A program made the translations under genes and the position numbers. A DNA stretch of 64,000 nt from Candidatus Omnitrophota bacterium (GTDB lineage Bacteria; Ratteibacteria; UBA8468; B48-G9; JAFGKM01): positions 233,685 through 297,684 of the forward strand of contig JAMWDI010000001.1 of the NCBI GenBank assembly GCA_023819375.1, read 5' to 3'. Under the pieces are notes generated by a model. The model saw nothing but the letters and a program-made list of their open reading frames with translations, was not told the origin of the DNA and ran no database searches. Positions 1 through 64,000 of this stretch are shown in pieces. The stretch's first letter is position 1, and every line of letters starts with the position of its first letter.

Positions 1-81
1 TATGAGAATTTTTACAGAATTTATAAAGAATTATATCCTTCCTTGAAAAAAAATTTTGACAATCTCTCACAAATTTTGTAA
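1..81 (+). CDS. C-terminal end of a sugar kinase (FGGY/xylulokinase-like), partial
   Basis: The first 26 codons of the window form an open frame ending at TAA 79-81. The peptide ends in YKELYPSLKKNFDNL, which resembles the C-terminal helix of xylulokinase-type FGGY carbohydrate kinases (Y..LYp.L...f..L). Only this tail is visible, so the substrate cannot be named. The rpsI promoter overlaps its last codons. Confidence 0.45.
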   Translation, partial: YENFYRIYKELYPSLKKNFDNLSQIL

Positions 82-84
82 AAT
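56..84 (+). promoter_or_regulatory. Sigma70-type promoter for rpsI-argC
   Basis: TTGACA at 56-61, a 17-bp spacer and TAAAAT at 79-84, about 24 bp before the rpsI ATG. The boxes lie inside the 3' end of the preceding frame. rpsI therefore starts its own transcription unit here instead of following rplM as in most bacteria. Confidence 0.7.
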
Positions 85-107
85 TATTAATTTAAAAGGA
101 GTAATAA

Positions 108-506
108 ATGGAAAATAAAGATAAACTTATTATTGGTATTGGAAGAAGAAAAAAAGCCACAGCAGTTGTAAAAATGAAAGAAGGAAAGGGTGAAATTATA
201 ATTAATAAAAGAACACTGGAACAGTATTTTCCACTTTTTTATCAAAGAGAAGAAGCAATTAAACCCCTGATAGTGACTGATTTAAAAGATAAATTTGATT
301 TTGAAATAAAAACAGAAGGTGGTGGAATAAGTGGTCAAGTGGATGCAGTGAAACTTGGAATTGCAAGAGCCCTTGTTAAGTATGATCCATCTTTAACCCC
401 AAAATTGAAAGAATATGGACTTCTTACAAGAGACCCGAGGATGAAGGAAAGAAAAAAGTACGGACAGAAAGGAGCAAGAAAAAAATTCCAGTGGACCAAA
501 AGATAA
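108..506 (+). CDS. rpsI: 30S ribosomal protein S9
   Basis: 132 aa, normal S9 length. It is a small-subunit head protein whose basic C-terminal tail reaches the P-site tRNA. The family pattern is complete: GIGRRKKATAVVKM near the N-terminus, GGGISGQ and AVKLGIARAL in the middle, LLTRDPRMKERKKYGQKGAR at the end, and the terminal KR. An AAAGGAG Shine-Dalgarno lies just before the ATG. The usual partner rplM is not immediately upstream. argC follows with a 16-nt overlap. Confidence 0.96.
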   Translation: MENKDKLIIGIGRRKKATAVVKMKEGKGEIIINKRTLEQYFPLFYQREEAIKPLIVTDLKDKFDFEIKTEGGGISGQVDAVKLGIARALVKYDPSLTPKLKEYGLLTRDPRMKERKKYGQKGARKKFQWTKR

Positions 507-1522
507 AAGTTGGAATATTTGGAGCAAGTGGTTATGCTGGACAGAAACTTATAGAAATTCTTTTAAATCATCCTTTTGTTGAAATAACTGAATGTTATGT
601 TGCACCAGAAGAAGGAACACCTACTTTAGAAGAAATTAATCTTAAATTTAAAAAAAGAATAAACTTGAAATGTAAAAATTCTCCTGATTGGAAAAGCATA
701 GAAAAAAATTGTGATTGTGTCTTTCTTGCCTTGCCACATATTGTATCTATGAATTTTGTTCCAGAAATTTTGAAAATTGGGAAAGTTGTGATTGATTTAA
801 GTGCTGATTTCAGATTTAAAAATGTTGAAACCTACGAAAAATGGTATACAAAACATAAAAACCCTGAACTTTTACAGTCTGCAGTTTATGGCCTTCCTGA
901 AATGAATAGAGAAAAAATAAAAGATGCAAAACTTATTGCAAACCCGGGATGTTATCCTACAAGTATTATATTAGGTGTTTTACCACTTATAAAAAAGAAT
1001 TTAATAAAAAATGAAATAATTGCAAATAGTATAAGTGGTGTTTCAGGGGCTGGAAGAAATCCTTCCTTTTCTAATATGTTTGTTGAATGTAATGAAAATG
1101 TGAAAGCATATAAAATCGGAGAACATCGGCATCAACCTGAAATAGAAGAAATTTTAAACAATTTTGGTAAAAAAAATTATAAAGTTCTTTTTGTTCCCCA
1201 TCTTGCTCCATATAATCAAGGGATTTTATCAACAATTTATGTTGAATTAAAAGAAAAAACAAATTCTGGAGAGATACAGGATTTATATAATGAATTTTAT
1301 AAAGATGAACCATTTGTGAGAATTATGGATTATGGAGAAAGTGCTTCAACTAAAAATGTTTTTGATACAAATTTCTGTGATATTGGAATTAAACTTATTG
1401 ATGAGAAAAAAGTTGTAATAACTTCTGCAATAGATAATTTAGTAAAAGGGGCAAGTGGTCAAGCAATCCAAAATATGAATATAATTTTTGGTTTTAAAGA
1501 GACATTACCTTTCATATTTTAA
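491..1522 (+). CDS. argC: N-acetyl-gamma-glutamyl-phosphate reductase
   Basis: 343 aa, full length. It catalyses the NADPH-dependent reduction of N-acetylglutamyl phosphate to the semialdehyde in arginine and ornithine synthesis. The N-terminal nucleotide-binding loop is GIFGASGYAG (residues 8-17). The catalytic cysteine is in ANPGCYPTS (about Cys154), and the substrate-site motif GEHRHQPEI lies near residue 210. It starts with GTG, overlaps the end of rpsI by 16 nt, and has AAAGGAG at 468-474. No other arg gene is in the window, so it is an isolated pathway member in a mixed operon. Confidence 0.95.
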   Translation: MDQKIKVGIFGASGYAGQKLIEILLNHPFVEITECYVAPEEGTPTLEEINLKFKKRINLKCKNSPDWKSIEKNCDCVFLALPHIVSMNFVPEILKIGKVVIDLSADFRFKNVETYEKWYTKHKNPELLQSAVYGLPEMNREKIKDAKLIANPGCYPTSIILGVLPLIKKNLIKNEIIANSISGVSGAGRNPSFSNMFVECNENVKAYKIGEHRHQPEIEEILNNFGKKNYKVLFVPHLAPYNQGILSTIYVELKEKTNSGEIQDLYNEFYKDEPFVRIMDYGESASTKNVFDTNFCDIGIKLIDEKKVVITSAIDNLVKGASGQAIQNMNIIFGFKETLPFIF

Positions 1523-1534
1523 ATTTTTAAAAAT

Positions 1535-2101
1535 ATGAAATTGGTCTTTCTTGATAGAGACGGAGTTATTTCAATTTTTACACCAAATGATTATATTAAA
1601 AAATGGTCTGAATTTGAATTTATACCAGAAGGGATTGAAGGATTGAAAATTTTAAAATCTGCAGGCTATAAAGTTATAATAATTTCAAATCAGGCAGGCG
1701 TTAACAAAGGGCTCTTTACAATGGATGACTTAAATGAGATAACAGAAAATATGTTGGAGGAATTGAGAAAAAAAGGGATTGATAATATTTTAAAAGTTTA
1801 TTACTGTATACATAAAAAAGAAGAAAATTGTGAATGTAGAAAGCCAAAAATAGGGCTTTTTAAAAAAGCAGAGGAAGATTTTGGAAAGATTGATTTTTCA
1901 AAAACATATTTTATTGGTGATTCTGATATAGATATTATTGCTGGTAAAAATATTGGAACAAAGACAATTTTAGTTTTAACAGGAAAAACGAAATCAAAAG
2001 AAGAAGTTGAAAATTGGGAAATAAAACCAGATTACATTTTTAATGACTTAAAAGAAGCGGTAAAATTTATAGTTAAAATAGAAAAAAATGGAAAAGTATG
2101 A
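1535..2101 (+). CDS. gmhB: HAD-IIIA phosphatase, D-glycero-heptose-1,7-bisphosphate phosphatase (GmhB) type
   Basis: 188 aa, typical for the family. HAD motif I is FLDRDGVI (nucleophile Asp7, acid Asp9), motif II is SNQAGV, and motif IV is GDSDIDIIAGKN. A zinc loop CIH...CECRKP at about residues 91-104 is the hallmark of GmhB and the related histidinol-phosphatase group. GmhB dephosphorylates heptose bisphosphate for LPS or S-layer heptose. Because argC is next to it, histidinol phosphatase cannot be excluded. The start is 12 bp after argC and the end overlaps lpd by 14 nt. Confidence 0.82.
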   Translation: MKLVFLDRDGVISIFTPNDYIKKWSEFEFIPEGIEGLKILKSAGYKVIIISNQAGVNKGLFTMDDLNEITENMLEELRKKGIDNILKVYYCIHKKEENCECRKPKIGLFKKAEEDFGKIDFSKTYFIGDSDIDIIAGKNIGTKTILVLTGKTKSKEEVENWEIKPDYIFNDLKEAVKFIVKIEKNGKV

Positions 2102-3398
2102 TGTAATAATAATTGGAGGAGGACCTGCTGGATATCCCTGTGCCATAAGATGTTCCCAATATGGGAAAAAAGTTCTTTTAATTGAAGAATTTGCTATTGG
2201 TGGTGTATGTTTGAATAGAGGTTGTATTCCAACAAAAGCATTATATTCAATCTCTGAGGAAATTTCTTCTGTTAAATATAGTTCCATTGAGAAAAAAGTG
2301 AATTATGACTGGAATAAGATTTTAAATGAAGTTTTAAATGATATTATTTTAAGATTAAGAGTAGGTATAAGTATGCTTCTTAAAAGTTATGGTGTTGAGT
2401 TAATTAAAGGGAAAGCAAAGTTTAAAGATATAAAAACTGTTGAAGTTAATGGAAATTTTTACACTGCTGAAAATATTGTTATTGCAACTGGCTCTTCTTC
2501 CTATGTTCCAGAATGTTTTAAAAATGACAAAAGAGTTATAACATCTGATCATATTTGGGAATTTCAAAAATTACCTCAAAATCTTGCTATTATAGGTGGA
2601 GGATTTATTGGATGTGAATTTGCCTCAATTTTGAACAAATTTGGCGTTAAAGTAAAAATATATGAAATGATGGATACACTTTTACCAGGAAAGGATAAAG
2701 AAATAACTGAATTGTTGAAAAAATCATTTGAAAAAAGGGGAATTGAAGTTCATTTAAATCAAAAATTGGAAAATTGTGAAAGTATAGAAGAAGAAAAAAT
2801 TTTTGTTTCGGTTGGAAGGGTATCAAATATTCCAGAGATTGAAGGTCTTGAATATGATAAAAAAGGAATCAAAACAGATGAAAGATTAAAAACAAATATT
2901 GAAGGAATTTATGCTGCAGGAGATGTCAACGGAAAATATCAACTTGCTTATGTTGCAACAAAAGAAGGTGAAATAGCAGCAGAAAATATTTGTGATAGAG
3001 AAGCATTTATAAACTATGATGTTATTCCAGAAGTTGTATTTACAGACCCTGAAATTGGGGTATGTGGTTTAACAGAGGAAAAGGCAAAAGAAAAAGGAAT
3101 TGATGTAATTGTTGGTAAATTTCCTTATTCTGCTCTTGGTCGTGCCTATGCTGATAAAAAAACTGATGGCTTATTTAAGGTTATTGCTGAAAAGGATACA
3201 GAAAAAATAATTGGAATACATATAATAGGAAAATCTGCAACTGAACTAATCTCTTTTGCTACACTTGCCATTGCTAACGAATTGAAAATAAAAGATCTTG
3301 AAAAAATATTCTATTGTCATCCAACTTTTTCCGAAGGAATAATGGAAGCAATAAATGATTTAAATAAAAAAAGTATACATTTGCCACCAAAAATATGA
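2088..3398 (+). CDS. lpd: Dihydrolipoyl dehydrogenase (E3)
   Basis: 436 aa FAD disulfide oxidoreductase that reoxidises dihydrolipoyl groups with NAD+. The FAD loop is IIIGGGPAGYPCA (residues 7-19). The redox pair is GGVCLNRGCIPTKA (Cys41 and Cys46), the NAD loop AIIGGGFIGCEFA is near 165, and the catalytic His-Glu sits in CHPTFSEGIMEA near the C-terminus. It overlaps both neighbours and is followed by lipA. Together the pair points to a lipoyl complex, such as glycine cleavage or a 2-oxoacid dehydrogenase, whose other subunits lie outside the window. Confidence 0.93.
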   Translation: MEKYDVIIIGGGPAGYPCAIRCSQYGKKVLLIEEFAIGGVCLNRGCIPTKALYSISEEISSVKYSSIEKKVNYDWNKILNEVLNDIILRLRVGISMLLKSYGVELIKGKAKFKDIKTVEVNGNFYTAENIVIATGSSSYVPECFKNDKRVITSDHIWEFQKLPQNLAIIGGGFIGCEFASILNKFGVKVKIYEMMDTLLPGKDKEITELLKKSFEKRGIEVHLNQKLENCESIEEEKIFVSVGRVSNIPEIEGLEYDKKGIKTDERLKTNIEGIYAAGDVNGKYQLAYVATKEGEIAAENICDREAFINYDVIPEVVFTDPEIGVCGLTEEKAKEKGIDVIVGKFPYSALGRAYADKKTDGLFKVIAEKDTEKIIGIHIIGKSATELISFATLAIANELKIKDLEKIFYCHPTFSEGIMEAINDLNKKSIHLPPKI

Positions 3399-4243
3399 TT
3401 CCTGAATATATTAAAAAAAGAATTTCCTATTGCGAAAAAGATTATGAAATTTTTAAAAATTTTTTAGAATCACATTCAGTCAACACAGTCTGTAAAAATG
3501 CCAACTGTCCAAATATCTATGAATGTTTCAGAAAAAATTATGCTTCTTTTATGATTCTTGGAAATATCTGTACAAGAAATTGTAAATTTTGCAGTGTAAA
3601 TAAAGGGAAACCACAACCTCTTGACGAAAAAGAGCCAAAAAAAATTGCAGAGGTTGTTAAAAAATTTAAAATGAAATATGTTGTTATTACCTCAGTTACA
3701 AGAGATGATCTTCCAGATGGTGGAGCATTACAATTTAAAAAAACAGTTGAAGAGATAAAAAAAATAAGTCCTCAAACAAAAATAGAACTCCTTATTCCTG
3801 ATTTCAAGGGCGACATTTCTATATTGAATATTATCTTTAATTCTCAACCAGATGTAATTTCTCATAATATTGAAACTGTAAAATCACTTTATCCAATCAT
3901 CAGACCCAAAGCCAATTATGAAACTTCTCTACAAATACTCTCTGAAATAAAAAAAGCAGGATTTACAACAAAATCAGGATTTATGATAGGACTTGGTGAA
4001 ACAGAAAATGAAATATATGAAATTATGAATGATATTTTAAAAACTGGCTGCGATATTCTTGTTATTGGTCAATATTTAAAATCTTCTAAAAATGGTTATG
4101 AAGTAAAGAAATTCTATACAGAAGAATTTTTTAAGAAACTTGAAAATTATGGTCTTCAAATTGGTTTTAAAAAGATTTACGCTGGCATTTTTTATAGAAC
4201 TTCTTATCTTGCCGATACTTTCTGTCAAAATTATTTTGATTGA
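3395..4243 (+). CDS. lipA: Lipoyl synthase (radical SAM)
   Basis: 282 aa. It inserts two sulfurs into octanoyl-carrier proteins. The auxiliary cluster motif is C33-x4-C38-x5-C44 (CKNANCPNIYEC), the radical-SAM triad is C59TRNC63KFC66, and the C-terminal serine ligand is in RTSYLAD (about Ser270). These are the full set of LipA iron-sulfur ligands. It overlaps lpd by 4 nt (ATGA), so translation is probably coupled. Its 3' end overlaps the convergent DHS-like gene by 13 nt. Confidence 0.95.
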   Translation: MIPEYIKKRISYCEKDYEIFKNFLESHSVNTVCKNANCPNIYECFRKNYASFMILGNICTRNCKFCSVNKGKPQPLDEKEPKKIAEVVKKFKMKYVVITSVTRDDLPDGGALQFKKTVEEIKKISPQTKIELLIPDFKGDISILNIIFNSQPDVISHNIETVKSLYPIIRPKANYETSLQILSEIKKAGFTTKSGFMIGLGETENEIYEIMNDILKTGCDILVIGQYLKSSKNGYEVKKFYTEEFFKKLENYGLQIGFKKIYAGIFYRTSYLADTFCQNYFD

Positions 4244-5256
4244 AAAATTTTTGCCCAGTTTTTAGGTTTTCTATCTTTTACTTTTTGATAAACATATGCA
4301 GCAATAATTGGAAATGCTATTGTTGCCTCACAGTAAATCATTTCAGTATTTGGAAAATCGACTTTCCCCCAAGAATGAGCCTCTTTTAATGTTGAACCAG
4401 AAAGAGCGCCATCTCTTACATCTGCTACTGTTATCTGAATTGCATATTTATGCATTGGAACAGATCTTTCAAGGACATCTGCGCATACAACCACATCTTG
4501 TGTAAAATTTTTTGGCACTCCTCCACCAATCATTACAACTCCTGTCTCTTTTGCTTCAATTTTCAACTGTGTAAGTTCACGAAAATCCTTAACAGAATCA
4601 ATACTTACATGTTTGTCTGGATGTTTTGTCTGATGATAAACAAGTCCAAAACCAGCAGAACAATCAGAAAAAGCAGGAACAAATATAGGCACATTTTTCT
4701 CATAGGCAGCAAGAACAACTGAATCATCCGATTTTATTCCTTTTTCTTTCAGGTATTTCCCCATCTCCCATATAAATTCTCTTGAAGAATAAGGTCTTGG
4801 TTCAAGTTTTTCTGCAATTTCCGCAATTGTCATATCACATATTCTTAACTCATCTTCATCTATAAAAGTATCATATATTCTATCTATGTGAAGTTTATTT
4901 AATTCTCTGTCGTCAACATCTGGACTTCCTATATAATGTCTAAATCCGAGTGCTTCAAAAAAATCCTGATCAACAATTATTGCTCCTGAAGAAACAATTA
5001 CATCAACGAGGTTATTTCTAATTAAATCACATACAACATTTTTAAGTCCTGCACTAAAAAGAGACCCTGCAAGAGTCAAAATTACTGTAACTTCTTCATC
5101 CCTCAACATTTTTTCATATAATTTTGCACCATAGGCAAGAGTTCTTGCAGAAAAGGACATTTTAGAAAACATTTCTATAATTGGAATAGCATCTATTTTT
5201 TTTATATCAAAATGCTCAACACACTCCTTTAAATAATCTTTTTTATTTTTTTCCAT
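4231..5256 (-). CDS. Deoxyhypusine synthase-like protein, probable homospermidine or polyamine synthase
   Basis: 341 aa from the preferred start. The NAD-binding GGGVPKNFTQD motif and the segment STLKEAHSWGKVD, holding the lysine that forms the imine intermediate in DHS, are present. Bacteria lack eIF5A, and a cyanobacterial homologue (SpeY) makes homospermidine, so a polyamine aminobutyl transfer is likelier than hypusine formation. A pyruvoyl arginine decarboxylase lies 1.4 kb away. The start is set at ATG 5256 because AAGGAG at 5265-5270 is 8 nt away. An ATG at 5262 would be only 2 nt from it. Confidence 0.85.
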   Translation of the reverse strand: MEKNKKDYLKECVEHFDIKKIDAIPIIEMFSKMSFSARTLAYGAKLYEKMLRDEEVTVILTLAGSLFSAGLKNVVCDLIRNNLVDVIVSSGAIIVDQDFFEALGFRHYIGSPDVDDRELNKLHIDRIYDTFIDEDELRICDMTIAEIAEKLEPRPYSSREFIWEMGKYLKEKGIKSDDSVVLAAYEKNVPIFVPAFSDCSAGFGLVYHQTKHPDKHVSIDSVKDFRELTQLKIEAKETGVVMIGGGVPKNFTQDVVVCADVLERSVPMHKYAIQITVADVRDGALSGSTLKEAHSWGKVDFPNTEMIYCEATIAFPIIAAYVYQKVKDRKPKNWAKIFQSK

Positions 5257-5288
5257 TGACATAACTCCTTTTTATTTTTTAATTTAAA

Positions 5289-5317
5289 ATTTTACCATTT
5301 AAAAACAAAAAATCCAA
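5289..5317 (-). promoter_or_regulatory. Promoter of the DHS-like gene, extended -10
   Basis: On the minus strand TTGGAT (5317-5312), 17 bp, then TAAAAT (5294-5289) preceded by TGG, which makes an extended -10. It lies about 33 bp upstream of the start codon and is back to back with the tauE promoter. Confidence 0.6.
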
Positions 5318-5338
5318 TTTTTATTTACAAAAAAATTT

Positions 5339-5367
5339 TTGACAGAAAAATTTTAAAATTATATATT
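5339..5367 (+). promoter_or_regulatory. Promoter of the tauE-like gene
   Basis: TTGACA (5339-5344), 17 bp, TATATT (5362-5367). The ATG is only 14 nt beyond the -10 box, leaving a leader of about 7-8 nt with no Shine-Dalgarno. Confidence 0.65.
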
Positions 5368-5381
5368 TTGAAAATTTAAAA

Positions 5382-6122
5382 ATGGGAAATATTTACAATT
5401 TAAACTTTTTCAAAATTTTTCTGCTTGAAATAAACTCCTTTTTAATAGGGATTTCAAAAACAGGTATTCCAGGACTTGGCATTCTTGCAATTCCGTTAAC
5501 TGCAATAGTTTTGCCTCCAAAAATTTCAACTGGGGTAATATTACCTATGCTTATTCTTGGAGATATTTTTGCTGTAAGTTATTACAGAAAAAAGGCAATC
5601 TGGAAATATATTTTTCGTCTTTTACCATTTGCTATTTTGGGAGTTATAATTGGGTATTTTTTACTCGGTAAAATAAATGATAAAATGCTTGGCAAATTTA
5701 TAGGTTCTGTTATACTCATAATTCTTTTACTCAACTGGTACTGGAATAAAAAAGGCATTAAAATACCTGAAAAATTTCTTTTTGCAGTATTTATGGGAAT
5801 ATTTGCAGGTATTACAACAATGATGGCAAATGCAGCAGGACCAATTTTAATAATTTATTTGCTTTCAATGAAACTTCCAAAAACAGAATTTGTTGGAACA
5901 GGAGCATGGTATTTTTTTATTTTAAACTGGATTAAAGTGCCTTTCAGTGTTAGTTTGGGTTTGATAAATCTTTATTCCTTAAAATTAAACCTTATGTTAT
6001 TTCCAGGATTAACTCTGGGTGCTTTTGGAGGGATATTCTTCTTAAAAAAAATTCCTCAAAAAATTTTTAATCAGGTTGTTCAAATACTTGCTGGAATTTC
6101 GTCTTTAAAACTCATTTTTTAA
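5382..6122 (+). CDS. TauE/SafE-family membrane exporter
   Basis: 246 aa integral membrane protein with about seven to eight hydrophobic segments. It has the two repeated halves of the TauE/SafE (DUF81) family: [16 protein letters not shown] near residue 25 and [19 protein letters not shown] near residue 145. The family exports sulfite, sulfoacetate or other small organic anions. The substrate here cannot be read from sequence. It is a single-gene unit with its own promoter and a very short untranslated leader. Its end overlaps the convergent ispF gene by 11 nt. Confidence 0.82.
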
Positions 6123-6582
6123 GAATCAATACACTTGAAAAGGAAGCACAATAATCATTATCTTTATCAATCATTTCAGTTGTTTTTGCCTTAATCCCTA
6201 TCATTTCTTTTGGTATTTCTAAAATTTTGGCAAGACTTTCTTTAATTAAATCAAAATATGGTAAAATTTTTGGTTTTTCACATATGACTATATTATCAAT
6301 ATTATTTATTTCATATCCATCTTCTCTTAAAAACTCAATAACTTTCTTTAAAATCTCCCTACTTTCAATCCCTTTTATTTTTTCATCTGTATCAGGGAAA
6401 TAATATCCTATATCCGGCCTCCCAAGTGCCCCTAAAATTGCATCACTTATTGAGTGTAATAAAACGTCTCCATCACTGTGTCCAAGAAGTCCTTTATAAT
6501 AAGGTATTTCAACACCCCCAAGAATAAATTTTCTATTCTCAACAAATCTGTGAATATCAAAGCCTATACCAACTTTAAACAT
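6112..6582 (-). CDS. ispF: 2-C-methyl-D-erythritol 2,4-cyclodiphosphate synthase
   Basis: 156 aa, normal length. It is the MEP-pathway enzyme that cyclises CDP-methylerythritol phosphate to MEcPP. The zinc ligands are in GFDIHRF (Asp8, His10) and [22 protein letters not shown] (His near 34). The [10 protein letters not shown] loop and a KTTE motif near residue 133 are also present. The C-terminal half diverges from the common KATTTEGLG form but keeps the framework. No Shine-Dalgarno precedes the ATG. An extended -10 box ends 6 bp upstream, so a leaderless transcript is likely. Confidence 0.93.
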
Positions 6583-6588
6583 TTTAAA

Positions 6589-6597
6589 ATGATACCA
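6589..6597 (-). promoter_or_regulatory. Extended -10 promoter of ispF, probably leaderless
   Basis: Minus strand TGG followed by TATCAT (6594-6589), with 6 bp to the ATG at 6582. No clear -35 and no Shine-Dalgarno are seen. Confidence 0.45.
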
Positions 6598-6630
6598 AAT
6601 CCCTTATATTTCCAAATTTATTTTTTAAAA

Positions 6631-7173
6631 TTAAAGTATAAAAACAGCAGCAGCAACAACTGTCGTCCAGAGGCCATTTTTATCACCAATGGCTGATTGA
6701 GTGATATTTGTTGTTTTAACAATTCTACCCGACATTTTCCATATTTCTTTTTTCTCATCATAGGAAGATTCAGGATCAAATTCAAGTCCAAGAATTGTTG
6801 CAAGCATTGTTGCTGCAAGATCTTCTGCATAATCTCCTGCTTTCTCCTCAGTTTCTCCAAATCCTATGTGTTCTGAAAGATACCCATATTGATTCGGATC
6901 TTTAGGGATTGCTATTCCAACAGAAGCAGTTATTAGCCGATGGGGCTCATTTGTTGAATTTCTACTCATCACTGTATAAAGAATTTGACCAGGCTTTAAC
7001 AGTTTTAATCCTTCTTTTTTGGAAATTAATTTACAACCAGGAGGGAAAATACTTGAAATGGAAACAAGATTAAATTGGGCAATCCCTGCGTCTCTAAGTG
7101 CTTTCTCAAAACTTGTAAGTTTTTCTTTATCCTTCCCTACTCCTTTTGTCAGAAAAACCATCCTCGGTACCAT
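6631..7173 (-). CDS. pdaD: Pyruvoyl-dependent arginine decarboxylase
   Basis: 180 aa, typical of PvlArgDC. It decarboxylates arginine to agmatine using a pyruvoyl group generated by self-cleavage. The cleavage site is the Ser-Ser pair in [13 protein letters not shown] (about residues 40-41), and the active-site glutamate is in [17 protein letters not shown]. The family is common in archaea and scattered in bacteria. The start has AAGGAGGG 6 nt upstream. It is the last gene of the secG-to-iolB run. Agmatine would feed polyamine synthesis with the DHS-like protein, but no agmatinase is in the window. Confidence 0.92.
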
Positions 7174-7187
7174 TTTTTCCCTCCTTT

Positions 7188-7955
7188 TTAAAAATTATAA
7201 TCTGGATGAAATGATGTCTTCAATTCTCTTTTTTCACCTGCAAGTGCCCAAAGATAGTATATTTGATGCTTTGGAATTACACCAACTGGATGATATCCTT
7301 TTGGGATTGTTACTAAGTCATTATTTCTTATAAGAAAAAGATTATCTTCATTGTCATCAAAAATTCTTATAATTCCAAATCCTGTTGGTGGTAAAATTTT
7401 AAAGAAATAAATTTCTTCCAGAGAATTTTCATATGGAGGATTATTTTCATCATGTTTATGAGGGGGATAACTTGACCAGTTTCCTGCATCATTTATAGTT
7501 TCTCCAAGTATTATTCTTTCTGCTTGAAAGGTTTCCGGTATTATATCTGCAATATTTCTAAAATATGTTTCTTCTCCTACTCTCCTGAACTTTATTTCTT
7601 TTGAATTCAAAAATTTGGGTTTACCAATTCCTTTCGCGGGACAACCAACAACACATATTTCTGTCTTCTTTTCAAATTCAATTTCATATTCAAAAAATGG
7701 TGGTAAATAAACTGCTGAAGGTGGTTCTTCAAAAACATTTTTTCTTTTTAAAACACCGATCAATTTTTTCTCAACATAAAAATTACATTTTCCTTCAGTT
7801 ATAACAAAAACACTTTCATTTTTTTCTGTATTACCCTTAAAAACATCCCTTTCTTTTCTTATTATAGAAAAAGATAAAAGTTTTAAATCAGAATTTTCTG
7901 GTGATAATATTTTTTGATATCCCTCCTTATCCTCAACTTTTAAATGTATTGCCAT
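7188..7955 (-). CDS. iolB: 5-deoxy-glucuronate isomerase
   Basis: 255 aa from the preferred start. It isomerises 5-deoxy-D-glucuronate in myo-inositol breakdown. The double-cupin metal-site motif [25 protein letters not shown] is near residue 155, and KGYHPV lies in the C-terminal cupin. A GTG at 7964 overlaps the Shine-Dalgarno AAGGAG, and ATG 7955 has an 8-nt spacing from it, so ATG is chosen. No other iol gene is nearby, so a full inositol pathway is not shown. Confidence 0.88.
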
Positions 7956-7970
7956 CTTCTTCACTCCTTT

Positions 7971-9416
7971 TTATAATTTTTCCTCTATTTTGAACTCTCC
8001 TTTCTTAAAATTGAGGTTCACTTTTAATTCAATTCTATCAGAAAAAACTAAATTTTTAAATAGTTGATTTTTGAAAATAAATTCATATAAATCTCTTGAG
8101 AGTTCAATTTCAAGTTTATAATTATATGATTTTAAGTTCAAAATTTCAAATATTCTTTTTTTAATTTCTAAAAAAACAGATTCTATATTTTTTCTTAAAC
8201 CTATTCCATTACATAATTCGCAATCTTCCAATAACAAGTCATAAATTGAATAATCATTTTTTTCTCGCGTCAATCCCAAAATTCCTAAATTTGAAGTAAA
8301 TAAAATATTAAACTTTGCCTTATCAAAACTCAAATTAGTAATGAATTTTTTGAAAACCTGTTTTTTATCCTCTTTTTTCATATTTATAAAGTCAATAATA
8401 ATTATACCTGAAATATTTCTACATCTAATTTGCCTTGGTATTTCATCTGCTGCTTCAAGATTTGTTCTTAAAACTGTTTCTTCAACATTTTCGTCTTCTG
8501 CTCTTCCTGTATTTACGTCAATAGATGTGAGAGTCTCTCCTTTTTCTATAATCAAATGGCCTCCAGAAGGTAAAAATACTTTTTTAGAAATGAAATTTTC
8601 AATTTCATTTTCCAAATCATAATATATGAAAATTGGGACTTTATTTTTATAAAGAAAAATTTTACCCTTTAATTCTGGAATAAGAAAATTAATATATTTT
8701 TCTACTTGAGAAAAAATAAATTCATCATCAACTTCAACTCTAACACAATTTTCATCAACGTAATCTCTTATAATCCTCAGATAAACAGGTAATTCTTTCC
8801 AAAGTAAATAAGGTGCTTTATGTTTTTTATAATCCCTTTTAATTTTTTTCCATATATTTAAAATTTGTCTGATTTCTTTATAAATAATATCTTCAGATTT
8901 CCATTTTGAAGCAGTTCTTATTATAAATCCATATTTTCCTCCAATGGCATTTCTAAAAATTTTAAACAACCTATTTCTTTCTTTTCTATCCTCAATTTTC
9001 CTTGAAATTTTTTGTATTTTAAGGTTTGGCAAAAAGACAAAGTACCTTCCAGGCAAAACAATATTTTCTGAAACTTTTGGTGATTTCTCTCTTTCACCTG
9101 GTTTACAAATTTGAACAAGAATTTCATTTTCTGGACTTAAAATTCTTGATTCAAATGGCAACTCTTCAAATTCATCATATAGTACATAGAAATCCTTTGT
9201 ATCAAATTGTAAAAAACCACTTTTCATTTCTCCAATATTAATAAAAGCGGAATTAAGTCCTGGCAAAACTTTTTCTATTTTCCCTTTATATATATTCCCA
9301 ATTTGAGGACCAAAATCTGGTTTATAGACAAAAAAATTATCTATCTTACCATTCTTTTCAAAAACAATTCTTAAAATAACTTTTTCATTATTTATCAAAA
9401 CCCTATATTTATCCAT
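7971..9416 (-). CDS. rng: Ribonuclease E/G family endoribonuclease
   Basis: 481 aa, close to RNase G length and lacking the long RNase E tail. The S1 domain starts with GNIYKGKIEKVLPGLNSAFINIG (about residue 36). The DNase I-like metal site has TSIDVNTG (Asp near 300) and IIIIDFINM (Asp near 343). The zinc link is CELCNG near 415. It would cut single-stranded RNA in rRNA maturation and mRNA decay. ATG 9416 is preferred over the in-frame TTG at 9425. It overlaps the DUF2344 gene, a conserved partnership. Confidence 0.9.
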   Translation of the reverse strand: MDKYRVLINNEKVILRIVFEKNGKIDNFFVYKPDFGPQIGNIYKGKIEKVLPGLNSAFINIGEMKSGFLQFDTKDFYVLYDEFEELPFESRILSPENEILVQICKPGEREKSPKVSENIVLPGRYFVFLPNLKIQKISRKIEDRKERNRLFKIFRNAIGGKYGFIIRTASKWKSEDIIYKEIRQILNIWKKIKRDYKKHKAPYLLWKELPVYLRIIRDYVDENCVRVEVDDEFIFSQVEKYINFLIPELKGKIFLYKNKVPIFIYYDLENEIENFISKKVFLPSGGHLIIEKGETLTSIDVNTGRAEDENVEETVLRTNLEAADEIPRQIRCRNISGIIIIDFINMKKEDKKQVFKKFITNLSFDKAKFNILFTSNLGILGLTREKNDYSIYDLLLEDCELCNGIGLRKNIESVFLEIKKRIFEILNLKSYNYKLEIELSRDLYEFIFKNQLFKNLVFSDRIELKVNLNFKKGEFKIEEKL

Positions 9417-9933
9417 TATTTTCAATTATTATTTCTCTTTTAATACCATCAAAAAGGCCACCAACAAAAACTTTTCTATGATTAAAATTCTCTAATTTAA
9501 AAATCACTTTTATATAATTTTCTTCCTCTTTAATAATCCTGCCAAATTTTTCAATATTTTCTTTTAAAATTTTCTGGTTTAAAGGGATAGTATAAATAGC
9601 ATAAATTGAAGATTGAGAATATTTTTTATCAACCCAGTAACAATTTTTAATTACAACTCCTTCAGGCAAAATTTCATTACATCTTTTTATAAAATCATTT
9701 ATATCAAAAACTTCCTCTACTTCTATTTCAAAGAATTCATTTATTCCTTCAACTGGAATTGGTAAAGGTGGTCCAAACGAAATCTTCATATGAGGTGTAA
9801 AACCACTTGAAAACTTAACAGGAATATTTAATCTTCTTAAAACTCTCTCAATTAACTTACAAAAACTTAAATGAGAAATAAATCTTGAAATACCTTCTTT
9901 TTTATAAAATACCCTCAATCTATATGTCTTCAT
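9409..9933 (-). CDS. DUF2344 (TIGR03936) radical-SAM-linked protein
   Basis: 174 aa. The N-terminal pattern RLRVFYKKEGISRFISHLSFCKLIERVLRRLNIP then FSSGFTPHMKISFGPPLPIPVEG is diagnostic of the family often fused to, or encoded beside, a B12-binding radical SAM protein and next to rng. Here the radical SAM partner is missing on both sides, while rng is retained with an overlap. The biochemical function is not established. It overlaps the upstream lipoprotein gene by 14 nt. Confidence 0.85.
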   Translation of the reverse strand: MKTYRLRVFYKKEGISRFISHLSFCKLIERVLRRLNIPVKFSSGFTPHMKISFGPPLPIPVEGINEFFEIEVEEVFDINDFIKRCNEILPEGVVIKNCYWVDKKYSQSSIYAIYTIPLNQKILKENIEKFGRIIKEEENYIKVIFKLENFNHRKVFVGGLFDGIKREIIIENNG

Positions 9934-11599
9934 TTTCCTTAATTTTTATTTCTTCTATATTATGAAAGATACCACCATAAACTGTTATTTTTAAATTTTC
10001 AAATTTATTTCTGACAGCATATATTACATTTGGATTGGCAGTATAAATTAAAGGTAAATAATCTGAAACAATCAACTGCCACCTATCATAAATTTTTTTT
10101 CTTTTGTGAGGTTCAAGATATTTAACTCCTTCTTCAAATAAAGAATCTATATTTTTTTCCCACAAATAATTTCTTTTATTCCCAAAATTCCAGAAATGAA
10201 GTTGCCCTTTTGAATGCCAAACATTTTTGCCACCATGAGGTTCAATTCCACCTGTAAGCCCGATAATAACGCCTTCCCAATCAAAAGATATTGTAAGTTT
10301 ATTAACAAGAGTATTAAAATCTATTGGCAACAGGTTAACTTTCATTCCAAGTTTTTCAAGATCATTTTGAATTATATTTCCAATTTGTATTCTTTCTAAA
10401 TTGTTATTATTTGTTATTATTGTAAACTCAACTCTATTTCCATATTTATCATAAAGGACCCCATCCTTCCAATAAAATCCACTTTTTTTTAAATATTCTT
10501 TTGCCTTCTCTAAATTATATTCATATTTTATTATTTTGTCGTTATAAAAAAAGCCACAAGAAGAATTCATAGGACCAAATTGAGGTGTTCCAAAGCCTGC
10601 ATAGACATTTTTTATAATCGCATTTCTATCAATAGAATAAGCAATACATTTTCTAAAATTTATATCACAAAACCAATTTTTTTTATATTCAGGAATTTTG
10701 GCATTGACATTTTGATTAAAAGAAAGAAATTCAGAACCAAGAGATGGCCCAACATTATAAATTGTAAAATTTTTTTCATTTTCAAGTGGTTTTAAAACAT
10801 AATAATCTTGTCCTCTTATAGATAATGCATCAATCTCTCCTATTCTGAACTTTAAGATTGCCATATTTGGGTCAGGAATTATCAGAAAAACTATTTTTTC
10901 AATATAAGGGAGAGAATTCCCATTTTTATCTTTTTTCCAATAATAAGGATTTTTTTCAAGAATGACCCATTCTCCTGGTCTATATTCTTTTATTTTATAT
11001 GGACCTGTTCCAACTATATTTTCTGGTTTTTCATTTACACCCCATGAACTTGTAAATTTCTCTTCTTTGACTATATTTTCAAGTTTATGTTTTGGCAAAA
11101 TTTCCTGTCCCAAAAGTTGCAAAAATGGAGCAAATTTTTCAGGTAAAATAAACTCAACTTTATAATCATCAATTTTTCTAACCTTTATTTTTTTCCCTTC
11201 TATAGTAAAAATATCTCTACTACTTGTTGGAATTTTTTCATTATATATAAGGTCATTAAAAGTAAAAACAACATCATCAGCAGAAAACTTTTTTCCATCA
11301 TTCCAGAAAATATCTTTCCTTAGATAAAAAACCCATCTTTTGCCTGTTGAATCAACTTCCCATTTTTCTGCAAGAGATGGACACACTTCAAGAGTTACAC
11401 CATCTATTCTTGTAAGTCCCTCAAAAATAAATCCTGTTATTATTGTTGTACTTGTTTCTTTTGCAATTATCGGATTAAAAGATTTGGGATCGGAAGATGT
11501 TGAAAGAACAAGCGTATTTTTCAATTTTTTTGTTTCTTTTTTAGAACAGGATGATATAAAAAGAATTAAAAGAAAAATCGAGTTTAAAAATTTTTTCAT
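9920..11599 (-). CDS. Extracytoplasmic peptide-type solute-binding lipoprotein (ABC family 5)
   Basis: 559 aa. The N-terminal signal ends in a lipobox LFISSC (Cys about 18), so it is a membrane-anchored lipoprotein. The body matches the SBP_bac_5 (DppA/OppA) fold: LAEKWEVDSTGKRWVFYLRKDIFWNDGKKFSADDVVFTF, then VGTGPYKIKEYRPGEWV and CIAYSIDRNAI. It should bind peptides or related ligands. No permease or ATPase gene is near. Instead it overlaps a soluble Ser/Thr kinase by 4 nt, which is an unusual neighbour. Confidence 0.88.
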   Translation of the reverse strand: MKKFLNSIFLLILFISSCSKKETKKLKNTLVLSTSSDPKSFNPIIAKETSTTIITGFIFEGLTRIDGVTLEVCPSLAEKWEVDSTGKRWVFYLRKDIFWNDGKKFSADDVVFTFNDLIYNEKIPTSSRDIFTIEGKKIKVRKIDDYKVEFILPEKFAPFLQLLGQEILPKHKLENIVKEEKFTSSWGVNEKPENIVGTGPYKIKEYRPGEWVILEKNPYYWKKDKNGNSLPYIEKIVFLIIPDPNMAILKFRIGEIDALSIRGQDYYVLKPLENEKNFTIYNVGPSLGSEFLSFNQNVNAKIPEYKKNWFCDINFRKCIAYSIDRNAIIKNVYAGFGTPQFGPMNSSCGFFYNDKIIKYEYNLEKAKEYLKKSGFYWKDGVLYDKYGNRVEFTIITNNNNLERIQIGNIIQNDLEKLGMKVNLLPIDFNTLVNKLTISFDWEGVIIGLTGGIEPHGGKNVWHSKGQLHFWNFGNKRNYLWEKNIDSLFEEGVKYLEPHKRKKIYDRWQLIVSDYLPLIYTANPNVIYAVRNKFENLKITVYGGIFHNIEEIKIKENEDI

Positions 11600-12465
11600 T
11601 TAATAATTAACTTATCCAGATTTTGAAGGAGTTCTGTCATATTTTCATATCTTAAATTTACATCAGGTTCAGTTGCTTTCTCTATAATTTTTTTTAACTC
11701 TTCTGGAATTGGCAAATCTTCACATAAAATTCTCTGTTTACCGGTATTTTTTCTATACGCCCTTATATCTATTCTTTTAAAATAATCTTCTTCATTCTTT
11801 CCTTCTATAGAAAGTTTTGCTGTTATAATTTCATCCATAGTCACTCCAAAACTATAAATATCTGACTGAAAAGTTGCATTTCCTTCACTTTGTTCAGGAG
11901 ATATATATGAAATTATACCAAATTTTGTAACTGTTCCAGATTTTGGAAATATATCCTTTCTCCAAAATCTTTTAGGAAGTTTTGCTATCCCAAAATCTGT
12001 CAATTTTACCACCTTAAAATCATATGAAATAAGAACATTGTCAGGTTTTACATCTTTATGAACAATATTATTTTTATGGATATATTCCAATCCCTTACCT
12101 ATTTTATAGCAAATATCCAGAATCAATTCAAGTGTCCATTTTTCCCTTTCATAGAGATATTCCTTCAAATTTTTCCCATCAATATATTCCATTATCATAG
12201 CATAGTGTGAATCAAATCTACCAAAATTATAAACTTTAACGATATTAGGATGCTCAAGATTCATTGCAATAGATGCTTCTCTTTCAAACTGCTTTAAAAG
12301 TTTATTTCTTTCCCAGAAATTGCCTTTCAGATAAAGAATTTTAATTGCAACTGGATTTCCGTATGGGGGTTTTGCCAAAAATGAATAACCTTTATAAACT
12401 TTTGTATATAACCCCCCTCCTAAGTATTCACCAAGTGAATAACCTCCAAAATTTTTAATTCTCAT
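11596..12465 (-). CDS. Soluble Hanks-type Ser/Thr protein kinase
   Basis: 289 aa containing only a kinase domain. The glycine loop is LGGGLYTKV (15-23), the VAIK lysine is about Lys42, the catalytic loop is IVHKDVKPDNVLI (HKD in place of HRD), then LTDFGIAK and ISPEQSEG. No transmembrane segment or PASTA sensor follows, so it acts in the cytoplasm. It lies 2 bp after a PPP-type phosphatase and overlaps a binding lipoprotein, giving a kinase/phosphatase pair in one transcript. Confidence 0.9.
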   Translation of the reverse strand: MRIKNFGGYSLGEYLGGGLYTKVYKGYSFLAKPPYGNPVAIKILYLKGNFWERNKLLKQFEREASIAMNLEHPNIVKVYNFGRFDSHYAMIMEYIDGKNLKEYLYEREKWTLELILDICYKIGKGLEYIHKNNIVHKDVKPDNVLISYDFKVVKLTDFGIAKLPKRFWRKDIFPKSGTVTKFGIISYISPEQSEGNATFQSDIYSFGVTMDEIITAKLSIEGKNEEDYFKRIDIRAYRKNTGKQRILCEDLPIPEELKKIIEKATEPDVNLRYENMTELLQNLDKLIIK

Positions 12466-12467
12466 TT

Positions 12468-13202
12468 TTAAATTGCTGGTTTATCCAGAGAAATAACTTC
12501 TATATCTTCAACACTTTTTATTACTTTATTCAAACTTAAAACTGCAATTTTCCTTTCAACCCCATATGCATTAGAAGTAAAAATAGTAAGACATCTATTA
12601 TCATACATTCTTTCAGGAGCATAAGGATCATGAGATCTTATAAGAACATTCATTTTAATTTTATCCATAATTCTCAAAAAATAATCCTTTCCGAATTTAG
12701 GCCTACCAAAAAAATTACCAAGTTCTTCCCCCTCTTCTTCTCTGAAATCTCCCCAGATAATTTTAAACCATTCTTTACTTCCAACTTCAAGTTTTTCTAT
12801 ATCTTCAAGATTCTCTATATCTGGTAATGCACCGTGTAAGGCAATAAATCCTTTTCCATAGGCACAAAGAGGTAACTCTAATAATTTTTCTTTGTAAAAA
12901 TTGAATTCATTTTCACTAAGATTTTCCCAAAAATCACATGGACTACATTCAATAACAGGAAACATTTCATGATTTCCTGAAAGCAATATTAAATTTTCAT
13001 GCTTTTCTTTTAAAGATAATAAAAAATCAATATTTTCTTTTGAATTCCTACCTCTATCAACATAGTCTCCAAGAAAAAGAAGGTAATGGTTTTTCTTATT
13101 TATAAAATTCTTAACAATTATCCTTGATGCCTCAAAATCTCCATGAGTATCACCAACTATAATTAATTTCCCTTTTTTCGGTAATTCTACAAGTTTACCC
13201 AT
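12468..13202 (-). CDS. PPP-family metallophosphatase (Ser/Thr phosphatase-like)
   Basis: 244 aa. The three metal-site blocks are in order: GDTHGD (18-23), GDYVDRG (about 46-52) and GNHE (about 76-79). The downstream SHDPYAPE supplies a further histidine. Spacing and LLSGNHEMFPV match PP1/PrpE-like phosphoprotein phosphatases more than cyclic nucleotide phosphodiesterases. It precedes the kinase by 2 bp, so the natural reading is that it reverses that kinase's phosphorylation. Ap4A hydrolase activity is the main alternative. Confidence 0.85.
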   Translation of the reverse strand: MGKLVELPKKGKLIIVGDTHGDFEASRIIVKNFINKKNHYLLFLGDYVDRGRNSKENIDFLLSLKEKHENLILLSGNHEMFPVIECSPCDFWENLSENEFNFYKEKLLELPLCAYGKGFIALHGALPDIENLEDIEKLEVGSKEWFKIIWGDFREEEGEELGNFFGRPKFGKDYFLRIMDKIKMNVLIRSHDPYAPERMYDNRCLTIFTSNAYGVERKIAVLSLNKVIKSVEDIEVISLDKPAI

Positions 13203-13211
13203 TTTTTAAGT

Positions 13212-13523
13212 TTACTTTTGGATTGGAGTGGGTGGCTGGGATGGCAATTCCTTCTGAAATTTATTTAACTCTTCTTTTAAAATACTTTTTGACACTAACT
13301 TATTAGGAGTAATTGCAAGAAGAATAGAAGTAATGATAAACATTATTGCTAAAAATGCTGTAATTTTATTCAAAATCGCTGGTGTTTCTGCACCAAAGAC
13401 AGTTTCCATCCCTCCACCTCCAAAAATATTTGCCATAGAAGACCCTTTGCCACTCTGAATTAATACAACAAAAATTAAAAATAACGAAATTAAAATATGA
13501 AAAATTAATAAAAATGTATACAT
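13212..13523 (-). CDS. secG: Preprotein translocase subunit SecG
   Basis: 103 aa with two hydrophobic helices (about 1-22 and 51-72) joined by the loop VLIQSGKGSSMANIFGGGGMETVFGAETP, the SecG hallmark. It supports SecYEG protein export. The C-terminus carries a short proline-rich tail (PSQPPTP). It is the first gene of an eight-gene minus-strand run, with AAGGAG before the ATG and a strong promoter just upstream. Confidence 0.92.
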   Translation of the reverse strand: MYTFLLIFHILISLFLIFVVLIQSGKGSSMANIFGGGGMETVFGAETPAILNKITAFLAIMFIITSILLAITPNKLVSKSILKEELNKFQKELPSQPPTPIQK

Positions 13524-13542
13524 TTTTTTTCTCCTTTTTTGT

Positions 13543-13571
13543 ATTTTATTTTAAAATTCTCTTTCTGTCAA
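13543..13571 (-). promoter_or_regulatory. Strong promoter of the secG operon
   Basis: Minus strand TTGACA (13571-13566), 17 bp, TAAAAT (13548-13543). It leaves a leader of about 13 nt carrying the secG Shine-Dalgarno. Between it and rmlD the intergenic DNA holds weak inverted repeats only. Confidence 0.7.
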
Positions 13572-13746
13572 CATATTTGTCTCTTTTAGGTTAAACAAGA
13601 CAATAGAAAAATGTAAATAAATTTAAAATTTTTACTAAAATGCTTGAGCATTAAGTCCAATTTTACTTAATAAGATTGCCTTGCCTATTAATTTCTTGAT
13701 TACAATCAAAAGTAATATTTTTGTATTAATGCTTTTCATCATATAG

Positions 13747-13752
13747 TATAAT
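13747..13752 (+). promoter_or_regulatory. -10 box of rmlD, probable leaderless start
   Basis: Consensus TATAAT at 13747-13752, exactly 7 bp before the ATG at 13760. No Shine-Dalgarno and no convincing -35 are present, which predicts transcription starting at or beside the initiation codon. Confidence 0.45.
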
Positions 13753-13759
13753 AAAATTA

Positions 13760-14611
13760 ATGAAAAAAATTATCATAACTGGTGGAAACGGATTATTAGG
13801 GAAATATTTAAAGATTGTATTGGAAAATTCAAAATGGCAAATTTTTTCTTTTGGCAAAGAAATTCTTGATGTAACTGACAAAGAAAATATTTATAAAATT
13901 TTTAAAGAAATAAAACCTGACATAGTTATTCACCTTGCTGCTCTAACAGATGTTGATTACTGTGAAAAAAATCCAGAAATTGCGTTTAATATAAATTCAA
14001 AAGGAACAGAAAATATCTCAATTTTTGCAAAAGAATTTAATTCATTTTTATTATATACCAGTACTGATTTTATTTTTGATGGGAATAAAGGAACTCCTTA
14101 TGCAGAAAATGATATTCCAAATCCACTGAATATTTATGGAAAAAGTAAACTTGAAGGTGAAAATTTTATAAAAAGATATTGCCAAAAATATCTTATAATA
14201 AGAACTTCAAGGATTTTTGGAAAAAATGGGAAAAATTTTGGAAGTAAATTACCTTTAATATTAAAAGAAAAAAAAGAAATTTTCCTAACAACTGATATAA
14301 TTAATTGTCCGACTTATGCTTTTGATCTTGCAGAATGTATTAAAAAATTGATAGAGAAAGAATTTTATGGGATAATAAATGTCTGTAACAGTGGATGGTG
14401 CTCCTGGTTTGAATTTGGAGAAAAAATGAGAGAAATATTAAAACTAAATACAAAATTAAAGAAATTGTCTTTTGATGAATTTTCAAAAGTTTTTAATGTT
14501 CCTGCTAAAAGACCAAAATTTTCTCCTCTTTCCATGGATTTATTAAATTCTCTAAATATAAAAATGAGACACTGGGAAGAAAGTTTAAAAGTTTTTATTA
14601 ATGAATTTTAA
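13760..14611 (+). CDS. rmlD: dTDP-4-dehydrorhamnose reductase
   Basis: 283 aa extended SDR. It reduces dTDP-4-keto-L-rhamnose to dTDP-L-rhamnose for surface glycans. The Rossmann loop is ITGGNGLLGKYL (6-17), then PDIVIHLAALTDVDYCE (about 55-71), and the catalytic Tyr-x3-Lys is in NIYGKSKLEGE (about 127-137). The rest of the pathway (rmlCAB) lies 36 kb away at 49.6-51.8 kb, so the set is split. The ATG has no Shine-Dalgarno. AAGGAGG near the stop serves the next gene. Confidence 0.9.
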   Translation: MKKIIITGGNGLLGKYLKIVLENSKWQIFSFGKEILDVTDKENIYKIFKEIKPDIVIHLAALTDVDYCEKNPEIAFNINSKGTENISIFAKEFNSFLLYTSTDFIFDGNKGTPYAENDIPNPLNIYGKSKLEGENFIKRYCQKYLIIRTSRIFGKNGKNFGSKLPLILKEKKEIFLTTDIINCPTYAFDLAECIKKLIEKEFYGIINVCNSGWCSWFEFGEKMREILKLNTKLKKLSFDEFSKVFNVPAKRPKFSPLSMDLLNSLNIKMRHWEESLKVFINEF

Positions 14612-14626
14612 AAGGAGGAGTTTAAA

Positions 14627-15592
14627 ATGGAAAAGATAAAAATTGGTTTTATTGGTTGTGGTTCTTTTGCAAATACTGTTCATTATCCATCTCTCTATGA
14701 AATGGAAGATGTAGAAATTGCAGGAATATGTGACTTGGACGAAAAGAGACTTAAAGAAACAGGTGAAAAATTTAAGATTGAAAATAGATATACAGATTAC
14801 AAAAAAATGTTTGAGAAACTTGATTTGGATGCGGTTTATATAATTATGCCACCACATCATTTATATGATATTGTTGTTGATGCCTTGAAAAGAAATCTAA
14901 ATGTTTTTATTGAAAAACCACCAGGTATAACATTATATCAAATTAAAAATCTGGCCAATCTTGCAGTTAAAAATGGATGTAAAAGCATGGTTGGATTTAA
15001 CAGAAGATTTATTCCTTTGATAAAAAAAGTAAGAGAAATAGTTGAGAAAAATGGCCCTATAATTCAGATTGTTTCAACATTTTATAAAAATATGTTTCCC
15101 AATTTTTTATATTATAATGGGGCAGTTGATATCCTAACCTGCGATGCCATACATTCTGTTGATATTATGAGATGGTTTTGTGGTGAAGTTAAAAATGTAA
15201 GAAGTATTGTAAAATCCTATTTTTCAAATACTCCTAATGCCTTTAATGCAATAATGGAGTTTGAATCAGGAGCAACAGGAATTCTATTAACAAACTGGAC
15301 AGTTGGAAAAAGAATCCATACTTTTGAAATACATTCTAAATGTATTTCTGCTTTTGTTAATCCAAATGAAAAAGCGTTAATATTTAGGGATAATAAAGAA
15401 GAAGCAGAAATCTTGTCAACACAAGAGATTGCTCAAAGCAATGAATTTCATAAATTCTATGGATATTTTTTTGAAAATAGACATTTCATAGATTGTTTAA
15501 AAGAAAATAAAGAACCAGAGTGTAATTTTTCTGATGCTGTAAAAACAATGGAACTCATTGAAAAAATTTATAAAAATAACATATCTATTTAA
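14627..15592 (+). CDS. Gfo/Idh/MocA-family sugar oxidoreductase
   Basis: 321 aa NAD(P)-dependent dehydrogenase. The N-terminal Rossmann motif is GFIGCGSFANTVHYPSL (about 6-22). The family EKP motif is NVFIEKPPG (about 97-105), followed by MVGFNRRFIP, and DAIHSVDIMRWF (about 179) carries the catalytic-site Asp/His. Substrates in the family are sugars, inositols and related polyols. The present one is not predictable. AAGGAGG precedes the start. Confidence 0.87.
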   Translation: MEKIKIGFIGCGSFANTVHYPSLYEMEDVEIAGICDLDEKRLKETGEKFKIENRYTDYKKMFEKLDLDAVYIIMPPHHLYDIVVDALKRNLNVFIEKPPGITLYQIKNLANLAVKNGCKSMVGFNRRFIPLIKKVREIVEKNGPIIQIVSTFYKNMFPNFLYYNGAVDILTCDAIHSVDIMRWFCGEVKNVRSIVKSYFSNTPNAFNAIMEFESGATGILLTNWTVGKRIHTFEIHSKCISAFVNPNEKALIFRDNKEEAEILSTQEIAQSNEFHKFYGYFFENRHFIDCLKENKEPECNFSDAVKTMELIEKIYKNNISI

Positions 15593-15606
15593 AAAGGAGG
15601 AAAAAA

Positions 15607-16425
15607 ATGAAAGAATATGAAAAAGTAATTGAAGCAGTAGATTTTATTAAAAGTAAAATTCAAGTTACTCCTGAAATAGGGATTATTTTAGGAACTGGAT
15701 TAGGGGCTTTTGCTGAGAAAATAGAGGAAAAAATTATAATACCTTATAAAGAAATACCACATTTCCCAATTTCAACTGTTCAGACACATCTTGGAAACTT
15801 AATAATAGGGAAATTTGGTGGCAAAAATGTAGTTGCTATGCAAGGAAGATTTCATCTTTATGAAGGTTATACTCCCTATCAAGTTGTTTTCCCTATAAGA
15901 GTTATGAAATTTCTTGGAATAAACATATTAATTGAATCAAATGCAGCAGGTGGATTAAATCCACTTTTTAATAAAGGGGATATAGTAATAATAACAGACC
16001 ATATAAATTTAACAGGACAAAATCCTCTGGTAGGAGAAAATGATGAAAGATTTGGCCCAAGATTCCCTGATATGTCATCTCCTTACTCTCAAGATCTAAT
16101 TACTCTTGCAGAAAAAATAGGTATTGAAGAAAAAATACCATTAAAAAAAGGAGTTCTCGTTGGACTACTTGGTCCAAATCTTGAAACAAAAGCAGAATAT
16201 AGATTCTTAAGACTTATAGGAGCAGATATGGTTACAATGTCAACAGTTATTGAAGTCATTGCTGGAGTGCATCTTGGTTTAAAAATTCTGGGTTTTTCTG
16301 TTATTACCGATATGTGTCTTCCAGATGCTTTAAAACCTGTTACTTTTGAAGAAATAGTTGAAGTAGCCTCTAAATCTGAACCAAAATTGACAAAAATAGT
16401 GGAAAAAGTTATAATAAACTTATGA
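15607..16425 (+). CDS. punA: Purine-nucleoside phosphorylase (inosine/guanosine type)
   Basis: 272 aa. It cleaves purine nucleosides with phosphate in salvage. Trimeric PNP motifs are intact: GIILGTGLGAFAEKI (about 24-38), the phosphate-site MQGRFHLYEGY (about 79-89), ESNAAGGLNP, and VTMSTVIEVIAG (about 213-224). GGAGG lies upstream. Its stop overlaps the ATG of a zinc-ribbon microprotein (ATGA), so the two are probably co-translated. Confidence 0.93.
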   Translation: MKEYEKVIEAVDFIKSKIQVTPEIGIILGTGLGAFAEKIEEKIIIPYKEIPHFPISTVQTHLGNLIIGKFGGKNVVAMQGRFHLYEGYTPYQVVFPIRVMKFLGINILIESNAAGGLNPLFNKGDIVIITDHINLTGQNPLVGENDERFGPRFPDMSSPYSQDLITLAEKIGIEEKIPLKKGVLVGLLGPNLETKAEYRFLRLIGADMVTMSTVIEVIAGVHLGLKILGFSVITDMCLPDALKPVTFEEIVEVASKSEPKLTKIVEKVIINL

Positions 16426-16571
16426 AAAAAGGCGAAAAAATGGAGAAAAAGAAAAAAGTTACAATTAGATGCAGAAAGTGTTTTATGGTTGATACATACG
16501 AAATTGAAGAAGGGAAAGAAATAAAATGTAAACATTGTGGAAGTAAAATTTATTTAATAGATAGTATTTAA
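16422..16571 (+). CDS. 49-aa zinc-ribbon microprotein
   Basis: A short frame starting at the ATG that overlaps the punA stop by 4 nt and ending at TAA 16569-16571. The protein has a lysine-rich start, then CRKC (about 18-21) and CKHC (about 36-39), separated by an acidic stretch. The two CxxC knuckles 14 residues apart fit a zinc ribbon. It lies between punA and rpsU and ends 10 bp before the rpsU Shine-Dalgarno, so it is probably expressed in this operon. The function is unknown, and nucleic-acid binding is only a guess. Confidence 0.65.
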   Translation: MKKGEKMEKKKKVTIRCRKCFMVDTYEIEEGKEIKCKHCGSKIYLIDSI

Positions 16572-16580
16572 TTTAAAAGT

Positions 16581-16587
16581 AAGGAGG
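16581..16587 (+). promoter_or_regulatory. Shine-Dalgarno that fixes a TTG start for rpsU
   Basis: AAGGAGG followed by TGA gives a perfect match to the 16S rRNA 3' end. It overlaps the GTG at 16587, which therefore cannot be the start. The in-frame TTG at 16596 has an 8-nt spacing. Confidence 0.75.
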
Positions 16588-16595
16588 TGATTTTA

Positions 16596-16769
16596 TTGAT
16601 TGCTAATTCCAATACAAATTTTGATAAAATTTTTAAACAGTTTAAAAGAGAGGTGGAAAGGGAAGGGATTATAAAGGAAATAAAAAAGAGGGAGTTTTAT
16701 GAAAAACCAAGTGAAATAAGAAAAAGAAAAAAAATGAGAAAATATAGACCTCACACTGAATCAAAGTGA
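16596..16769 (+). CDS. rpsU: 30S ribosomal protein S21
   Basis: 57 aa from TTG 16596. S21 helps base-pairing of mRNA leaders with the 16S 3' end. The sequence FDKIFKQFKREVEREGIIKEIKKREFYEKPSEIRKRKK matches the family pattern (F...l.rFkrevekegi..e.krre.yekPs.kRkrk). The upstream GTG lies inside the Shine-Dalgarno and is rejected as a start. The last codon and stop overlap the next gene (GTGA). Confidence 0.93.
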   Translation: MIANSNTNFDKIFKQFKREVEREGIIKEIKKREFYEKPSEIRKRKKMRKYRPHTESK

Positions 16770-17743
16770 AAATGCCTTCCTTAATTTATACAATTTCTTT
16801 AAATTCAAGTATTGATTATACTTTTTATTTGAAAGATATTGTTGACGAGGATGTAAACAGAATTGATAAAATCAGAGTTGATCCTGGTGGAAAAGGAATG
16901 AATATAGCAAGAATGTTGAAAAACCTTGGAGAAGAAGCAGTTGCAATAACTTTTCTAAGTAAAAATAATGGTGAGTTTTATAAAACCCTGCTTGAAAAAG
17001 AAAAAATTAATTTTATTCCTGTAGAAATAGAGGGAAATTTAAGAAATATATATAACTTTATTTCAGAAAAAAGAGTTTTAAGATTTAACGAAAAAGGACC
17101 CAAAATAAAAAAGAAAGAATTAAAAAAATTCTGGCAAATTTTGATGAATATTAATTTTAAAAAAGAAGATATTGTTGTTATGTCTGGTAGTATTCCCCCA
17201 GGGATTAAAAATAATATTTATGCAGAAATAATAAAAAAACTTAAAAAATTCAGAATCTTTACCGTTGTTGATGCTGATGGGATTGTTTTAAAAGAAAGTA
17301 TAAAAGAAAAACCATTTATAATAAAACCCAACTTGAAAGAACTTGAAAGGGCATTCAATTATAAAATTGATAATTTTGATAAACTTAAACAAGTATGTAA
17401 TTTTTTAGTTAATACTGGAATTTCTTTAATTTTAATTACAAATGGCAAAAATGGTTCAATCTTATTTACAAAAAAGGAAATAATTTACTCAAAATCCCCT
17501 GAAGTTAATTTTAAAAGTAGTATTGGATGCGGAGATGCTTTTCTGGCTGGTTTTTTATATATGTTTAAAAGAAAAAAAGATAATAAAACTGCATTAAAAT
17601 TTGCTTCAGCAGTAGGTGCAGCAAAAGCAGAAGAAGAAGGAACAAAAATGCCGGAAAAATCAAGAATAAAAAAATTATTTAATTTAGTAAAATTATATGA
17701 AAATCCAAAAGATTTTAAACCTTTTTTTAATGAAATTTCTTAA
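16766..17743 (+). CDS. PfkB-family phosphofructokinase, 1-phosphofructokinase (FruK) type
   Basis: 325 aa ribokinase-fold sugar kinase. Signature 1 is RVDPGGKGMNIARMLKNLG (about 37-55). Signature 2, with the catalytic Asp, is GCGDAFLAGFLY (about 253-264). The start LNSSIDYT is like that of 1-phosphofructokinase, tagatose-6-phosphate kinase and PfkB, which cannot be separated by eye. The start is GTG 16766 overlapping rpsU, with ATG 16772 also possible. Its end overlaps a convergent gene by 17 nt. Confidence 0.85.
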   Translation: MKMPSLIYTISLNSSIDYTFYLKDIVDEDVNRIDKIRVDPGGKGMNIARMLKNLGEEAVAITFLSKNNGEFYKTLLEKEKINFIPVEIEGNLRNIYNFISEKRVLRFNEKGPKIKKKELKKFWQILMNINFKKEDIVVMSGSIPPGIKNNIYAEIIKKLKKFRIFTVVDADGIVLKESIKEKPFIIKPNLKELERAFNYKIDNFDKLKQVCNFLVNTGISLILITNGKNGSILFTKKEIIYSKSPEVNFKSSIGCGDAFLAGFLYMFKRKKDNKTALKFASAVGAAKAEEEGTKMPEKSRIKKLFNLVKLYENPKDFKPFFNEIS

Positions 17744-18668
17744 CTCTAAAGGTTAAAAAAATAACTCCACCAATAATACTGTTAAAAATTATACTTAACA
17801 ATACAAGAAGAGATAAAGCATAAGCATTATCTTTTCCGATAAAATTAGAAAAAAGATAAATATAGGAAAATTCTCTAATTCCAAGTCCCCCAATGGAAGG
17901 AATCAAAGTTGAAGTCCAAATTAAAGGGATAAAAATAAAAAATGGATAAAAACTTATTTTCTTTTTAAGAATTGAGTAAACTAAAAAATACTGAGAAAAA
18001 ATTGAAAGAATTTGTGTAATAAAACTGATAAGAATTGCAAGATAGAGTTTCCTCTTATTTTTAACAAAATAAAAATTGATTGAGTTATAAAAAACCAAAA
18101 GTTTCTCATTTATAATTGGTGGGAAAATTTTTTTTAAGAACTTATAGAAAAAAAAAGCAATTTCTCTTTTAGAAAAAAAGTAAAAGAAAAAAATAAGTAA
18201 AAACATTAAAATCAAAATTAAAATGGAAATTTTCTCGTAATAATAAAATAAAACAGAAATTGTTCCCATTGTCATAACAGTTAAAGCCCCTATATATCTA
18301 TCAATTAAAATAGAAATACCACTCAAAAGTTTCTCCTTTTCATCTTTAACAATATAGAAAATTTTAACAATATCACCACCTGCTGATGTTGGAAGAAAAT
18401 TATTAAAAAATAAACCAATCATTGTTAATTTCCAGATAAGCAAAAGTGAAAGTGTTTCTTTAAAATAAATCTCAAGAATATATTTAAATCTTAGAGCCAG
18501 AGGGATATTTATAAAAAAAATAAAAAGAAATGTTATTGATAAACTAAAAAGATCAACATTCTTTAAAACTTGCCCGACCTCATCAAAATTGATTTTTCTT
18601 AAAATTAAATAAATAAATAAAAAACTTACAAAAAATCTTAAAAATGTAAAAAGAATATTTTTTCTCAC
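17727..18668 (-). CDS. Lysylphosphatidylglycerol synthase TM-region family membrane protein (YbhN/AglD-like)
   Basis: 313 aa with about eight hydrophobic segments. Family motifs are NNFLPTSAGGDIVKIFYIVKD (about 93-113) and STLIPSIGGLGIREFSYIYLF (about 254-274). The C-terminal catalytic domain of MprF is absent, so it is the stand-alone membrane type (UPF0104), often linked to lipid or glycan export and usually uncharacterised. It overlaps the DJ-1 gene by 4 nt upstream and the PfkB gene by 17 nt downstream. Confidence 0.83.
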   Translation of the reverse strand: MRKNILFTFLRFFVSFLFIYLILRKINFDEVGQVLKNVDLFSLSITFLFIFFINIPLALRFKYILEIYFKETLSLLLIWKLTMIGLFFNNFLPTSAGGDIVKIFYIVKDEKEKLLSGISILIDRYIGALTVMTMGTISVLFYYYEKISILILILMFLLIFFFYFFSKREIAFFFYKFLKKIFPPIINEKLLVFYNSINFYFVKNKRKLYLAILISFITQILSIFSQYFLVYSILKKKISFYPFFIFIPLIWTSTLIPSIGGLGIREFSYIYLFSNFIGKDNAYALSLLVLLSIIFNSIIGGVIFLTFRVKKFH

Positions 18669-19234
18669 TTTTTAAGAATCTGAAGAATAGTATTCCCAAA
18701 TTTTTCTGCTACTTGTGGCCCACTTCCTGTAATAATATTTCCATCAATTTCAACATCCTTACCAGTATAAACTGCTCCATTTTCTCTTAAAATTTTAGAA
18801 GCACTTGGATAACAGGTTGCTTTTTTACCTTTTAAAATTCCTGCTTTCGCTAATATTCCAGGAGCCAAGCATATAGCACTAACAATTTTTTTATTTTTGT
18901 AAAATTCTTGAGCAAGTTTAATTGCATCAGAATTTGTAAATAAACTTTCAGAACCAGTGCCACCAACAAAAATAATTCCATCATAATTTTTTACATCAAT
19001 ATCTTTCAAAATAAGTTTTACCTCAACTTTTGCTCCAAGCATGCCTATTGCTGTTCCCTTTTTAATAGAAGCAATATCTACTGAAATCCCATTTTTTTCA
19101 AAAATATTTTTAGGCACAAACAACTCTTCATCTCTGAAATTTTCAAAGGCAATCACCATTAATATTCTTTTTTCCTGACCCAAAATAGTCATTACAATTA
19201 AAAGTAAAAAAAGTAAAAATTTTTTAAGATTCAT
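18665..19234 (-). CDS. Exported DJ-1/PfpI-family protein
   Basis: 189 aa. The start is placed at ATG 19234 because AAGGAGG lies just upstream of it and downstream of the ATG at 19255. The N-terminus LKKFLLFLLLIVMTILG is a signal sequence or membrane anchor, so the DJ-1 domain is outside the cytoplasm. Core motifs are IFVGGTGSESLF and the nucleophile-elbow SAICLAPGILAKAG (Cys near 117). Family members act as glyoxalases, deglycases or chaperones. Which applies is open. It overlaps nusB by 11 nt. Confidence 0.85.
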   Translation of the reverse strand: MNLKKFLLFLLLIVMTILGQEKRILMVIAFENFRDEELFVPKNIFEKNGISVDIASIKKGTAIGMLGAKVEVKLILKDIDVKNYDGIIFVGGTGSESLFTNSDAIKLAQEFYKNKKIVSAICLAPGILAKAGILKGKKATCYPSASKILRENGAVYTGKDVEIDGNIITGSGPQVAEKFGNTILQILKK

Positions 19235-19649
19235 TTTTACCTCCTTTTTTTTCATGTATTTCTTTCACTTTATGCAAAATCCCATTCACAAATTTAGGAG
19301 AATCTTCATCTCCATATATTTTTGAAAGTTCAATTCCTTCATTTATGCTAACAACAGGTGGTATATCGTCTCTATAAAGGATTTCATAAGTTCCAATTCT
19401 TAAAATATTTCTATCAATATAACCCATTCTTTCAATGTCCCAATTTAATGAAACAGTTGAAATCACTTTATCTATATTCTCTAAATTTTCAATAACACCT
19501 GTAACTATTTCATTTGCAAATTTTTTAACTTCTTCTTTTTCTTCTATATTTTCCCAAAAAGTTTCAAGGATAGAAGAGTTTCTTTCTTTTTTTATATCCA
19601 TCATATATAAAATTTTCAAGGCATATTCTCTTGCTTTTCTTCTTAACAT
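19224..19649 (-). CDS. nusB: Transcription antitermination protein NusB
   Basis: 141 aa all-alpha RNA-binding protein that pairs with NusE (S10) at boxA in rRNA antitermination. It matches the family at both ends: RRKAREYALKILYMMDI at 3-19 and the C-terminal half with YIDRNILRIGTYEILYRDDIPPVVSINEGIELSKIYGDEDSPKFVNGILHKV. The following DJ-1 frame overlaps its last residues. In many bacteria nusB follows asp23, but here those genes are 38 kb apart. Confidence 0.93.
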   Translation of the reverse strand: MLRRKAREYALKILYMMDIKKERNSSILETFWENIEEKEEVKKFANEIVTGVIENLENIDKVISTVSLNWDIERMGYIDRNILRIGTYEILYRDDIPPVVSINEGIELSKIYGDEDSPKFVNGILHKVKEIHEKKGGKNES

Positions 19650-19655
19650 CTTTAA

Positions 19656-20366
19656 TTATTTTGTTTTCTTTTCTTCTTTTTCAAGCACAAGTTCATATTC
19701 TTCATAATCCTTCAAAAGTTTTATGAGTTTTTCCGCTTCCTTTGGCATTGAAACTTTTCCTCTAAATAGTATATCTTTCAATTTTATCCCTTTTTTCTTA
19801 TAAAATTCTTCATTCGCTTTATTATCAGCAAAAAGAAATCCTCCTTCAAGTGAAATTCCACCAAAAAGCCCTTTGCTTCTCCCATACGCAAGAATTCCTG
19901 CTCCTGGTGCAAGTTTTCCTTCAAAATCTCTTCCAATTGGTCCTGCTGTAATCCCTATATCAGCCCCAAGTTTAACTTTTGAAGTTAGAAGCATATTTAA
20001 ACCCTTCTCATTCATAATCAAAAGAATCAAATCAGTCATTTGAACACCTACTTGCCAACCAAAACTTAACTGAGCAGTTGCAACAAACCCGGGTGGACTC
20101 CATTCTCCTGTTTCTCTATTTCTTGCCAAAACTATTCCCTCTCCACCTTTACCTCCTAATAAAAAGCCACCTTTATATTGTCTAAGAAAAATAATCCCGT
20201 AACAACTTTTTATAAGTGAAAGTGGAATGGCAACATCTGCTTGGGTTAACATATACTCAAGAAGACTTTCCGCAACTTTAAATCTTTTAATATATTTTGA
20301 CTGACTTTCTCCAAAAACAGTGTTTAAAAAAAGACAGAAAACAATAATGTAAATCATTTTTTTCAT
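19656..20366 (-). CDS. Secreted SYLF (Ysc84-type) lipid-binding domain protein
   Basis: 236 aa with a clear signal peptide (about 1-19, ending VFG). The body is a SYLF domain: IPLSLIKSCYGIIFL, GGFLLGGKGGEGIVLAR, SFGWQVGVQMTDLILLIM, GADIGITAGPIGRD and GRSKGLFGGISLEGG. SYLF proteins bind phospholipids. Bacterial secreted forms are mostly uncharacterised. A charged C-terminal tail rich in Glu and Lys (about 205-236) may be helical. It is encoded 6 bp upstream of nusB. Confidence 0.85.
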   Translation of the reverse strand: MKKMIYIIVFCLFLNTVFGESQSKYIKRFKVAESLLEYMLTQADVAIPLSLIKSCYGIIFLRQYKGGFLLGGKGGEGIVLARNRETGEWSPPGFVATAQLSFGWQVGVQMTDLILLIMNEKGLNMLLTSKVKLGADIGITAGPIGRDFEGKLAPGAGILAYGRSKGLFGGISLEGGFLFADNKANEEFYKKKGIKLKDILFRGKVSMPKEAEKLIKLLKDYEEYELVLEKEEKKTK

Positions 20367-20406
20367 AATTTTTCTCCTTTTTCAAAATTTTACAGTATAT
20401 TTAATT

Positions 20407-20796
20407 TTAAGGCAATCCTTCAACTGCTATAAATGTATTTTTAGGTGCCTGAGAAATTCCTTTTTCTTTTTTCATTATTTCACACTTAATAATATTAAAA
20501 TTTTTGTCAAGATAATAAATTTTTAAATCTGTTTTAACACTGCCATATCCTTGATCTTCATTTGTGAAAATAGTCCCTTCTGAAATATCTGGAAAAATTA
20601 TTATTGTATTTTCCATATCCTTTAATTCTGCTCCTGCAAAACCTTGATTTGAAAGAGGTCCTTTACCTACCAAAATTCTCACATTTTTAAATTTCATCTG
20701 TGGCCATTTTTCAAATTCAACTCTATATTTTTTAAGTTGACAAAAAAGACCTGTAATAAATCCAAAAATAAAAACTAAAAAAACTTTTTTAATCAT
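20407..20796 (-). CDS. Secreted DUF192-like small protein
   Basis: 129 aa with an N-terminal signal sequence (about 1-19). The C-terminal half, with IIIFPDISEGTIFTNEDQG, then LKIYYLDKNFNIIKCEIM and ending in APKNTFIAVEGLP, follows the layout of DUF192 (UPF0127) proteins, whose function is unknown. The usual tryptophan-methionine motif in the middle is missing, so the match is weak and may be a divergent version. It is flanked by ridA and a SYLF gene in the same orientation. Confidence 0.55.
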   Translation of the reverse strand: MIKKVFLVFIFGFITGLFCQLKKYRVEFEKWPQMKFKNVRILVGKGPLSNQGFAGAELKDMENTIIIFPDISEGTIFTNEDQGYGSVKTDLKIYYLDKNFNIIKCEIMKKEKGISQAPKNTFIAVEGLP

Positions 20797-20800
20797 AATC

Positions 20801-21184
20801 TTATTCCTCCTTAATAATTGCTATAACCTCTAATTCAATAAGAACATCTTTCGGTAATCTTGAAACTTCAACAACACTTCTTGCAGGTTTATTTTTGAAA
20901 TATTGACTGTAAATTAGATTCATTTTTTCAAAATCATTTAAATTCTTTAAAAACACTGTTGCCTTTACAACATTTTCAAGATCTCCCCCTGCTTCTTTTA
21001 GAATATTTCTTATATTTTCTATTACTGCTTTTGTCTGAACCGAAATATCTCCTTTAACAATTTCGTTTGTTAAAGGATCTATTGGAATTTGTCCAGAAAC
21101 AAATATAAAATTTTTCCATTTTATGGCTTGTGAATATGGTCCAACAGGTAAAGGTGCTTTATCAGTTACAATTTTTTCAAACAT
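20801..21184 (-). CDS. ridA: RidA-family enamine/imine deaminase
   Basis: 127 aa, standard length. It hydrolyses reactive enamines and imines from PLP enzymes such as threonine dehydratase. Motifs are [25 protein letters not shown] (about 7-31), the subunit-interface [13 protein letters not shown], and the active-site arginine in [15 protein letters not shown] (about Arg103). It is cytosolic and trimeric in the family. It overlaps the flavodoxin gene by 19 nt and is likely co-transcribed with it. Confidence 0.94.
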
Positions 21185-21651
21185 TTTTCTATCTCTTCTT
21201 TAATTTTAGGTAAATTCTCATCAATTTTTTTACCTTTTACATCAAGTTCTCCAATTATTTCCCCCCCTTTCTCTATTATAAGTTTTTCAAACTCTTTAAG
21301 AGCACGAATTCTACCAAGACCACTGCCATAAGTAATAAAAGGGAATACTTTTTTATTTTGAAAATTAGATTCTTTTATAAGTGATCTTACAAGAGGGGTT
21401 ATTTTACCTGCCCAGACAGGACTTCCAATAAAAACAATCTCGTAATTTTCAATTGATGGCATTTTTTCAATATAGTAGATTTTCCCTTTTATTGCATCAA
21501 TACAGTTTCTAAAAAAATTTCTTCTTTCCTTGCTTTCAAGTTCAAACAAAGAAACTTCTAACCCTTTTTCTTTTAAGATTTCATAAATTTTTGTTGAAAG
21601 TTTTTTTGTATTGCCTGTTTGTGAAAAATAGATTATAATAACTTTTCTCAT
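21166..21651 (-). CDS. Flavodoxin
   Basis: 161 aa FMN-binding electron carrier. The phosphate loop is [17 protein letters not shown] (about 4-20). [20 protein letters not shown] (about 71-90) and [11 protein letters not shown] (about 102-112) contribute the isoalloxazine loops. It could replace ferredoxin for the radical-SAM and nrd enzymes in this genome, though that is inference. No Shine-Dalgarno precedes the ATG. A perfect extended -10 ends 8 bp upstream. Confidence 0.86.
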
Positions 21652-21659
21652 TGTAATAA

Positions 21660-21668
21660 ATTATATCA
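21660..21668 (-). promoter_or_regulatory. Extended -10 promoter of the flavodoxin-ridA unit, probably leaderless
   Basis: Minus strand TGA followed by consensus TATAAT (21665-21660), 8 bp from the ATG at 21651. The same 31-bp gap must also start pilT on the other strand (possible TATCAT at 21664-21669, 13 bp before its ATG), so the two promoters overlap. Neither gene has a Shine-Dalgarno. Confidence 0.55.
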
Positions 21669-21682
21669 TTTTAGAAATTAAA

Positions 21683-22789
21683 ATGGAAAAAGAATTTTCT
21701 TTTCAGGAACTCTTAATTCTTGCAAAAGAAAAAAATGCTTCAGATATTCATATACAAGTTGGATCAAAACCTATATTGAGAATCAAAGGAGAACTTACGA
21801 GAATTGAAGATTACAGAAAAATTAATGAGGAAGATTTAAATAAAATAATCCATGAATTTTTACAAGAAAAAGAAAAAGAATTATTAACAAAAACAAACAA
21901 TATTGATACTTCAATAGGTTTTCCGGATATTGGGAGATTTAGAGTTAATATCTTTAAACAAAGAGGGACATATGCTCTTGTTGCAAGAAGAATAACAACA
22001 ATAATTCCAGATTTTGAAATGTTAAATTTACCAGAAAGTGTAAAAAAAGTTTGTGATTTTCTAAATGGGCTTGTCTTAGTTACTGGACCTACAGGAAGTG
22101 GAAAATCAAGCACTTTAGCAGCAATAATCAATCAAATAAACAAAACAAGATTTTGTCATATTCTTTGTATAGAAGATCCTATTGAATATTTGTATAAAAA
22201 TGATAAAGCACTTATAACACAAAGAGAAATTGGAATAGATGTAGTAACATTTAAAGATGCATTAAAATATGCTGTAAGACAAGACCCAGATGTTATACTT
22301 GTTGGAGAAATAAGAGATGAAGAAACAGTTGAATTTGCTATACATTCTGCTGAAACTGGCCACCTTGTTTTGGGAACGTTACATAGTCAAAATGCCACAT
22401 TGACAATAGGAAGAATTCTCAACTTCTTTCCCGAATCAAGGCAGCAACAAATAAGAAGAGATTTAAGTTTACATTTAAGAGCAGTTATTTCACAACTTCT
22501 TCTCCCATCTATTAAAGAAGGAATTCAAAGAGTCCCTGCTGTTGAGATAATGTTTGTGAATCAATTAATTTCAAGATTGATTCTTGAAGGGCAGGATAAT
22601 AAAATTCCAAAAGCGATAAAATCTGGGAAAAATGAAGGGATGCAGGACTTTGAAGATTCACTTTTGGATCTTTACAATAAAGGTTTTATTGATAGAGAAA
22701 CTGCATTAAAATATGCAGAAAACCCACAATCACTTGAAATGAAAATGAAAGGGATATATCTTTCTGAAGAAGGTGGAATTGTTATCTAA
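21683..22789 (+). CDS. pilT: Type IV pilus retraction ATPase PilT
   Basis: 368 aa. The N-terminal PAS-like segment ASDIHIQVGSKPILRIKGEL is followed by Walker A LVTGPTGSGKSSTLAAI (about 132-148), the Asp box, Walker B DPDVILVGEIRDEETVEFAIHSAETGHLVLGTLHS (about 206-240), and a C-terminal segment. It powers pilus depolymerisation, hence twitching or DNA uptake. No other pil gene is in the window. The C-terminal AIRNLIRE motif of canonical PilT is not seen, so a PilU-like role is possible. It overlaps the convergent URO-D gene by 4 nt. Confidence 0.88.
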   Translation: MEKEFSFQELLILAKEKNASDIHIQVGSKPILRIKGELTRIEDYRKINEEDLNKIIHEFLQEKEKELLTKTNNIDTSIGFPDIGRFRVNIFKQRGTYALVARRITTIIPDFEMLNLPESVKKVCDFLNGLVLVTGPTGSGKSSTLAAIINQINKTRFCHILCIEDPIEYLYKNDKALITQREIGIDVVTFKDALKYAVRQDPDVILVGEIRDEETVEFAIHSAETGHLVLGTLHSQNATLTIGRILNFFPESRQQQIRRDLSLHLRAVISQLLLPSIKEGIQRVPAVEIMFVNQLISRLILEGQDNKIPKAIKSGKNEGMQDFEDSLLDLYNKGFIDRETALKYAENPQSLEMKMKGIYLSEEGGIVI

Positions 22790-23877
22790 TAATCTCTCAA
22801 TTTTACACTGGTTTCAACAAAAATTCTGTAATTTTCAATACGCTTTGGCAATAACTTTGGCCATGTATTAGGGGTTGAAGTTGGACATAAAATAAATCCA
22901 CCATTTGGCTTTCCCTCTTCTATAATTTTTTCCACAAGTTCCTTCATCTGGTCAGGAGTTAATAAGTCAAAAGCACTATCTTCAACTCCACCTTCAAGGC
23001 ACATTCTACCCTTGCTTATTTGCTTCATTTCTCTTATAGTTATTTTTGAAACTGGAGGAGGTTCAACTGGATTTAAGCAATCAACACCCATTTTTATAAA
23101 CTCTTCCAAAACAGGTGCCATATCCCCATGACAATGAACCCAAACAAGTTTATTCTCATTGTGGATTAAATCAATTATTTTTTTATCATAATTAAAAACA
23201 AATTCTTTAAAGTCTTTTAAAGAAGCCAGTGGAGGAATACATACTTCAGGACCTACATATCCAAAACCATCTCCTATATTTTTTGAAAGAAAATACTTAA
23301 CTAGATTTATAATCCTATTAAATTCTCTTTCAATCATTTTATGAAGGATTTCTCTATAATCATAAAGGAAATAACTAAAAACTTCTGAACCCATCATTCT
23401 ATGAACAGAATACATAGGTTCTGGAATGCTTATCAATATAAGTCCTCTCTCCATGATTTTTTTCTCAAATTCAAAATAAGAGTCTATTTTTGGTAACTCC
23501 ATATTAACTGGAAGAGATAGAAATTTTTCAGCATCATTTATATCTTCAATAAAATACTTTATAATTTTACCTGGTGAACCATCAAGTTTCATCCTGTAAA
23601 TTTGAATTAAATCTCCTTTTTCTGTTTTAATCTTTGTAATTACTTCCTTTGTTTCCCCATAAATTTTTTCTTCGTTTTCCATTAAATAAGGTTGTGAAAC
23701 TTCTTCAAATTGTGGAGACCAAAATTCAATACTCTCAAGATCATATTTAATAACAAGTTCATATAGTGGTTTGAAATTTTCGTTTAAGAAAACAGGACTT
23801 ACACCCCATATTCTTATAGGCATCCTATCAACTTCTTTACATTTAAAAACTCTTTTAAGTCTTTCTCTATGTGTCAT
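22786..23877 (-). CDS. Uroporphyrinogen decarboxylase-fold protein (URO-D/MtaA superfamily)
   Basis: 363 aa. The C-terminal half shows the URO-D-like barrel pattern: LVWVHCHGDMAPVLEEFIKMGVDCLNPVEPPP, then GRMCLEGGVEDS and GFILCPTSTPNTWPK. The HCHGD block and late Cys resemble zinc ligands of methylcobamide:CoM methyltransferases more than heme-pathway HemE. No corrinoid protein is adjacent. Family members in uncultured anaerobes often sit with sugar genes and have no assigned role. It overlaps the transaldolase gene by 4 nt. Confidence 0.75.
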   Translation of the reverse strand: MTHRERLKRVFKCKEVDRMPIRIWGVSPVFLNENFKPLYELVIKYDLESIEFWSPQFEEVSQPYLMENEEKIYGETKEVITKIKTEKGDLIQIYRMKLDGSPGKIIKYFIEDINDAEKFLSLPVNMELPKIDSYFEFEKKIMERGLILISIPEPMYSVHRMMGSEVFSYFLYDYREILHKMIEREFNRIINLVKYFLSKNIGDGFGYVGPEVCIPPLASLKDFKEFVFNYDKKIIDLIHNENKLVWVHCHGDMAPVLEEFIKMGVDCLNPVEPPPVSKITIREMKQISKGRMCLEGGVEDSAFDLLTPDQMKELVEKIIEEGKPNGGFILCPTSTPNTWPKLLPKRIENYRIFVETSVKLRDY

Positions 23878-24695
23878 TTGTAAAATATCTCTTTATACTC
23901 AGGAACTACATCAGAAACAAATTTTTTCATTCCTTCAGATGTTTTATAATGAACAAGCATTTCCTTTAAAACATAAAATGGAATCGTTGCTATATGACAT
24001 CCTGTTTCTGCTATTTCTCTTACCTGTCTTGAGTTTCTTATAGAAGCAGCAATAATTTCTGTTTTAAATTTATATTTGTTAAAAACCTCTACTATTTTCC
24101 TAACAAGATCAACTCCACTAACTATTCCTTCATCATTGATAGTTTCATCTTTAAATTTAATTCCTATTTCAGGATAATATTCATCTTTTTTAAAATCTTT
24201 CCAACCAATTTTGTTTCTTAAATAATCATCAATTCTACCTGCGAATGGACTTACATATTTTGCTCCTGCCTTTGCAGCAAGTATTGCCTGTTCAACCTTC
24301 ATAATCAATGTTACATTTACTGGTATTCCTTGTTCAGATAACCTACATATTGTTTTAAGACCATCAAAATTTCCATCTTCTTCAAGAGAAGGATTTATAG
24401 GGATTTTTATAACCACATTATTTGCAATTTTATTAAATTTTTCATAAAGTAAAATTCCTTCTCTATACATACTTTCATAATCTGTCCCAATAACTTCTAA
24501 ACTAACAGGGCAACCTTTCGCAACTTCAAGTATTCTTTTTATATATGTTTCTATATCAATTTTTTCTCCTTTATTTTTCAATTCATCAATTGCATTTTTT
24601 ATAAGAGTTGGATTTGTTGTAACTCCATCAATTATTCCCCAAGAAAATGCTTCTTCTATTTCGTTTATTTTCGCAGTATCAATAAAAATCTTCAT
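23874..24695 (-). CDS. Transaldolase / fructose-6-phosphate aldolase family protein
   Basis: 273 aa (beta/alpha)8 barrel. The start MKIFIDTAKINEIEEAFSWGIIDGVTTNPTLI is the TalC/FSA signature, the Schiff-base lysine is in NNVVIKIPIN, and NVTLIMKVEQAILAAKAGAKYVSPFAGRIDDY follows. It is about 50 residues longer than the 220-aa FSA enzymes because of inserts between strands, as in transaldolase-like proteins from several anaerobes. It should act on sedoheptulose or fructose phosphates. It has a Shine-Dalgarno (GGAGG) and its own promoter, divergent from glycerate kinase. Confidence 0.85.
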   Translation of the reverse strand: MKIFIDTAKINEIEEAFSWGIIDGVTTNPTLIKNAIDELKNKGEKIDIETYIKRILEVAKGCPVSLEVIGTDYESMYREGILLYEKFNKIANNVVIKIPINPSLEEDGNFDGLKTICRLSEQGIPVNVTLIMKVEQAILAAKAGAKYVSPFAGRIDDYLRNKIGWKDFKKDEYYPEIGIKFKDETINDEGIVSGVDLVRKIVEVFNKYKFKTEIIAASIRNSRQVREIAETGCHIATIPFYVLKEMLVHYKTSEGMKKFVSDVVPEYKEIFYK

Positions 24696-24721
24696 CTTTT
24701 CTCCTCCTTATTTTTTGGAAA

Positions 24722-24750
24722 ATTATACTTTCTTTTTTTTGTGGAATCAA
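24722..24750 (-). promoter_or_regulatory. Promoter of the transaldolase-URO-D unit
   Basis: Minus strand TTGATT (24750-24745), 17 bp, consensus TATAAT (24727-24722). The -10 box is about 27 bp upstream of the ATG, with an AAGGAGG between them. Confidence 0.65.
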
Positions 24751-24751
24751 T

Positions 24752-24757
24752 TATAAT
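24752..24757 (+). promoter_or_regulatory. -10 box of glycerate kinase, probable leaderless start
   Basis: Consensus TATAAT ending 8 bp before the ATG at 24766, with no Shine-Dalgarno. It lies 2 bp from the -35 of the divergent transaldolase promoter, so the two units share a very small control region. Confidence 0.45.
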
Positions 24758-24765
24758 TTTTTAAA

Positions 24766-25902
24766 ATGAAAATTGTTATCTGTCCAAATTCTTTTAAAGG
24801 TGCTTTAACTTCATTAGAAATTTCTTCAATTATTGCTAAAGAAATTAAAAAATTCATACCATCTTCAGAGATAATAAAGTTTCCTATTGCTGACGGTGGT
24901 GATGGGACTCTTGAAGTACTGAAAAATTTAATTGGCGGTAAGTATATCAAAACTTTTGCAAAAGATCCTCTTGGAAGAGAAATAGAAACAAAATATTTAA
25001 AAAAGGAAAGCATTGCTTATATTGAAATGGCCAAAATTTCAGGCCTTGCACTTTTAAAAGAAAATGAGAGAAATCCAATGGAAACAACAACATATGGACT
25101 TGGAGAATTAATAAAAGATGCGATAAAAAGGAAATGTAAAAAAATATTTATAGGAGTCGGAGGAAGCGCTACCAACGAAGGAGGAATTGGTGCTTTAACT
25201 GCTCTTGGATTTAAATTTATTGACAAAAATGGAAATATTTTATATCCAGGAAAAGGCAGAAATCTTATAAGTATAGAAAAAGTTGAATATCCTGAAGAAT
25301 ATGAAAATTTAAAAAAAGTTAAATTCACGATCCTTGCAGATGTTAATAATCCTTTATATGGAAAAAATGGGGCTTCATTTGTTTATGGAAGACAAAAAGG
25401 AGCAACAGAGAAAATGATTAAAATTCTTGATGATGGATTGAGGCATTATGCAAAAATTATAAAAAAATATACAGGAATACAGGTGAATAAAATAAAATCT
25501 TCTGGAGCAGCAGGTGGAATTGTTGCTGGTTTTGTTTCTTTTCTCTCTGCAGATATTGTTTCCGGGATTGAAGAAATACTAAATCTTGGTTCTTTTGAAT
25601 CAAAAATCAAAGATGCCAATCTTATAATAACAGGGGAAGGTAAAATTGACAAACAGACATTTTACGGAAAAGGAGTTGGAATTATCTTAAATTATTCAAT
25701 TAAATATAAAATACCAACAGTAGTTCTTGCAGGAAAAATAGAAGAAGAGATTTATAAATTTACAAATAATCCTTATATTTCATTATTTTCCATTGTTCAG
25801 GGGCCAGTATCTCTGGAAGAAAGTATAAGAAAAACAAGGAAATATATCAAAACCAAAATAAGGGAAATATTAAAACTAATATTATCATTGAAAAAACTAT
25901 AA
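24766..25902 (+). CDS. glxK: Glycerate kinase (GlxK/GarK family)
   Basis: 378 aa, full length. It phosphorylates D-glycerate to 2- or 3-phosphoglycerate. Family motifs are CPNSFKGALTSLEIS (about 5-19), FPIADGGDGTLEVLKNLIGG (about 40-59), IFIGVGGSATNEGGIG (about 127-142), KSSGAAGGIVAGF and LIITGEGKIDKQTFYGKG (about 284-301). No other glycerate-pathway gene is beside it. Its end is followed closely by the nrdJ promoter. Confidence 0.92.
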   Translation: MKIVICPNSFKGALTSLEISSIIAKEIKKFIPSSEIIKFPIADGGDGTLEVLKNLIGGKYIKTFAKDPLGREIETKYLKKESIAYIEMAKISGLALLKENERNPMETTTYGLGELIKDAIKRKCKKIFIGVGGSATNEGGIGALTALGFKFIDKNGNILYPGKGRNLISIEKVEYPEEYENLKKVKFTILADVNNPLYGKNGASFVYGRQKGATEKMIKILDDGLRHYAKIIKKYTGIQVNKIKSSGAAGGIVAGFVSFLSADIVSGIEEILNLGSFESKIKDANLIITGEGKIDKQTFYGKGVGIILNYSIKYKIPTVVLAGKIEEEIYKFTNNPYISLFSIVQGPVSLEESIRKTRKYIKTKIREILKLILSLKKL

Positions 25903-25904
25903 AG

Positions 25905-25933
25905 TTGACAAAAATTTATCTAAAAGGTAATTT
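25905..25933 (+). promoter_or_regulatory. Promoter of nrdJ-amrS
   Basis: TTGACA (25905-25910), 17 bp, TAATTT (25928-25933), ending 10 bp before the ATG at 25944. No Shine-Dalgarno separates them. No NrdR box is visible here, unlike upstream of nrdR-nrdD. Confidence 0.6.
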
Positions 25934-25943
25934 TTAATTATCA

Positions 25944-28001
25944 ATGATTGAATATATTAAAAAAAGGGATGGTTCTCTTCAAAAATTCCTACCAGAAAAA
26001 ATAGAATTTGCAATTTATAGAGCACTCAAATCAGTTAATATTGACGATATAAATCTTGCCTCAAAACTTACTTCTCAGGTGATAGAAAAATTGAATAAAG
26101 AAAAAATCCCATCTGTTGAAGAAATTCAGGATGTTGTTGAAATGGTTCTTGTTGAAAATGGGTTATATAATGTTGCCAAAAACTATATTCTTTATAGGGA
26201 AAAAAGAAAACAGATAAGAGAAAGTAAAAAAATTCTTGGTGTTGAAGATAAACTTAAACTTTCAGTAAATGCTATAAATATTTTAAGAAAAAGATATCTT
26301 TTGAGAAATGAAATTGGTGAAATTATTGAAACACCAGAAGAATTATTTAGAAGAGTTGCGAAATGTGTTGCAGAATGTGAAAAGGAAAAAAATAAATATG
26401 AAGAGGAATTTTATAAAATAATGGTTAATTTAGAATTTCTTCCCAATTCTCCAACTTTAATGAATGCTGGAACACTTTTAGGTCAACTTTCCGCATGTTT
26501 TGTTTTACCTATTGAAGATTCTCTTGATGGTATTTTCACAACTTTAAAAAATATGGCTTTAATACATAAAAGTGGTGGGGGAACTGGCTTTTCATTTTCT
26601 AAATTAAGGCCGAAAGGAGATGTAGTTGGTTCTACAAAAGGAGTTGCCTCTGGTCCAGTTTCTTTTATAGAAATTTATGACAAAGCCACAGAGATTATTA
26701 AACAAGGCGGAAAAAGAAGAGGAGCAAATATGGGAGTCTTGAATTGCGATCATCCAGATATTTATGAATTTATAACTTCAAAGAGGAAAAACATACTTAG
26801 AAACTTTAACATTTCTGTTGCTGTAACTGACGAATTTATGGAAAAGGTTATAAAGAAAGAGAAATATCATTTAATTAATCCAAGAAATGGGAAAAAAGTA
26901 AGAGAAGTTTACGCCAACGAAGTTTTTGACTTAATATGTGAAAGTGCTTGGGAAACAGGAGATCCTGGAATTATTTATATAGATGAAATTAACAGACATA
27001 ATCCTACACCCCAACTTGGCAAAATTGAAAGTACAAATCCTTGTGGAGAAACCCCTCTTCTTCCCTATGAATCCTGTAATCTGGGTTCAATAAATCTTAC
27101 AAAAATTATTGAAAATGGAAAAATAAACTGGGAAAAACTTGAAAAAATTATTGAAATTGGAATAAGATTTCTTGATGATATAATTGAAGTTAACAATTTC
27201 CCTATTCCTGAAACAGAAAAAATTACAAAAGCAAACAGAAAAATTGGACTTGGAATAATGGGATGGGCAGATTTATTATTTGAACTTAAAATACCTTATG
27301 GCAGTGAAGAAAGTTTTATTTTGGCAGAAAATCTAATGAAATTTATAAATGAAAAAGCATTTGAATACTCGGTTAAACTTGGAAGAGAAAAAGGTTCTTT
27401 TCCAAATTTTGAAAGATCTATTTATTATGGAAAAATAGATTCTTTGAGAAATGCAACAAGAACAACAATAGCCCCAACAGGGAGTATAAGTATTATTGCA
27501 AACTGTTCTAGTGGAATTGAACCTGTTTTCGGGATTGCCTTTATAAGAAATATTCTTGAAGGGACGAAACTAATAGAAATAAATCCCGTTTTTGAAAAAG
27601 TTTCAAAAAAGGAAGGATTTTTAACATCAGAAGTTTTGAAAAAAATTATAAAAACTGGTTCTATAAAGGATGTTGAAGAAATACCAGAGGAATACAGAAA
27701 AATATTTTTGACTGCTTTTGATATTCATCCACTTCTTCATTTAAAAATGCAAGCAACTTTTCAAAAATATACTGACAATGCAGTGTCAAAAACAGTGAAT
27801 TTACCCTATGATGCTACAATTTCTCAAATTAAAGAAATTTTTATAAAGGGATGGGAATTAAAATGTAAAGGTGTCACAGTTTTTAGATATGGAAGTAAAG
27901 ATGAGCAAGTTCTTTATTATGGAAGTAATATGGAAGAAATTGATTATTTAATCATTGAAGACGAAATATCAAGTTGTTCGAAAGGAGTATGTTTTTATTA
28001 A
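25944..28001 (+). CDS. nrdJ: Class II (adenosylcobalamin-dependent) ribonucleoside-diphosphate reductase
   Basis: 685 aa. An N-terminal ATP-cone (IKKRDGSLQKFLPEKIEFAIYRAL) is followed by the reductase barrel: NSPTLMNAGTLLGQLSACFVL, KRRGANMGVLNCDHPDI, the radical/thiol loop STNPCGETPLLPYESCNLGSINL and PTGSISIIANCSSGIEPVFG. A CSKGVC pair two residues from the end is suited to re-reduction by thioredoxin. It makes deoxyribonucleotides with B12 and tolerates oxygen, complementing NrdD. It is shorter than many class II enzymes, lacking a long C-terminal TSCPD extension. Confidence 0.92.
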   Translation: MIEYIKKRDGSLQKFLPEKIEFAIYRALKSVNIDDINLASKLTSQVIEKLNKEKIPSVEEIQDVVEMVLVENGLYNVAKNYILYREKRKQIRESKKILGVEDKLKLSVNAINILRKRYLLRNEIGEIIETPEELFRRVAKCVAECEKEKNKYEEEFYKIMVNLEFLPNSPTLMNAGTLLGQLSACFVLPIEDSLDGIFTTLKNMALIHKSGGGTGFSFSKLRPKGDVVGSTKGVASGPVSFIEIYDKATEIIKQGGKRRGANMGVLNCDHPDIYEFITSKRKNILRNFNISVAVTDEFMEKVIKKEKYHLINPRNGKKVREVYANEVFDLICESAWETGDPGIIYIDEINRHNPTPQLGKIESTNPCGETPLLPYESCNLGSINLTKIIENGKINWEKLEKIIEIGIRFLDDIIEVNNFPIPETEKITKANRKIGLGIMGWADLLFELKIPYGSEESFILAENLMKFINEKAFEYSVKLGREKGSFPNFERSIYYGKIDSLRNATRTTIAPTGSISIIANCSSGIEPVFGIAFIRNILEGTKLIEINPVFEKVSKKEGFLTSEVLKKIIKTGSIKDVEEIPEEYRKIFLTAFDIHPLLHLKMQATFQKYTDNAVSKTVNLPYDATISQIKEIFIKGWELKCKGVTVFRYGSKDEQVLYYGSNMEEIDYLIIEDEISSCSKGVCFY

Positions 28002-28007
28002 AGTAAA

Positions 28008-29024
28008 ATGGAAGTAGCAAAATGGTGGAAAAAAGTTGATGGCAAAAAGGTACAGTGTCAACTTTGTAATCATTTTTGTTTGATAGAAGTTGATAGAGTT
28101 GGAAAATGTGGAGTGAGATTAAATAAGGATGGTATTTTATACTCACTTGTTTATGGAGAAGTCATTGCTGAAAATATTGACCCTATTGAAAAAAAACCCT
28201 TTTATCATTTTTTTCCCGGAAGTTTCTCTTTTTCAATAGCCACCTGTGGTTGCAATTTCTTCTGTCCATTCTGTCAAAACTATGAAATTTCCCACCCACC
28301 AAAAGAAGGAAGAATTTTTACATTGAGAAAGAGAAAACCAGAAGAAATAGTCAAAATGGCTGAAAGATATAATTGTCTATCAATATCCTATACATATACA
28401 GAACCAACTGTTTTTGGTGAATTTGCTCTTGATACTTGTAGAATTGCTAAAGAAAATGGGCTTTATAACAACTTTGTCACAAATGGATATATGAGTAAAG
28501 ATTTCTTAAAAGAAATTTCTGAATATCTTGATGCAGCAAATGTTGATCTTAAAGGAGATGAAGAATTTTATAAAAAATTGCCACAGGCAAATCAGAAATA
28601 TGTTCTTGAAAATATTGAACTTATGAAAAAATATAATATTTGGGTTGAAGTTACAACACTTTTAATCCCTGAATATAACGATAAGGAAAATCAAATAAGA
28701 GATATTGCAAGAAAATTGAAAAATATAGATAAAACAATCCCATGGCATGTGAGCAGATTTTATCCTGCTTATAAAATGGAAAACCATTATCCAACAGATA
28801 TAAATAAAATTAGAAAAGCAAGAGAAATTGGTTATGAAGAGGGGCTTTTATATGTTTATACAGGGAATATTCCAGGAGATGAAGGAGAAAATACATATTG
28901 TCCTTTTTGCAAAAATTTACTTATTGAAAGATATGGATATAGAATTTTGAAAAATAAAATTATTGATGGGAAATGTGGTTTTTGTGGTAAAAATATTGAT
29001 GGGAAATTTGACAAAACTGGTTAA
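28008..29024 (+). CDS. amrS: AmmeMemoRadiSam-system radical SAM enzyme
   Basis: 338 aa. The N-terminal CQLCNHFCLI...GKCGVR resembles the family's zinc-type cysteines. The radical-SAM triad is TCGCNFFCPFCQNYEISHPP (Cys near 80, 84, 87), then SYTYTEPTVFGEF, and WHVSRFYPAYKM and GNIPGDEGENTYCPFC are family-specific. A C-terminal zinc ribbon (CPFC...CGFC) follows. The Memo and AMMECR1 partners are not in the window. It lies 6 bp after nrdJ, so it is transcribed with a ribonucleotide reductase. An activase-like role is only a guess. Confidence 0.85.
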   Translation: MEVAKWWKKVDGKKVQCQLCNHFCLIEVDRVGKCGVRLNKDGILYSLVYGEVIAENIDPIEKKPFYHFFPGSFSFSIATCGCNFFCPFCQNYEISHPPKEGRIFTLRKRKPEEIVKMAERYNCLSISYTYTEPTVFGEFALDTCRIAKENGLYNNFVTNGYMSKDFLKEISEYLDAANVDLKGDEEFYKKLPQANQKYVLENIELMKKYNIWVEVTTLLIPEYNDKENQIRDIARKLKNIDKTIPWHVSRFYPAYKMENHYPTDINKIRKAREIGYEEGLLYVYTGNIPGDEGENTYCPFCKNLLIERYGYRILKNKIIDGKCGFCGKNIDGKFDKTG

Positions 29025-29065
29025 AAAGTTAAAAATATAAATATCATGGCAAAAGGGGGACGAAA

Positions 29066-29833
29066 ATGAAAAAAACAAAAATCTTATTAATTCTTTTATT
29101 TTTATTTATTTTTAAATGTTTTTCTGTTGAAAAATTTGGTTATTTTATCACTCCACAAAAAGACATTAAACTTATAACATTACAATATGACTATTTTGTT
29201 ACAGTTGAACATATAATTTCAAATGGCAATATACTTTATTTTGCAGGACAGGATTTTACAAAAAATAAAGAATTATTAACAAAAAAAATTAAAGAAGTAA
29301 AAGTTCTTAAAGATGAGGCAAAAAGAAAAATTTTAAAAGTTACATACTCCCTCGGAGATGAAAAAAATGTTTATCCTGAATATGAACTTATTCTTTTTCT
29401 TGAAATCAGAGAAGAATTCCCTTTTCTTGCAATTTATTCAAAATTTTTATATAAAGGAACCGATATTTCTGAATGTGGAATAAACTGGGCAATGGAAAAT
29501 GTTTATGAACCTTACAAATACTATACAATACCTCAAAAAGATAAGTTTGCCACTTATAAACTTGAAAAGACAAAAAAAACAAAAATTGGACAAGCAAACT
29601 GGCTTTTTGCAAATAATGGAAAAGGAGAAGGTGGAGGTTTAATTGCACCTGCCGTAATTTTAGGCAAAGGGGAAAATTTTATATTCATTAACAGTGTCCC
29701 ACCAAAAAAGAAACTTTCAAAAAATGAATCAATAGATGTTTTCATGATTTTTATGCCAATTGAAAAAAATTTTAAGATACTCCCAGAACTTTTTGAAAAA
29801 ATAAAAGGGGTAAAATGGGAGTATGAAAAATAA
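29066..29833 (+). CDS. Secreted protein of unknown function
   Basis: 255 aa with a signal peptide (KKTKILLILLFLFIFKCFS, cleavage near residue 21). The mature part looks beta-rich with many aromatic residues, for example WAMENVYEPYKYYTIPQ and WLFANNGKGEGGGLIAP. No catalytic motif was recognised. A beta-sandwich or sugar-binding fold is possible but not shown. A GGGGGA ribosome site precedes the start. The TM2-like gene follows 12 bp later and is likely co-expressed. Confidence 0.6.
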   Translation: MKKTKILLILLFLFIFKCFSVEKFGYFITPQKDIKLITLQYDYFVTVEHIISNGNILYFAGQDFTKNKELLTKKIKEVKVLKDEAKRKILKVTYSLGDEKNVYPEYELILFLEIREEFPFLAIYSKFLYKGTDISECGINWAMENVYEPYKYYTIPQKDKFATYKLEKTKKTKIGQANWLFANNGKGEGGGLIAPAVILGKGENFIFINSVPPKKKLSKNESIDVFMIFMPIEKNFKILPELFEKIKGVKWEYEK

Positions 29834-29845
29834 AAGGAGGGCAAA

Positions 29846-30337
29846 ATGGCTTTTACAGAAGAAGAAAAAAGCAGAATTATTGAAGAAGAAAAAATAAGAT
29901 TAAAAGTAAGATTAAAATATGAACAAAAATCATCTGGACTTGCTGGAGTACTTTCTACTATTTGCCCTGGACTTGGACAGATTTATAATGGTCAGTTTGG
30001 TAAAGGAACATTTATAGGATTAACTGTTCTTATAGGAATTGTTCTTCTTTCCTTAGGAATTACTTTTCAACTTAAAGGGACTCCTTCAAAAGGAGGAAAA
30101 ATTGAAATAATTGAGCAAGAAAAAGAAGTTCAAATGACTGAAGAAGGTATTGTAATAGAAGAAAATTCTGAAAAAGAAAAATCTAAAGAAACGCCGGTAA
30201 AAACCTCTCAATCTAAATTACCCTATATTTTGATGATTGTTGGAATTCTGGGAATTTGTTGTGGTTGGAGTTATGGGGTAAAAGATGCAATAAAAACTGC
30301 AAAAAGATTAAATGAGGAATCTTTGAAAGATTTATAG
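29846..30337 (+). CDS. TM2-like small membrane protein
   Basis: 163 aa. The segment GVLSTICPGLGQIYNGQFGKGTFIGLTVLIGIVLL (about 35-70) is the TM2/DUF5683-type hairpin with the GxGQIYNG turn. A second hydrophobic segment (about 129-143) and a YGVKDAIKTAKRLNEE tail follow. Between them is an acidic, charged stretch (about 85-125, rich in Glu and Lys). No enzymatic motif was found. AAGGAGG precedes the ATG. The last 6 nt overlap the convergent rex gene. Confidence 0.7.
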   Translation: MAFTEEEKSRIIEEEKIRLKVRLKYEQKSSGLAGVLSTICPGLGQIYNGQFGKGTFIGLTVLIGIVLLSLGITFQLKGTPSKGGKIEIIEQEKEVQMTEEGIVIEENSEKEKSKETPVKTSQSKLPYILMIVGILGICCGWSYGVKDAIKTAKRLNEESLKDL

Positions 30338-30955
30338 ATTTTTAAGTTTGAATATTAAAGAACCAAGTTCAGAAGCCATATCAACATAACTCACAAATAT
30401 ATCTTTTGGTAAATTTAAAACAACTGGAGCAAAATTTAAAATTGCCTTAATTCCAGAATTTACCATAAGATTTGCAATTTCCTGTGCATTATTTGCCGGA
30501 ACACAGATAATCCCAACATCTATTTTTTCTTTCTTAACAATTTCTTCCATTTCTCCAATATTTTTTATTTCAATTCCATCAACAATTTTACCTATCTTTT
30601 GAGGATCTATATCAAAAGCATATACAATTTTCATATTTAAAATTGAAAACCCTTTATATCTAATTAATGCTGAACCCAACCTTCCAACGCCAACAAGTAT
30701 AACTTTTATCTCCTTGTCAATCCCTATAATCTTTTCTAAAATATTGATAAGATTATTTACATCATAACCAACACCTCTTTTCCCAAATTGCCCAAAATAA
30801 GATAAATCTTTTCTAAACTGTTCTGGTGGAATATTCAAAGGAACAGTTATTTCTTTTGAAGATGCTAAAAATTTCCCCTCTTTTTTTAAATTCAAAAGAT
30901 TTCTTAAATAAACAGGTAACCTTTTTATTGTATCTTCAGGGATATATCTTTTCAT
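30332..30955 (-). CDS. rex: Redox-sensing transcriptional repressor Rex
   Basis: 207 aa from ATG 30955, which overlaps the SDR stop (ATGA). An upstream frame to 31030 would add 25 residues not typical of the family. The N-terminal winged helix is KRLPVYLRNLLNLKKEG...SSKEITVPLNIPPEQFRKDLSYFGQFGKRGVGYDV. The NADH-binding Rossmann loop is VGVGRLGSALI (about 85-95). Rex senses NADH/NAD+ and represses fermentative and respiratory genes. No convincing Rex operator was found in the window. Confidence 0.93.
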   Translation of the reverse strand: MKRYIPEDTIKRLPVYLRNLLNLKKEGKFLASSKEITVPLNIPPEQFRKDLSYFGQFGKRGVGYDVNNLINILEKIIGIDKEIKVILVGVGRLGSALIRYKGFSILNMKIVYAFDIDPQKIGKIVDGIEIKNIGEMEEIVKKEKIDVGIICVPANNAQEIANLMVNSGIKAILNFAPVVLNLPKDIFVSYVDMASELGSLIFKLKNL

Positions 30956-31767
30956 CCTCTTGATTTTCCTCCTGATATATTTATTGTTGTTCCTGTAATA
31001 TAACTTGCTAAATCTGAAATTAAAAAACATACAAGATTGGCAACCTCTTCAAGTTTACCAACCCTTCCAAGTGGTATAGACAATTTCTCATAGGATTTTC
31101 TTAATTCTTCAACAGTCATTCCTCTTGCATAAGCTAAAGCACGTTCATATTCAGAATTTCTTAAATCTGTTGCTTCAAGAATTCCAGGAGCAACACCAAC
31201 TACTCTTATGTTGTATTTTCCTAACTCCTTTGCCCAACTTCTTGTAAAAGAGTAAATTGCTGCCTTTGTCCCTGCATATACACTTTGCCCCTCTGATCCT
31301 TCAAGACCTGATTCAGATGAGATATTTACTATAACACCTTTCCTTCTCTCTATCATTTTTCTTGCAACACTTTGAGAACACAAGAAACATCCTTTCATAT
31401 TTATATTTACAGTTCTGTCAAAAATCTCCTCTGTTAACTCTTCCTTACCATTTGGGTCTACAAGAAGCCGGGGAATAAGAATCCCAGCATTATTAACAAG
31501 ATAATCAATTTTTTTAAATTTTTCAATTGTGTAATCTACAAGTTTATCAACATCTTTCTTTTGAGAAACATCTGTTCTTATAAAAAAAACTTTATTTTTA
31601 AAATTTTCAAATTCTAAAACAGTTTTTCTACCTTTTTCTTCGTTTATATCACAAATCATAACCTCTGCCTTACATTCAAGTAGTTTTCTTACAATTACTT
31701 TACCCAATCCACTTGCTCCACCTGTTACAATTCCAGAAAAACCTTTTAGATTTATATCCATATTCAA
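30952..31767 (-). CDS. SDR oxidoreductase, sorbitol-6-phosphate 2-dehydrogenase-like
   Basis: 271 aa classical SDR. The cofactor motif is VTGGASGLGKVIV, with NNAGILIPR, the catalytic Ser (VNISSESG) and YAGTKAA (Tyr-x3-Lys). The unusual segment LAYARGMTVEELRKSY...IPLGRVGKLEEVANLVCFLISD and the end YITGTTINISGGKSRG resemble sorbitol-6-phosphate dehydrogenase of the Klebsiella SorD type. The product call is moderate. The start is TTG 31767 or ATG 31761. It is co-transcribed with rex, which suggests a redox-responsive pair. Confidence 0.7.
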   Translation of the reverse strand: MNMDINLKGFSGIVTGGASGLGKVIVRKLLECKAEVMICDINEEKGRKTVLEFENFKNKVFFIRTDVSQKKDVDKLVDYTIEKFKKIDYLVNNAGILIPRLLVDPNGKEELTEEIFDRTVNINMKGCFLCSQSVARKMIERRKGVIVNISSESGLEGSEGQSVYAGTKAAIYSFTRSWAKELGKYNIRVVGVAPGILEATDLRNSEYERALAYARGMTVEELRKSYEKLSIPLGRVGKLEEVANLVCFLISDLASYITGTTINISGGKSRG

Positions 31768-31831
31768 AAACTTTTGACCTTTTTTTCAAAAATAATATAT
31801 CATTATTATCGGTTTTTAACAAGGGGGAGAA

Positions 31832-32770
31832 ATGAAAAAAGCGGTTGGAATTGATATAGGAGGAACTTATATAAAAGCAGGTCTTGTAGATGAAAAAGGG
31901 AATATAATAAAAAAAGAACAATTTCCAACACTTGCAGAAAAGGGCAGTAGAGATATAGTTCTTTCTCAAATAGAAAAAAGTATTGAATTTGCTTATGAAG
32001 AGGATATTGAAGGAATTGGTATTGGAACCCCCGGAGTTGTAGATGATGAAGGGATTGTTTATGAAGCACCAAATTTACCTGAATGGCATAATTTAAATCT
32101 GAAAAAAATATTTGAAGAAAAATTTAAAAAAAGGGTGATTGTTGAAAATGATGTAAACACAATTGCCTGGGGAGAATATCTTTTTGGAGCAGGAAAAGGT
32201 AGTAAAACTATGATATGTATAACACTTGGCACAGGACTTGGTGGTGGAATTGTTAAAGATGGAAAACTTTTGAGAGGAGGTAAATATTCAGCAGTTGAAA
32301 TAGGTCATATACCAATTGATTATAAAGGACCAAAATGTAAATGTGGAAATTATGGATGTATAGAAAGATTTGTTGGGAGAGATTATATTGTTGAAAGGGC
32401 AATCAAAGGGATTCAAGAAGGTGTTAAAACAAAAATTTTAGATCTTGTTAATGGTGATCTAAACAAAATAACACCTAAAATAATTTCAGATGCGTATAAT
32501 CTTGGAGATGAATTTGCAAAAAATATATGGATAGATGTTGGAATATGTCTTGGAGCAATGTTTTCTGGTCTTGTAAATTTATTAAATCCAGATATTATTG
32601 TTATTGGTGGAGGAATTGCTCAGGCTGGTAAAATATTATTTGATACAATTGAAAAAACAATAAAAGAAAGATCTATGAAAATATTAACACAAAATTTAAA
32701 AATTGTTCCTGCTGGACTTGGAGTAGATTCTGGAATTGTTTCAGCAGGAGCATTAATTTTCCAAAAATGA
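31832..32770 (+). CDS. glk: ROK-family glucokinase
   Basis: 312 aa. The ATP motif GIDIGGTYIKAGLVDEKG is at 6-23, then GIGTPGVVDDEG, the catalytic VENDVNTIAWGEYLFGAG (Asp near 108), TLGTGLGGGIV and the zinc motif CKCGNYGCIE (about 168-177). The residue pattern fits glucokinase. Other hexose or N-acetylhexosamine specificity is possible. A GGGGGAG ribosome site precedes the ATG. It overlaps fmt by 4 nt. Confidence 0.87.
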   Translation: MKKAVGIDIGGTYIKAGLVDEKGNIIKKEQFPTLAEKGSRDIVLSQIEKSIEFAYEEDIEGIGIGTPGVVDDEGIVYEAPNLPEWHNLNLKKIFEEKFKKRVIVENDVNTIAWGEYLFGAGKGSKTMICITLGTGLGGGIVKDGKLLRGGKYSAVEIGHIPIDYKGPKCKCGNYGCIERFVGRDYIVERAIKGIQEGVKTKILDLVNGDLNKITPKIISDAYNLGDEFAKNIWIDVGICLGAMFSGLVNLLNPDIIVIGGGIAQAGKILFDTIEKTIKERSMKILTQNLKIVPAGLGVDSGIVSAGALIFQK

Positions 32771-33735
32771 AAATAGTATTTTTTGGAAGTGATAATTTTG
32801 GAATACCATGTCTTATCACTCTTAAAAGAAAGTATAAAATTTCCTGTGTCATTACTGCTCCTGACAGACCAAAAGGTAGAGGGCTTAAAGTTTCTCCAAC
32901 TCCTGTAAAAGAATGGGCAGTTACAAATGGAATTGATGTTTATCAACCAGAAATTTTTGATGAAAATTTTATTTTGAAATTGAAAAAAATTGAGCCAGAT
33001 TTTATAATTCTTATTTCTTATGGGAAAATTCTCCCTCCCTCTATTTTAAATATCCCTAAAATTACTTCAATAAATGTTCACCCTTCCCTTTTACCTAAAT
33101 ATAGAGGGCCTGCTCCTATTGAATGGGCTTTAATAAATGGAGAAAAAGAGACAGGAATTACAATAATAAAAATGGATGAAAAAATTGATACAGGCGAAAT
33201 TATACTACAGGAAAAAGTTGAAATTTTACCTTCAGATAATGCCTTTACATTGAAAAACAAACTTTCCTATTTAGCACAGGAAGTTTTAGTTAAAGGAATT
33301 GAAATTTATCTTAAAGAAAGAAAAACATATCCTCAAATAGGAGAAGTCTCTTATGCTCCTAAATTAAAGAAAGAAGATGGCCTTATAAAATGGGAAAAAG
33401 ATGCAGAAAAAATCTACAATTTAATAAGAGGAGTTATTGTATGGCCAGGTGCTTATACTTACATAGAATTTCCGACAGGGAAAAAACTTTTAAAAATATA
33501 TAAAGCAGAAATTGGAGAAATAGATGGAAATTTTGGAAAACCTGGTGAAATAATAAAAATTGAAAAAGATTATATTGAGGTTGCCTGCGGTAAAGGAACT
33601 ATAAAAATAAAAGAATTACAAATTGAAGGAAGAAATAGAATGAATGTATCTCAATTTTTATGTGGATATCAAGAAAAATTAACTCTTCACTCTATTTTAA
33701 CATCAGAACTCTGTTTAAAAAATTCAACTGATTAA
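32767..33735 (+). CDS. fmt: Methionyl-tRNA formyltransferase
   Basis: 322 aa. It formylates initiator Met-tRNA with 10-formyl-THF. Motifs are SYGKILPPSILNIPK (about 79-93), NVHPSLLPKYRGPAPIEWALINGEKETGITIIKMDEKIDTG (the hydrolase/transferase core, about 99-139) and a C-terminal anticodon-binding-like domain starting near 205. The usual neighbour def (deformylase) is absent, and instead it is coupled to a ROK kinase by a 4-nt overlap. Confidence 0.94.
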   Translation: MKIVFFGSDNFGIPCLITLKRKYKISCVITAPDRPKGRGLKVSPTPVKEWAVTNGIDVYQPEIFDENFILKLKKIEPDFIILISYGKILPPSILNIPKITSINVHPSLLPKYRGPAPIEWALINGEKETGITIIKMDEKIDTGEIILQEKVEILPSDNAFTLKNKLSYLAQEVLVKGIEIYLKERKTYPQIGEVSYAPKLKKEDGLIKWEKDAEKIYNLIRGVIVWPGAYTYIEFPTGKKLLKIYKAEIGEIDGNFGKPGEIIKIEKDYIEVACGKGTIKIKELQIEGRNRMNVSQFLCGYQEKLTLHSILTSELCLKNSTD

Positions 33736-33797
33736 AAATTTCTATATAGCAGAAATTGTATAACTATTAAAAGAGGTTCTAAAAAACTATATAAAAA

Positions 33798-34652
33798 TCA
33801 ATCTTTTTCGTCAATTAAATTTGGTTGATTCAATTGGAGAAACTTTTCATAGGAGAGTTTTTCCTGTTCTTTATAAAGAGAAGTTCTTTTTAAAAGTTCA
33901 TCAAAATCAACCAAATGAGCATCAAAATCGGGTCCATCAACACAAGCAAATTTCGTTTTTCCACCAATAGTAACTCTACAACAACCACACATTCCAGTTC
34001 CATCCACCATTATAGGATTTAAACTTGCAATTGTCTTTATATTGTATTTTTTTGTTATTTCTGCCACTTTTTTCATCATTGGAATTGGCCCTGCTGTCAA
34101 AACTAAATCAAATCTTTCCCCCTCTTCAAGCAATCTTTCAAGTATTTGAGTATTAAATCCTTTTTCCCCATAACTTCCATCATCTGTTGAAATATAAAGT
34201 TTTTCACTGATTTGTTTCATTTCATTTTCAAGTATTATTAAGTTTTTACTTCTTGCCCCTATAATAGTGGTTATTTTATTTCCTTTTTCTTTAAAAGATC
34301 TTCCCATCCAATAAACAAAAGCAGAGCCAACGCCTCCAACAATAATGCAGACATGACCATAATTTTTTATTTCGGTTGGCTTCCCAAGTGGTCCTACAAG
34401 ATCAAGTATTTTATCCCCCTTTTTCAAAAGTCCCAGTTTAGTAGTTGAAGTCCCAACTTCTTGAAAAATTAAAGTTATAGTTTCTTTTTCTTCATCAACA
34501 CCTGCAATTGTAAGAGGAATTCTCTCTCCTTTTTCGTCAACTCTTAAAATAACAAATTGTCCTGGAAGTGCCTTTTTTGCTATTAATGGATTATAAACTC
34601 TTATTCTTTTTATTTTTTCTCCAATTTCTTCCTTTTCTAAAATTTCATTCAT
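33798..34652 (-). CDS. NfnA/PyrK-type ferredoxin-NAD(P) reductase subunit, lacking its partner
   Basis: 284 aa. The FAD domain has IPLTIAGVDEE and GTSTTKLGLL. The NAD domain has IIVGGVGSAFV (about 101-111), and the [2Fe-2S] site is DGTGMCGCCRVTIGGKTKFAC (about 220-240), as in NfnA and sulfide dehydrogenase SudB. The expected large flavoprotein (NfnB/GltD-like) is not adjacent. ATG 34652 is chosen over ATG 34667 because GGGAG lies 8-9 nt upstream of it. It overlaps the HPS/RraA gene by 4 nt. Confidence 0.85.
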   Translation of the reverse strand: MNEILEKEEIGEKIKRIRVYNPLIAKKALPGQFVILRVDEKGERIPLTIAGVDEEKETITLIFQEVGTSTTKLGLLKKGDKILDLVGPLGKPTEIKNYGHVCIIVGGVGSAFVYWMGRSFKEKGNKITTIIGARSKNLIILENEMKQISEKLYISTDDGSYGEKGFNTQILERLLEEGERFDLVLTAGPIPMMKKVAEITKKYNIKTIASLNPIMVDGTGMCGCCRVTIGGKTKFACVDGPDFDAHLVDFDELLKRTSLYKEQEKLSYEKFLQLNQPNLIDEKD

Positions 34653-35950
34653 TTTGGCTTCTCCCATTTTAATAAATCCATTACCTTACTTAATGTCCCT
34701 CCTTCAAGTATTTCTTTTCTTATTCTATTTTCTCTCTCAAAAACATCCATTGCTCTATTTGCAATTTCAACAACTTTTTCTTTTGGAATAACAACAACTC
34801 CATCTCTATCCCCAACAATCCAATCACCAGGAGAAATTATTTGCCCCCCTATTTTTAAAGGTACATTTATTTCACCAAAACCTTTAGGTTCACCTGCCTG
34901 TGGGGTTACAACTTTTGCAAAGACAGGAAATTTAAGTTTTATTATTTCTTCAACATCTCTAACCCCTCCGTAAACAACTACACCTTCAATTTTTTTAATA
35001 ATAGCACTATTTGTTGCAAGTTCACCCCAAACTGCAGGACCAACTCCACCTGCATCAATCACAATTACATCCCCTTCTTCTGCAACATCAATTGCTTCAA
35101 CTGGTTTTGCCCAATCTCCAGGATATGTTCTTACAGTTACACATTTTCCTGCGATTTTGAAATCTTCATTTAACAATGGTTTAACCCCAGTAATCCAACC
35201 AGTTCTATGTAAAGCATCTGAAATATTTGCAGAAGAAACTTTCTTTAAAATATCTTTAACATTTTCTAAACTTACTCTTTTATAAAGTTCTGTCTTAACA
35301 GGTATTTTTGTTTCTATCGCCTTTTTTATATCATAAATTGCTTTTTTAACATTTGGAGATTTTGTTATTGCACCTCCTATAATCAAAATAGAAGCCCCTG
35401 CTTCAACTGCAGATACAACATTTTCTGAATTTAAACCTCCTGCAATGGCAACCGGAATTTTTACATTTTTAACAACTTCTTTTAAAAAATCAAAGGAAAT
35501 ATTTCCTGTCATTTGCTGATCAATTGGTATATGAACTCCTATATAATCTGCCCCAAGTCTCTCAACTTCCATGGCTCTCTCAATAGTTGCTGCTTCTTCA
35601 AGAAGATCAACAAAAATTTGGCCTCCATAATTTTTCCCTGCTTCAATACATTCTTTAATTGTTTGATTTGATGCGTTTCCCATAACAACAACAATATTTG
35701 CTCCTGCTTTAAATGCCATTTCACTTTCAATTCTTCCTGTATCCATAATTTTCATATCTGCAACAATCACTTTTTCAGGAAAAAGTTTCCTCAATTTTCT
35801 TATAATTTCAACACCACAGGATTTAATTAAAGGAGTGCCAGCCTCAATCCATTCAATTCCACATTCAATAGCCTCTGTTGCAAGTTTTAAAGCCCTATGT
35901 TCATCAACAAAATCAAGTGCAAGTTGAATAACTGGAAATTTTTTCATCAT
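34649..35950 (-). CDS. Hexulose-6-phosphate synthase fused to an RraA-like domain
   Basis: 433 aa. Residues 1-210 are an HPS/keto-gulonate-phosphate decarboxylase barrel (QLALDFVDEHRALKLA, VADMKIMDTG with the DxKxxD site, VAIAGGL). Residues about 225-425 are an RraA-type domain (ANISDALHRTG, DAGGVGPAVWGELATNSA, GVVVYGGVRDVEEI, GDRDGVVVIP). HPS condenses formaldehyde with ribulose-5-phosphate, or runs backwards to make pentose. This fusion is common in archaea. The RraA half may be an aldolase instead of an RNase regulator. Confidence 0.87.
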   Translation of the reverse strand: MMKKFPVIQLALDFVDEHRALKLATEAIECGIEWIEAGTPLIKSCGVEIIRKLRKLFPEKVIVADMKIMDTGRIESEMAFKAGANIVVVMGNASNQTIKECIEAGKNYGGQIFVDLLEEAATIERAMEVERLGADYIGVHIPIDQQMTGNISFDFLKEVVKNVKIPVAIAGGLNSENVVSAVEAGASILIIGGAITKSPNVKKAIYDIKKAIETKIPVKTELYKRVSLENVKDILKKVSSANISDALHRTGWITGVKPLLNEDFKIAGKCVTVRTYPGDWAKPVEAIDVAEEGDVIVIDAGGVGPAVWGELATNSAIIKKIEGVVVYGGVRDVEEIIKLKFPVFAKVVTPQAGEPKGFGEINVPLKIGGQIISPGDWIVGDRDGVVVIPKEKVVEIANRAMDVFERENRIRKEILEGGTLSKVMDLLKWEKPK

Positions 35951-36702
35951 TTAACTTTCCTCCCCATCATTATAAAACCTGTATGACCTCTCATCAAATC
36001 AGAAGGTCTTGCTCTTTTTTCATCAACTATCCATTTTCTTTCAAGAATTTCAAAAACATTTATATCTATAAAACCTTCTATTTCTTCTATAAACTTTTTT
36101 ATTTGAATAATTTGAGGATTATAGTTTACAAGAATTCCTCCCTTTTTCAAATATTTAAGGAGATCTTTTGCTCTCCAAGGTTCAGGTAAATCAAAAAATA
36201 TTTTGTCCGCCCATTCATCATTAATATCAAGTTTAAAATTTATATCATAAACATCTCCTTTCACAAATTGAAGATTTTCTGGGATTTCCCCAAAAAAATC
36301 TTTTATATTTTTTTCTGCAATTTTTTTAAATTCTTCATTCTTTTCAATAGTAATAATTTTCCCCTTTTTTACCCGTGATAAAATTCCTATTAAAAGAGAA
36401 CCAGAACCTGTTCCTGCTTCAATAACATTATCAGTTTCCTTTAAATCTGAATAAAAAAGAATAACAGCAACGTCTTTTGGATATATTATCTGGGTTTTTC
36501 TTTTTATTTTCAAAATGAATTCAGCAATACTTGGTTTCAAAAAATAAAATTTTTTCTGATTTATTTCAGAAATTTCTATATCTTTATCAAGTTGAGGAAT
36601 TTCAACATTCCCAAAATGTGTTGAAAACATTTTTAAATCTTTATCAACAAGCCATTTTTTTCCATTACAATAAATAAGAATTTTTTTCAAAGACATGTCC
36701 AT
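35947..36702 (-). CDS. trmI: tRNA (adenine-58-N1)-methyltransferase TrmI
   Basis: 251 aa. A small N-terminal beta domain is followed by a Rossmann methyltransferase: VIEAGTGSGSLLIGIL (SAM loop, about 95-110), DLPEPWRAKDLLKYLKKGGILV (about 168-189), and the C-terminal ERKWIVDEKRARPSDLMRGHTGFI motif shared by TrmI. It makes m1A58 in the T-loop. TrmI is frequent in thermophiles, actinobacteria and archaea but patchy elsewhere. It overlaps the HPS fusion by 4 nt and the SDR by 16 nt. Confidence 0.9.
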   Translation of the reverse strand: MDMSLKKILIYCNGKKWLVDKDLKMFSTHFGNVEIPQLDKDIEISEINQKKFYFLKPSIAEFILKIKRKTQIIYPKDVAVILFYSDLKETDNVIEAGTGSGSLLIGILSRVKKGKIITIEKNEEFKKIAEKNIKDFFGEIPENLQFVKGDVYDINFKLDINDEWADKIFFDLPEPWRAKDLLKYLKKGGILVNYNPQIIQIKKFIEEIEGFIDINVFEILERKWIVDEKRARPSDLMRGHTGFIMMGRKVK

Positions 36703-37457
36703 CCACCATCAATCAAAATTGCACTTCCTGTTATAAAAGAAGATGCATCAGAAGCAAGAAATACAGCCAAAGTCCCTATTTCTTCTGGAATTCCTATTCT
36801 TCCTAAAGGTATTCTTTCAATAAAATATTTTTTAATTTCAGGATTTCTAAAAATTTCTTTGTTTATATCAGTTTCAAATGGTCCAGGACATATGCAATTA
36901 ACTGTAATATTATATTTTGCCCATTCAACTGCAAGTGTTTTCGTTAATTGTAAAACCGCTCCTTTACTTGAAGCATAAGCAGTTCTTTCAGGAAGGGTAA
37001 CAAAACTTAACATAGAACCGATAGTAATAATTTTTCCATATTTCCTTTCTATCATATGTCTACCTACAACTTTACATGTATACCAAGTCCCAAAAAAATT
37101 TGTTTCAAAAACTTCTCTAAATTTTTCTTCAGGAAAAATTTCTGCTTTCTCCCTATAATTTATTCCAGCAGATGTTACAAGAATATCAATCTTCCCAAAT
37201 TCTTTTAGAGTTAGAAAAACAAAATTTTCAACATCTTCATATTTTCTTACATCTCCTTTTATAAACAAAACTTTTCTTTTTTCAATCTTACTCAACTCTT
37301 CCACTGCTTTCCTTCCTGTCTCTTCATCTCTTCCAACTATTGAAACATCTGCTCCAGAAGTAATAAGTGCTTTTGCAATTTCCTTTCCAAGGCCTTTTGT
37401 TCCACCAGTTATTAAAGCAGATTTTCCTTCAAGAGAAAGTTTTTCTGAAATATTCAT
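36687..37457 (-). CDS. SDR-family oxidoreductase (gluconate 5-dehydrogenase/FabG-like)
   Basis: 256 aa classical SDR. The cofactor motif is LITGGTKGLGKEIAKAL (about 16-32), then TSAGINYREKAEIFPEE, the catalytic Ser (ITIGSMLSF), YASSKGAVLQLTKTLAVEWAKYNITVNCICPGPFETDI, and the end FITGSAILIDGGWTCL. The layout resembles gluconate or keto-gluconate dehydrogenases, but substrate cannot be assigned. It overlaps the HATPase gene by 4 nt and trmI by 16 nt, within the nrdR-led run. Confidence 0.83.
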   Translation of the reverse strand: MNISEKLSLEGKSALITGGTKGLGKEIAKALITSGADVSIVGRDEETGRKAVEELSKIEKRKVLFIKGDVRKYEDVENFVFLTLKEFGKIDILVTSAGINYREKAEIFPEEKFREVFETNFFGTWYTCKVVGRHMIERKYGKIITIGSMLSFVTLPERTAYASSKGAVLQLTKTLAVEWAKYNITVNCICPGPFETDINKEIFRNPEIKKYFIERIPLGRIGIPEEIGTLAVFLASDASSFITGSAILIDGGWTCL

Positions 37458-37852
37458 TTTTTACATTTCTTTCTGAATTTTTTTAGAGTTACTATATTAA
37501 ATCCATTTTCTCTTTTATATTCAACGTAATCAACCATCTCCTTAATTATGTGGAATCCAATTCCATAATCACTATCCTTCATATCATAATTTAAAGGATT
37601 AAAAGGAGTGCCATCATCCATTATTTCAATTTTTATAACATTTCCCATATCTTTCCATAAGACCTTAATAATATTAGGTTCATTTATTTTACAATTTACT
37701 ATTGCTGAACATATTTCATCAACAGTTAACATCAATTCCCACGATTTTTTAAAACTCAAATTTGTAAGAATACATTTTTTTTGAATAAAATTTGAAATCA
37801 ATTCTAAACCAGCATAACTTGCTTCAACAACAATATAGTCAACTTTTTCCAT
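37454..37852 (-). CDS. Anti-sigma-factor-like HATPase (RsbW/SpoIIAB type)
   Basis: 132 aa GHKL ATPase domain only. The N-box is LTVDEICSAIVNC (about 42-54), the G1 box is IEIMDDGTPFNPL (about 76-88), and the G2 region is YGIGFHIIKEMVDYVEY. It fits the HATPase_c_2 family of anti-sigma kinases. No sigma factor or STAS anti-anti-sigma protein is near. The 5' end overlaps the glycosyltransferase gene by 14 nt. Confidence 0.83.
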   Translation of the reverse strand: MEKVDYIVVEASYAGLELISNFIQKKCILTNLSFKKSWELMLTVDEICSAIVNCKINEPNIIKVLWKDMGNVIKIEIMDDGTPFNPLNYDMKDSDYGIGFHIIKEMVDYVEYKRENGFNIVTLKKFRKKCKK

Positions 37853-39005
37853 TATTTAAAAATTTTATATAAATTTTCTCAATTTCGTCAACCATTTTTT
37901 CAACTGGAAATAGTTCCATCACCAATTTTTGTCCTTCTATTCCCATTTTATCAGCAATTTCAGAATTTTCAAGTAAAAAAATAATTTTTTCCTTTAAAAG
38001 TTCAACATTTTTTTCTGGCACTATAAAACCTGTTTTGCCATTAATGACAATTTCTCTTGCTCCATCAACATCAAAAGCAACAACTGGTTTTCCTCCTGCA
38101 AGTCCTTGCGCAACTGCTTTTGGTAATCCTTCTCTTAAACTTGTATGAACTAAAATATCCATCACTGCAACATATTCTGGTATTTTTTCAGGTGGAACAA
38201 GTCCTGTAAAGATTACTTTATCATAAATGTTATTTTTTCTTGCAAAATCTTCAAGTTGATTTCTCAAAATTCCATCACCAACAAGTAAAACTTTCACTTC
38301 TGGAAATCTTGGAGAGATATCTTTAAATGCTTCTAATAAATATTCCTGCCCTTTTAAATAAAATAATCTTCCAATCATACCAATTATTTTCTCATTTTTT
38401 TTAATACCAAACCTTTCTCTCAAAACTTCTTTCTTTTTTGAACATTTAACAAATTCTTCTACTTCAAAGCCACTATAAACTATTGAATAGTCGCTATCTT
38501 TTCCAATTCCTGCTTTTAAAGACTTCTCTTTCATAATTCTTCCAACACAAATAAAGTGATCTGTAAAGTAATATGCTATCTTTTCACTCAAAATATAAAA
38601 AAAATTCAAAATTCTATTTTGATAAGGATGAAATGGAAGTCCATGAATTGTATGGATTACTATTGATTTTGGATTCGCAAGTTTTGCAGATATTCTACCA
38701 AGTATTCCTGCTTTCGCACTGTGTGTATGAACAATATCATATTTATTTTTTTTGAAAATAAAAAAGAGTTTTAAAAAAGCAATTATATCAAGAAATGGAT
38801 TTATCTCTCTTACAAGTTCTTTTACAATTATAAGATTTATGTTTTTTTCTTTAACTTTTTCTTCTAAATTTCCTTCAGGTCCTTTTGTTAATCCGCTTAT
38901 TAAATCTACCTTATATCCCTTTTTTAAAAGACCTTCAACTGTATAAATTGTATTTTCCTGCGCACCCCCTACTACAAGGCGTGTTATAACATGGGCAATT
39001 TTCAT
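37839..39005 (-). CDS. GT4-family glycosyltransferase
   Basis: 388 aa GT-B enzyme. The N-terminal acceptor domain opens with IAHVITRLVVGGAQENTI (about 3-20), and the C-terminal nucleotide-sugar site has VAVMDILVHTSLREGLPKAVAQGLAGGKPVVAFDVDGAREIV with the EGLPKAVAE-like E-x7-E pattern slightly altered (Q in place of the second Glu). It likely adds a sugar to a surface polymer. A TAAAAT box 6 bp before the ATG, overlapping the nrdG stop, could be an internal promoter. Confidence 0.86.
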   Translation of the reverse strand: MKIAHVITRLVVGGAQENTIYTVEGLLKKGYKVDLISGLTKGPEGNLEEKVKEKNINLIIVKELVREINPFLDIIAFLKLFFIFKKNKYDIVHTHSAKAGILGRISAKLANPKSIVIHTIHGLPFHPYQNRILNFFYILSEKIAYYFTDHFICVGRIMKEKSLKAGIGKDSDYSIVYSGFEVEEFVKCSKKKEVLRERFGIKKNEKIIGMIGRLFYLKGQEYLLEAFKDISPRFPEVKVLLVGDGILRNQLEDFARKNNIYDKVIFTGLVPPEKIPEYVAVMDILVHTSLREGLPKAVAQGLAGGKPVVAFDVDGAREIVINGKTGFIVPEKNVELLKEKIIFLLENSEIADKMGIEGQKLVMELFPVEKMVDEIEKIYIKFLNNGKS

Positions 39006-39014
39006 ATTTCTATT

Positions 39015-39704
39015 TTACCTCACTTCACAAAAATTTGCATATTTTTTCATCAATTCCCTTATTTTTTCAAATTCTTCATCACTGTAAGTTTTTTCTTTTA
39101 AAAATTCAGGATTAACAAGTTTTGAAGGTATAAATCTTTGAAGAACATATTTTTTAGCACCTTTTATAATCTCTCCTATCTTCTCAAAATCTTCCAGAGA
39201 AATTTGAGTTCTAACAACAGTTGTTCTAAACTCATAATCAATATTTGAATTTTTTATCAATTCAACAGAATTTTTTATTTTCTCTATATCAACATCAACA
39301 CCTGTAATTAATTTATATTTCTCATAAGGTCCTTTTAAATCCATAGAGACATAGTCAATTAAATTATTTTTTAAAAGTTCTTCTAAAATTTCAGGATTTG
39401 AACCATTGGTATCAATTTTTACCTTGAAATTCATATCTTTAATTTTTTTCACAAATTCAATTATATCAGACTGTATCAATGGTTCTCCACCTGTTAAACA
39501 AACACCCTCAAGATATTTTTTTCTTTTTTGTAAAAAAGAAAAAAAATCTTTTTCTGGTATTATTTCCTTAAAATTCTCTGGTAAAACAAGTTCTGGATTA
39601 TGACAATAATGACATCTAAAGTTACAACCTTGTGTAAAAACAATACAACTGATTAACCCTGGAAATTCTATTAATGATGTTTTTTGGATTGCTCCTATTC
39701 TCAT
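39015..39704 (-). CDS. nrdG: Anaerobic ribonucleotide reductase activating protein (radical SAM)
   Basis: 229 aa glycyl-radical activase. The N-terminus RIGAIQKTSLIEFPGLISCIVFTQGCNFRCHYCHNPELV carries the CxxxCxxC triad (about Cys26, 30, 33), followed by GGEP (VCLTGGEPLIQ). It installs the glycyl radical in NrdD using SAM. It overlaps nrdD by 4 nt. A close paralogue architecture is found in PflA, but position decides the call. Confidence 0.92.
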   Translation of the reverse strand: MRIGAIQKTSLIEFPGLISCIVFTQGCNFRCHYCHNPELVLPENFKEIIPEKDFFSFLQKRKKYLEGVCLTGGEPLIQSDIIEFVKKIKDMNFKVKIDTNGSNPEILEELLKNNLIDYVSMDLKGPYEKYKLITGVDVDIEKIKNSVELIKNSNIDYEFRTTVVRTQISLEDFEKIGEIIKGAKKYVLQRFIPSKLVNPEFLKEKTYSDEEFEKIRELMKKYANFCEVR

Positions 39705-41791
39705 TTGAGAACAAAAGTTTTTCTTAATTTAAATTCTTCAAATTTCCCTTTATTCCATTGACTTACAGGTCTTAAATAACCAACAATTCTTGAATAAACT
39801 TCTGTATTTTTCCCACATTTAGGACAATTAAAAAACTCTCCACTCAGATAACCATCCATCGGACAAACAGAAAAAGTTGGAGTTATTGTAAAATAAGGAA
39901 GAGAAAAATTTTCACAGATTGTTTTTACAAGTTTTTTAATCCCTTCCTTTGAATTTATCCTTTCTCCAACAAAAATATGGATAACAGTTCCTCCTGTATA
40001 TAAAGATTGTAACTTATCCTGTTTTTCAAGAACTTCAAATATGTCATCTGTATAATTAACAGGTAAATGAGTTGAATTTGTATAAAATGGCTCTGCTCCT
40101 TTTCTATATTCATGTTCATTTGCAACAATTATATCTGGAAATTTACTTTTATCAATTTTTGCAAGACGATAACTTGTTCCTTCCGCAGGAGTTGCTTCAA
40201 GATTATAAATATTTCCTGTACTTTCCTGAAACTTAATCAATTTTTCTCTCATAAATTCCATTATTTCAATTGCAAAATCTATACTTTCTGGATCTCCTAT
40301 GTCTTTTCCAAACAAATTCAAACATGCCTCATTCATTCCTATAATTCCTATTGTAGAAAAATGATTTACCCAGTATTTTCCAAATCTTTCCTTTATATTT
40401 CTCAGATAAAATTTTGAATAAGGATACAGTCCTTCATCTGTAAATCTTTCAAGAATTTTTCTTTTAATTTCTAAACTTTCTTTTGCAAGTTCCATTAAAT
40501 CATTCAATCTATTTTTAAACTCTTCTTTTGTTTTTGATAAATAGCCGATCCTTGGCAAATTAATAGTTACCACTCCAATAGAACCAGTTAATGGATTTGC
40601 ACCAAAAAGTCCTCCTCCTTTCTTTTTTAATTCATCTGTTTGTAATCTCAATCTACAACACATACTTCTTACATCTTCAGGTTTTAAATCAGAATTTATA
40701 AAATTTGAAAAATATGGAATACCATATTTACCTGTAATTTCCCATAAAAGATCAAATATTTCATTATTCCATTCAAAATCTTTTGTGATATTATATGTTG
40801 GAATTGGAAAGGTAAATACTCTTCCTTTTGCATCTCCTTCCAGCATAACTTCAAAAAATGCTTTATTTATCATATCCATTTCTTTCTGAAAATCTCCATA
40901 GGTAAGATTTTGGAACTCACCACCAATAATTACTGGTTGATCTTTATATATTTCTGGAACCTTTAAATCAAATGTTAAATTGGTAAATGGTGTTTGAAAA
41001 CCGGTTCTTGTCGGAACATTTACATTAAATAAAAATTCCTGAATTGCTTGTTTAACCTCTTTATAACTCAATCCATCATATCTAACAAAAGGGGCAAGAA
41101 GTGTATCAAAATTGCTAAATGCCTGTGCTCCTGCTGCTTCTCCCTGTAAAGTATAAAAGAAATTAACAATCTGTCCAAGTGCTGAACCAAAATGCTTTGC
41201 AGGACTGCTTTCAACTTTTCCTTCTGCTCCTTTAAAACCAGTTAACAACAAATCCTGCAAATCCCATCCGACACAGTAAACAGAAAGGCATCCAAGATCA
41301 TGAATATGAAAATCTCCTTCAATATATGCTTTTCTTATTTCTGGTGGATAAATACTGTTTAACCAGTAAGTTTTTGTAATTTCTGATGATATATAATTAT
41401 TGAGACCTTGTAAAGAGAAACTCATATTGGAATTTTCCTTTACTCTCCAATCAGATTGTTTTAAATATTGATCAACAAGATCAAGATTTGCTTTTGCTGT
41501 TATTTCTCTGATCTTTGCATGTTGTTCCCTATAAATTATATATGCTTTTGCTGTTTTCTTATAAGGAGAATTTAAAAGAACTTCTTCAACAATATCCTGT
41601 ATTTCTTCAACTGTTGGAATTCTATTCTTTATCAACTCTAAAGCAAGATCAAGGACTTTAATTGTAAGTTTTTTGGCAGTATCCATTCCAAATTCGCCTG
41701 TCGCCTGTCCTGCTTTAAAAATAGCATTTGTAATTTTTGATGAATCAAAATCAACTATCCTTCCATCTCTTTTAACTATTTTTTTAAACAT
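39701..41791 (-). CDS. nrdD: Class III anaerobic ribonucleoside-triphosphate reductase
   Basis: 696 aa. The N-terminal ATP-cone (KRDGRIVDFDSSKITNAIFKAG) gives allosteric control. The body has DFHIHDLGCLSVYCVGWDLQDLL, and the C-terminus carries the zinc site CPMDGYLSG...NCPKCG and the glycyl-radical loop RIVGYLRPVSQWNKGKFEE, with Gly near 674. It reduces ribonucleotides under strict anaerobiosis, probably with formate. It lies 1 bp after nrdR and 4 nt before nrdG, under an NrdR-boxed promoter. Confidence 0.95.
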   Translation of the reverse strand: MFKKIVKRDGRIVDFDSSKITNAIFKAGQATGEFGMDTAKKLTIKVLDLALELIKNRIPTVEEIQDIVEEVLLNSPYKKTAKAYIIYREQHAKIREITAKANLDLVDQYLKQSDWRVKENSNMSFSLQGLNNYISSEITKTYWLNSIYPPEIRKAYIEGDFHIHDLGCLSVYCVGWDLQDLLLTGFKGAEGKVESSPAKHFGSALGQIVNFFYTLQGEAAGAQAFSNFDTLLAPFVRYDGLSYKEVKQAIQEFLFNVNVPTRTGFQTPFTNLTFDLKVPEIYKDQPVIIGGEFQNLTYGDFQKEMDMINKAFFEVMLEGDAKGRVFTFPIPTYNITKDFEWNNEIFDLLWEITGKYGIPYFSNFINSDLKPEDVRSMCCRLRLQTDELKKKGGGLFGANPLTGSIGVVTINLPRIGYLSKTKEEFKNRLNDLMELAKESLEIKRKILERFTDEGLYPYSKFYLRNIKERFGKYWVNHFSTIGIIGMNEACLNLFGKDIGDPESIDFAIEIMEFMREKLIKFQESTGNIYNLEATPAEGTSYRLAKIDKSKFPDIIVANEHEYRKGAEPFYTNSTHLPVNYTDDIFEVLEKQDKLQSLYTGGTVIHIFVGERINSKEGIKKLVKTICENFSLPYFTITPTFSVCPMDGYLSGEFFNCPKCGKNTEVYSRIVGYLRPVSQWNKGKFEEFKLRKTFVLK

Positions 41792-41792
41792 C

Positions 41793-42242
41793 TCAACCTC
41801 CTATTTTTTTTATTTCCTTGATAAATTGATTAACATCTTTAAACTCTTGATACACAGAAGCAAACCTGATATAAGCAATTTTGTCAATTTTTTTTAATTT
41901 TTTTATAACAAGATCTCCAATAACTTTTGAACTTACTTCATTTTCATATTTCTGTCTCAATTGGCTTTCTATATCTTCTACTATTTTATTTATTTTCTCT
42001 ATGCTTATCGGTCTTTTTTCACAGGCCTTTTGAATTCCCATGAATAACTTTTCTCTATTAAACTTTTCTCTTCTCCCATCCTTTTTTACAACAATAAGAG
42101 GACTTAAATCTATCTCTTCATAAGTTGTATATCTTTTTTTACATCTTAAACATAACCTTCTTCTCCTTATCAAAAGTCCATCTTCCCTTTCTCTGGAATC
42201 AATTACTTTGTCTTTAAGGTATCCACAATAAGGACATTTCAT
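41793..42242 (-). CDS. nrdR: Transcriptional repressor NrdR
   Basis: 149 aa. The zinc ribbon MKCPYCGYLKDKVIDSREREDGLLIRRRRLCLRCKKRYTTYE (1-42) binds DNA, and the ATP-cone VVKKDGRREKFNREKLFMGIQKAC (about 51-74) senses ATP/dATP. It represses ribonucleotide reductase genes. It leads the nrdR-nrdD-nrdG run, and its own upstream region carries two NrdR boxes, so it is autoregulated. The first box touches the start codon. Confidence 0.96.
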   Translation of the reverse strand: MKCPYCGYLKDKVIDSREREDGLLIRRRRLCLRCKKRYTTYEEIDLSPLIVVKKDGRREKFNREKLFMGIQKACEKRPISIEKINKIVEDIESQLRQKYENEVSSKVIGDLVIKKLKKIDKIAYIRFASVYQEFKDVNQFIKEIKKIGG

Positions 42243-42257
42243 ATCAATATATTGTGT
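42242..42257. promoter_or_regulatory. NrdR box 1
   Basis: A 16-bp site with the palindromic core CAATATATTG followed by TGT matches the NrdR consensus acaCwAtATaTwGtgt at 13 of 16 positions. It abuts the nrdR start codon. Box 2 begins 31 bp away, three helical turns, as expected for cooperative NrdR binding. Confidence 0.75.
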
Positions 42258-42272
42258 TTAAATTTCAAAAAT

Positions 42273-42288
42273 ATTCTACATATAGTAT
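42273..42288. promoter_or_regulatory. NrdR box 2
   Basis: ATTCTACATATAGTAT matches the same consensus at about 12 of 16 positions. It lies exactly 31 bp from box 1 and overlaps the likely -10 of the nrdR promoter, so binding would block transcription. Confidence 0.65.
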
Positions 42289-42315
42289 ATTACAAAGAGG
42301 TCAGATTTTTGTCAA
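42287..42315 (-). promoter_or_regulatory. Promoter of the nrdR-nrdD-nrdG run
   Basis: Minus strand TTGACA (42315-42310), 17 bp, TAATAT (42292-42287). The -10 overlaps NrdR box 2. The -35 lies 18 bp from the queG -10 on the other strand. Confidence 0.6.
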
Positions 42316-42332
42316 GTAGATTTTTAAAAAGG

Positions 42333-42341
42333 TGTTAAAAT
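42333..42341 (+). promoter_or_regulatory. Extended -10 promoter of queG, probably leaderless
   Basis: TGT followed by TAAAAT (42336-42341), 7 bp before the ATG at 42349. No Shine-Dalgarno is present and the nearest TTGTCA is 21 bp upstream. Confidence 0.45.
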
Positions 42342-42348
42342 ATTAAAA

Positions 42349-43239
42349 ATGAAAGAGAAAATAAAGGAACTGGCAAAAATTTCTGGTTTTGATATTATTG
42401 GATTTTCTCCTTGTCAGGAAGTAGAAAAGGAACTTATAAACTTTTATCTTTACTGGATAAAAGAAAATTATAATGGTGACTTAAAATATCTTGAGAAAAA
42501 TCTGGAAAAAAGATTTAATCCTAAAAATCTTATGCCGTCGGGAAAAACAATTATATCACTTGGAGTAAATTATTATTCATATCTCCCTGAAAATTGTCCA
42601 ATCCCAAGATATTTAACAAAAATTGATTATCATAAAGTTCTGAAGTATATGATGAGTAATTTTATAATAAAATTAAAGGAAACTCTTGGAAATTTTGAAT
42701 TTAAATTTTTTGTTGATACAGGTCCAGTTTTAGAAAAATACTGGGCAAAAAAATCTGGATTAGGTTTTATTGGAAAAAATTCTCTCTTGATTAATCCAGA
42801 ATTTGGTTCTTTTATTTTTCTCTGTGAAATAATAATAGATATTGAAATTGAACCTGACTATGAGATAAAAAACCTGTGTGGAAGTTGTAAAAAATGTATT
42901 GAGCACTGCCCAACAGGAGCAATTATTTCTGAAGGTCTTATAGATGTAAGAAAATGTCTTTCTTATTTAACAATTGAAAAAAAGGAATTTCTAACAGAAG
43001 AAGAAAGGAGATTGGTTGAAAAAAATAATAAAATTTTTGGTTGTGAAATATGTCAGGAAGTCTGTCCATTTAATAAAAATTTAAAGGAAACAAAAAAAGA
43101 GGAACTTAAAATACCAGAATTTTTAAAAAATTTTAAAATTGAAGAAATAAAAAAAGTCCCTTTTGAAGAACTTAAAAAATTGTTTAAAGGAACGGTTTTT
43201 GAGAGAAAATTAAAAATTTTTGACAAAAAAATCTTTTAA
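42349..43239 (+). CDS. queG: Epoxyqueuosine reductase
   Basis: 296 aa. It reduces epoxyqueuosine to queuosine in tRNA, using cobalamin and two [4Fe-4S] clusters. The N-terminal half has FFVDTGPVLEKYWAKKSGLGFIGKNSLLI (about 122-150), and the ferredoxin part has CGSCKKCIEHCPTGAI (about 183-198) and CEICQEVCPFN (about 230-240). It is on the short side, lacking the C-terminal HEAT extension of many QueG. B12 use matches the class II reductase in this genome. Confidence 0.93.
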   Translation: MKEKIKELAKISGFDIIGFSPCQEVEKELINFYLYWIKENYNGDLKYLEKNLEKRFNPKNLMPSGKTIISLGVNYYSYLPENCPIPRYLTKIDYHKVLKYMMSNFIIKLKETLGNFEFKFFVDTGPVLEKYWAKKSGLGFIGKNSLLINPEFGSFIFLCEIIIDIEIEPDYEIKNLCGSCKKCIEHCPTGAIISEGLIDVRKCLSYLTIEKKEFLTEEERRLVEKNNKIFGCEICQEVCPFNKNLKETKKEELKIPEFLKNFKIEEIKKVPFEELKKLFKGTVFERKLKIFDKKIF

Positions 43240-43254
43240 TGTAAAAATAAAATT

Positions 43255-44568
43255 TTGGAAATGGAATATTTTCAGAAAGAGATAGAAAAGATTAAAGAAA
43301 GTGAGTTAAAAAAAATACAACTTGAAAGATTAAAAAGAATTTTTTCATATGCAAAAGAGAAAATCCCATTTTATCAAAGATTATATAAAGACATTAAAAA
43401 TATAAATTCTCTCTCTGATATCAAAAATCTTCCTTTTACAAAAAAAAGTGACCTCAGAGATAATTATCCCTTTAATTTATTTTCTGTTCCAATTTCTGAA
43501 ATTCTTGAAATACATGCATCTTCTGGAACTACAGGAAAATTAACAGTTGTTGGATATACAAAAAATGACATTGAATTATGGTCAGAAGTAATGGCAAGAA
43601 GTCTGGTTTGTGCAGGCGTAAGAAAAGGAGACATTATTCACAATGCATATGGTTATGGACTTTTTACAGGTGGGCTTGGTTTTCATTATGGGGCTTTAAA
43701 ACTTGGTGTAACTGTTATTCCAGTTTCTGCTGGTGGAACACAAAGACAACTGATGATAATTCAAGATTTTAAAAGCACAGTATTGACCTGCACACCTTCA
43801 TATTCTCTTTATATGGCAGAAGAAGCAAAAGAAATGGGAATAGATCCGAGAAAAACAACAATAAGATTGGGAATTTTAGGTGCTGAACCCTGGACTGAAG
43901 GAATGAGGAAACAGATTGAAAAAGAATGGGATATGATTGCTATTGATATATATGGACTTTCTGAAATAATAGGACCTGGTGTTGCTGTTGAATGTGAAGG
44001 AAAGGATGGGTTACATCTCTGGGCTGACCACTTTCTGCCAGAAGTTATTGATCCTGAGACAGGTGAGGTTCTTGAAGAAGGACAGGAAGGAGAACTTGTC
44101 CTAACAACATTAACAAAAGAAGCACTCCCAATGATAAGGTATAGGACAGGAGATATTGTTAAATTAATAAACAGTGTCTGTTCTTACTGCAAAAGAACAA
44201 TGCCAAGAATAAGTAAAATTAAAGGTAGAATTGACGACATGTTAATTATTAGAGGTATAAATGTATTCCCTTCACAAATAGAAAGTATTTTAACAAAAAT
44301 TCCTGAAGTTTCTCCTCATTATCAAATAGTTGTTACAAGAGAGAAACACTTAGATAAACTTGAAGTAAGAGTTGAAGTAACAGAAAAGACTTTTTCAGAT
44401 GAAATAAAAAAACTTGAAGAATTACAGAAAAAAGTAGAAAGAGAAATTTCAGGAGTTCTTGGATTGTCAGTCACTGTTAAACTTGTTGAACCAAAAAGTA
44501 TTGAAAGAAGTATGGGTAAGGCAAAAAGAGTGATTGATTTAAGAAAAGAATTAAAGGAGGGAAACTAA
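43255..44568 (+). CDS. paaK: Phenylacetate-CoA ligase family protein, copy 1
   Basis: 437 aa ANL-superfamily adenylating enzyme. Motifs are [18 protein letters not shown] (P-loop, about 83-100), [49 protein letters not shown] (about 236-266) and YRTGDIV. It converts an aryl or related acid to its CoA thioester using ATP. It is immediately followed by a double-ACT protein. Copy 2 and a second ACT protein lie downstream of the symporter. The actual acid is not shown by the sequence. Confidence 0.9.
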
Positions 44569-44570
44569 AA

Positions 44571-45002
44571 ATGTCCATAAAACAACTATCTATTTTTCTT
44601 GAAAACCGGCTTGGTAGATTATATGAAGTTATAAACTGCCTTGGAAAAAACAACATAAATATAAGAGCGCTATCACTTGCAGACAAGGCTGATTATGGAA
44701 TTTTAAGATTAATAGTTAATAATAAAAACAAAGCATTAAAAATCTTAAGAGATAATAATTTTTCTGTTAATGAAACTGATGTTATTGCAGTTGAAGTTGA
44801 GGATAAACCTGGAGGACTGGCCAAAATTTTAAGTTATCTTGTTGAAAATAAAATAAGTGTTGAATATATTTATGCTTTTGTTGAAAAATCAAATAAAAAG
44901 GCAGTTGTTGTTATAAGAGTTGAAGAAATCAAAAAAGCAGAAAATATTTTAAAGAAAAATAAAGTTAAATTATTAAAAGAAAGTGATATTAAAAAACTGT
45001 AA
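44571..45002 (+). CDS. Double-ACT-domain protein, copy 1
   Basis: 143 aa consisting of two ACT modules. [34 protein letters not shown] (about 5-38) is the first, and [30 protein letters not shown] (about 72-101) the second. ACT domains bind amino acids. Proteins of this type next to PaaK probably sense aromatic or branched amino acids, but the ligand is not proven. GGAGG precedes the ATG. It lies 2 bp after paaK copy 1. Confidence 0.85.
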
Positions 45003-45014
45003 AAAGGAGAAAAA

Positions 45015-45113
45015 TTGTTTGGACTTCCTTTTTTAACTTTTTTTGTTTTTTTCATTTTGTGCCCTTTAATTATAATTATTTTTCTTCTATTCTGGGCTAT
45101 TAAGTTTAAATAA
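45015..45113 (+). CDS. 32-aa symporter small accessory membrane peptide
   Basis: A TTG-initiated frame after AAGGAGA (45004-45010) encodes a 32-residue peptide starting MFGLPF. It is almost wholly hydrophobic from about 5 to 28, with a WAIKFK basic end. It lies 11 bp before the sodium:solute symporter. This is the arrangement of the small accessory proteins found before some SSS transporters (start M-x-G-L, one helix, ending near W...K). TTG start and length make it invisible to ordinary gene callers. Confidence 0.62.
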   Translation: MFGLPFLTFFVFFILCPLIIIIFLLFWAIKFK

Positions 45114-45124
45114 GGGAGAAAAAA

Positions 45125-46621
45125 ATGGGAAAATTTTTGATTATTTTAGTTTATCTTTTTTTCATGCTTTATATAGGAGCAATAGCCAGTAGAAAAATTA
45201 AAAATGCCTCTGATTATATTGTTGCAGGAAAAACATTGGGTTTTTGGCTATTTGTATTGTTAATTTTCGGCTCAACAACAAGTGGCATGACAATACTTGG
45301 AGTTACTGGTCTTGGTTTTGTTGCTGGATGGCCAAGTTTCTGGGAACAAATATTTGTCCCTTTAACCTGTGCAATTGCAATTACTCTTTACGGATTTAAA
45401 ATTTATATAGTTTGTAAAGAAAAAAATTTTTTAACAATACAGGATTACCTATCATATAGATTTGAAAGTGATGTAGGAATTAGAATTATATCTTCACTTG
45501 CTGTTCTTGTAACTTCATTGATTTATCTTGTTGGTCAATATACAGCAATTTCAATAGTTTTAAAATGGGCACTCGGGATAGGTCAAATAGAGGCATTAAT
45601 CATAGGTGTGATCATTGTTTTAATCTATGTTCTTCTTGGTGGACTTTATGCAGTTTCTTGGACTACATTATTTCAAGGTTTAATAATTATATTTGGTGTT
45701 ATTACAACAACGCCATTCATAATAAAAAGTGCTGGTGGATTAACTTATATTAACAATACATTAGCAAAGATTGATCCAAATTTTGTAAAAATTGCATTTC
45801 CACAAGTTCATCCACCTTACGCTCCTTATGCTTTTTGCACTCCTTTATATTTAATCTCTTTTTTCTTTCTTCTGGCCATCGGTCTTGGTTCAGGTCCTCA
45901 TATTATAAACAACGTAATTGCCGTTAAGGACAGAAAGTATTTTAAATGGTCGGGATTATTTGTTTTCATAATTTATATTGTTATAATGTTTCTTGTCAAA
46001 ATTACTGGAATGGCTGTAAAAACACTCGCTTTTGATGGAAAACTTTCAATTACAAAACCTGATGATGCAATGCTTGCAGGAATAAATTATGTATTTGGAG
46101 ATAAACTTCTTGGTTTCTTTGCTGTTATTATACTTTCTGCTGTCATGTCAACTACAGATCGTCTTTTACTTGTTATTGGTAGCACCTGTGGATGGGATTT
46201 TTATAAAAAACTTATAAATAAAAAAGCAGATGACAGAAAAATTACGTTAATAAGCAGGATTTGGATTATAACTTTTGCTTTAATCAGTTTTGTTCTTGCT
46301 ATAAAACCACCTCAACTTCTTGCTTTTTTAATCTGGATGTCAATTGGAATTATGCTTTCTACATTTGTTTCTCCAATCCTTTTCGGTCTTTATTGGAAAA
46401 GAGCAACAAAACAGGGAGCCATCTGGTCAATGATTTCTGGTTTTATTTCCTCTTTTATTTTTGGAAGTTATTATAAATTTGTAAAACCTTTACCCTTTCA
46501 TTTCAGTTTTTATTCATTTTTAATTTCTGTATTTGTTATGATTGTTGTTAGTTTACTTACACCAAAGACAAAAAAGGAAATTTTAGATGCAACAAAGACA
46601 GGTTTCTTCATTTTTGGTTGA
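45125..46621 (+). CDS. Sodium:solute symporter (SSS family)
   Basis: 498 aa with 12-13 hydrophobic segments. The core has ASDYIVAGKTLGFWLFVLLIFGSTTSGMTILG (about 32-63), then YLVGQYTAI and GLYAVSWTTLFQGLIIIFGV (about 178-197), and a later STTDRLLLVIGSTCGWDFYK, all family features. It probably imports a carboxylate with Na+. Its place between two PaaK-ACT modules suggests that the imported acid is activated to a CoA ester. AGGGAG precedes the ATG. Confidence 0.87.
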   Translation: MGKFLIILVYLFFMLYIGAIASRKIKNASDYIVAGKTLGFWLFVLLIFGSTTSGMTILGVTGLGFVAGWPSFWEQIFVPLTCAIAITLYGFKIYIVCKEKNFLTIQDYLSYRFESDVGIRIISSLAVLVTSLIYLVGQYTAISIVLKWALGIGQIEALIIGVIIVLIYVLLGGLYAVSWTTLFQGLIIIFGVITTTPFIIKSAGGLTYINNTLAKIDPNFVKIAFPQVHPPYAPYAFCTPLYLISFFFLLAIGLGSGPHIINNVIAVKDRKYFKWSGLFVFIIYIVIMFLVKITGMAVKTLAFDGKLSITKPDDAMLAGINYVFGDKLLGFFAVIILSAVMSTTDRLLLVIGSTCGWDFYKKLINKKADDRKITLISRIWIITFALISFVLAIKPPQLLAFLIWMSIGIMLSTFVSPILFGLYWKRATKQGAIWSMISGFISSFIFGSYYKFVKPLPFHFSFYSFLISVFVMIVVSLLTPKTKKEILDATKTGFFIFG

Positions 46622-47906
46622 TTTCTGGGAAAAAAGTATTGAAACAATAGATGAAAAAAAATTAAAAGAATTACAACTTGAAAGATTAAATTATTCTATT
46701 GAGATTGCTAAAAAAAGTGAATTTTATGGACAGAAATTAAAAGATATTAAAAAAATTAAAAACTTTGATGAACTTGAAAAAATTCCCTTCACCACAAAAG
46801 AAGATTTACTTCAAAACAATCCTTTAAGTTTTCTAACAACAGATTTAAAGAATATAGTGAGAGTTCATAGTTCTTCTGGAACGACAGGAAGGTCAAAGTA
46901 TATATTCTATACAAAAAAAGATATTGAAAACTGGGCAGATCTTGTTGCAAGATGTCTTTTTATGGTTGGCATAAGAAAAAATGATATATTTCAAAATATG
47001 ATGAGTTACGGCCTTTTCACTGGTGGACTTGGTCTTCACTATGGAGCAGAAAAAATAGGAATTCTCGTTATCCCAGCAGGTGTAGGAAATACCGAAAAGC
47101 AAATTGAACTTATGAGAGAACTTAAAACAACTGTAATTCATATAACTCCAAGTTATTTACTATATATTGCTCATTACATTGAAGAAATTGGACTTTCGCC
47201 TTCTGAGGATTTTAATTTGAAAACTGCAATTGTTGGTGCTGAACCTTATTCTGAAAATACAAGGAAAAAACTTGAAAATATTTTTAAAATTAACGTCTAT
47301 AATTGCTATGGACTTTCAGAAATGAATGGTCCTGGTGTTGCTTTTGAATGCCCTTACAAAGATGGACTGCATTTATGGGAAGACAACTATTATATGGAGA
47401 TTATAGATCCAAAAACTGGAAAAATTCTTGGTGAAAATGAAGAAGGAGAACTTGTATTAACAACATTAAAAAGAGAAGGAATGCCTCTTATAAGATATAG
47501 AACTGGCGATTTGACAAAAATTTTAAGAGAAAGATGTGAATGTGGAAGAACACATAGAAAAATAATGAGAATAAAAGGAAGAAGCGATGATATGTTTATT
47601 GTTAAAGGAGTAAATATTTTCCCATCTCAAATAGAAGCAGTAATTATGGAATTTCCAGAAGTTGATAAAAATTATCAGATAATAATTGACAGAAAAGGAG
47701 GACTTGACATTCTAACTGTCCAAGTTGAAATAAAAAAAGAATTTTTTAAAGGTGAAATAAATGAACTTAGAGATTTGCAGGAAAGAATTAAAGAAAAATT
47801 GAAAGAAAAAATATTTGTCAGTCCTATTGTTGAACTTGTTGAAACTGGCACATTGCCAACCACAACTGGAAAAGCAAAAAGAGTAATTGATAAAAGGAGA
47901 CTATAA
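46587..47906 (+). CDS. paaK: Phenylacetate-CoA ligase family protein, copy 2
   Basis: 439 aa ANL enzyme with the same layout as copy 1: VHSSSGTTGRSKYIFYTKKD (about 92-111), [52 protein letters not shown] and YRTGDLT. Copy 2 keeps CxC cysteines in RCECGRTHRKI. The start overlaps the symporter by 35 nt and has AAGGA 8 nt upstream. A TTG at 46614 is an alternative. It and the next ACT protein form the second half of a duplicated module. Confidence 0.89.
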   Translation: MQQRQVSSFLVDFWEKSIETIDEKKLKELQLERLNYSIEIAKKSEFYGQKLKDIKKIKNFDELEKIPFTTKEDLLQNNPLSFLTTDLKNIVRVHSSSGTTGRSKYIFYTKKDIENWADLVARCLFMVGIRKNDIFQNMMSYGLFTGGLGLHYGAEKIGILVIPAGVGNTEKQIELMRELKTTVIHITPSYLLYIAHYIEEIGLSPSEDFNLKTAIVGAEPYSENTRKKLENIFKINVYNCYGLSEMNGPGVAFECPYKDGLHLWEDNYYMEIIDPKTGKILGENEEGELVLTTLKREGMPLIRYRTGDLTKILRERCECGRTHRKIMRIKGRSDDMFIVKGVNIFPSQIEAVIMEFPEVDKNYQIIIDRKGGLDILTVQVEIKKEFFKGEINELRDLQERIKEKLKEKIFVSPIVELVETGTLPTTTGKAKRVIDKRRL

Positions 47907-48317
47907 ATGGGAAAACAGATTTCTATTTTTGTTGAGAATAAACCTGGAAAAATAAGCAAAATAACAGAAGTTTTAAAAAATGCAAAAATAAATTTAAGAG
48001 CAATGACAATAGCAGACAGTGGTAGTTTTGGAATTATAAAAATTATGACGGATAATAACCAGAAAGCATATAATGTTTTAAAAGAGAGTAATTTTCTTGT
48101 TACCTTACAGGATGTCGTTGTCGTTGAAATTCCAGACAGAATAGGTTCTTTCCATAAAGTTGCTAAAATCCTTGAAAAAAATAAAGTGAACATTGAAGAT
48201 GCTTATGGATTTATAAAAACTGAAGGAGTGAAAGCAGTTTTGATTTTAAAAGTTAAAAATGTTAAAATAGTTGAGAAAATTTTGAAAGAAAGTGGTTATA
48301 ATGTTGTTGAATTTTAA
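47907..48317 (+). CDS. Double-ACT-domain protein, copy 2
   Basis: 136 aa with two ACT modules (about 4-38, ISIFVENKPGKISKITEVLKNAKINLRAMTIADS, and about 71-101, IPDRIGSFHKVAKILEKNKVNIEDAYGF). It starts directly at the paaK stop with no gap. The same order, PaaK then ACT, is used in copy 1, so the pair is conserved as a unit. It probably serves as amino-acid sensor or regulator of the ligase. Confidence 0.85.
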   Translation: MGKQISIFVENKPGKISKITEVLKNAKINLRAMTIADSGSFGIIKIMTDNNQKAYNVLKESNFLVTLQDVVVVEIPDRIGSFHKVAKILEKNKVNIEDAYGFIKTEGVKAVLILKVKNVKIVEKILKESGYNVVEF

Positions 48318-48330
48318 AAGGAGGTAATTA

Positions 48331-49626
48331 ATGAAAAAATTAATTTTTTGGTTTTTAATGATAGAGGTATTCATCTTTTCGGAGGTTAAATTTGAATATG
48401 GTTTTGATTTAAGGTTAAGAGAAGAATATCTTGGAAATATCTTTGAACCAGTTGGAAAGGAAGATGATAATTATTTCAGATTAAAGACCTCTTTATGGGG
48501 AAAATGGAGTTTCTGTGGAAAAAATACAATTTTTATAAGATTTTCAGGAGAACCAAGATTTTACCTTGAAAAAGATGGATTTCTTTCAAGAGGGAGAAGT
48601 GTAAGTGATGATGAATTTATTTTTGAAAATTTCTATTTTGAATTCAAAAAAATTTTAGGTTCAAACTGGGATTTGAAAATTGGAAGACAGGATTTTTTAA
48701 TGCAATATGGAGAGGGTTTTATAATTATGGAAGGAACTCCAGGTGATGGTTCCCGAACATTCTATTTTAATGCCTTAAAAGCAACTTACAATATTAATGA
48801 TAAAAATTCTATTGATTTCACCTTTCACTATGCTCCTGTTGAAGATTTTATGCCTATAATTAATGACAATCACAAAAGATTAATGAATTCAGAAGAAAAA
48901 GGAGCAATTATTTATGGAAAATTAAATCCAAAAAAAGAAATTACATTTGAGCCATATTATATCTATATAAACAGGGAAGCATATACAATCAACACTATCA
49001 TAGGCCCTCAAACGACACCAGGTCTTGAACTTAATACAATTGGAGCAAGAGGAATTTACAAATTTGATCCTTGGAAATTGAGAGGTGAAATTGCTTATCA
49101 GTGGGGAGAATATGAAAACGGAATAGACAAGAGAGGTCTTGGTGGTTATATATTTTTAACAAGAACTTTCAAAGATATAAAATTTATGCCTTCTATTGAC
49201 TTTGGATTTGCTTATTTATCAGGTGATGATCCTAATAAACCAAAGGATACAGGATGGGATCCATTGTATGGAAAATGGCCATGGATTAGTGAATTGCTCC
49301 TTTATTATTATTTCTATGATGGCGAAATTGCAAAATTTACAAATTATAATCTCTGGAGAACATCTTTAAATTTAATATTATCAAAGAATACCAATTTGTC
49401 TTTATCCTATAATTTTTTGAGAGCCAATCATCCAAATTCAATACCCGATATTAGAACAACAAATTTAACGAGAGGACATTTACCAACATTGATATTGAGA
49501 CATAAATTCACTCAAAATATATCAAGTCATCTCTGGATTGAATATTTCTCTCCGGGAAATTACTATGAAAAAATTTCGCCACCAGATTCTTTATTTATAA
49601 GATGGGAAATTGCCTTTAAATTTTAA
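48331..49626 (+). CDS. Outer-membrane beta-barrel, alginate-export-like porin
   Basis: 431 aa with a signal peptide (about 1-17). The mature part is built of alternating aromatic beta-strands: FEYGFDLRLREEYLG near the start, LKIGRQDFLMQYGEGFIIMEGTPGDGSRTFYFNALKATY (about 112-150), and an IRWEIAFKF end with a terminal Phe, typical of Gram-negative barrels. The domain resembles alginate_exp porins. It is the last gene of the PaaK-ACT-symporter run, with AAGGAGG before its ATG, so it may pass the same substrate through the outer membrane. Confidence 0.8.
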   Translation: MKKLIFWFLMIEVFIFSEVKFEYGFDLRLREEYLGNIFEPVGKEDDNYFRLKTSLWGKWSFCGKNTIFIRFSGEPRFYLEKDGFLSRGRSVSDDEFIFENFYFEFKKILGSNWDLKIGRQDFLMQYGEGFIIMEGTPGDGSRTFYFNALKATYNINDKNSIDFTFHYAPVEDFMPIINDNHKRLMNSEEKGAIIYGKLNPKKEITFEPYYIYINREAYTINTIIGPQTTPGLELNTIGARGIYKFDPWKLRGEIAYQWGEYENGIDKRGLGGYIFLTRTFKDIKFMPSIDFGFAYLSGDDPNKPKDTGWDPLYGKWPWISELLLYYYFYDGEIAKFTNYNLWRTSLNLILSKNTNLSLSYNFLRANHPNSIPDIRTTNLTRGHLPTLILRHKFTQNISSHLWIEYFSPGNYYEKISPPDSLFIRWEIAFKF

Positions 49627-50615
49627 AAATTATAGATTTTTTTATAGAAAGTAAGAAATTTTTTGCTTTTTTTGATTTTTTCCCACCATTTTTTATTTTC
49701 AATATACCATTTAACTGTCAATTTTAATCCTTCTTCAAAATCTACTTTTGGTTCCCAGCCAAGTTTTTTTATCTTTTCACATTTTATACTATACCTTCTA
49801 TCATGCCCTGGCCTATCTTTAACAAATTCTATTAAATCTTCACTTTTATTTAGTAATTTAAGTATCTTTTTTGCAATTTCAATATTTGGAATACTGAATT
49901 CAGATGAAACATTATAAATTTCGCCTTCTTTTCCTTTATGTAAAACAAAATCTATTGCCTCACAATTATCATAAACGTAAATCCATTCCCTTCTATAAAG
50001 TCCATCACCATAAATTGGCAGTTTTTTGTCTTCAATTGCGTTTGTTATCATTAAAGGAATAAATTTTTCTGGAAATTGATTTGGTCCATAATTGTTACAA
50101 CTTCTTATTATATTTACAGGGATTTTATATGTTTTAAAATATGAAAGAACAATTAAATCAGCACTTCCTTTGCTTGAAGAATATGGATTTGAGGGATTTA
50201 AAGGGCTATTTTCATCAAAACTTCCTTCTTCTATACTTCCATAAACTTCATCAGTTGAAATCTGAATAAATCTTATATTCCTTTTTTTTGTAATTTCAAG
50301 TAAATTAAAAGTTCCAAAAATGTCTGTTTTCAAAAATCTTTCAGGATTATAAATTGCTCTGTCAACGTGGCTTTCTGCTGCAAAATTTATTATTACATCA
50401 TAGTTTTCAATATAATCTTCTAAATCCTTATCACATATATCTTTTTTCAGAAATTTATAATTTGGATTTGCTTCAACTTCTTTTAAATTTTCAAGATTTC
50501 CAGCATATGTAAGTTTGTCAATATTCAAAATTTTATAATCTTGATACTTTCTTAAAATATATTTTATAAAGTTTGAGCCAATAAATCCTGCTCCGCCTGT
50601 AACAACTATTTTCAT
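49623..50615 (-). CDS. rmlB: dTDP-glucose 4,6-dehydratase
   Basis: 330 aa extended SDR. The Rossmann loop is VTGGAGFIGSNFIKYIL, then NFAAESHVDRAIYNPERFLKTDIFGTFNLLE, the STDEVYGSIEEG catalytic Asp-Glu loop, and NPSNPYSSSKGSADLIVLSYFKTY with the Tyr-x3-Lys. It makes dTDP-4-keto-6-deoxyglucose. It overlaps rmlA by 4 nt upstream and the convergent porin by 4 nt downstream. Confidence 0.95.
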   Translation of the reverse strand: MKIVVTGGAGFIGSNFIKYILRKYQDYKILNIDKLTYAGNLENLKEVEANPNYKFLKKDICDKDLEDYIENYDVIINFAAESHVDRAIYNPERFLKTDIFGTFNLLEITKKRNIRFIQISTDEVYGSIEEGSFDENSPLNPSNPYSSSKGSADLIVLSYFKTYKIPVNIIRSCNNYGPNQFPEKFIPLMITNAIEDKKLPIYGDGLYRREWIYVYDNCEAIDFVLHKGKEGEIYNVSSEFSIPNIEIAKKILKLLNKSEDLIEFVKDRPGHDRRYSIKCEKIKKLGWEPKVDFEEGLKLTVKWYIENKKWWEKIKKSKKFLTFYKKIYNF

Positions 50616-51340
50616 ATTTTTTTTCTTTCCTTTTCTGCTACAAGTATATTTGCTTTAAGTAATGAATCAAAAGTTCCTGCATCTGTCCACCATCCATCAA
50701 GAATTCCGTAAGTAAGTTGACCCATTTCAAGATATTTATTGTTCACATCTGTTATTTCAAGTTCTCCCCTTTCAGAGGGTTTCAATCTTCTTATTATATC
50801 AAATACCTGAGAATCATACATATAAATTCCAGTAACAATAAGATTTGATGGAGGATTTTTTGGTTTCTCAATAATTCTGATAATTTTACCATCTTTAATT
50901 TCAACAACACCAAACCTTTCTGGGTTTTCAACTTCTTTCAATAAAATTCTTGCTCCTTTTTCCTGCTTTTCAAATATTTCAACTTCTTTCTTTATGCTTT
51001 TTTCAATGATATTGTCTCCAAGGATAACAACCATCTTATCACCTGCACAGAAATGTTCTGCAAGAGAAAGGGCATGAGCAATACCTTTTTCTCCTTCCTG
51101 ATAAACAAAACTTAAATGAGTAAGACCAAATTCCCTGCCATTACCAAGAAGTTTTAAAAAATCACCTGCAGAATTTCCACCTGTTACAATTAAAATATCC
51201 TTTATTCCAGCATCTACAAGTGTTTGAATTGGATAGTAAATCATCGGTTTATTATAAACAGGGAGAAGATGCTTATTTGTAACCTTTGTAAGAGGATATA
51301 ATCTTGTTCCAAGACCACCAGCAAGTACTATTCCTTTCAT
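50612..51340 (-). CDS. rmlA: Glucose-1-phosphate thymidylyltransferase, short form
   Basis: 242 aa, about 50 residues shorter than the E. coli-type enzyme and matching the short class. The nucleotidyl loop is MKGIVLAGGLGTRLYPLTKVTNKHLLPVYNKPMIYYPIQTL, then LGDNIIEKSIK and VEIKDGKIIRIIEKPKNPPSNLIVTGIYMYD, and EITDVNNKYLEMGQL. It makes dTDP-glucose. It abuts rmlC and rmlB, forming the order C-A-B. Confidence 0.92.
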   Translation of the reverse strand: MKGIVLAGGLGTRLYPLTKVTNKHLLPVYNKPMIYYPIQTLVDAGIKDILIVTGGNSAGDFLKLLGNGREFGLTHLSFVYQEGEKGIAHALSLAEHFCAGDKMVVILGDNIIEKSIKKEVEIFEKQEKGARILLKEVENPERFGVVEIKDGKIIRIIEKPKNPPSNLIVTGIYMYDSQVFDIIRRLKPSERGELEITDVNNKYLEMGQLTYGILDGWWTDAGTFDSLLKANILVAEKERKKI

Positions 51341-51801
51341 TAATAATTCCTTCTTTCCCAGTTATAAGGTATTTCAGGTGTATCAAATGGTAATCTCAAC
51401 TCATCTGGATTTTCATAATTATAAATATTTGTTGGAATATTCAAAACAATACATTCATTTTCACTTATACATTTAAAACCATGCCATACAAGTTTTGGTA
51501 TATGGATTAAAATTGGATTATATTCACCAACAAAAAACTCATTTATCTTCTTATACGTAGGACTGCTTTCTCTTAAATCACATAAAACAACTTTTGCCAT
51601 TCCTTTTATAACAGTTAAGTTATCATCCTGAAATCTATGAGCATGCCATGCTTTAATAACTCCTGGATAGGCAGTTGTAATATAAACTTGTCCAAACTCT
51701 TTAAATATTTCATCATCCCTTCTTAAAATTTCCATCAATCTTCCTCTTTCATCTGGAATAAATTTTAAAACTTTTATTTTAACTCCTTCTATTAATTCCA
51801 T
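51340..51801 (-). CDS. rmlC: dTDP-4-dehydrorhamnose 3,5-epimerase-like cupin
   Basis: 153 aa, shorter than the usual 180. The cupin core has YPGVIKAWHAHRFQDDNLTVIKGMAKVVLCDLRESSPTY and IHIPKLVWHGFKCIS. The HAHRFQD block fits the RmlC active-site histidine region, but some catalytic tyrosine positions are hard to place, so a dTDP-sugar isomerase is possible. It is the first gene of rmlCAB. An extended -10 ends 7 bp before its ATG with no Shine-Dalgarno. Confidence 0.8.
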   Translation of the reverse strand: MELIEGVKIKVLKFIPDERGRLMEILRRDDEIFKEFGQVYITTAYPGVIKAWHAHRFQDDNLTVIKGMAKVVLCDLRESSPTYKKINEFFVGEYNPILIHIPKLVWHGFKCISENECIVLNIPTNIYNYENPDELRLPFDTPEIPYNWERRNY

Positions 51802-51808
51802 TTTTTAT

Positions 51809-51817
51809 ATTTTACCA
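51809..51817 (-). promoter_or_regulatory. Extended -10 promoter of rmlCAB, probably leaderless
   Basis: Minus strand TGG followed by TAAAAT (51814-51809), 7 bp from the ATG at 51801. It repeats the TGGTAnnAT form seen before ispF and the DHS-like gene. The rest of the 51802-51925 gap shows no terminator. Confidence 0.5.
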
Positions 51818-51925
51818 TAATCTTCATCTTTCCTATGAAACTTCTCTTTTTTATTTCCAAATCTTCAAAAATTAAAGGATATATTGACTTTTCCTATAAT
51901 AAGTTCTATTCTTGGAATTTGGTAA

Positions 51926-52702
51926 TCAGTTATCATTCTCATCTTTAAAGAAAGAAAGAGAATTTTTAAAAATTTTATCTGAGATTTCTTCAAATCTAAC
52001 TTCCTTTATATTTGCAATTTCCTCAACAATATATTTTACCATAAATGGTTCATTTCTTTTTCCCCTAAATGGTTCTGGGGCAAGAAATGGAGCATCTGTC
52101 TCAACCATAATTTTTTCAACTGGATAAAATCTTGCAACCTCTTTCACATCTTTTGCATTTTTAAAAGTAAGAATTCCTGTAAATGAGATGAAAAATCCTT
52201 TATTTTTGCAATATTCTGCCAATTCTTTATCTCCACAAAAACAATGAAAAACAACTTTTTCAGGTAATTTTATTTTTTCAATTATTTCAATTAATTCATC
52301 CTTACTTTCTCTCTGGTGAACTATCAAAGGAAGGTTGTATTTACCTGCAATCTCAATTTGTCCAACAAAAAAATCTTTCTGCTTATCCTTATTTTCCTTT
52401 GAGTAATAGAAATCAAGTCCTGTCTCTCCAATCGCAATAACTTTTTCATTTTTTGCAAGTTTTTCAATTTCTCTTAAATCATTCAATTTAAAATCTGAAA
52501 TGTCAAGTGGATGTATACCTACAGAAGCAAAGATAAAATCATATCTTTCAGCAATTTCAATAGTTTTTTTACTACTTTCAACATCTATTCCAACATTTAA
52601 AATGTATTCAATACCTTTATCCTTTGCCCTCTTAATAACTTCATCTCTATCTTTATCAAATTGCTGAAAATCAAGATGGCAGTGTGTATCAAAAAATTTC
52701 AT
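51926..52702 (-). CDS. tatD: TatD-family metal-dependent DNase
   Basis: 258 aa amidohydrolase-fold nuclease. FFDTHCHLDFQQFDKDRDEVI carries the HxH metal pair, FASVGIHPLD follows, the metal-bridging Glu is in AIGETGLDFYYSKENK, and the late VETDAPFLAPEPFRGKRNEP completes the site. It acts in 3'-exonuclease repair and turnover. It is the last gene of pyrE-nadC-tatD and overlaps nadC by 4 nt. Confidence 0.94.
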   Translation of the reverse strand: MKFFDTHCHLDFQQFDKDRDEVIKRAKDKGIEYILNVGIDVESSKKTIEIAERYDFIFASVGIHPLDISDFKLNDLREIEKLAKNEKVIAIGETGLDFYYSKENKDKQKDFFVGQIEIAGKYNLPLIVHQRESKDELIEIIEKIKLPEKVVFHCFCGDKELAEYCKNKGFFISFTGILTFKNAKDVKEVARFYPVEKIMVETDAPFLAPEPFRGKRNEPFMVKYIVEEIANIKEVRFEEISDKIFKNSLSFFKDENDN

Positions 52703-53583
52703 TTTATAATATTTTTAATTTTCAAGGAGAAATCAATTGCTTTTGGTGAATGAGTGATATATCCAATAGAAATTCTATCAACATTAACATTTTTAAAATT
52801 TTCAATCTTTCTCAAATTGATATTACCACTTACTTCTATCTCACAAGATCTTTTTTTCTTTTTTATAAAATCACAAAATCTTTTAATATCATAAAATTTA
52901 GCATTATCAAACATAATTATATCAACCCCTTCATTATATGCAGTAATACCCTCTTCAAAATTTTCTACTTCAATCTCAATCATATATTTTCCTTCACTGT
53001 ATCTTTTTGCTCTCTGAATCGCAAGTTTTATTGCAGAAATTTTATCAATATTTTCCCTCTCCATAATACTTTTTATATGATTGTCTTTTATCAAAATCAT
53101 ATCAAAAAGACCAAATCTATGATTTTCTCCTCCACCAATTTTAACTGCATATTTTTCAAGAATTCTTAAATTTGGAGTTGTTTTTCTTGTATCAAATATT
53201 TTAATTTTTCCTTCTGTCTTTTCAACAAATTTCCTTGTTTCTGTCGCAATTCCAGACAATCTTTGTAAAAAATTTAGAGCAGTTCTTTCACCTTTAAGCA
53301 ATTCTTTCACCGGGCCTTTAATTTCACCCACTACTTCTTCTTTTTTAACAAAATCGCCGTCTTTAAATTTAAAATCAAATTCAAAATCAGTAGAAAGAAA
53401 AAGAAAGGTCCTTTTAAAAACTTCAAGACCACATATAATACCCCCACTTTTACATATCAGAATTGAAGAAACTAAAAAATTATAAGGAAAAAGTGCTTCT
53501 GTTGTTATATCTTTTTTTCCTATATCTTCTTCAAGTGCTCTCTTAATTAAATCATCTACTTTCTGCCAGTTAATTCTTTCCAT
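52699..53583 (-). CDS. nadC: Nicotinate-nucleotide pyrophosphorylase (carboxylating)
   Basis: 294 aa. It converts quinolinate and PRPP to nicotinate mononucleotide in NAD synthesis. Signatures are ALEEDIGKKDITTEALFP, GERTALNFLQRLSGIAT (about 98-114), KIFDTRKTTPNLRILEKYAVKIGGGENHRFGLFDMILIKDNHI (about 129-171), and EIEVENFEE near 201. It abuts pyrE and overlaps tatD. nadA and nadB are not in the window. Confidence 0.95.
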   Translation of the reverse strand: MERINWQKVDDLIKRALEEDIGKKDITTEALFPYNFLVSSILICKSGGIICGLEVFKRTFLFLSTDFEFDFKFKDGDFVKKEEVVGEIKGPVKELLKGERTALNFLQRLSGIATETRKFVEKTEGKIKIFDTRKTTPNLRILEKYAVKIGGGENHRFGLFDMILIKDNHIKSIMERENIDKISAIKLAIQRAKRYSEGKYMIEIEVENFEEGITAYNEGVDIIMFDNAKFYDIKRFCDFIKKKKRSCEIEVSGNINLRKIENFKNVNVDRISIGYITHSPKAIDFSLKIKNIIK

Positions 53584-54134
53584 TACTTTAAAAAATCAAG
53601 AAGAATTGATTTTGTAAAAATGGATTCAAGTTTATATCCTTTCTTCTCAAGTGCTTCTTTTGCCCCTTCTTCTCTATCTACAATGCATATAACTTTTTTG
53701 ACAATACATCTATATTTTTCAACTGCTTCAATTGCCTTTATTAAAGAACTACCTGTTGTTGCAACATCATCAACTATTGCAACTTTCCATCCCTCCCTTA
53801 TATTACCTTCTATCAACTTCCCCATACCATGCTCTTTCGTCTGGCTTCTTACTATAAAACCATATATTGGTTTACCTTCTAAATAACTTATAAGAGAAAC
53901 TCCAGATACTATGGGATCAGCCCCAAGAGTAAGTCCCCCTATTGCATCTACATTTTCATCTTTTATCATTTCAAAAATTATTTTACTGACAAGATATAAA
54001 CCTTCACCAGACAAGGTTATAATTCTGCAATCAATATAAAAATCGCTCTTCTTACCACTTGACAAAATTACTTCTTTAAAAAATATTCCTTTTTCAATAA
54101 TAATCCTTTTCAACTTTTCTTTAATCTCTTCCAT
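53583..54134 (-). CDS. pyrE: Orotate phosphoribosyltransferase
   Basis: 183 aa. The PRPP-binding motif is KVAIVDDVATTGSSLIKAIEAVE (about 108-130), with FKEVILSSGKKSDFYIDCRIITLS near residue 20 and GGLTLGADPIVSG in the middle. It makes OMP from orotate in pyrimidine synthesis. It leads a pyrE-nadC-tatD unit, both first genes being PRPP enzymes. The short leader lacks a Shine-Dalgarno. Confidence 0.93.
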   Translation of the reverse strand: MEEIKEKLKRIIIEKGIFFKEVILSSGKKSDFYIDCRIITLSGEGLYLVSKIIFEMIKDENVDAIGGLTLGADPIVSGVSLISYLEGKPIYGFIVRSQTKEHGMGKLIEGNIREGWKVAIVDDVATTGSSLIKAIEAVEKYRCIVKKVICIVDREEGAKEALEKKGYKLESIFTKSILLDFLK

Positions 54135-54148
54135 CTTTTACAATTTTA

Positions 54149-54157
54149 ATTTTAACA
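54149..54157 (-). promoter_or_regulatory. Extended -10 promoter of pyrE
   Basis: Minus strand TGT followed by TAAAAT (54154-54149), 14 bp before the ATG. It lies just past the porin terminator in the direction of transcription. No Shine-Dalgarno. Confidence 0.4.
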
Positions 54158-54177
54158 GATTCTTATAAAAAATAAAA

Positions 54178-54207
54178 AGCCCCGGCTATCAGAAGATAGC
54201 CGGGGCT
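54178..54207 (-). terminator. Strong intrinsic terminator of the porin gene
   Basis: A perfect 13-bp GC-rich stem (AGCCCCGGCTATC with its complement) closes a 4-nt loop. On the minus strand it is followed by a run of T (GCTTTTTATTTTTT). It starts 18 bp after the porin stop. It is by far the clearest hairpin terminator in the window. Confidence 0.92.
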
Positions 54208-54224
54208 CCATTTACCGTATCTAT

Positions 54225-55511
54225 TTAGAAAGCAATTTTAGCATATGTAAGAACTTGCCATGGCTTTGAAGGCGTTACTTCTCCAAAGTAATTCCCACCA
54301 AATATCTTACCACCTTTAACTCCAAATGTCAAATCTTCTGTATATTTGTATTCAAATCCAAGGTCAACTTCATATCCAAATTCATTATCTCCAATTAACT
54401 GATCAATCCAGTAAGCATCAAGAGTAATACCAAGTTTCTCTGTAGGATTAAGCCCAAATCCAAGATTGATCACCTGTAAATTTCCCATGTTGGCATAAAG
54501 TCCATCGGAAGAATATGCATCAAACGCATAGAAAAGTGGTCCTATTCTTGAACCAACATTTGATGGAAATACTGAGATCCAATTTTCATACGCATCTGTA
54601 TCTTCATCGTCTCCTGAAAATCTATTATAGTTAAGTTTTATAACTGGATTCATATTTGCTGGAATTTCATACTTAATCCCAGCAAGCAAAGCCCATCCTT
54701 TGAATGAATAACCATTCTCATCCTTTCCAAATTGTTTTGCCCATTCTGCTTTAAGAGAAAGTCCAGGAACTCCAGGTATTCCAGAAACAATCCTTATCCC
54801 ACCTGTATGAAGAATACCAAGATCGCCAAAGAGATCATTAATTATTATTATGTCATCAACTCCTGCATAGTAAACATCAACATTTACAACATCTGCAAGT
54901 TTAAATCCAATATCCATTCCATAAAGATTTGATTCATAATCTGTTCCATAATATGTTTCAAGTATTTTGCTGTAAATTAAAGTTAAAGAAACTGGCTCTA
55001 TTGTATAATCCAATCTTACAGCATCAAATGCTTTCTGAAGACCAAGATCACTGAAAGCCCAGAAACCATATGAAGGATAAGATGGATTTGCTACATATCT
55101 ACTTCCAATAACAAGTCCTTCTCCAAACTCAATTTCCTGTCTTCCAACTGTTAATGTAAGCCCTGGTGTCAATAAGTCCTTTACTTTAATATATCCAAGA
55201 TCAAGTTGAATATCACCTCTACCTATCCAATCTGGATAATACATATCATCATCTTCAAAATATTTACTTCCCCAAACTCTTTCATTTATAAATCTGACCA
55301 TTGTTGAAACATTCTCACTTAAATCAGCAGAAACATAAACTCTTGCTATCGTAGCAACTCCATGAAGATTCTCTGTACCTTCAAAATCTCCTCTTAATAC
55401 ACCATAAACAGCAATATCTCCACCAACCTTCACATTTTCAACAGCGGAAAATGCAGGTGCTATTAAACACACCGCAAAAACCGCTATTAAAATCTTTAAC
55501 AAACTCTTCAT
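54225..55511 (-). CDS. Major outer-membrane porin-like beta-barrel protein
   Basis: 428 aa. Signal peptide 1-22 (LLKILIAVFAVCLIAPAFS, then AVENV). The mature protein is a chain of amphipathic beta-strands with GDIAVYGVLRGDFEG, LDLGYIKVKD, LTVGRQEIEFGEGLVIGSRYV and a C-terminal VLTYAKIAF ending in Phe, the barrel-assembly signal. It shares the GRQ-x4-GEG motif with the porin at 48.3 kb. Codon choice, tandem promoters, AAGGAGG and a terminator all point to high expression. The cargo is unknown. Confidence 0.85.
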   Translation of the reverse strand: MKSLLKILIAVFAVCLIAPAFSAVENVKVGGDIAVYGVLRGDFEGTENLHGVATIARVYVSADLSENVSTMVRFINERVWGSKYFEDDDMYYPDWIGRGDIQLDLGYIKVKDLLTPGLTLTVGRQEIEFGEGLVIGSRYVANPSYPSYGFWAFSDLGLQKAFDAVRLDYTIEPVSLTLIYSKILETYYGTDYESNLYGMDIGFKLADVVNVDVYYAGVDDIIIINDLFGDLGILHTGGIRIVSGIPGVPGLSLKAEWAKQFGKDENGYSFKGWALLAGIKYEIPANMNPVIKLNYNRFSGDDEDTDAYENWISVFPSNVGSRIGPLFYAFDAYSSDGLYANMGNLQVINLGFGLNPTEKLGITLDAYWIDQLIGDNEFGYEVDLGFEYKYTEDLTFGVKGGKIFGGNYFGEVTPSKPWQVLTYAKIAF

Positions 55512-55545
55512 TTTTTAACCCTCCTTTTTGTTATCTATAAACTAT

Positions 55546-55560
55546 CCTCTTCCTCAGAGG
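55546..55560 (-). other. Small hairpin in the porin leader
   Basis: CCTCT and AGAGG (5 bp) around a 5-nt loop, 17-30 bp upstream of the AAGGAGG. It could modulate access to the ribosome site. Weak by itself. Confidence 0.4.
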
Positions 55561-55576
55561 GCTACTTCTTTCTTTT

Positions 55577-55675
55577 AGTTTATGCTTTTCTTACTCCTCT
55601 GACTTTCTGCCTATTTATCCGTTTCTTCACCTCCTTTCCCGGCATTTTTGAAAGTCAGAAAGAAAAGCATAAACT
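55577..55675 (-). other. Long structured leader hairpin showing a perfect Shine-Dalgarno in its loop
   Basis: Three nested inverted repeats lie in the untranslated leader of the porin: a 16-bp outer stem (55577-55592 with 55660-55675), a 9-bp middle stem (55599-55607 with 55650-55658), and a 4-bp inner stem (55608-55611 with 55641-55644). The apical loop carries AAAGGAGGTGA (55637-55627 on the minus strand), a perfect anti-16S match with no start codon at a usable distance. With transcription from the near promoter, the outer stem lies at the extreme 5' end of the mRNA. Confidence 0.7.
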
Positions 55676-55690
55676 TTTTTTATATTATTT

Positions 55691-55719
55691 ATTTTACCTA
55701 CAAGTTTTCAATCTGTCAA
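55691..55719 (-). promoter_or_regulatory. Porin promoter P1 (near copy)
   Basis: Minus strand TTGACA (55719-55714), 17 bp, TAAAAT (55696-55691). The predicted start near 55684 would place the leader hairpin at the 5' end. Confidence 0.75.
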
Positions 55720-55736
55720 GTTTTTTTATGTTATTT

Positions 55737-55765
55737 ATTTTACCTACTAATTTTCAATCTGTCAA
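55737..55765 (-). promoter_or_regulatory. Porin promoter P2 (far copy)
   Basis: Minus strand TTGACA (55765-55760), 17 bp, TAAAAT (55742-55737). Its spacer differs from P1 by two bases. Confidence 0.75.
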
Positions 55766-55789
55766 GTTATCTTGATTATAACTTTCAAA

Positions 55790-55818
55790 ATCTTATCATA
55801 TTAAATTAAATTTGTCAA
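55790..55818 (-). promoter_or_regulatory. Possible third porin promoter P3
   Basis: Minus strand TTGACA (55818-55813), 17 bp, TAAGAT (55795-55790). It sits at the end of aroD, 53 bp above P2, and is weaker at -10. Confidence 0.4.
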
Positions 55819-56487
55819 ATTTTTTATGTCAGAATAAGTAGGCTGGCATGGTGAAAGTTTTTTTGAGAAAGAGACGTAGGTAAAATGAGAACCAAAGGCA
55901 AGGGGAATCAACCTCTCGCAAACAGAAACATTCATGGGCACTATTATAAGTTTCATTTTTTTTGAATATTCATATGTTAGTTTGATAAGAGTAAAAAGAT
56001 GTTTTGAAGAATTTACTTTTGTGCAAATTTTCACAAATTCAGCACCCTTTCTTCTTCCAATTTTAACTATTTTTTTCAGAATTTCATAATCAGGTGTTTT
56101 TTTAAAATTATGATATGAAAGAATTACTGCTTTATTTTTACTTTTCCCAATTTCAATAACATTCTCACAAATCTTGCTTTTTATTTCAACATCAATTAGA
56201 TCTACATAATCTGATATATTCCTGTAAATTTCAAGTCGCTTTTTATCAGGTATATAAAAAGAACCAGAGCCACCTTCCTTATACCATCTTACAGTTCCTA
56301 TTATCTTATTATATCCAAATCCTTTTACCCTTTTTATCCAGTCAATTAAATCTTCTTCTCTAAAATTTCTCAAAAATTCATCTATTCTCAATTCAATATA
56401 TCTAAAATTTTTAAAAACTTCTATAAGTTCCTCTTCTTTCTCACCACCAACAAGAACGATTGCAATTTTCTCTTTTAAATTTTCCAT
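55801..56487 (-). CDS. aroD: 3-dehydroquinate dehydratase, type I
   Basis: 228 aa from ATG 56487. It dehydrates 3-dehydroquinate in the shikimate pathway via a lysine Schiff base. Type I features are ELRIDEF near the N-terminus, GTVRW, the base His in VILSYHNFKKTP, and the Schiff-base Lys in FVKICTKV. A TTG at 56505 would extend it by 6 residues and overlap the PHP gene. The ATG 8 nt after that stop is preferred. No other aro gene is present. Confidence 0.85.
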   Translation of the reverse strand: MENLKEKIAIVLVGGEKEEELIEVFKNFRYIELRIDEFLRNFREEDLIDWIKRVKGFGYNKIIGTVRWYKEGGSGSFYIPDKKRLEIYRNISDYVDLIDVEIKSKICENVIEIGKSKNKAVILSYHNFKKTPDYEILKKIVKIGRRKGAEFVKICTKVNSSKHLFTLIKLTYEYSKKMKLIIVPMNVSVCERLIPLAFGSHFTYVSFSKKLSPCQPTYSDIKNLTNLI

Positions 56488-56494
56488 TTTTAAA

Positions 56495-57160
56495 TTAAAT
56501 CTCAAAACCTATATCAAGTTTACTTTTTGCAAATAAATAACTCATATTTAAAATTTTATTCACATCTTCAACTTTAACTCCTGCTGAAATTATTAATTTT
56601 TTTGCAAATTCATCAGTTATCAGGTCCTCTGGACTATGAGTATCTGTATTTAAAATAAGAGGAAATCCGTATTCATACCATAATCTAACAATATGTCCGT
56701 TTGAAAGTGAATGCCCTTTTCTTGCAGATATTTCAATATGAATATTTCTCTCAACTGCCAGTTTTGCCTCATCTTCTCCAAGAATTCCAGGATGAGCAAG
56801 AATATCTATATCACTTTCAAGTGCTTTTTTATTTGTTCCTTTTGCAACTGGTTCTACAATTGTCTCTCCATGAACAACAACAATTTTAGCCCCTAAATTT
56901 CTTGAAATTTTAGCAAGATTTGGAATATCAATTGGGTTCACATGTGTAATTTCAACTCCTGGTATTGCCTTTATTCTGTAATTTATATTTATTTTTTCAC
57001 AAGCCCTAACAAGTGCAGGGACAATTATATCTATATTTGAATAATCAACATGGTCTGTAAAAGCAATTACCTTATATCCCTTCTCATTTGCTCTCTGTGC
57101 TAATTCTGCCGGCAAAAGTTCTCCATCACTTAACAAAGTATGAGTATGAAGGTCTATCAT
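56495..57160 (-). CDS. PHP-domain metal-dependent phosphoesterase
   Basis: 221 aa. PHP motifs are IDLHTHTLLSDGELLPAEL (HxH at 5-7), VIAFTDHVDYSN, IPGVEITHVNPIDIPNLA, IVVVHGE, ILAHPGIL and LILNTDTHSPEDL, which supply all metal-binding residues. The family includes histidinol phosphatases and nucleases. The length and absence of other domains leave the substrate open. It overlaps the Asp23-family gene by 4 nt. Confidence 0.83.
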   Translation of the reverse strand: MIDLHTHTLLSDGELLPAELAQRANEKGYKVIAFTDHVDYSNIDIIVPALVRACEKININYRIKAIPGVEITHVNPIDIPNLAKISRNLGAKIVVVHGETIVEPVAKGTNKKALESDIDILAHPGILGEDEAKLAVERNIHIEISARKGHSLSNGHIVRLWYEYGFPLILNTDTHSPEDLITDEFAKKLIISAGVKVEDVNKILNMSYLFAKSKLDIGFEI

Positions 57161-57513
57161 TTTTGCTCCTTTTTTGGTAATTTCACTTCTTTAACTATAA
57201 CATCCACATTTGCTACCTTTAATCCAGACATCTTCTCTACTTCTTTTTTTATCCTTTCTTGAACCTCATATGTAACTTCTGGTATACTTACTCCATATTC
57301 AACTTCAATTCCCAATTCAAAACTTACCTCTCCTTCTCCAAGAATTACCTTAACACCTATATCTGGTTTCTTCTTAAAAAATTTTGCAATTCCTCCAACT
57401 AAACTTGTTGAAATTCCACATACTCCTTTCACCTGTGTTGCTGCAATCCCTGCAATTTGAGCAAGAACTTCTTCTTCAATTTTGATTTTTCCGAGTTGCT
57501 TTTCTTCATCCAT
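57157..57513 (-). CDS. Asp23/Gls24-family envelope stress protein
   Basis: 118 aa. KLGKIKIEEEVLAQIAGIAATQVKGVCGIS (about 6-35) and FELGIEVEYGVSIPEVTYEVQERIKKEVEKMSGLKVANVDVIVKEV follow the Asp23 (DUF322) pattern. The protein is linked to cell-envelope homeostasis. It follows accC by an 8-nt overlap, as in many Firmicutes and other clades where accB-accC-asp23-nusB are neighbours. Confidence 0.88.
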   Translation of the reverse strand: MDEEKQLGKIKIEEEVLAQIAGIAATQVKGVCGISTSLVGGIAKFFKKKPDIGVKVILGEGEVSFELGIEVEYGVSIPEVTYEVQERIKKEVEKMSGLKVANVDVIVKEVKLPKKEQK

Positions 57514-58870
57514 AAATTTCCTCCTTCTGAAAACTTTCTGAAACTAATTTATCAACAAATCCGACATAATATCTGCCAGATAAAAAAATTGGATTTGAAA
57601 ATATTTTTTTGTAAAATGGTATAGTTGTTTTAATACCATCAATAACAATCTCATCAAGTGCTCTTTTCATTCTTTCAATTGCCTCCAATCTTGTCCTTCC
57701 AAAAGTTATAAGTTTCATAATCAAACTATCATAATAAGGGGAAACAAAATAACCCTCATAAATATGTGTATCTATTCTAATACCAGGACCTGATGGCAAT
57801 ATAAGTTTTTTTATTCTTCCAGGAGATGGTAAAAAATTATTTTCAGGATCTTCTGCATTTATTCTGCATTCAATTGAATGATAATTTATTTTTATATCTC
57901 CCTGAGTAAAATCAAGTTTTTCATTATTTGCAATCCTTATCTGACTTTTTACCAGATCAATTCCAGTGACACATTCAGTAACTGGATGTTCAACTTGAAT
58001 TCTTGTATTCATTTCAATAAAATAAGGTCTTTTATTTTGATCAACAAGAAACTCAATTGTTCCTGCATTTCTATATTTAATAGTCTTAACAAGTTTTTTA
58101 GCATATCTTTGTAACCTTTTTCTCAAACACTTATCAACGAAAGGAGATGGACTTTCTTCAATAAGTTTCTGGTGCCTTCTCTGTATTGAACAATCTCTTT
58201 CTGGAAAGACATAAACGTTTCCTTTATTATCACATAAAACTTGAATTTCTATATGTCTTGGTCTTTCAATAAATTTTTCTATATATAAAGAACCTTCTCC
58301 AAAAGCAATTTTTGCTTCTTCTTGGCAGGTATACCACATTTTTTCAAATTCTTCCTTTGTATAAACTTTTCTCATCCCCCTTCCACCGCCACCACTTACT
58401 GCTTTTATCATAATTGGAAACCCTATCTTCTTTGCATGATATAGCGCCATTTTAAAATTATTTTCTTCATATCCTGGAATTACTGGAACACCTGCTTTTT
58501 TTGCAATTTTTTTTGCAAGAGATTTGTCCCCCATCTGTCTTATATTATCAGGAGTTGGTCCTATAAAAATTATTCCCACTGAATTGCATATTTCAACAAA
58601 CTGAACATTTTCAGATAGAAAACCATAACCAGGATGAACAGCATCTGCTCCTGTAATTTCTATTGCACTGACAATTGAGGGAATATTTAAATAACTATCT
58701 TTTGGATTTGAAGGTCCAATACAAACTCTTTCATCAGCAAGAAAAACAGGAAGAGAAAATTTATCTCCTTCTGAATAACCAATAACAACTGGAATATTCA
58801 ATTCTTTACATGCTCTTATTATCCTTAAAGCAATCTCTCCCCTATTCGCCACAAAAACTTTCCTTATCAT
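57506..58870 (-). CDS. accC: Biotin carboxylase subunit of acetyl-CoA carboxylase
   Basis: 454 aa from ATG 58870. Motifs are RKVFVANRGEIALRIIRACKEL (3-24), HPGYGFLSEN, IMIKAVSGGGGRGMRKV (ATP-grasp glycine loop), ERDCSIQRRHQKLIEE, EFLVDQNKRPYFIEMNTRIQVEHPVTE and INAEDPENNFLPSPG. It carboxylates AccB-biotin. A longer frame to 58900 begins inside the palindromic repeat and is rejected. The RAYT gene ends inside its first 29 nt, so an insertion lies between accB and accC. Confidence 0.94.
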   Translation of the reverse strand: MIRKVFVANRGEIALRIIRACKELNIPVVIGYSEGDKFSLPVFLADERVCIGPSNPKDSYLNIPSIVSAIEITGADAVHPGYGFLSENVQFVEICNSVGIIFIGPTPDNIRQMGDKSLAKKIAKKAGVPVIPGYEENNFKMALYHAKKIGFPIMIKAVSGGGGRGMRKVYTKEEFEKMWYTCQEEAKIAFGEGSLYIEKFIERPRHIEIQVLCDNKGNVYVFPERDCSIQRRHQKLIEESPSPFVDKCLRKRLQRYAKKLVKTIKYRNAGTIEFLVDQNKRPYFIEMNTRIQVEHPVTECVTGIDLVKSQIRIANNEKLDFTQGDIKINYHSIECRINAEDPENNFLPSPGRIKKLILPSGPGIRIDTHIYEGYFVSPYYDSLIMKLITFGRTRLEAIERMKRALDEIVIDGIKTTIPFYKKIFSNPIFLSGRYYVGFVDKLVSESFQKEEIYG

Positions 58871-58888
58871 TCCGAGGACCGTCCTCCG
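58870..58888. repeat. REP-like palindrome A, downstream end of RAYT
   Basis: TTCCGAGGACCGTCCTCCG. The core GAGGAC-C-GTCCTC (58874-58886) is a perfect 13-bp palindrome. It is identical to copy C and lies at the accC start codon. Confidence 0.85.
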
Positions 58889-59346
58889 CTTTCCAATCAA
58901 TTACAAATTTTAAGTAAGGTTCCCCAATCTCAATTTCCAAACGTTTAAATATCTCTTCTTCGCTTAAAATATTGTAAGGATTGATTTTTTTAGTATAAAA
59001 GATAAAACTTGACCACTTATAATTCTCTAAAAACTCAACAATTTTTCTCCAATCTTTTATTCCTTTTTCCTTCCAATCAGGGCATATAAGGTCAAGACAA
59101 TTAAGATGTATATATCTTGTCAAATGGCAAAAATAAGAGTCTGTCTCAACAATTTTTGATTTGTATCTACTCTCAAACAAAACACCTTCTCTTTCATATT
59201 TTTTATTAAAATACATGGCATAACCTGTCATCACTTTCCTCATAAATTTTATAATACCATCCTTTTTGACTTGAGTTAAAAGTAAATGAAAATGATTGGG
59301 TAAAAGTTCAAAACATAATATTTCAACAAGTTTATCTCTTTCTTCC

Positions 59347-59359
59347 AAGGACCGTCCTC
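59347..59359. repeat. REP-like palindrome B, inside the RAYT gene
   Basis: AAGGACCGTCCTC, 12 of 13 matches to the core. On the coding strand it is read in frame as GGRSLEE in an internal insert of the transposase. Confidence 0.8.
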
Positions 59360-59505
59360 CTCCAATTTTTTTATATTCTTTAGGTTTATCATCATTAAAA
59401 TAATAAAGGTATTCCATAAATCTTTCATAATCACTTTCTTCAATAAATATACCCCTTCTATCAACACCTCTATTAAAAATATGATAAAGACAACCTTCCA
59501 CAAAC

Positions 59506-59982
59506 TCAACTTTCCTTTTCATTTTCCGAGGACCGTCCTCCGATTTGGAGGATAAAGAGGACCTGCCCATATTCAACTGGTTTGCCATTTTCAACAAGTA
59601 TTTCCTTTACAATTCCATCATATTCGGATTTTATTTCATTCATAACTTTCATGGCCTCTATTATACAAAGCGGATCTCCCTTCTTAACAATACTTCCAGT
59701 TTCAACAAAAGGAGGACTTGTAGGTGAAGGTGCTCTATAAAAAGTACCAACAAGAGGTGATTTAACATATACAATGTTTTCAAGTTCCTGAGTTGAACGT
59801 TTTGCTTCCTCTACAATTTTTTCAATATTAATAGGAGGACTTTCTTCAACAACTTTTCTTTCTTTTATTTCCTCGCCTTTCTTGCTTAAAATTAAATGGA
59901 AATCTCCTTTTTTTATTTCAAGATATTCTAAACCATACTCTTTCATAAAATCTGCATAAATCTTCAATTCATCAGGTTTCAT
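59506..59982 (-). CDS. accB: Biotin carboxyl carrier protein of acetyl-CoA carboxylase
   Basis: 158 aa. An N-terminal dimer helix ([20 protein letters not shown]) and a flexible linker are followed by the biotinyl domain: [37 protein letters not shown] (biotin on the Lys of EAMKVM) and [14 protein letters not shown] normal BCCP ends about here. The last 13 residues [13 protein letters not shown] are read from the RAYT-end palindrome, so the insertion has replaced the original stop. Confidence 0.93.
59524..59542. repeat. REP-like palindrome C, upstream end of RAYT and end of accB
   Basis: TTCCGAGGACCGTCCTCCG, identical to copy A over 19 bp (core 59528-59540). It lies inside the last codons of accB, read as GGRSSE. 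Confidence 0.85.
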
Positions 59983-59984
59983 TT

Positions 59985-60539
59985 TTAGACTCTTGTAATA
60001 TATTCGCCTGTTCTGGTATCTATTTTTATTACGTCACCAACTTCAATAAATAGGGGTGTTTGAACAATTAGCCCAGTTTCAACTTTTACTTTTTTCTTCC
60101 CTCCCTGAACTGTATCACCTTTATATCCTGGTTCTGCCTCTATTACTTTAAGATCAACAGTGAAGGGAAGTTGTATATCTATAATTTTTCCCTGATAGAA
60201 TAACCCAGTTACTTCAAGGTTTTCTCTAAGATAATATTTCTTTTCTCCAATAATCTGGCTGGAAATATGAAATTGCTCATAAGTATTATTGTCCATAAAA
60301 TAATAAGAGTTTTCATCTGAATACAAATAAATTAAGGGAATCTCTTCAAGGATTACTTCTTTTACATCTTCATCACTCCTGAAATTAAATTCAACCCCTC
60401 TGCCAGTATCTATCTCTGTTGCTTTTATTTTAACAATTCCTCTCCTCTGTTGTTGAACAACATGAGTAGCACTTCTGACAATATATAATTTCCCTTCGTA
60501 TTCAAAAACATTTCCCTCTTTCAAATCAAGAACATTCAT
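59985..60539 (-). CDS. efp: Elongation factor P
   Basis: 184 aa from ATG 60539. An upstream extension of 15 residues is rejected as non-homologous. It relieves ribosome stalling at proline runs. The three beta-barrels are readable: [47 protein letters not shown], and the end GEYITRV preceded by [11 protein letters not shown]. The usual PGKG tip (Lys/Arg 34) aligns with QQQRRG, placing Gln where the modified Lys normally is. No EpmA or EarP is seen. The ATG has no Shine-Dalgarno. Confidence 0.93.
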
Positions 60540-60548
60540 AGTAAAAAA

Positions 60549-60557
60549 ATTATAACA
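60549..60557 (-). promoter_or_regulatory. Extended -10 promoter of efp, probably leaderless
   Basis: Minus strand TGT followed by consensus TATAAT (60554-60549), 9 bp before the ATG at 60539. No Shine-Dalgarno or clear -35. Confidence 0.55.
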
Positions 60558-60601
60558 TAAAAAGAGGGAGAAAAAAATTTCCAAATTTTTTAAAATTGTG
60601 G

Positions 60602-62995
60602 TTAAGTTTTATATTTAGTTTGTTTTAAAAAAATCCCTAAGGAAATGATAAATAACAAAGGCATCAGAAGACCTTTTAAAATTAACCAGATAAATAAGGC
60701 AACAGGATATAAACAAATCCGGATACCAAATTTTAAGATTTCACTTTTTTTAATAATTTCTGAATATTTTGGACTGTGCTTATAATACCAATTAACAAAA
60801 ATTTTCCCAATTTTATTTTTGATTAAACATCTATCCCTAAATTCTCTTAGAATTTTAACTACTGGATGGTTATAATTACCAAAGCAAGCAGTCGCAATGA
60901 AACATCCTCCTCCTGCTTTTTCTCCATAGCCTTCCCCTGTTAAAGTTATATTGTATGGATTCTCATCAGGATCATTTGAAGGTATTGTTATTGTGAGTGT
61001 TTTTATTCCATTTGATTTTGGGGTAAATTGAACATTTATGTAATTATATGCGCCTGGTATTAAAGTTTTACTGGAAATATTACTTACATCAACTATAAAA
61101 TCATTTTTGTCTCCTGAAATTATTACTTCTCCTATAACTAAATCTAATTCACCAGAATTTATAACCAGTATACCTGAAAGTGGTGTCGTTTCGCCAACTT
61201 TTACCAGACCAAAATTTATATTGTTAGGGTCAACTGTAATATCAGATGTACCTTCTTTTTTAATTACTATGATATTGTCATAAATTGGTGCTCTCTCCAC
61301 ACTTACTTCTATCTGGGAAATTTCCCCTATTCCTGTTATATCTGAATTATTAAGTATAGCAGGACAATATTTATCTTCTTCATTTGCATTATTAAAAGAA
61401 TAATACAAATATAAAGTACTTGTAGTATTCTTTGGAAGAACCAAATCGGTTGGTGTAAAAGTTATATTTCTTCCTTCTATTATTCCATTACAATAACTGC
61501 TCTTTCCGTATTGAAGAACTGGATTGATTTTTGACATATCTCCTGTGTTTATATCTGTTATTTTTATTCTGTTTATTTTTATATCTTCAATATTTGTCAA
61601 CTCTCTTAGTGAAAATCTCAAAACTTCAATATTAGAAGCATTTTTATCAACAACCTTTGGCCCAAGACAGGACACATAAAGAGAAATGTATCCTTTTAAA
61701 ATATCTGTCTGTATTTGCCACCAAGTTACTCCATCTCTAAAAACAATGGCCATATCAATTGCAACTGTTATTTCATTCAAAATAAATTTTAGATAATAAA
61801 CTTTTTCAGGGTCTAAATTTGGAATTAAAAATATTCCACTATCTGTTGTTGATTCTAAATCTGAATCAAAATAGTTTTTGTTTGAATCCATAAAATAAAG
61901 GTCAATACCAGGTATATTTTCTCCATTTTCATTCAGGATTTCTACATAAACATTCCTTATCGGATATCCATTAGCATCTACTACCATACCAACAAATTGC
62001 CCTTTATTCCTGTCAACTGTTATATTTAAATTTTCAATTGCCTTATTAAAAGATGCTTCACTTAGAATGAAAAAGGGACTTATTATATCACCAGTTATTG
62101 GTAATAATTGATATGTATCTTTATAATTTGTTCTTGTTGCTTTAAAAAAGAAAACAGAAGGATATGGAATATTTTTTAAAATAAATTGTCCAGTTGTATC
62201 TGTTGTCCCTGAATAATTAGGTCCAACTGTTTTAACCGTTGCTCCTTCAACTTGAATATCATTCTCATCTTTCAATTGACAGTATATTTCTTGTCTTATC
62301 CCCTCTGCACTCCAAACTCCATCAAGTTCACAACAACATGAAGTAATAGAATTTGAAAAAGTCATAACAGGTCTATGGATAAAGTTTATACCTTCTTTAT
62401 ATGCGGATATTGAATAGTATTGAGGATTAATATTTTGAACTATATAACCAATTGTATCATTTGAAGGTGCATCTACTAATTCTATTTTCGGCGGTTGCCC
62501 ATCAGTATACTTTATATACTTTACAGTAACTCCTTGTTGATTATCTACTCTTTGATTATTTGAATTGTAAACTCTTGCACTTGCTCCATAGATAAAACCT
62601 TCTGCTTGACTATTAAAAGTAATAACAATAAGATGTGATTTCCCAGAAGAGGGAGCATAAGAAAAAGGCAACATAATTATATAATTTAACCTATTAAAAC
62701 TTCCAATTAAATCTGTCGGAGTTATACCTGTATATGTTGTAACAAAGCCGGATTTGGTTGCTTTCAAAATATATTTGTCTATGTAAAATTCTGGCTGGGC
62801 AAAAGTATATGTACCATTTTCATCTGTTTCATCTGTTATACTTGTGCCACAAACTCTCACAGTTGCACCATTTACAGGTTGTAAATACCCATTTTCATCA
62901 ATTGTCATAATTTGACCATTAACTGAATTTGCGGAAAATAAAAATCCATTTATTAAAATAAAAAAAATAAAAAAACAAAAAAATATCCTCTTCAT
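60602..62995 (-). CDS. Large secreted protein with carboxypeptidase-like, choice-of-anchor-D and CFI-box C-terminal domains
   Basis: 797 aa with a signal peptide (about 1-21). Beta-sandwich carboxypeptidase-regulatory-like repeats are seen at about 26-95, 240-300 and 325-410 (for example VRVCGTSITDETDENGTYTF and VKTVGPNYSGTTDTTGQFIL). A SPD-2/choice-of-anchor-D domain runs from about 580 to 690. The C-terminus is CFIATACFGNYNHPVVKILREFRDRCL then a membrane helix, the CFI-box-CTERM type. It is probably surface-anchored. It has a perfect consensus promoter and AAGGAGG. It sits between pepP and efp, normally neighbours. Confidence 0.82.
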   Translation of the reverse strand: MKRIFFCFFIFFILINGFLFSANSVNGQIMTIDENGYLQPVNGATVRVCGTSITDETDENGTYTFAQPEFYIDKYILKATKSGFVTTYTGITPTDLIGSFNRLNYIIMLPFSYAPSSGKSHLIVITFNSQAEGFIYGASARVYNSNNQRVDNQQGVTVKYIKYTDGQPPKIELVDAPSNDTIGYIVQNINPQYYSISAYKEGINFIHRPVMTFSNSITSCCCELDGVWSAEGIRQEIYCQLKDENDIQVEGATVKTVGPNYSGTTDTTGQFILKNIPYPSVFFFKATRTNYKDTYQLLPITGDIISPFFILSEASFNKAIENLNITVDRNKGQFVGMVVDANGYPIRNVYVEILNENGENIPGIDLYFMDSNKNYFDSDLESTTDSGIFLIPNLDPEKVYYLKFILNEITVAIDMAIVFRDGVTWWQIQTDILKGYISLYVSCLGPKVVDKNASNIEVLRFSLRELTNIEDIKINRIKITDINTGDMSKINPVLQYGKSSYCNGIIEGRNITFTPTDLVLPKNTTSTLYLYYSFNNANEEDKYCPAILNNSDITGIGEISQIEVSVERAPIYDNIIVIKKEGTSDITVDPNNINFGLVKVGETTPLSGILVINSGELDLVIGEVIISGDKNDFIVDVSNISSKTLIPGAYNYINVQFTPKSNGIKTLTITIPSNDPDENPYNITLTGEGYGEKAGGGCFIATACFGNYNHPVVKILREFRDRCLIKNKIGKIFVNWYYKHSPKYSEIIKKSEILKFGIRICLYPVALFIWLILKGLLMPLLFIISLGIFLKQTKYKT

Positions 62996-63046
62996 AATCT
63001 TTAATCCTCCTTTCTTTTTTTAGAGAAGAATTTTCATTACTTGAAA

Positions 63047-63075
63047 ATTATAAAAGAGAATTTTTAAATTGTCAA
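63047..63075 (-). promoter_or_regulatory. Perfect consensus promoter of the CFI-box protein
   Basis: Minus strand TTGACA (63075-63070), 17 bp, TATAAT (63052-63047). The boxes overlap the 3' end of the pepP gene, with a leader of about 45 nt carrying AAGGAGG before the ATG. Confidence 0.8.
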
Positions 63076-64000
63076 ATTTTTTAGAAAAATCATTTTTTCA
63101 AGACGAATTCCAAACTTTTCCGGTATATAAATCCCTGGTTCTATTGTAAAAACATTTCCTTTTTTTAATTTTTCTTTTCCCTTTTTATTTAAATAAGGTT
63201 TTTCATGAACATCTATCCCAATACCATGACCAAGACCATGAACAAAAAATTTCTCAATATTGTATTTTTTAAAATTTTCAATTGCCTTTTTATATAAATC
63301 ATATCCTTTTATATTCTCTTTCCGTAAATACTCAACAGATATTTTCTGGGTTTCTTCAACTATTTTATATATTCTCTTTATTTCCTCATCAACATCGCCA
63401 ACAAAAAAAGTATAAGTCAAATCGCTTTTATATCCATTAAAATCTGCTCCAAGATCAATTATTACAACTTCTCCATTTTTTATTTTTTTATCCCTGGATT
63501 TATGATGTGGATAAGAAGAATAAATTCCTGAAGCAACTATTGGTTCAAAACTTTCTTTTCTTCCTCCATTTTTTATAATCTGATATTTTATTTCAGCAAC
63601 AATATCAAGTTCATTTATCCCTTCTTTCAAATTCTTTTTTACAGTTTCTATTACATTTTTTGCAATGAGTTCTGCTTTTTTAATAAATTCAATCTCTTTT
63701 TCATCTTTTACACTTCTCAAATCAAGAATGAAATCGTCAAAGAGATATATTTTTGCTTTTAAGCCTTTTTGCAAATCCTTATATCCTGAATATGTAATCT
63801 CTGTATTAATCAATCCAATCTTCTTGTATCCTGATATAAACTTTCTAAAATTTTTATTCTTAATCTCTTGAAGATGAAAGTTTTCAAAAGAACCTCTTTT
63901 TATATAATCATGACATTCATTAAAATAAAGAGGGCTTACAAATAAATAAAGATTATCCCTGTCAACTACCAAATATCCTTCAATTTCAATGATTCCTGTA
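63064..64000 (-). CDS. pepP: Xaa-Pro aminopeptidase (M24 family), 5' end cut by the window
   Basis: Partial; the frame stays open through 64000, so the protein begins outside. The visible start (...TGIIEIEGYLVVDRDNLYLFVSPLYF) is internal to the creatinase-like N-domain. The catalytic domain has VIIDLGADFNGYKSDLTYTFFVGD (both Asp ligands), FFVHGLGHGIGIDVHEKPYL (His), and IEPGIYIPEKFGIRLEKMIFL (both Glu ligands). It removes N-terminal residues before proline. pepP-efp-accB-accC is a widespread gene order. Confidence 0.92.
   Translation of the reverse strand, partial: TGIIEIEGYLVVDRDNLYLFVSPLYFNECHDYIKRGSFENFHLQEIKNKNFRKFISGYKKIGLINTEITYSGYKDLQKGLKAKIYLFDDFILDLRSVKDEKEIEFIKKAELIAKNVIETVKKNLKEGINELDIVAEIKYQIIKNGGRKESFEPIVASGIYSSYPHHKSRDKKIKNGEVVIIDLGADFNGYKSDLTYTFFVGDVDEEIKRIYKIVEETQKISVEYLRKENIKGYDLYKKAIENFKKYNIEKFFVHGLGHGIGIDVHEKPYLNKKGKEKLKKGNVFTIEPGIYIPEKFGIRLEKMIFLKNLTI

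Follow-up and report, generated by a model that had tools for sequence, protein, structure and literature searches.

A covarying leader hairpin that presents a start-less Shine-Dalgarno sequence upstream of porin genes

The porin locus and its leader

The stretch of DNA that we analyzed (the window, 64,000 nt) carries a porin gene on its minus strand at 54225..55511, encoding a protein of 428 aa with a match to the Pfam family Alginate_exp (PF13372, E 1.4e-12). All elements of its leader lie on the same strand and are described below in window coordinates. Two tandem 46-nt promoter repeats, 91% identical to each other (55672-55763), precede the leader hairpin. The proximal promoter, P1 (TTGACA-17-TAAAAT, 55691..55719), has a predicted start at ~55684, and the distal promoter, P2 (55737..55765), is its tandem duplicate. 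A third promoter-like site was seen at 55790-55818. All transcription starts given here, for the window and for related genomes alike, are promoter predictions.

Downstream of P1, the leader folds into three nested stems, each identified by computed folding together with covariation. The outer stem joins 55660..55675 to 55577..55592 over 16 bp, the middle stem joins 55650..55659 to 55598..55607 over 10 bp, and the inner stem of 4 bp is formed by TGCC (55641..55644) and GGCA (55608..55611). An A-rich internal loop (55645-55649) precedes the 5′ arm of the inner stem, and an unpaired purine-rich bulge, GGAGT (55593-55597), follows the 3′ arm of the middle stem. A sequence-only reading had earlier proposed this nested arrangement; computed folding bore out its outer and inner stems and also recovered the middle stem, although at 10 bp rather than the 9 bp claimed. 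Across positions 55509-55690, the minimum free energy was -49.9 kcal/mol, compared with -24.4 ± 3.1 kcal/mol for 200 dinucleotide shuffles (z = -8.3), none of which folded as well. The same reading had placed the hairpin at the very 5′ end of the P1 transcript, and this agrees with our layout, in which the outer stem begins at about nucleotide 10 of the predicted mRNA.

The part of the leader from the main hairpin to the porin ATG contains a second small hairpin (55546..55560), the single-stranded box TATAGATAAC (55530..55539), and, by direct reading of the sequence, the true porin Shine-Dalgarno (SD) sequence, GGAGGG (55519..55524).

A Shine-Dalgarno sequence without a start codon

The apical loop of the hairpin holds a second SD sequence, AAAGGAGGTGA (55627..55637), whose GGAGG lies 123 nt upstream of the porin ATG. 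Complementarity to the 16S rRNA had been noted from the loop itself, and comparison with the 16S gene of the same genome showed it to be exact over 11 nt of the 3′ end (...GGATCACCTCCTTTCT). No translatable start follows this loop SD, as had also been claimed: within the 4-13 nt scanned downstream there was no ATG, GTG, or TTG, and the sole start-like codon was an ATA at spacing 11.

Statements about the genome as a whole are based on pattern and model searches, which found the porin hairpin as a single copy. Of the 35 exact AAAGGAGGTGA sites in the same genome, one lies antisense to the 16S 3′ end, and in nearly all of the others a start codon follows after 5-9 nt. Just two are start-less exceptions, namely a site next to an IS remnant (L008) and the porin leader, and only in the latter is the sequence enclosed by a strong hairpin, with 30 pairs around it (-38 kcal/mol). 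Elsewhere in this genome (G000), type IV pilin-like genes (GFTLIELLVV) that rely on a perfect AAAGGAGGTGA as their ribosome site are numerous and spread over many contigs.

Conservation across the phylum and in a second porin family

For comparison, porin homologues were drawn from metagenome assemblies at four levels of relatedness (shared genus, family, order, or class), and their leaders were folded singly. Homologous leaders were present in every family of the phylum sampled and share a common plan. In this plan, a long stem is followed by a short internal loop rich in A and by a short G+C inner stem (mostly GCC/GGC), which carries the loop AAGGAGGTGA with its A-rich 3′ half. Further downstream come, in order, another small hairpin, the ATAGATAA box, the true SD, and the porin ATG. 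In families f1-f3, the hairpin was found in 18/18 Alginate_exp-type porin leaders readable to the ATG, and it was also found in L049, whose gene is truncated by a contig end. Family f4 (L027, L034) keeps this plan and has an additional hairpin or insert ahead of the inner stem, and in family f5 (L029, L030) the start-less SD is kept ~205 nt upstream with a different and less certain fold. Run over 35 genomes of the phylum, a covariance model built from five leaders of one genus (R1) recovered leaders belonging to other orders and families at E-values as low as 1e-10, and nearly all of its matches stood before porins. Six weak model matches (L061, L062, L068, L114, L115, and L119) were set aside as chance stems or ordinary SDs.

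Compensatory changes in homologous leaders, on which the proposed fold had been staked beforehand, proved abundant. In an alignment of 21 leaders, 26 of the 30 pairs had changed on both sides, with 144 double-change cells. This included 15/16 pairs of the outer stem and 9/10 pairs of the middle stem, where 95% of cells were paired. The covariation score, uncorrected for phylogeny, was 0.616, compared with 0.213 ± 0.016 in shuffles (0/500 as high) and at most 0.183 when the pairing partners were slid. Because the 21-row alignment had been fitted to the structure, we also used an alignment-free test in which stem arms were swapped. Own arms paired at -27.3 kcal/mol and arms from other genera at -16.2 ± 4.8 kcal/mol, and only 19 of 492 swaps were equally good. 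We take the hairpin to have been kept by selection throughout the phylum.

The loop has behaved differently from the stems. Over 29 leaders, 312/319 loop positions matched the 16S complement, 5 of the 7 deviations replaced A by G and so kept a G-U pairing, and the loop core GGnGGTGA was invariant (alignment A1). The loop SD is also largely exposed, with a mean unpaired probability of 0.80. That stem sequences turn over completely while the loop stays fixed points to a loop conserved for pairing with 16S rRNA. The lack of a start codon recurs as well. None of the 29 leaders carries an ATG in the 4-13 nt range downstream of the loop SD, and the three with a GTG or TTG there (L015, L022, and L025; spacing 4-6) open frames that are unrelated or due to chance. 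In L022, a GTG 6 nt past the loop SD begins a frame that runs continuously into the porin (497 codons), which is probably chance because its sister L025 has a stop.

The place of the hairpin within the predicted mRNA is similarly consistent. Judged from predicted promoters with 10-12 of 12 consensus bases, it begins 0-18 nt from the transcription start in 17 of 19 Alginate_exp-type leaders and 28 and 66 nt from it in the remaining two; a second predicted promoter often lies upstream. The distance from the loop SD to the ATG ranges from 57 to 203 nt (median 114). Within this interval of the Alginate_exp-type leaders, the second small hairpin is conserved in position and variable in sequence, and the box ATAGATAA is invariant in all those read from f1-f4, at 19-27 nt before the ATG.

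We found no sign that this element had been described. No riboswitch family had been recognized by the earlier reading, and Rfam likewise gave no credible match: nothing in the window reached the gathering threshold, and relaxed thresholds gave only weak chance matches in the leader. A literature search combining this lineage with structured RNA, riboswitch, and porin returned nothing relevant. A search of ~85,000 genomes for the exact core pattern found the hairpin in this lineage only, the eight other matches outside the lineage being sequences that do not fold into it. As an RNA family, the leader hairpin appears to be new, and in mechanism it would be a structured form of a known kind of leader, one with a start-less SD.

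The hairpin is also found in front of a second porin family. A broader covariance model (R2) detected it before Porin_5 genes in G010, G012, and G015 (g6), G008 (g4), and G019 (g8), as well as before a gene for a secreted protein without a Pfam match in G020 (g9). The second hairpin is absent from Porin_5 leaders, and in some of them the main hairpin adjoins the true SD, with neither second hairpin nor box between. By contrast, the hairpin was absent from the readable Porin_5 leaders of genus g1, this genome included, and of G009, so it is not indispensable for a Porin_5 gene. In three g1 genomes, the Porin_5 leader instead carries an upstream SD, perfect or nearly so, together with an ATG and a mini-ORF. 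The hairpin thus stands before Porin_5 in some genera and is missing in others, and it behaves like a unit belonging to porin leaders in general, not to a single gene.

Two further features of the Porin_5 loci were noted. The hairpin-less Porin_5 gene of this genome (G000:C2, ~94.9-96.2 kb, minus strand; L129, L002) has a perfect upstream SD and an ATG whose mini-ORF consists of four codons, MRVK, and then a stop, ~70 nt before the true start. Mini-ORFs like it occur in G002 and G003; the upstream ATG of G004 shares the reading frame of the porin gene. Separately, TTAACA-like repeats resembling Pho boxes lie upstream of the hairpin in five Porin_5-type leaders (L052, L065, L113, L116, and L117), and a PhoR-like histidine kinase is encoded directly upstream of the hairpin-bearing Porin_5 locus in G010 and G015. 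The loci with Pho-box-like repeats, two of them beside a PhoR-like kinase, suggest a phosphate-starvation porin.

A candidate 30S docking site and its alternatives

We propose that the hairpin is a 5′-terminal, structure-presented docking site for the 30S subunit that stabilizes and/or primes the porin mRNA, a reading to which we assign a probability of roughly 0.55. A stable 5′ hairpin would open the mRNA and display the extended, perfect SD in its apical loop, where a 30S subunit, or a 30S en route to initiation, could dock through its 16S 3′ end. Because no start codon follows the loop SD, the docked 30S would be unable to initiate. Together with the 5′-terminal stem, it may instead protect the 5′ terminus of a strongly expressed mRNA against 5′-end-dependent decay (RNase E/G), and it may hold a ribosome close to the actual initiation site, 50-200 nt further on. 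The binding of 30S, the protection from decay, and a net positive effect on expression are what we infer here. The box ATAGATAA and the second hairpin are outside what docking explains.

HMM searches of this 94% complete genome, on which our calls of absence are based, detected RNase E/G (PF10150, E 2e-84) and did not find RNase J (TIGR00649), CsrA (PF02599), or Hfq. The sequence-only reading had imagined two uses for the hairpin, and the first of them, a 5′ stabilizer with 30S docking or standby, fits best because of the predicted 5′ end, the invariant 16S-complementary loop, the presence of RNase E/G, and the recurrence in a second porin family. Since RNase E/G is encoded and a strong SD is able to stabilize mRNA without a start codon in E. 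coli and Bacillus, a docking hairpin is the most economical reading.

Precedents for such stabilization come from several systems. In the STAB-SD of Bacillus thuringiensis cry3A (Agaisse and Lereclus 1996), a start-less SD stabilizes the mRNA by a block to the 5′-3′ exonuclease RNase J1 (PMC4113751). Like the porin leader, it has a perfect start-less SD near the mRNA 5′ end (predicted in our case) that is complementary to the 16S 3′ end and precedes the start of a very strongly expressed gene by slightly more than 100 nt. However, STAB-SD is described as a bare SD-like sequence, whereas the porin leader is a long, covarying hairpin conserved across a phylum. STAB-SD also acts against RNase J1, and RNase J was not found in the HMM searches of the porin-leader genome, so protection would need RNase E/G or another pathway; the porin leader may therefore work like a STAB-SD and is not classed as one.

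The mRNAs of ompA and other genes remain stable without a start codon if a strong SD is kept (PMC7509114). The Escherichia coli ompA 5′ UTR resembles the porin leader in its 5′-terminal hairpin (again, predicted in our case) on the mRNA of an abundant outer-membrane protein in an RNase E/G host, but it has no sequence relation to the porin hairpin. By analogy, the porin leader may work like an ompA-type stabilizer, and we do not class it as one. The ompA hairpin is not known to display an SD in its loop. In Bacillus subtilis, the title of Hambraeus et al. (2002; cited in PMC3997798 and PMC7509114) attributes stabilization of the aprE mRNA to a stem-loop at the 5′ end together with ribosome binding, and not to translation. 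The likeness to the porin leader lies in this combination. The aprE leader is not known as a phylum-wide RNA family.

Start-less SD stabilizers are known from a few single genes, and what we describe here is a conserved, strongly covarying RNA family of an uncultured lineage, located upstream of genes from two porin families. This family shows that an SD can be maintained by selection throughout a phylum for a purpose besides initiation. It also offers a natural variant series for separating 30S docking without initiation, standby, and mRNA protection. A bolder version of the docking reading is that these hairpins form a phylum-wide class that docks 30S without initiating, couples porin synthesis to ribosome supply, and can be moved before at least two unrelated porin families, which we consider quite unlikely in that full form.

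The nearest rival to docking is a standby site proper, in which the loop SD would capture 30S only for hand-over to the porin start, translation would rise, and stability would be a side effect. The spacing of the loop SD ahead of the ATG suits this account, as do the Porin_5 leaders in which the hairpin sits directly beside the true SD. Yet the need for a standby site is not obvious when the true SD is for the most part unpaired already (mean 0.70), and a perfect SD of 11 nt would grip the 30S tightly. Standby in the tisB mRNA, whose ribosome site is sequestered, needs a single-stranded region (PMC7708055), whereas the SD of the porin leader is in a hairpin loop. We therefore regard pure standby as unlikely, if worth keeping in view; it may also be part of the same mechanism as docking.

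A regulatory switch, in which a protein (a ribosomal protein or an envelope regulator) or a small RNA with a CCUCC seed would act on the loop or on the ATAGATAA box, is decidedly doubtful. Conserved internal loops and a single-stranded box do resemble recognition features, and porin leaders of other bacteria are small-RNA targets. Still, the changes in the loop are wobble-compatible with the 16S match, no conserved alternative pairing was seen in the leaders, and regulation by CsrA or Hfq was rejected because HMM searches of the 94% complete genome found neither protein.

Lower again in probability is the second use imagined earlier, a decoy or sensor of free 30S, in which the loop would compete with the true SD and porin output would track ribosome availability. 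The anatomy would be identical to that of a docking site, and GCCCTCT in the window leader is able to pair with the true SD. However, this motif is limited to two near relatives (L009 and L010), other leaders cannot form the pairing, and the true SD is mostly accessible elsewhere, which leaves decoy use without specific support. A GCCCTCT switch that sequesters the true SD was likewise rejected as not conserved.

A hidden leader peptide, with the loop SD starting a short ORF, is very improbable. The few GTG and TTG codons described above, and an ATGCCG just upstream of the loop in some leaders, could be taken in its favor, but the former lead to unrelated peptides, the latter opens differing frames and is missing in several leaders, and the lack of any conserved ORF largely refutes the idea. 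Finally, a mobile-element remnant or chance palindrome, which a Y1 (IS200-like) transposase gene ~3 kb away (58842-59597) might bring to mind, is scarcely credible and is refuted by the covariation of a single-copy hairpin held in orthologous position before porins across the phylum, other DNA matches being weak and to the promoter region. The transposase, perhaps REP-associated, is encoded between accB- and accC-like genes.
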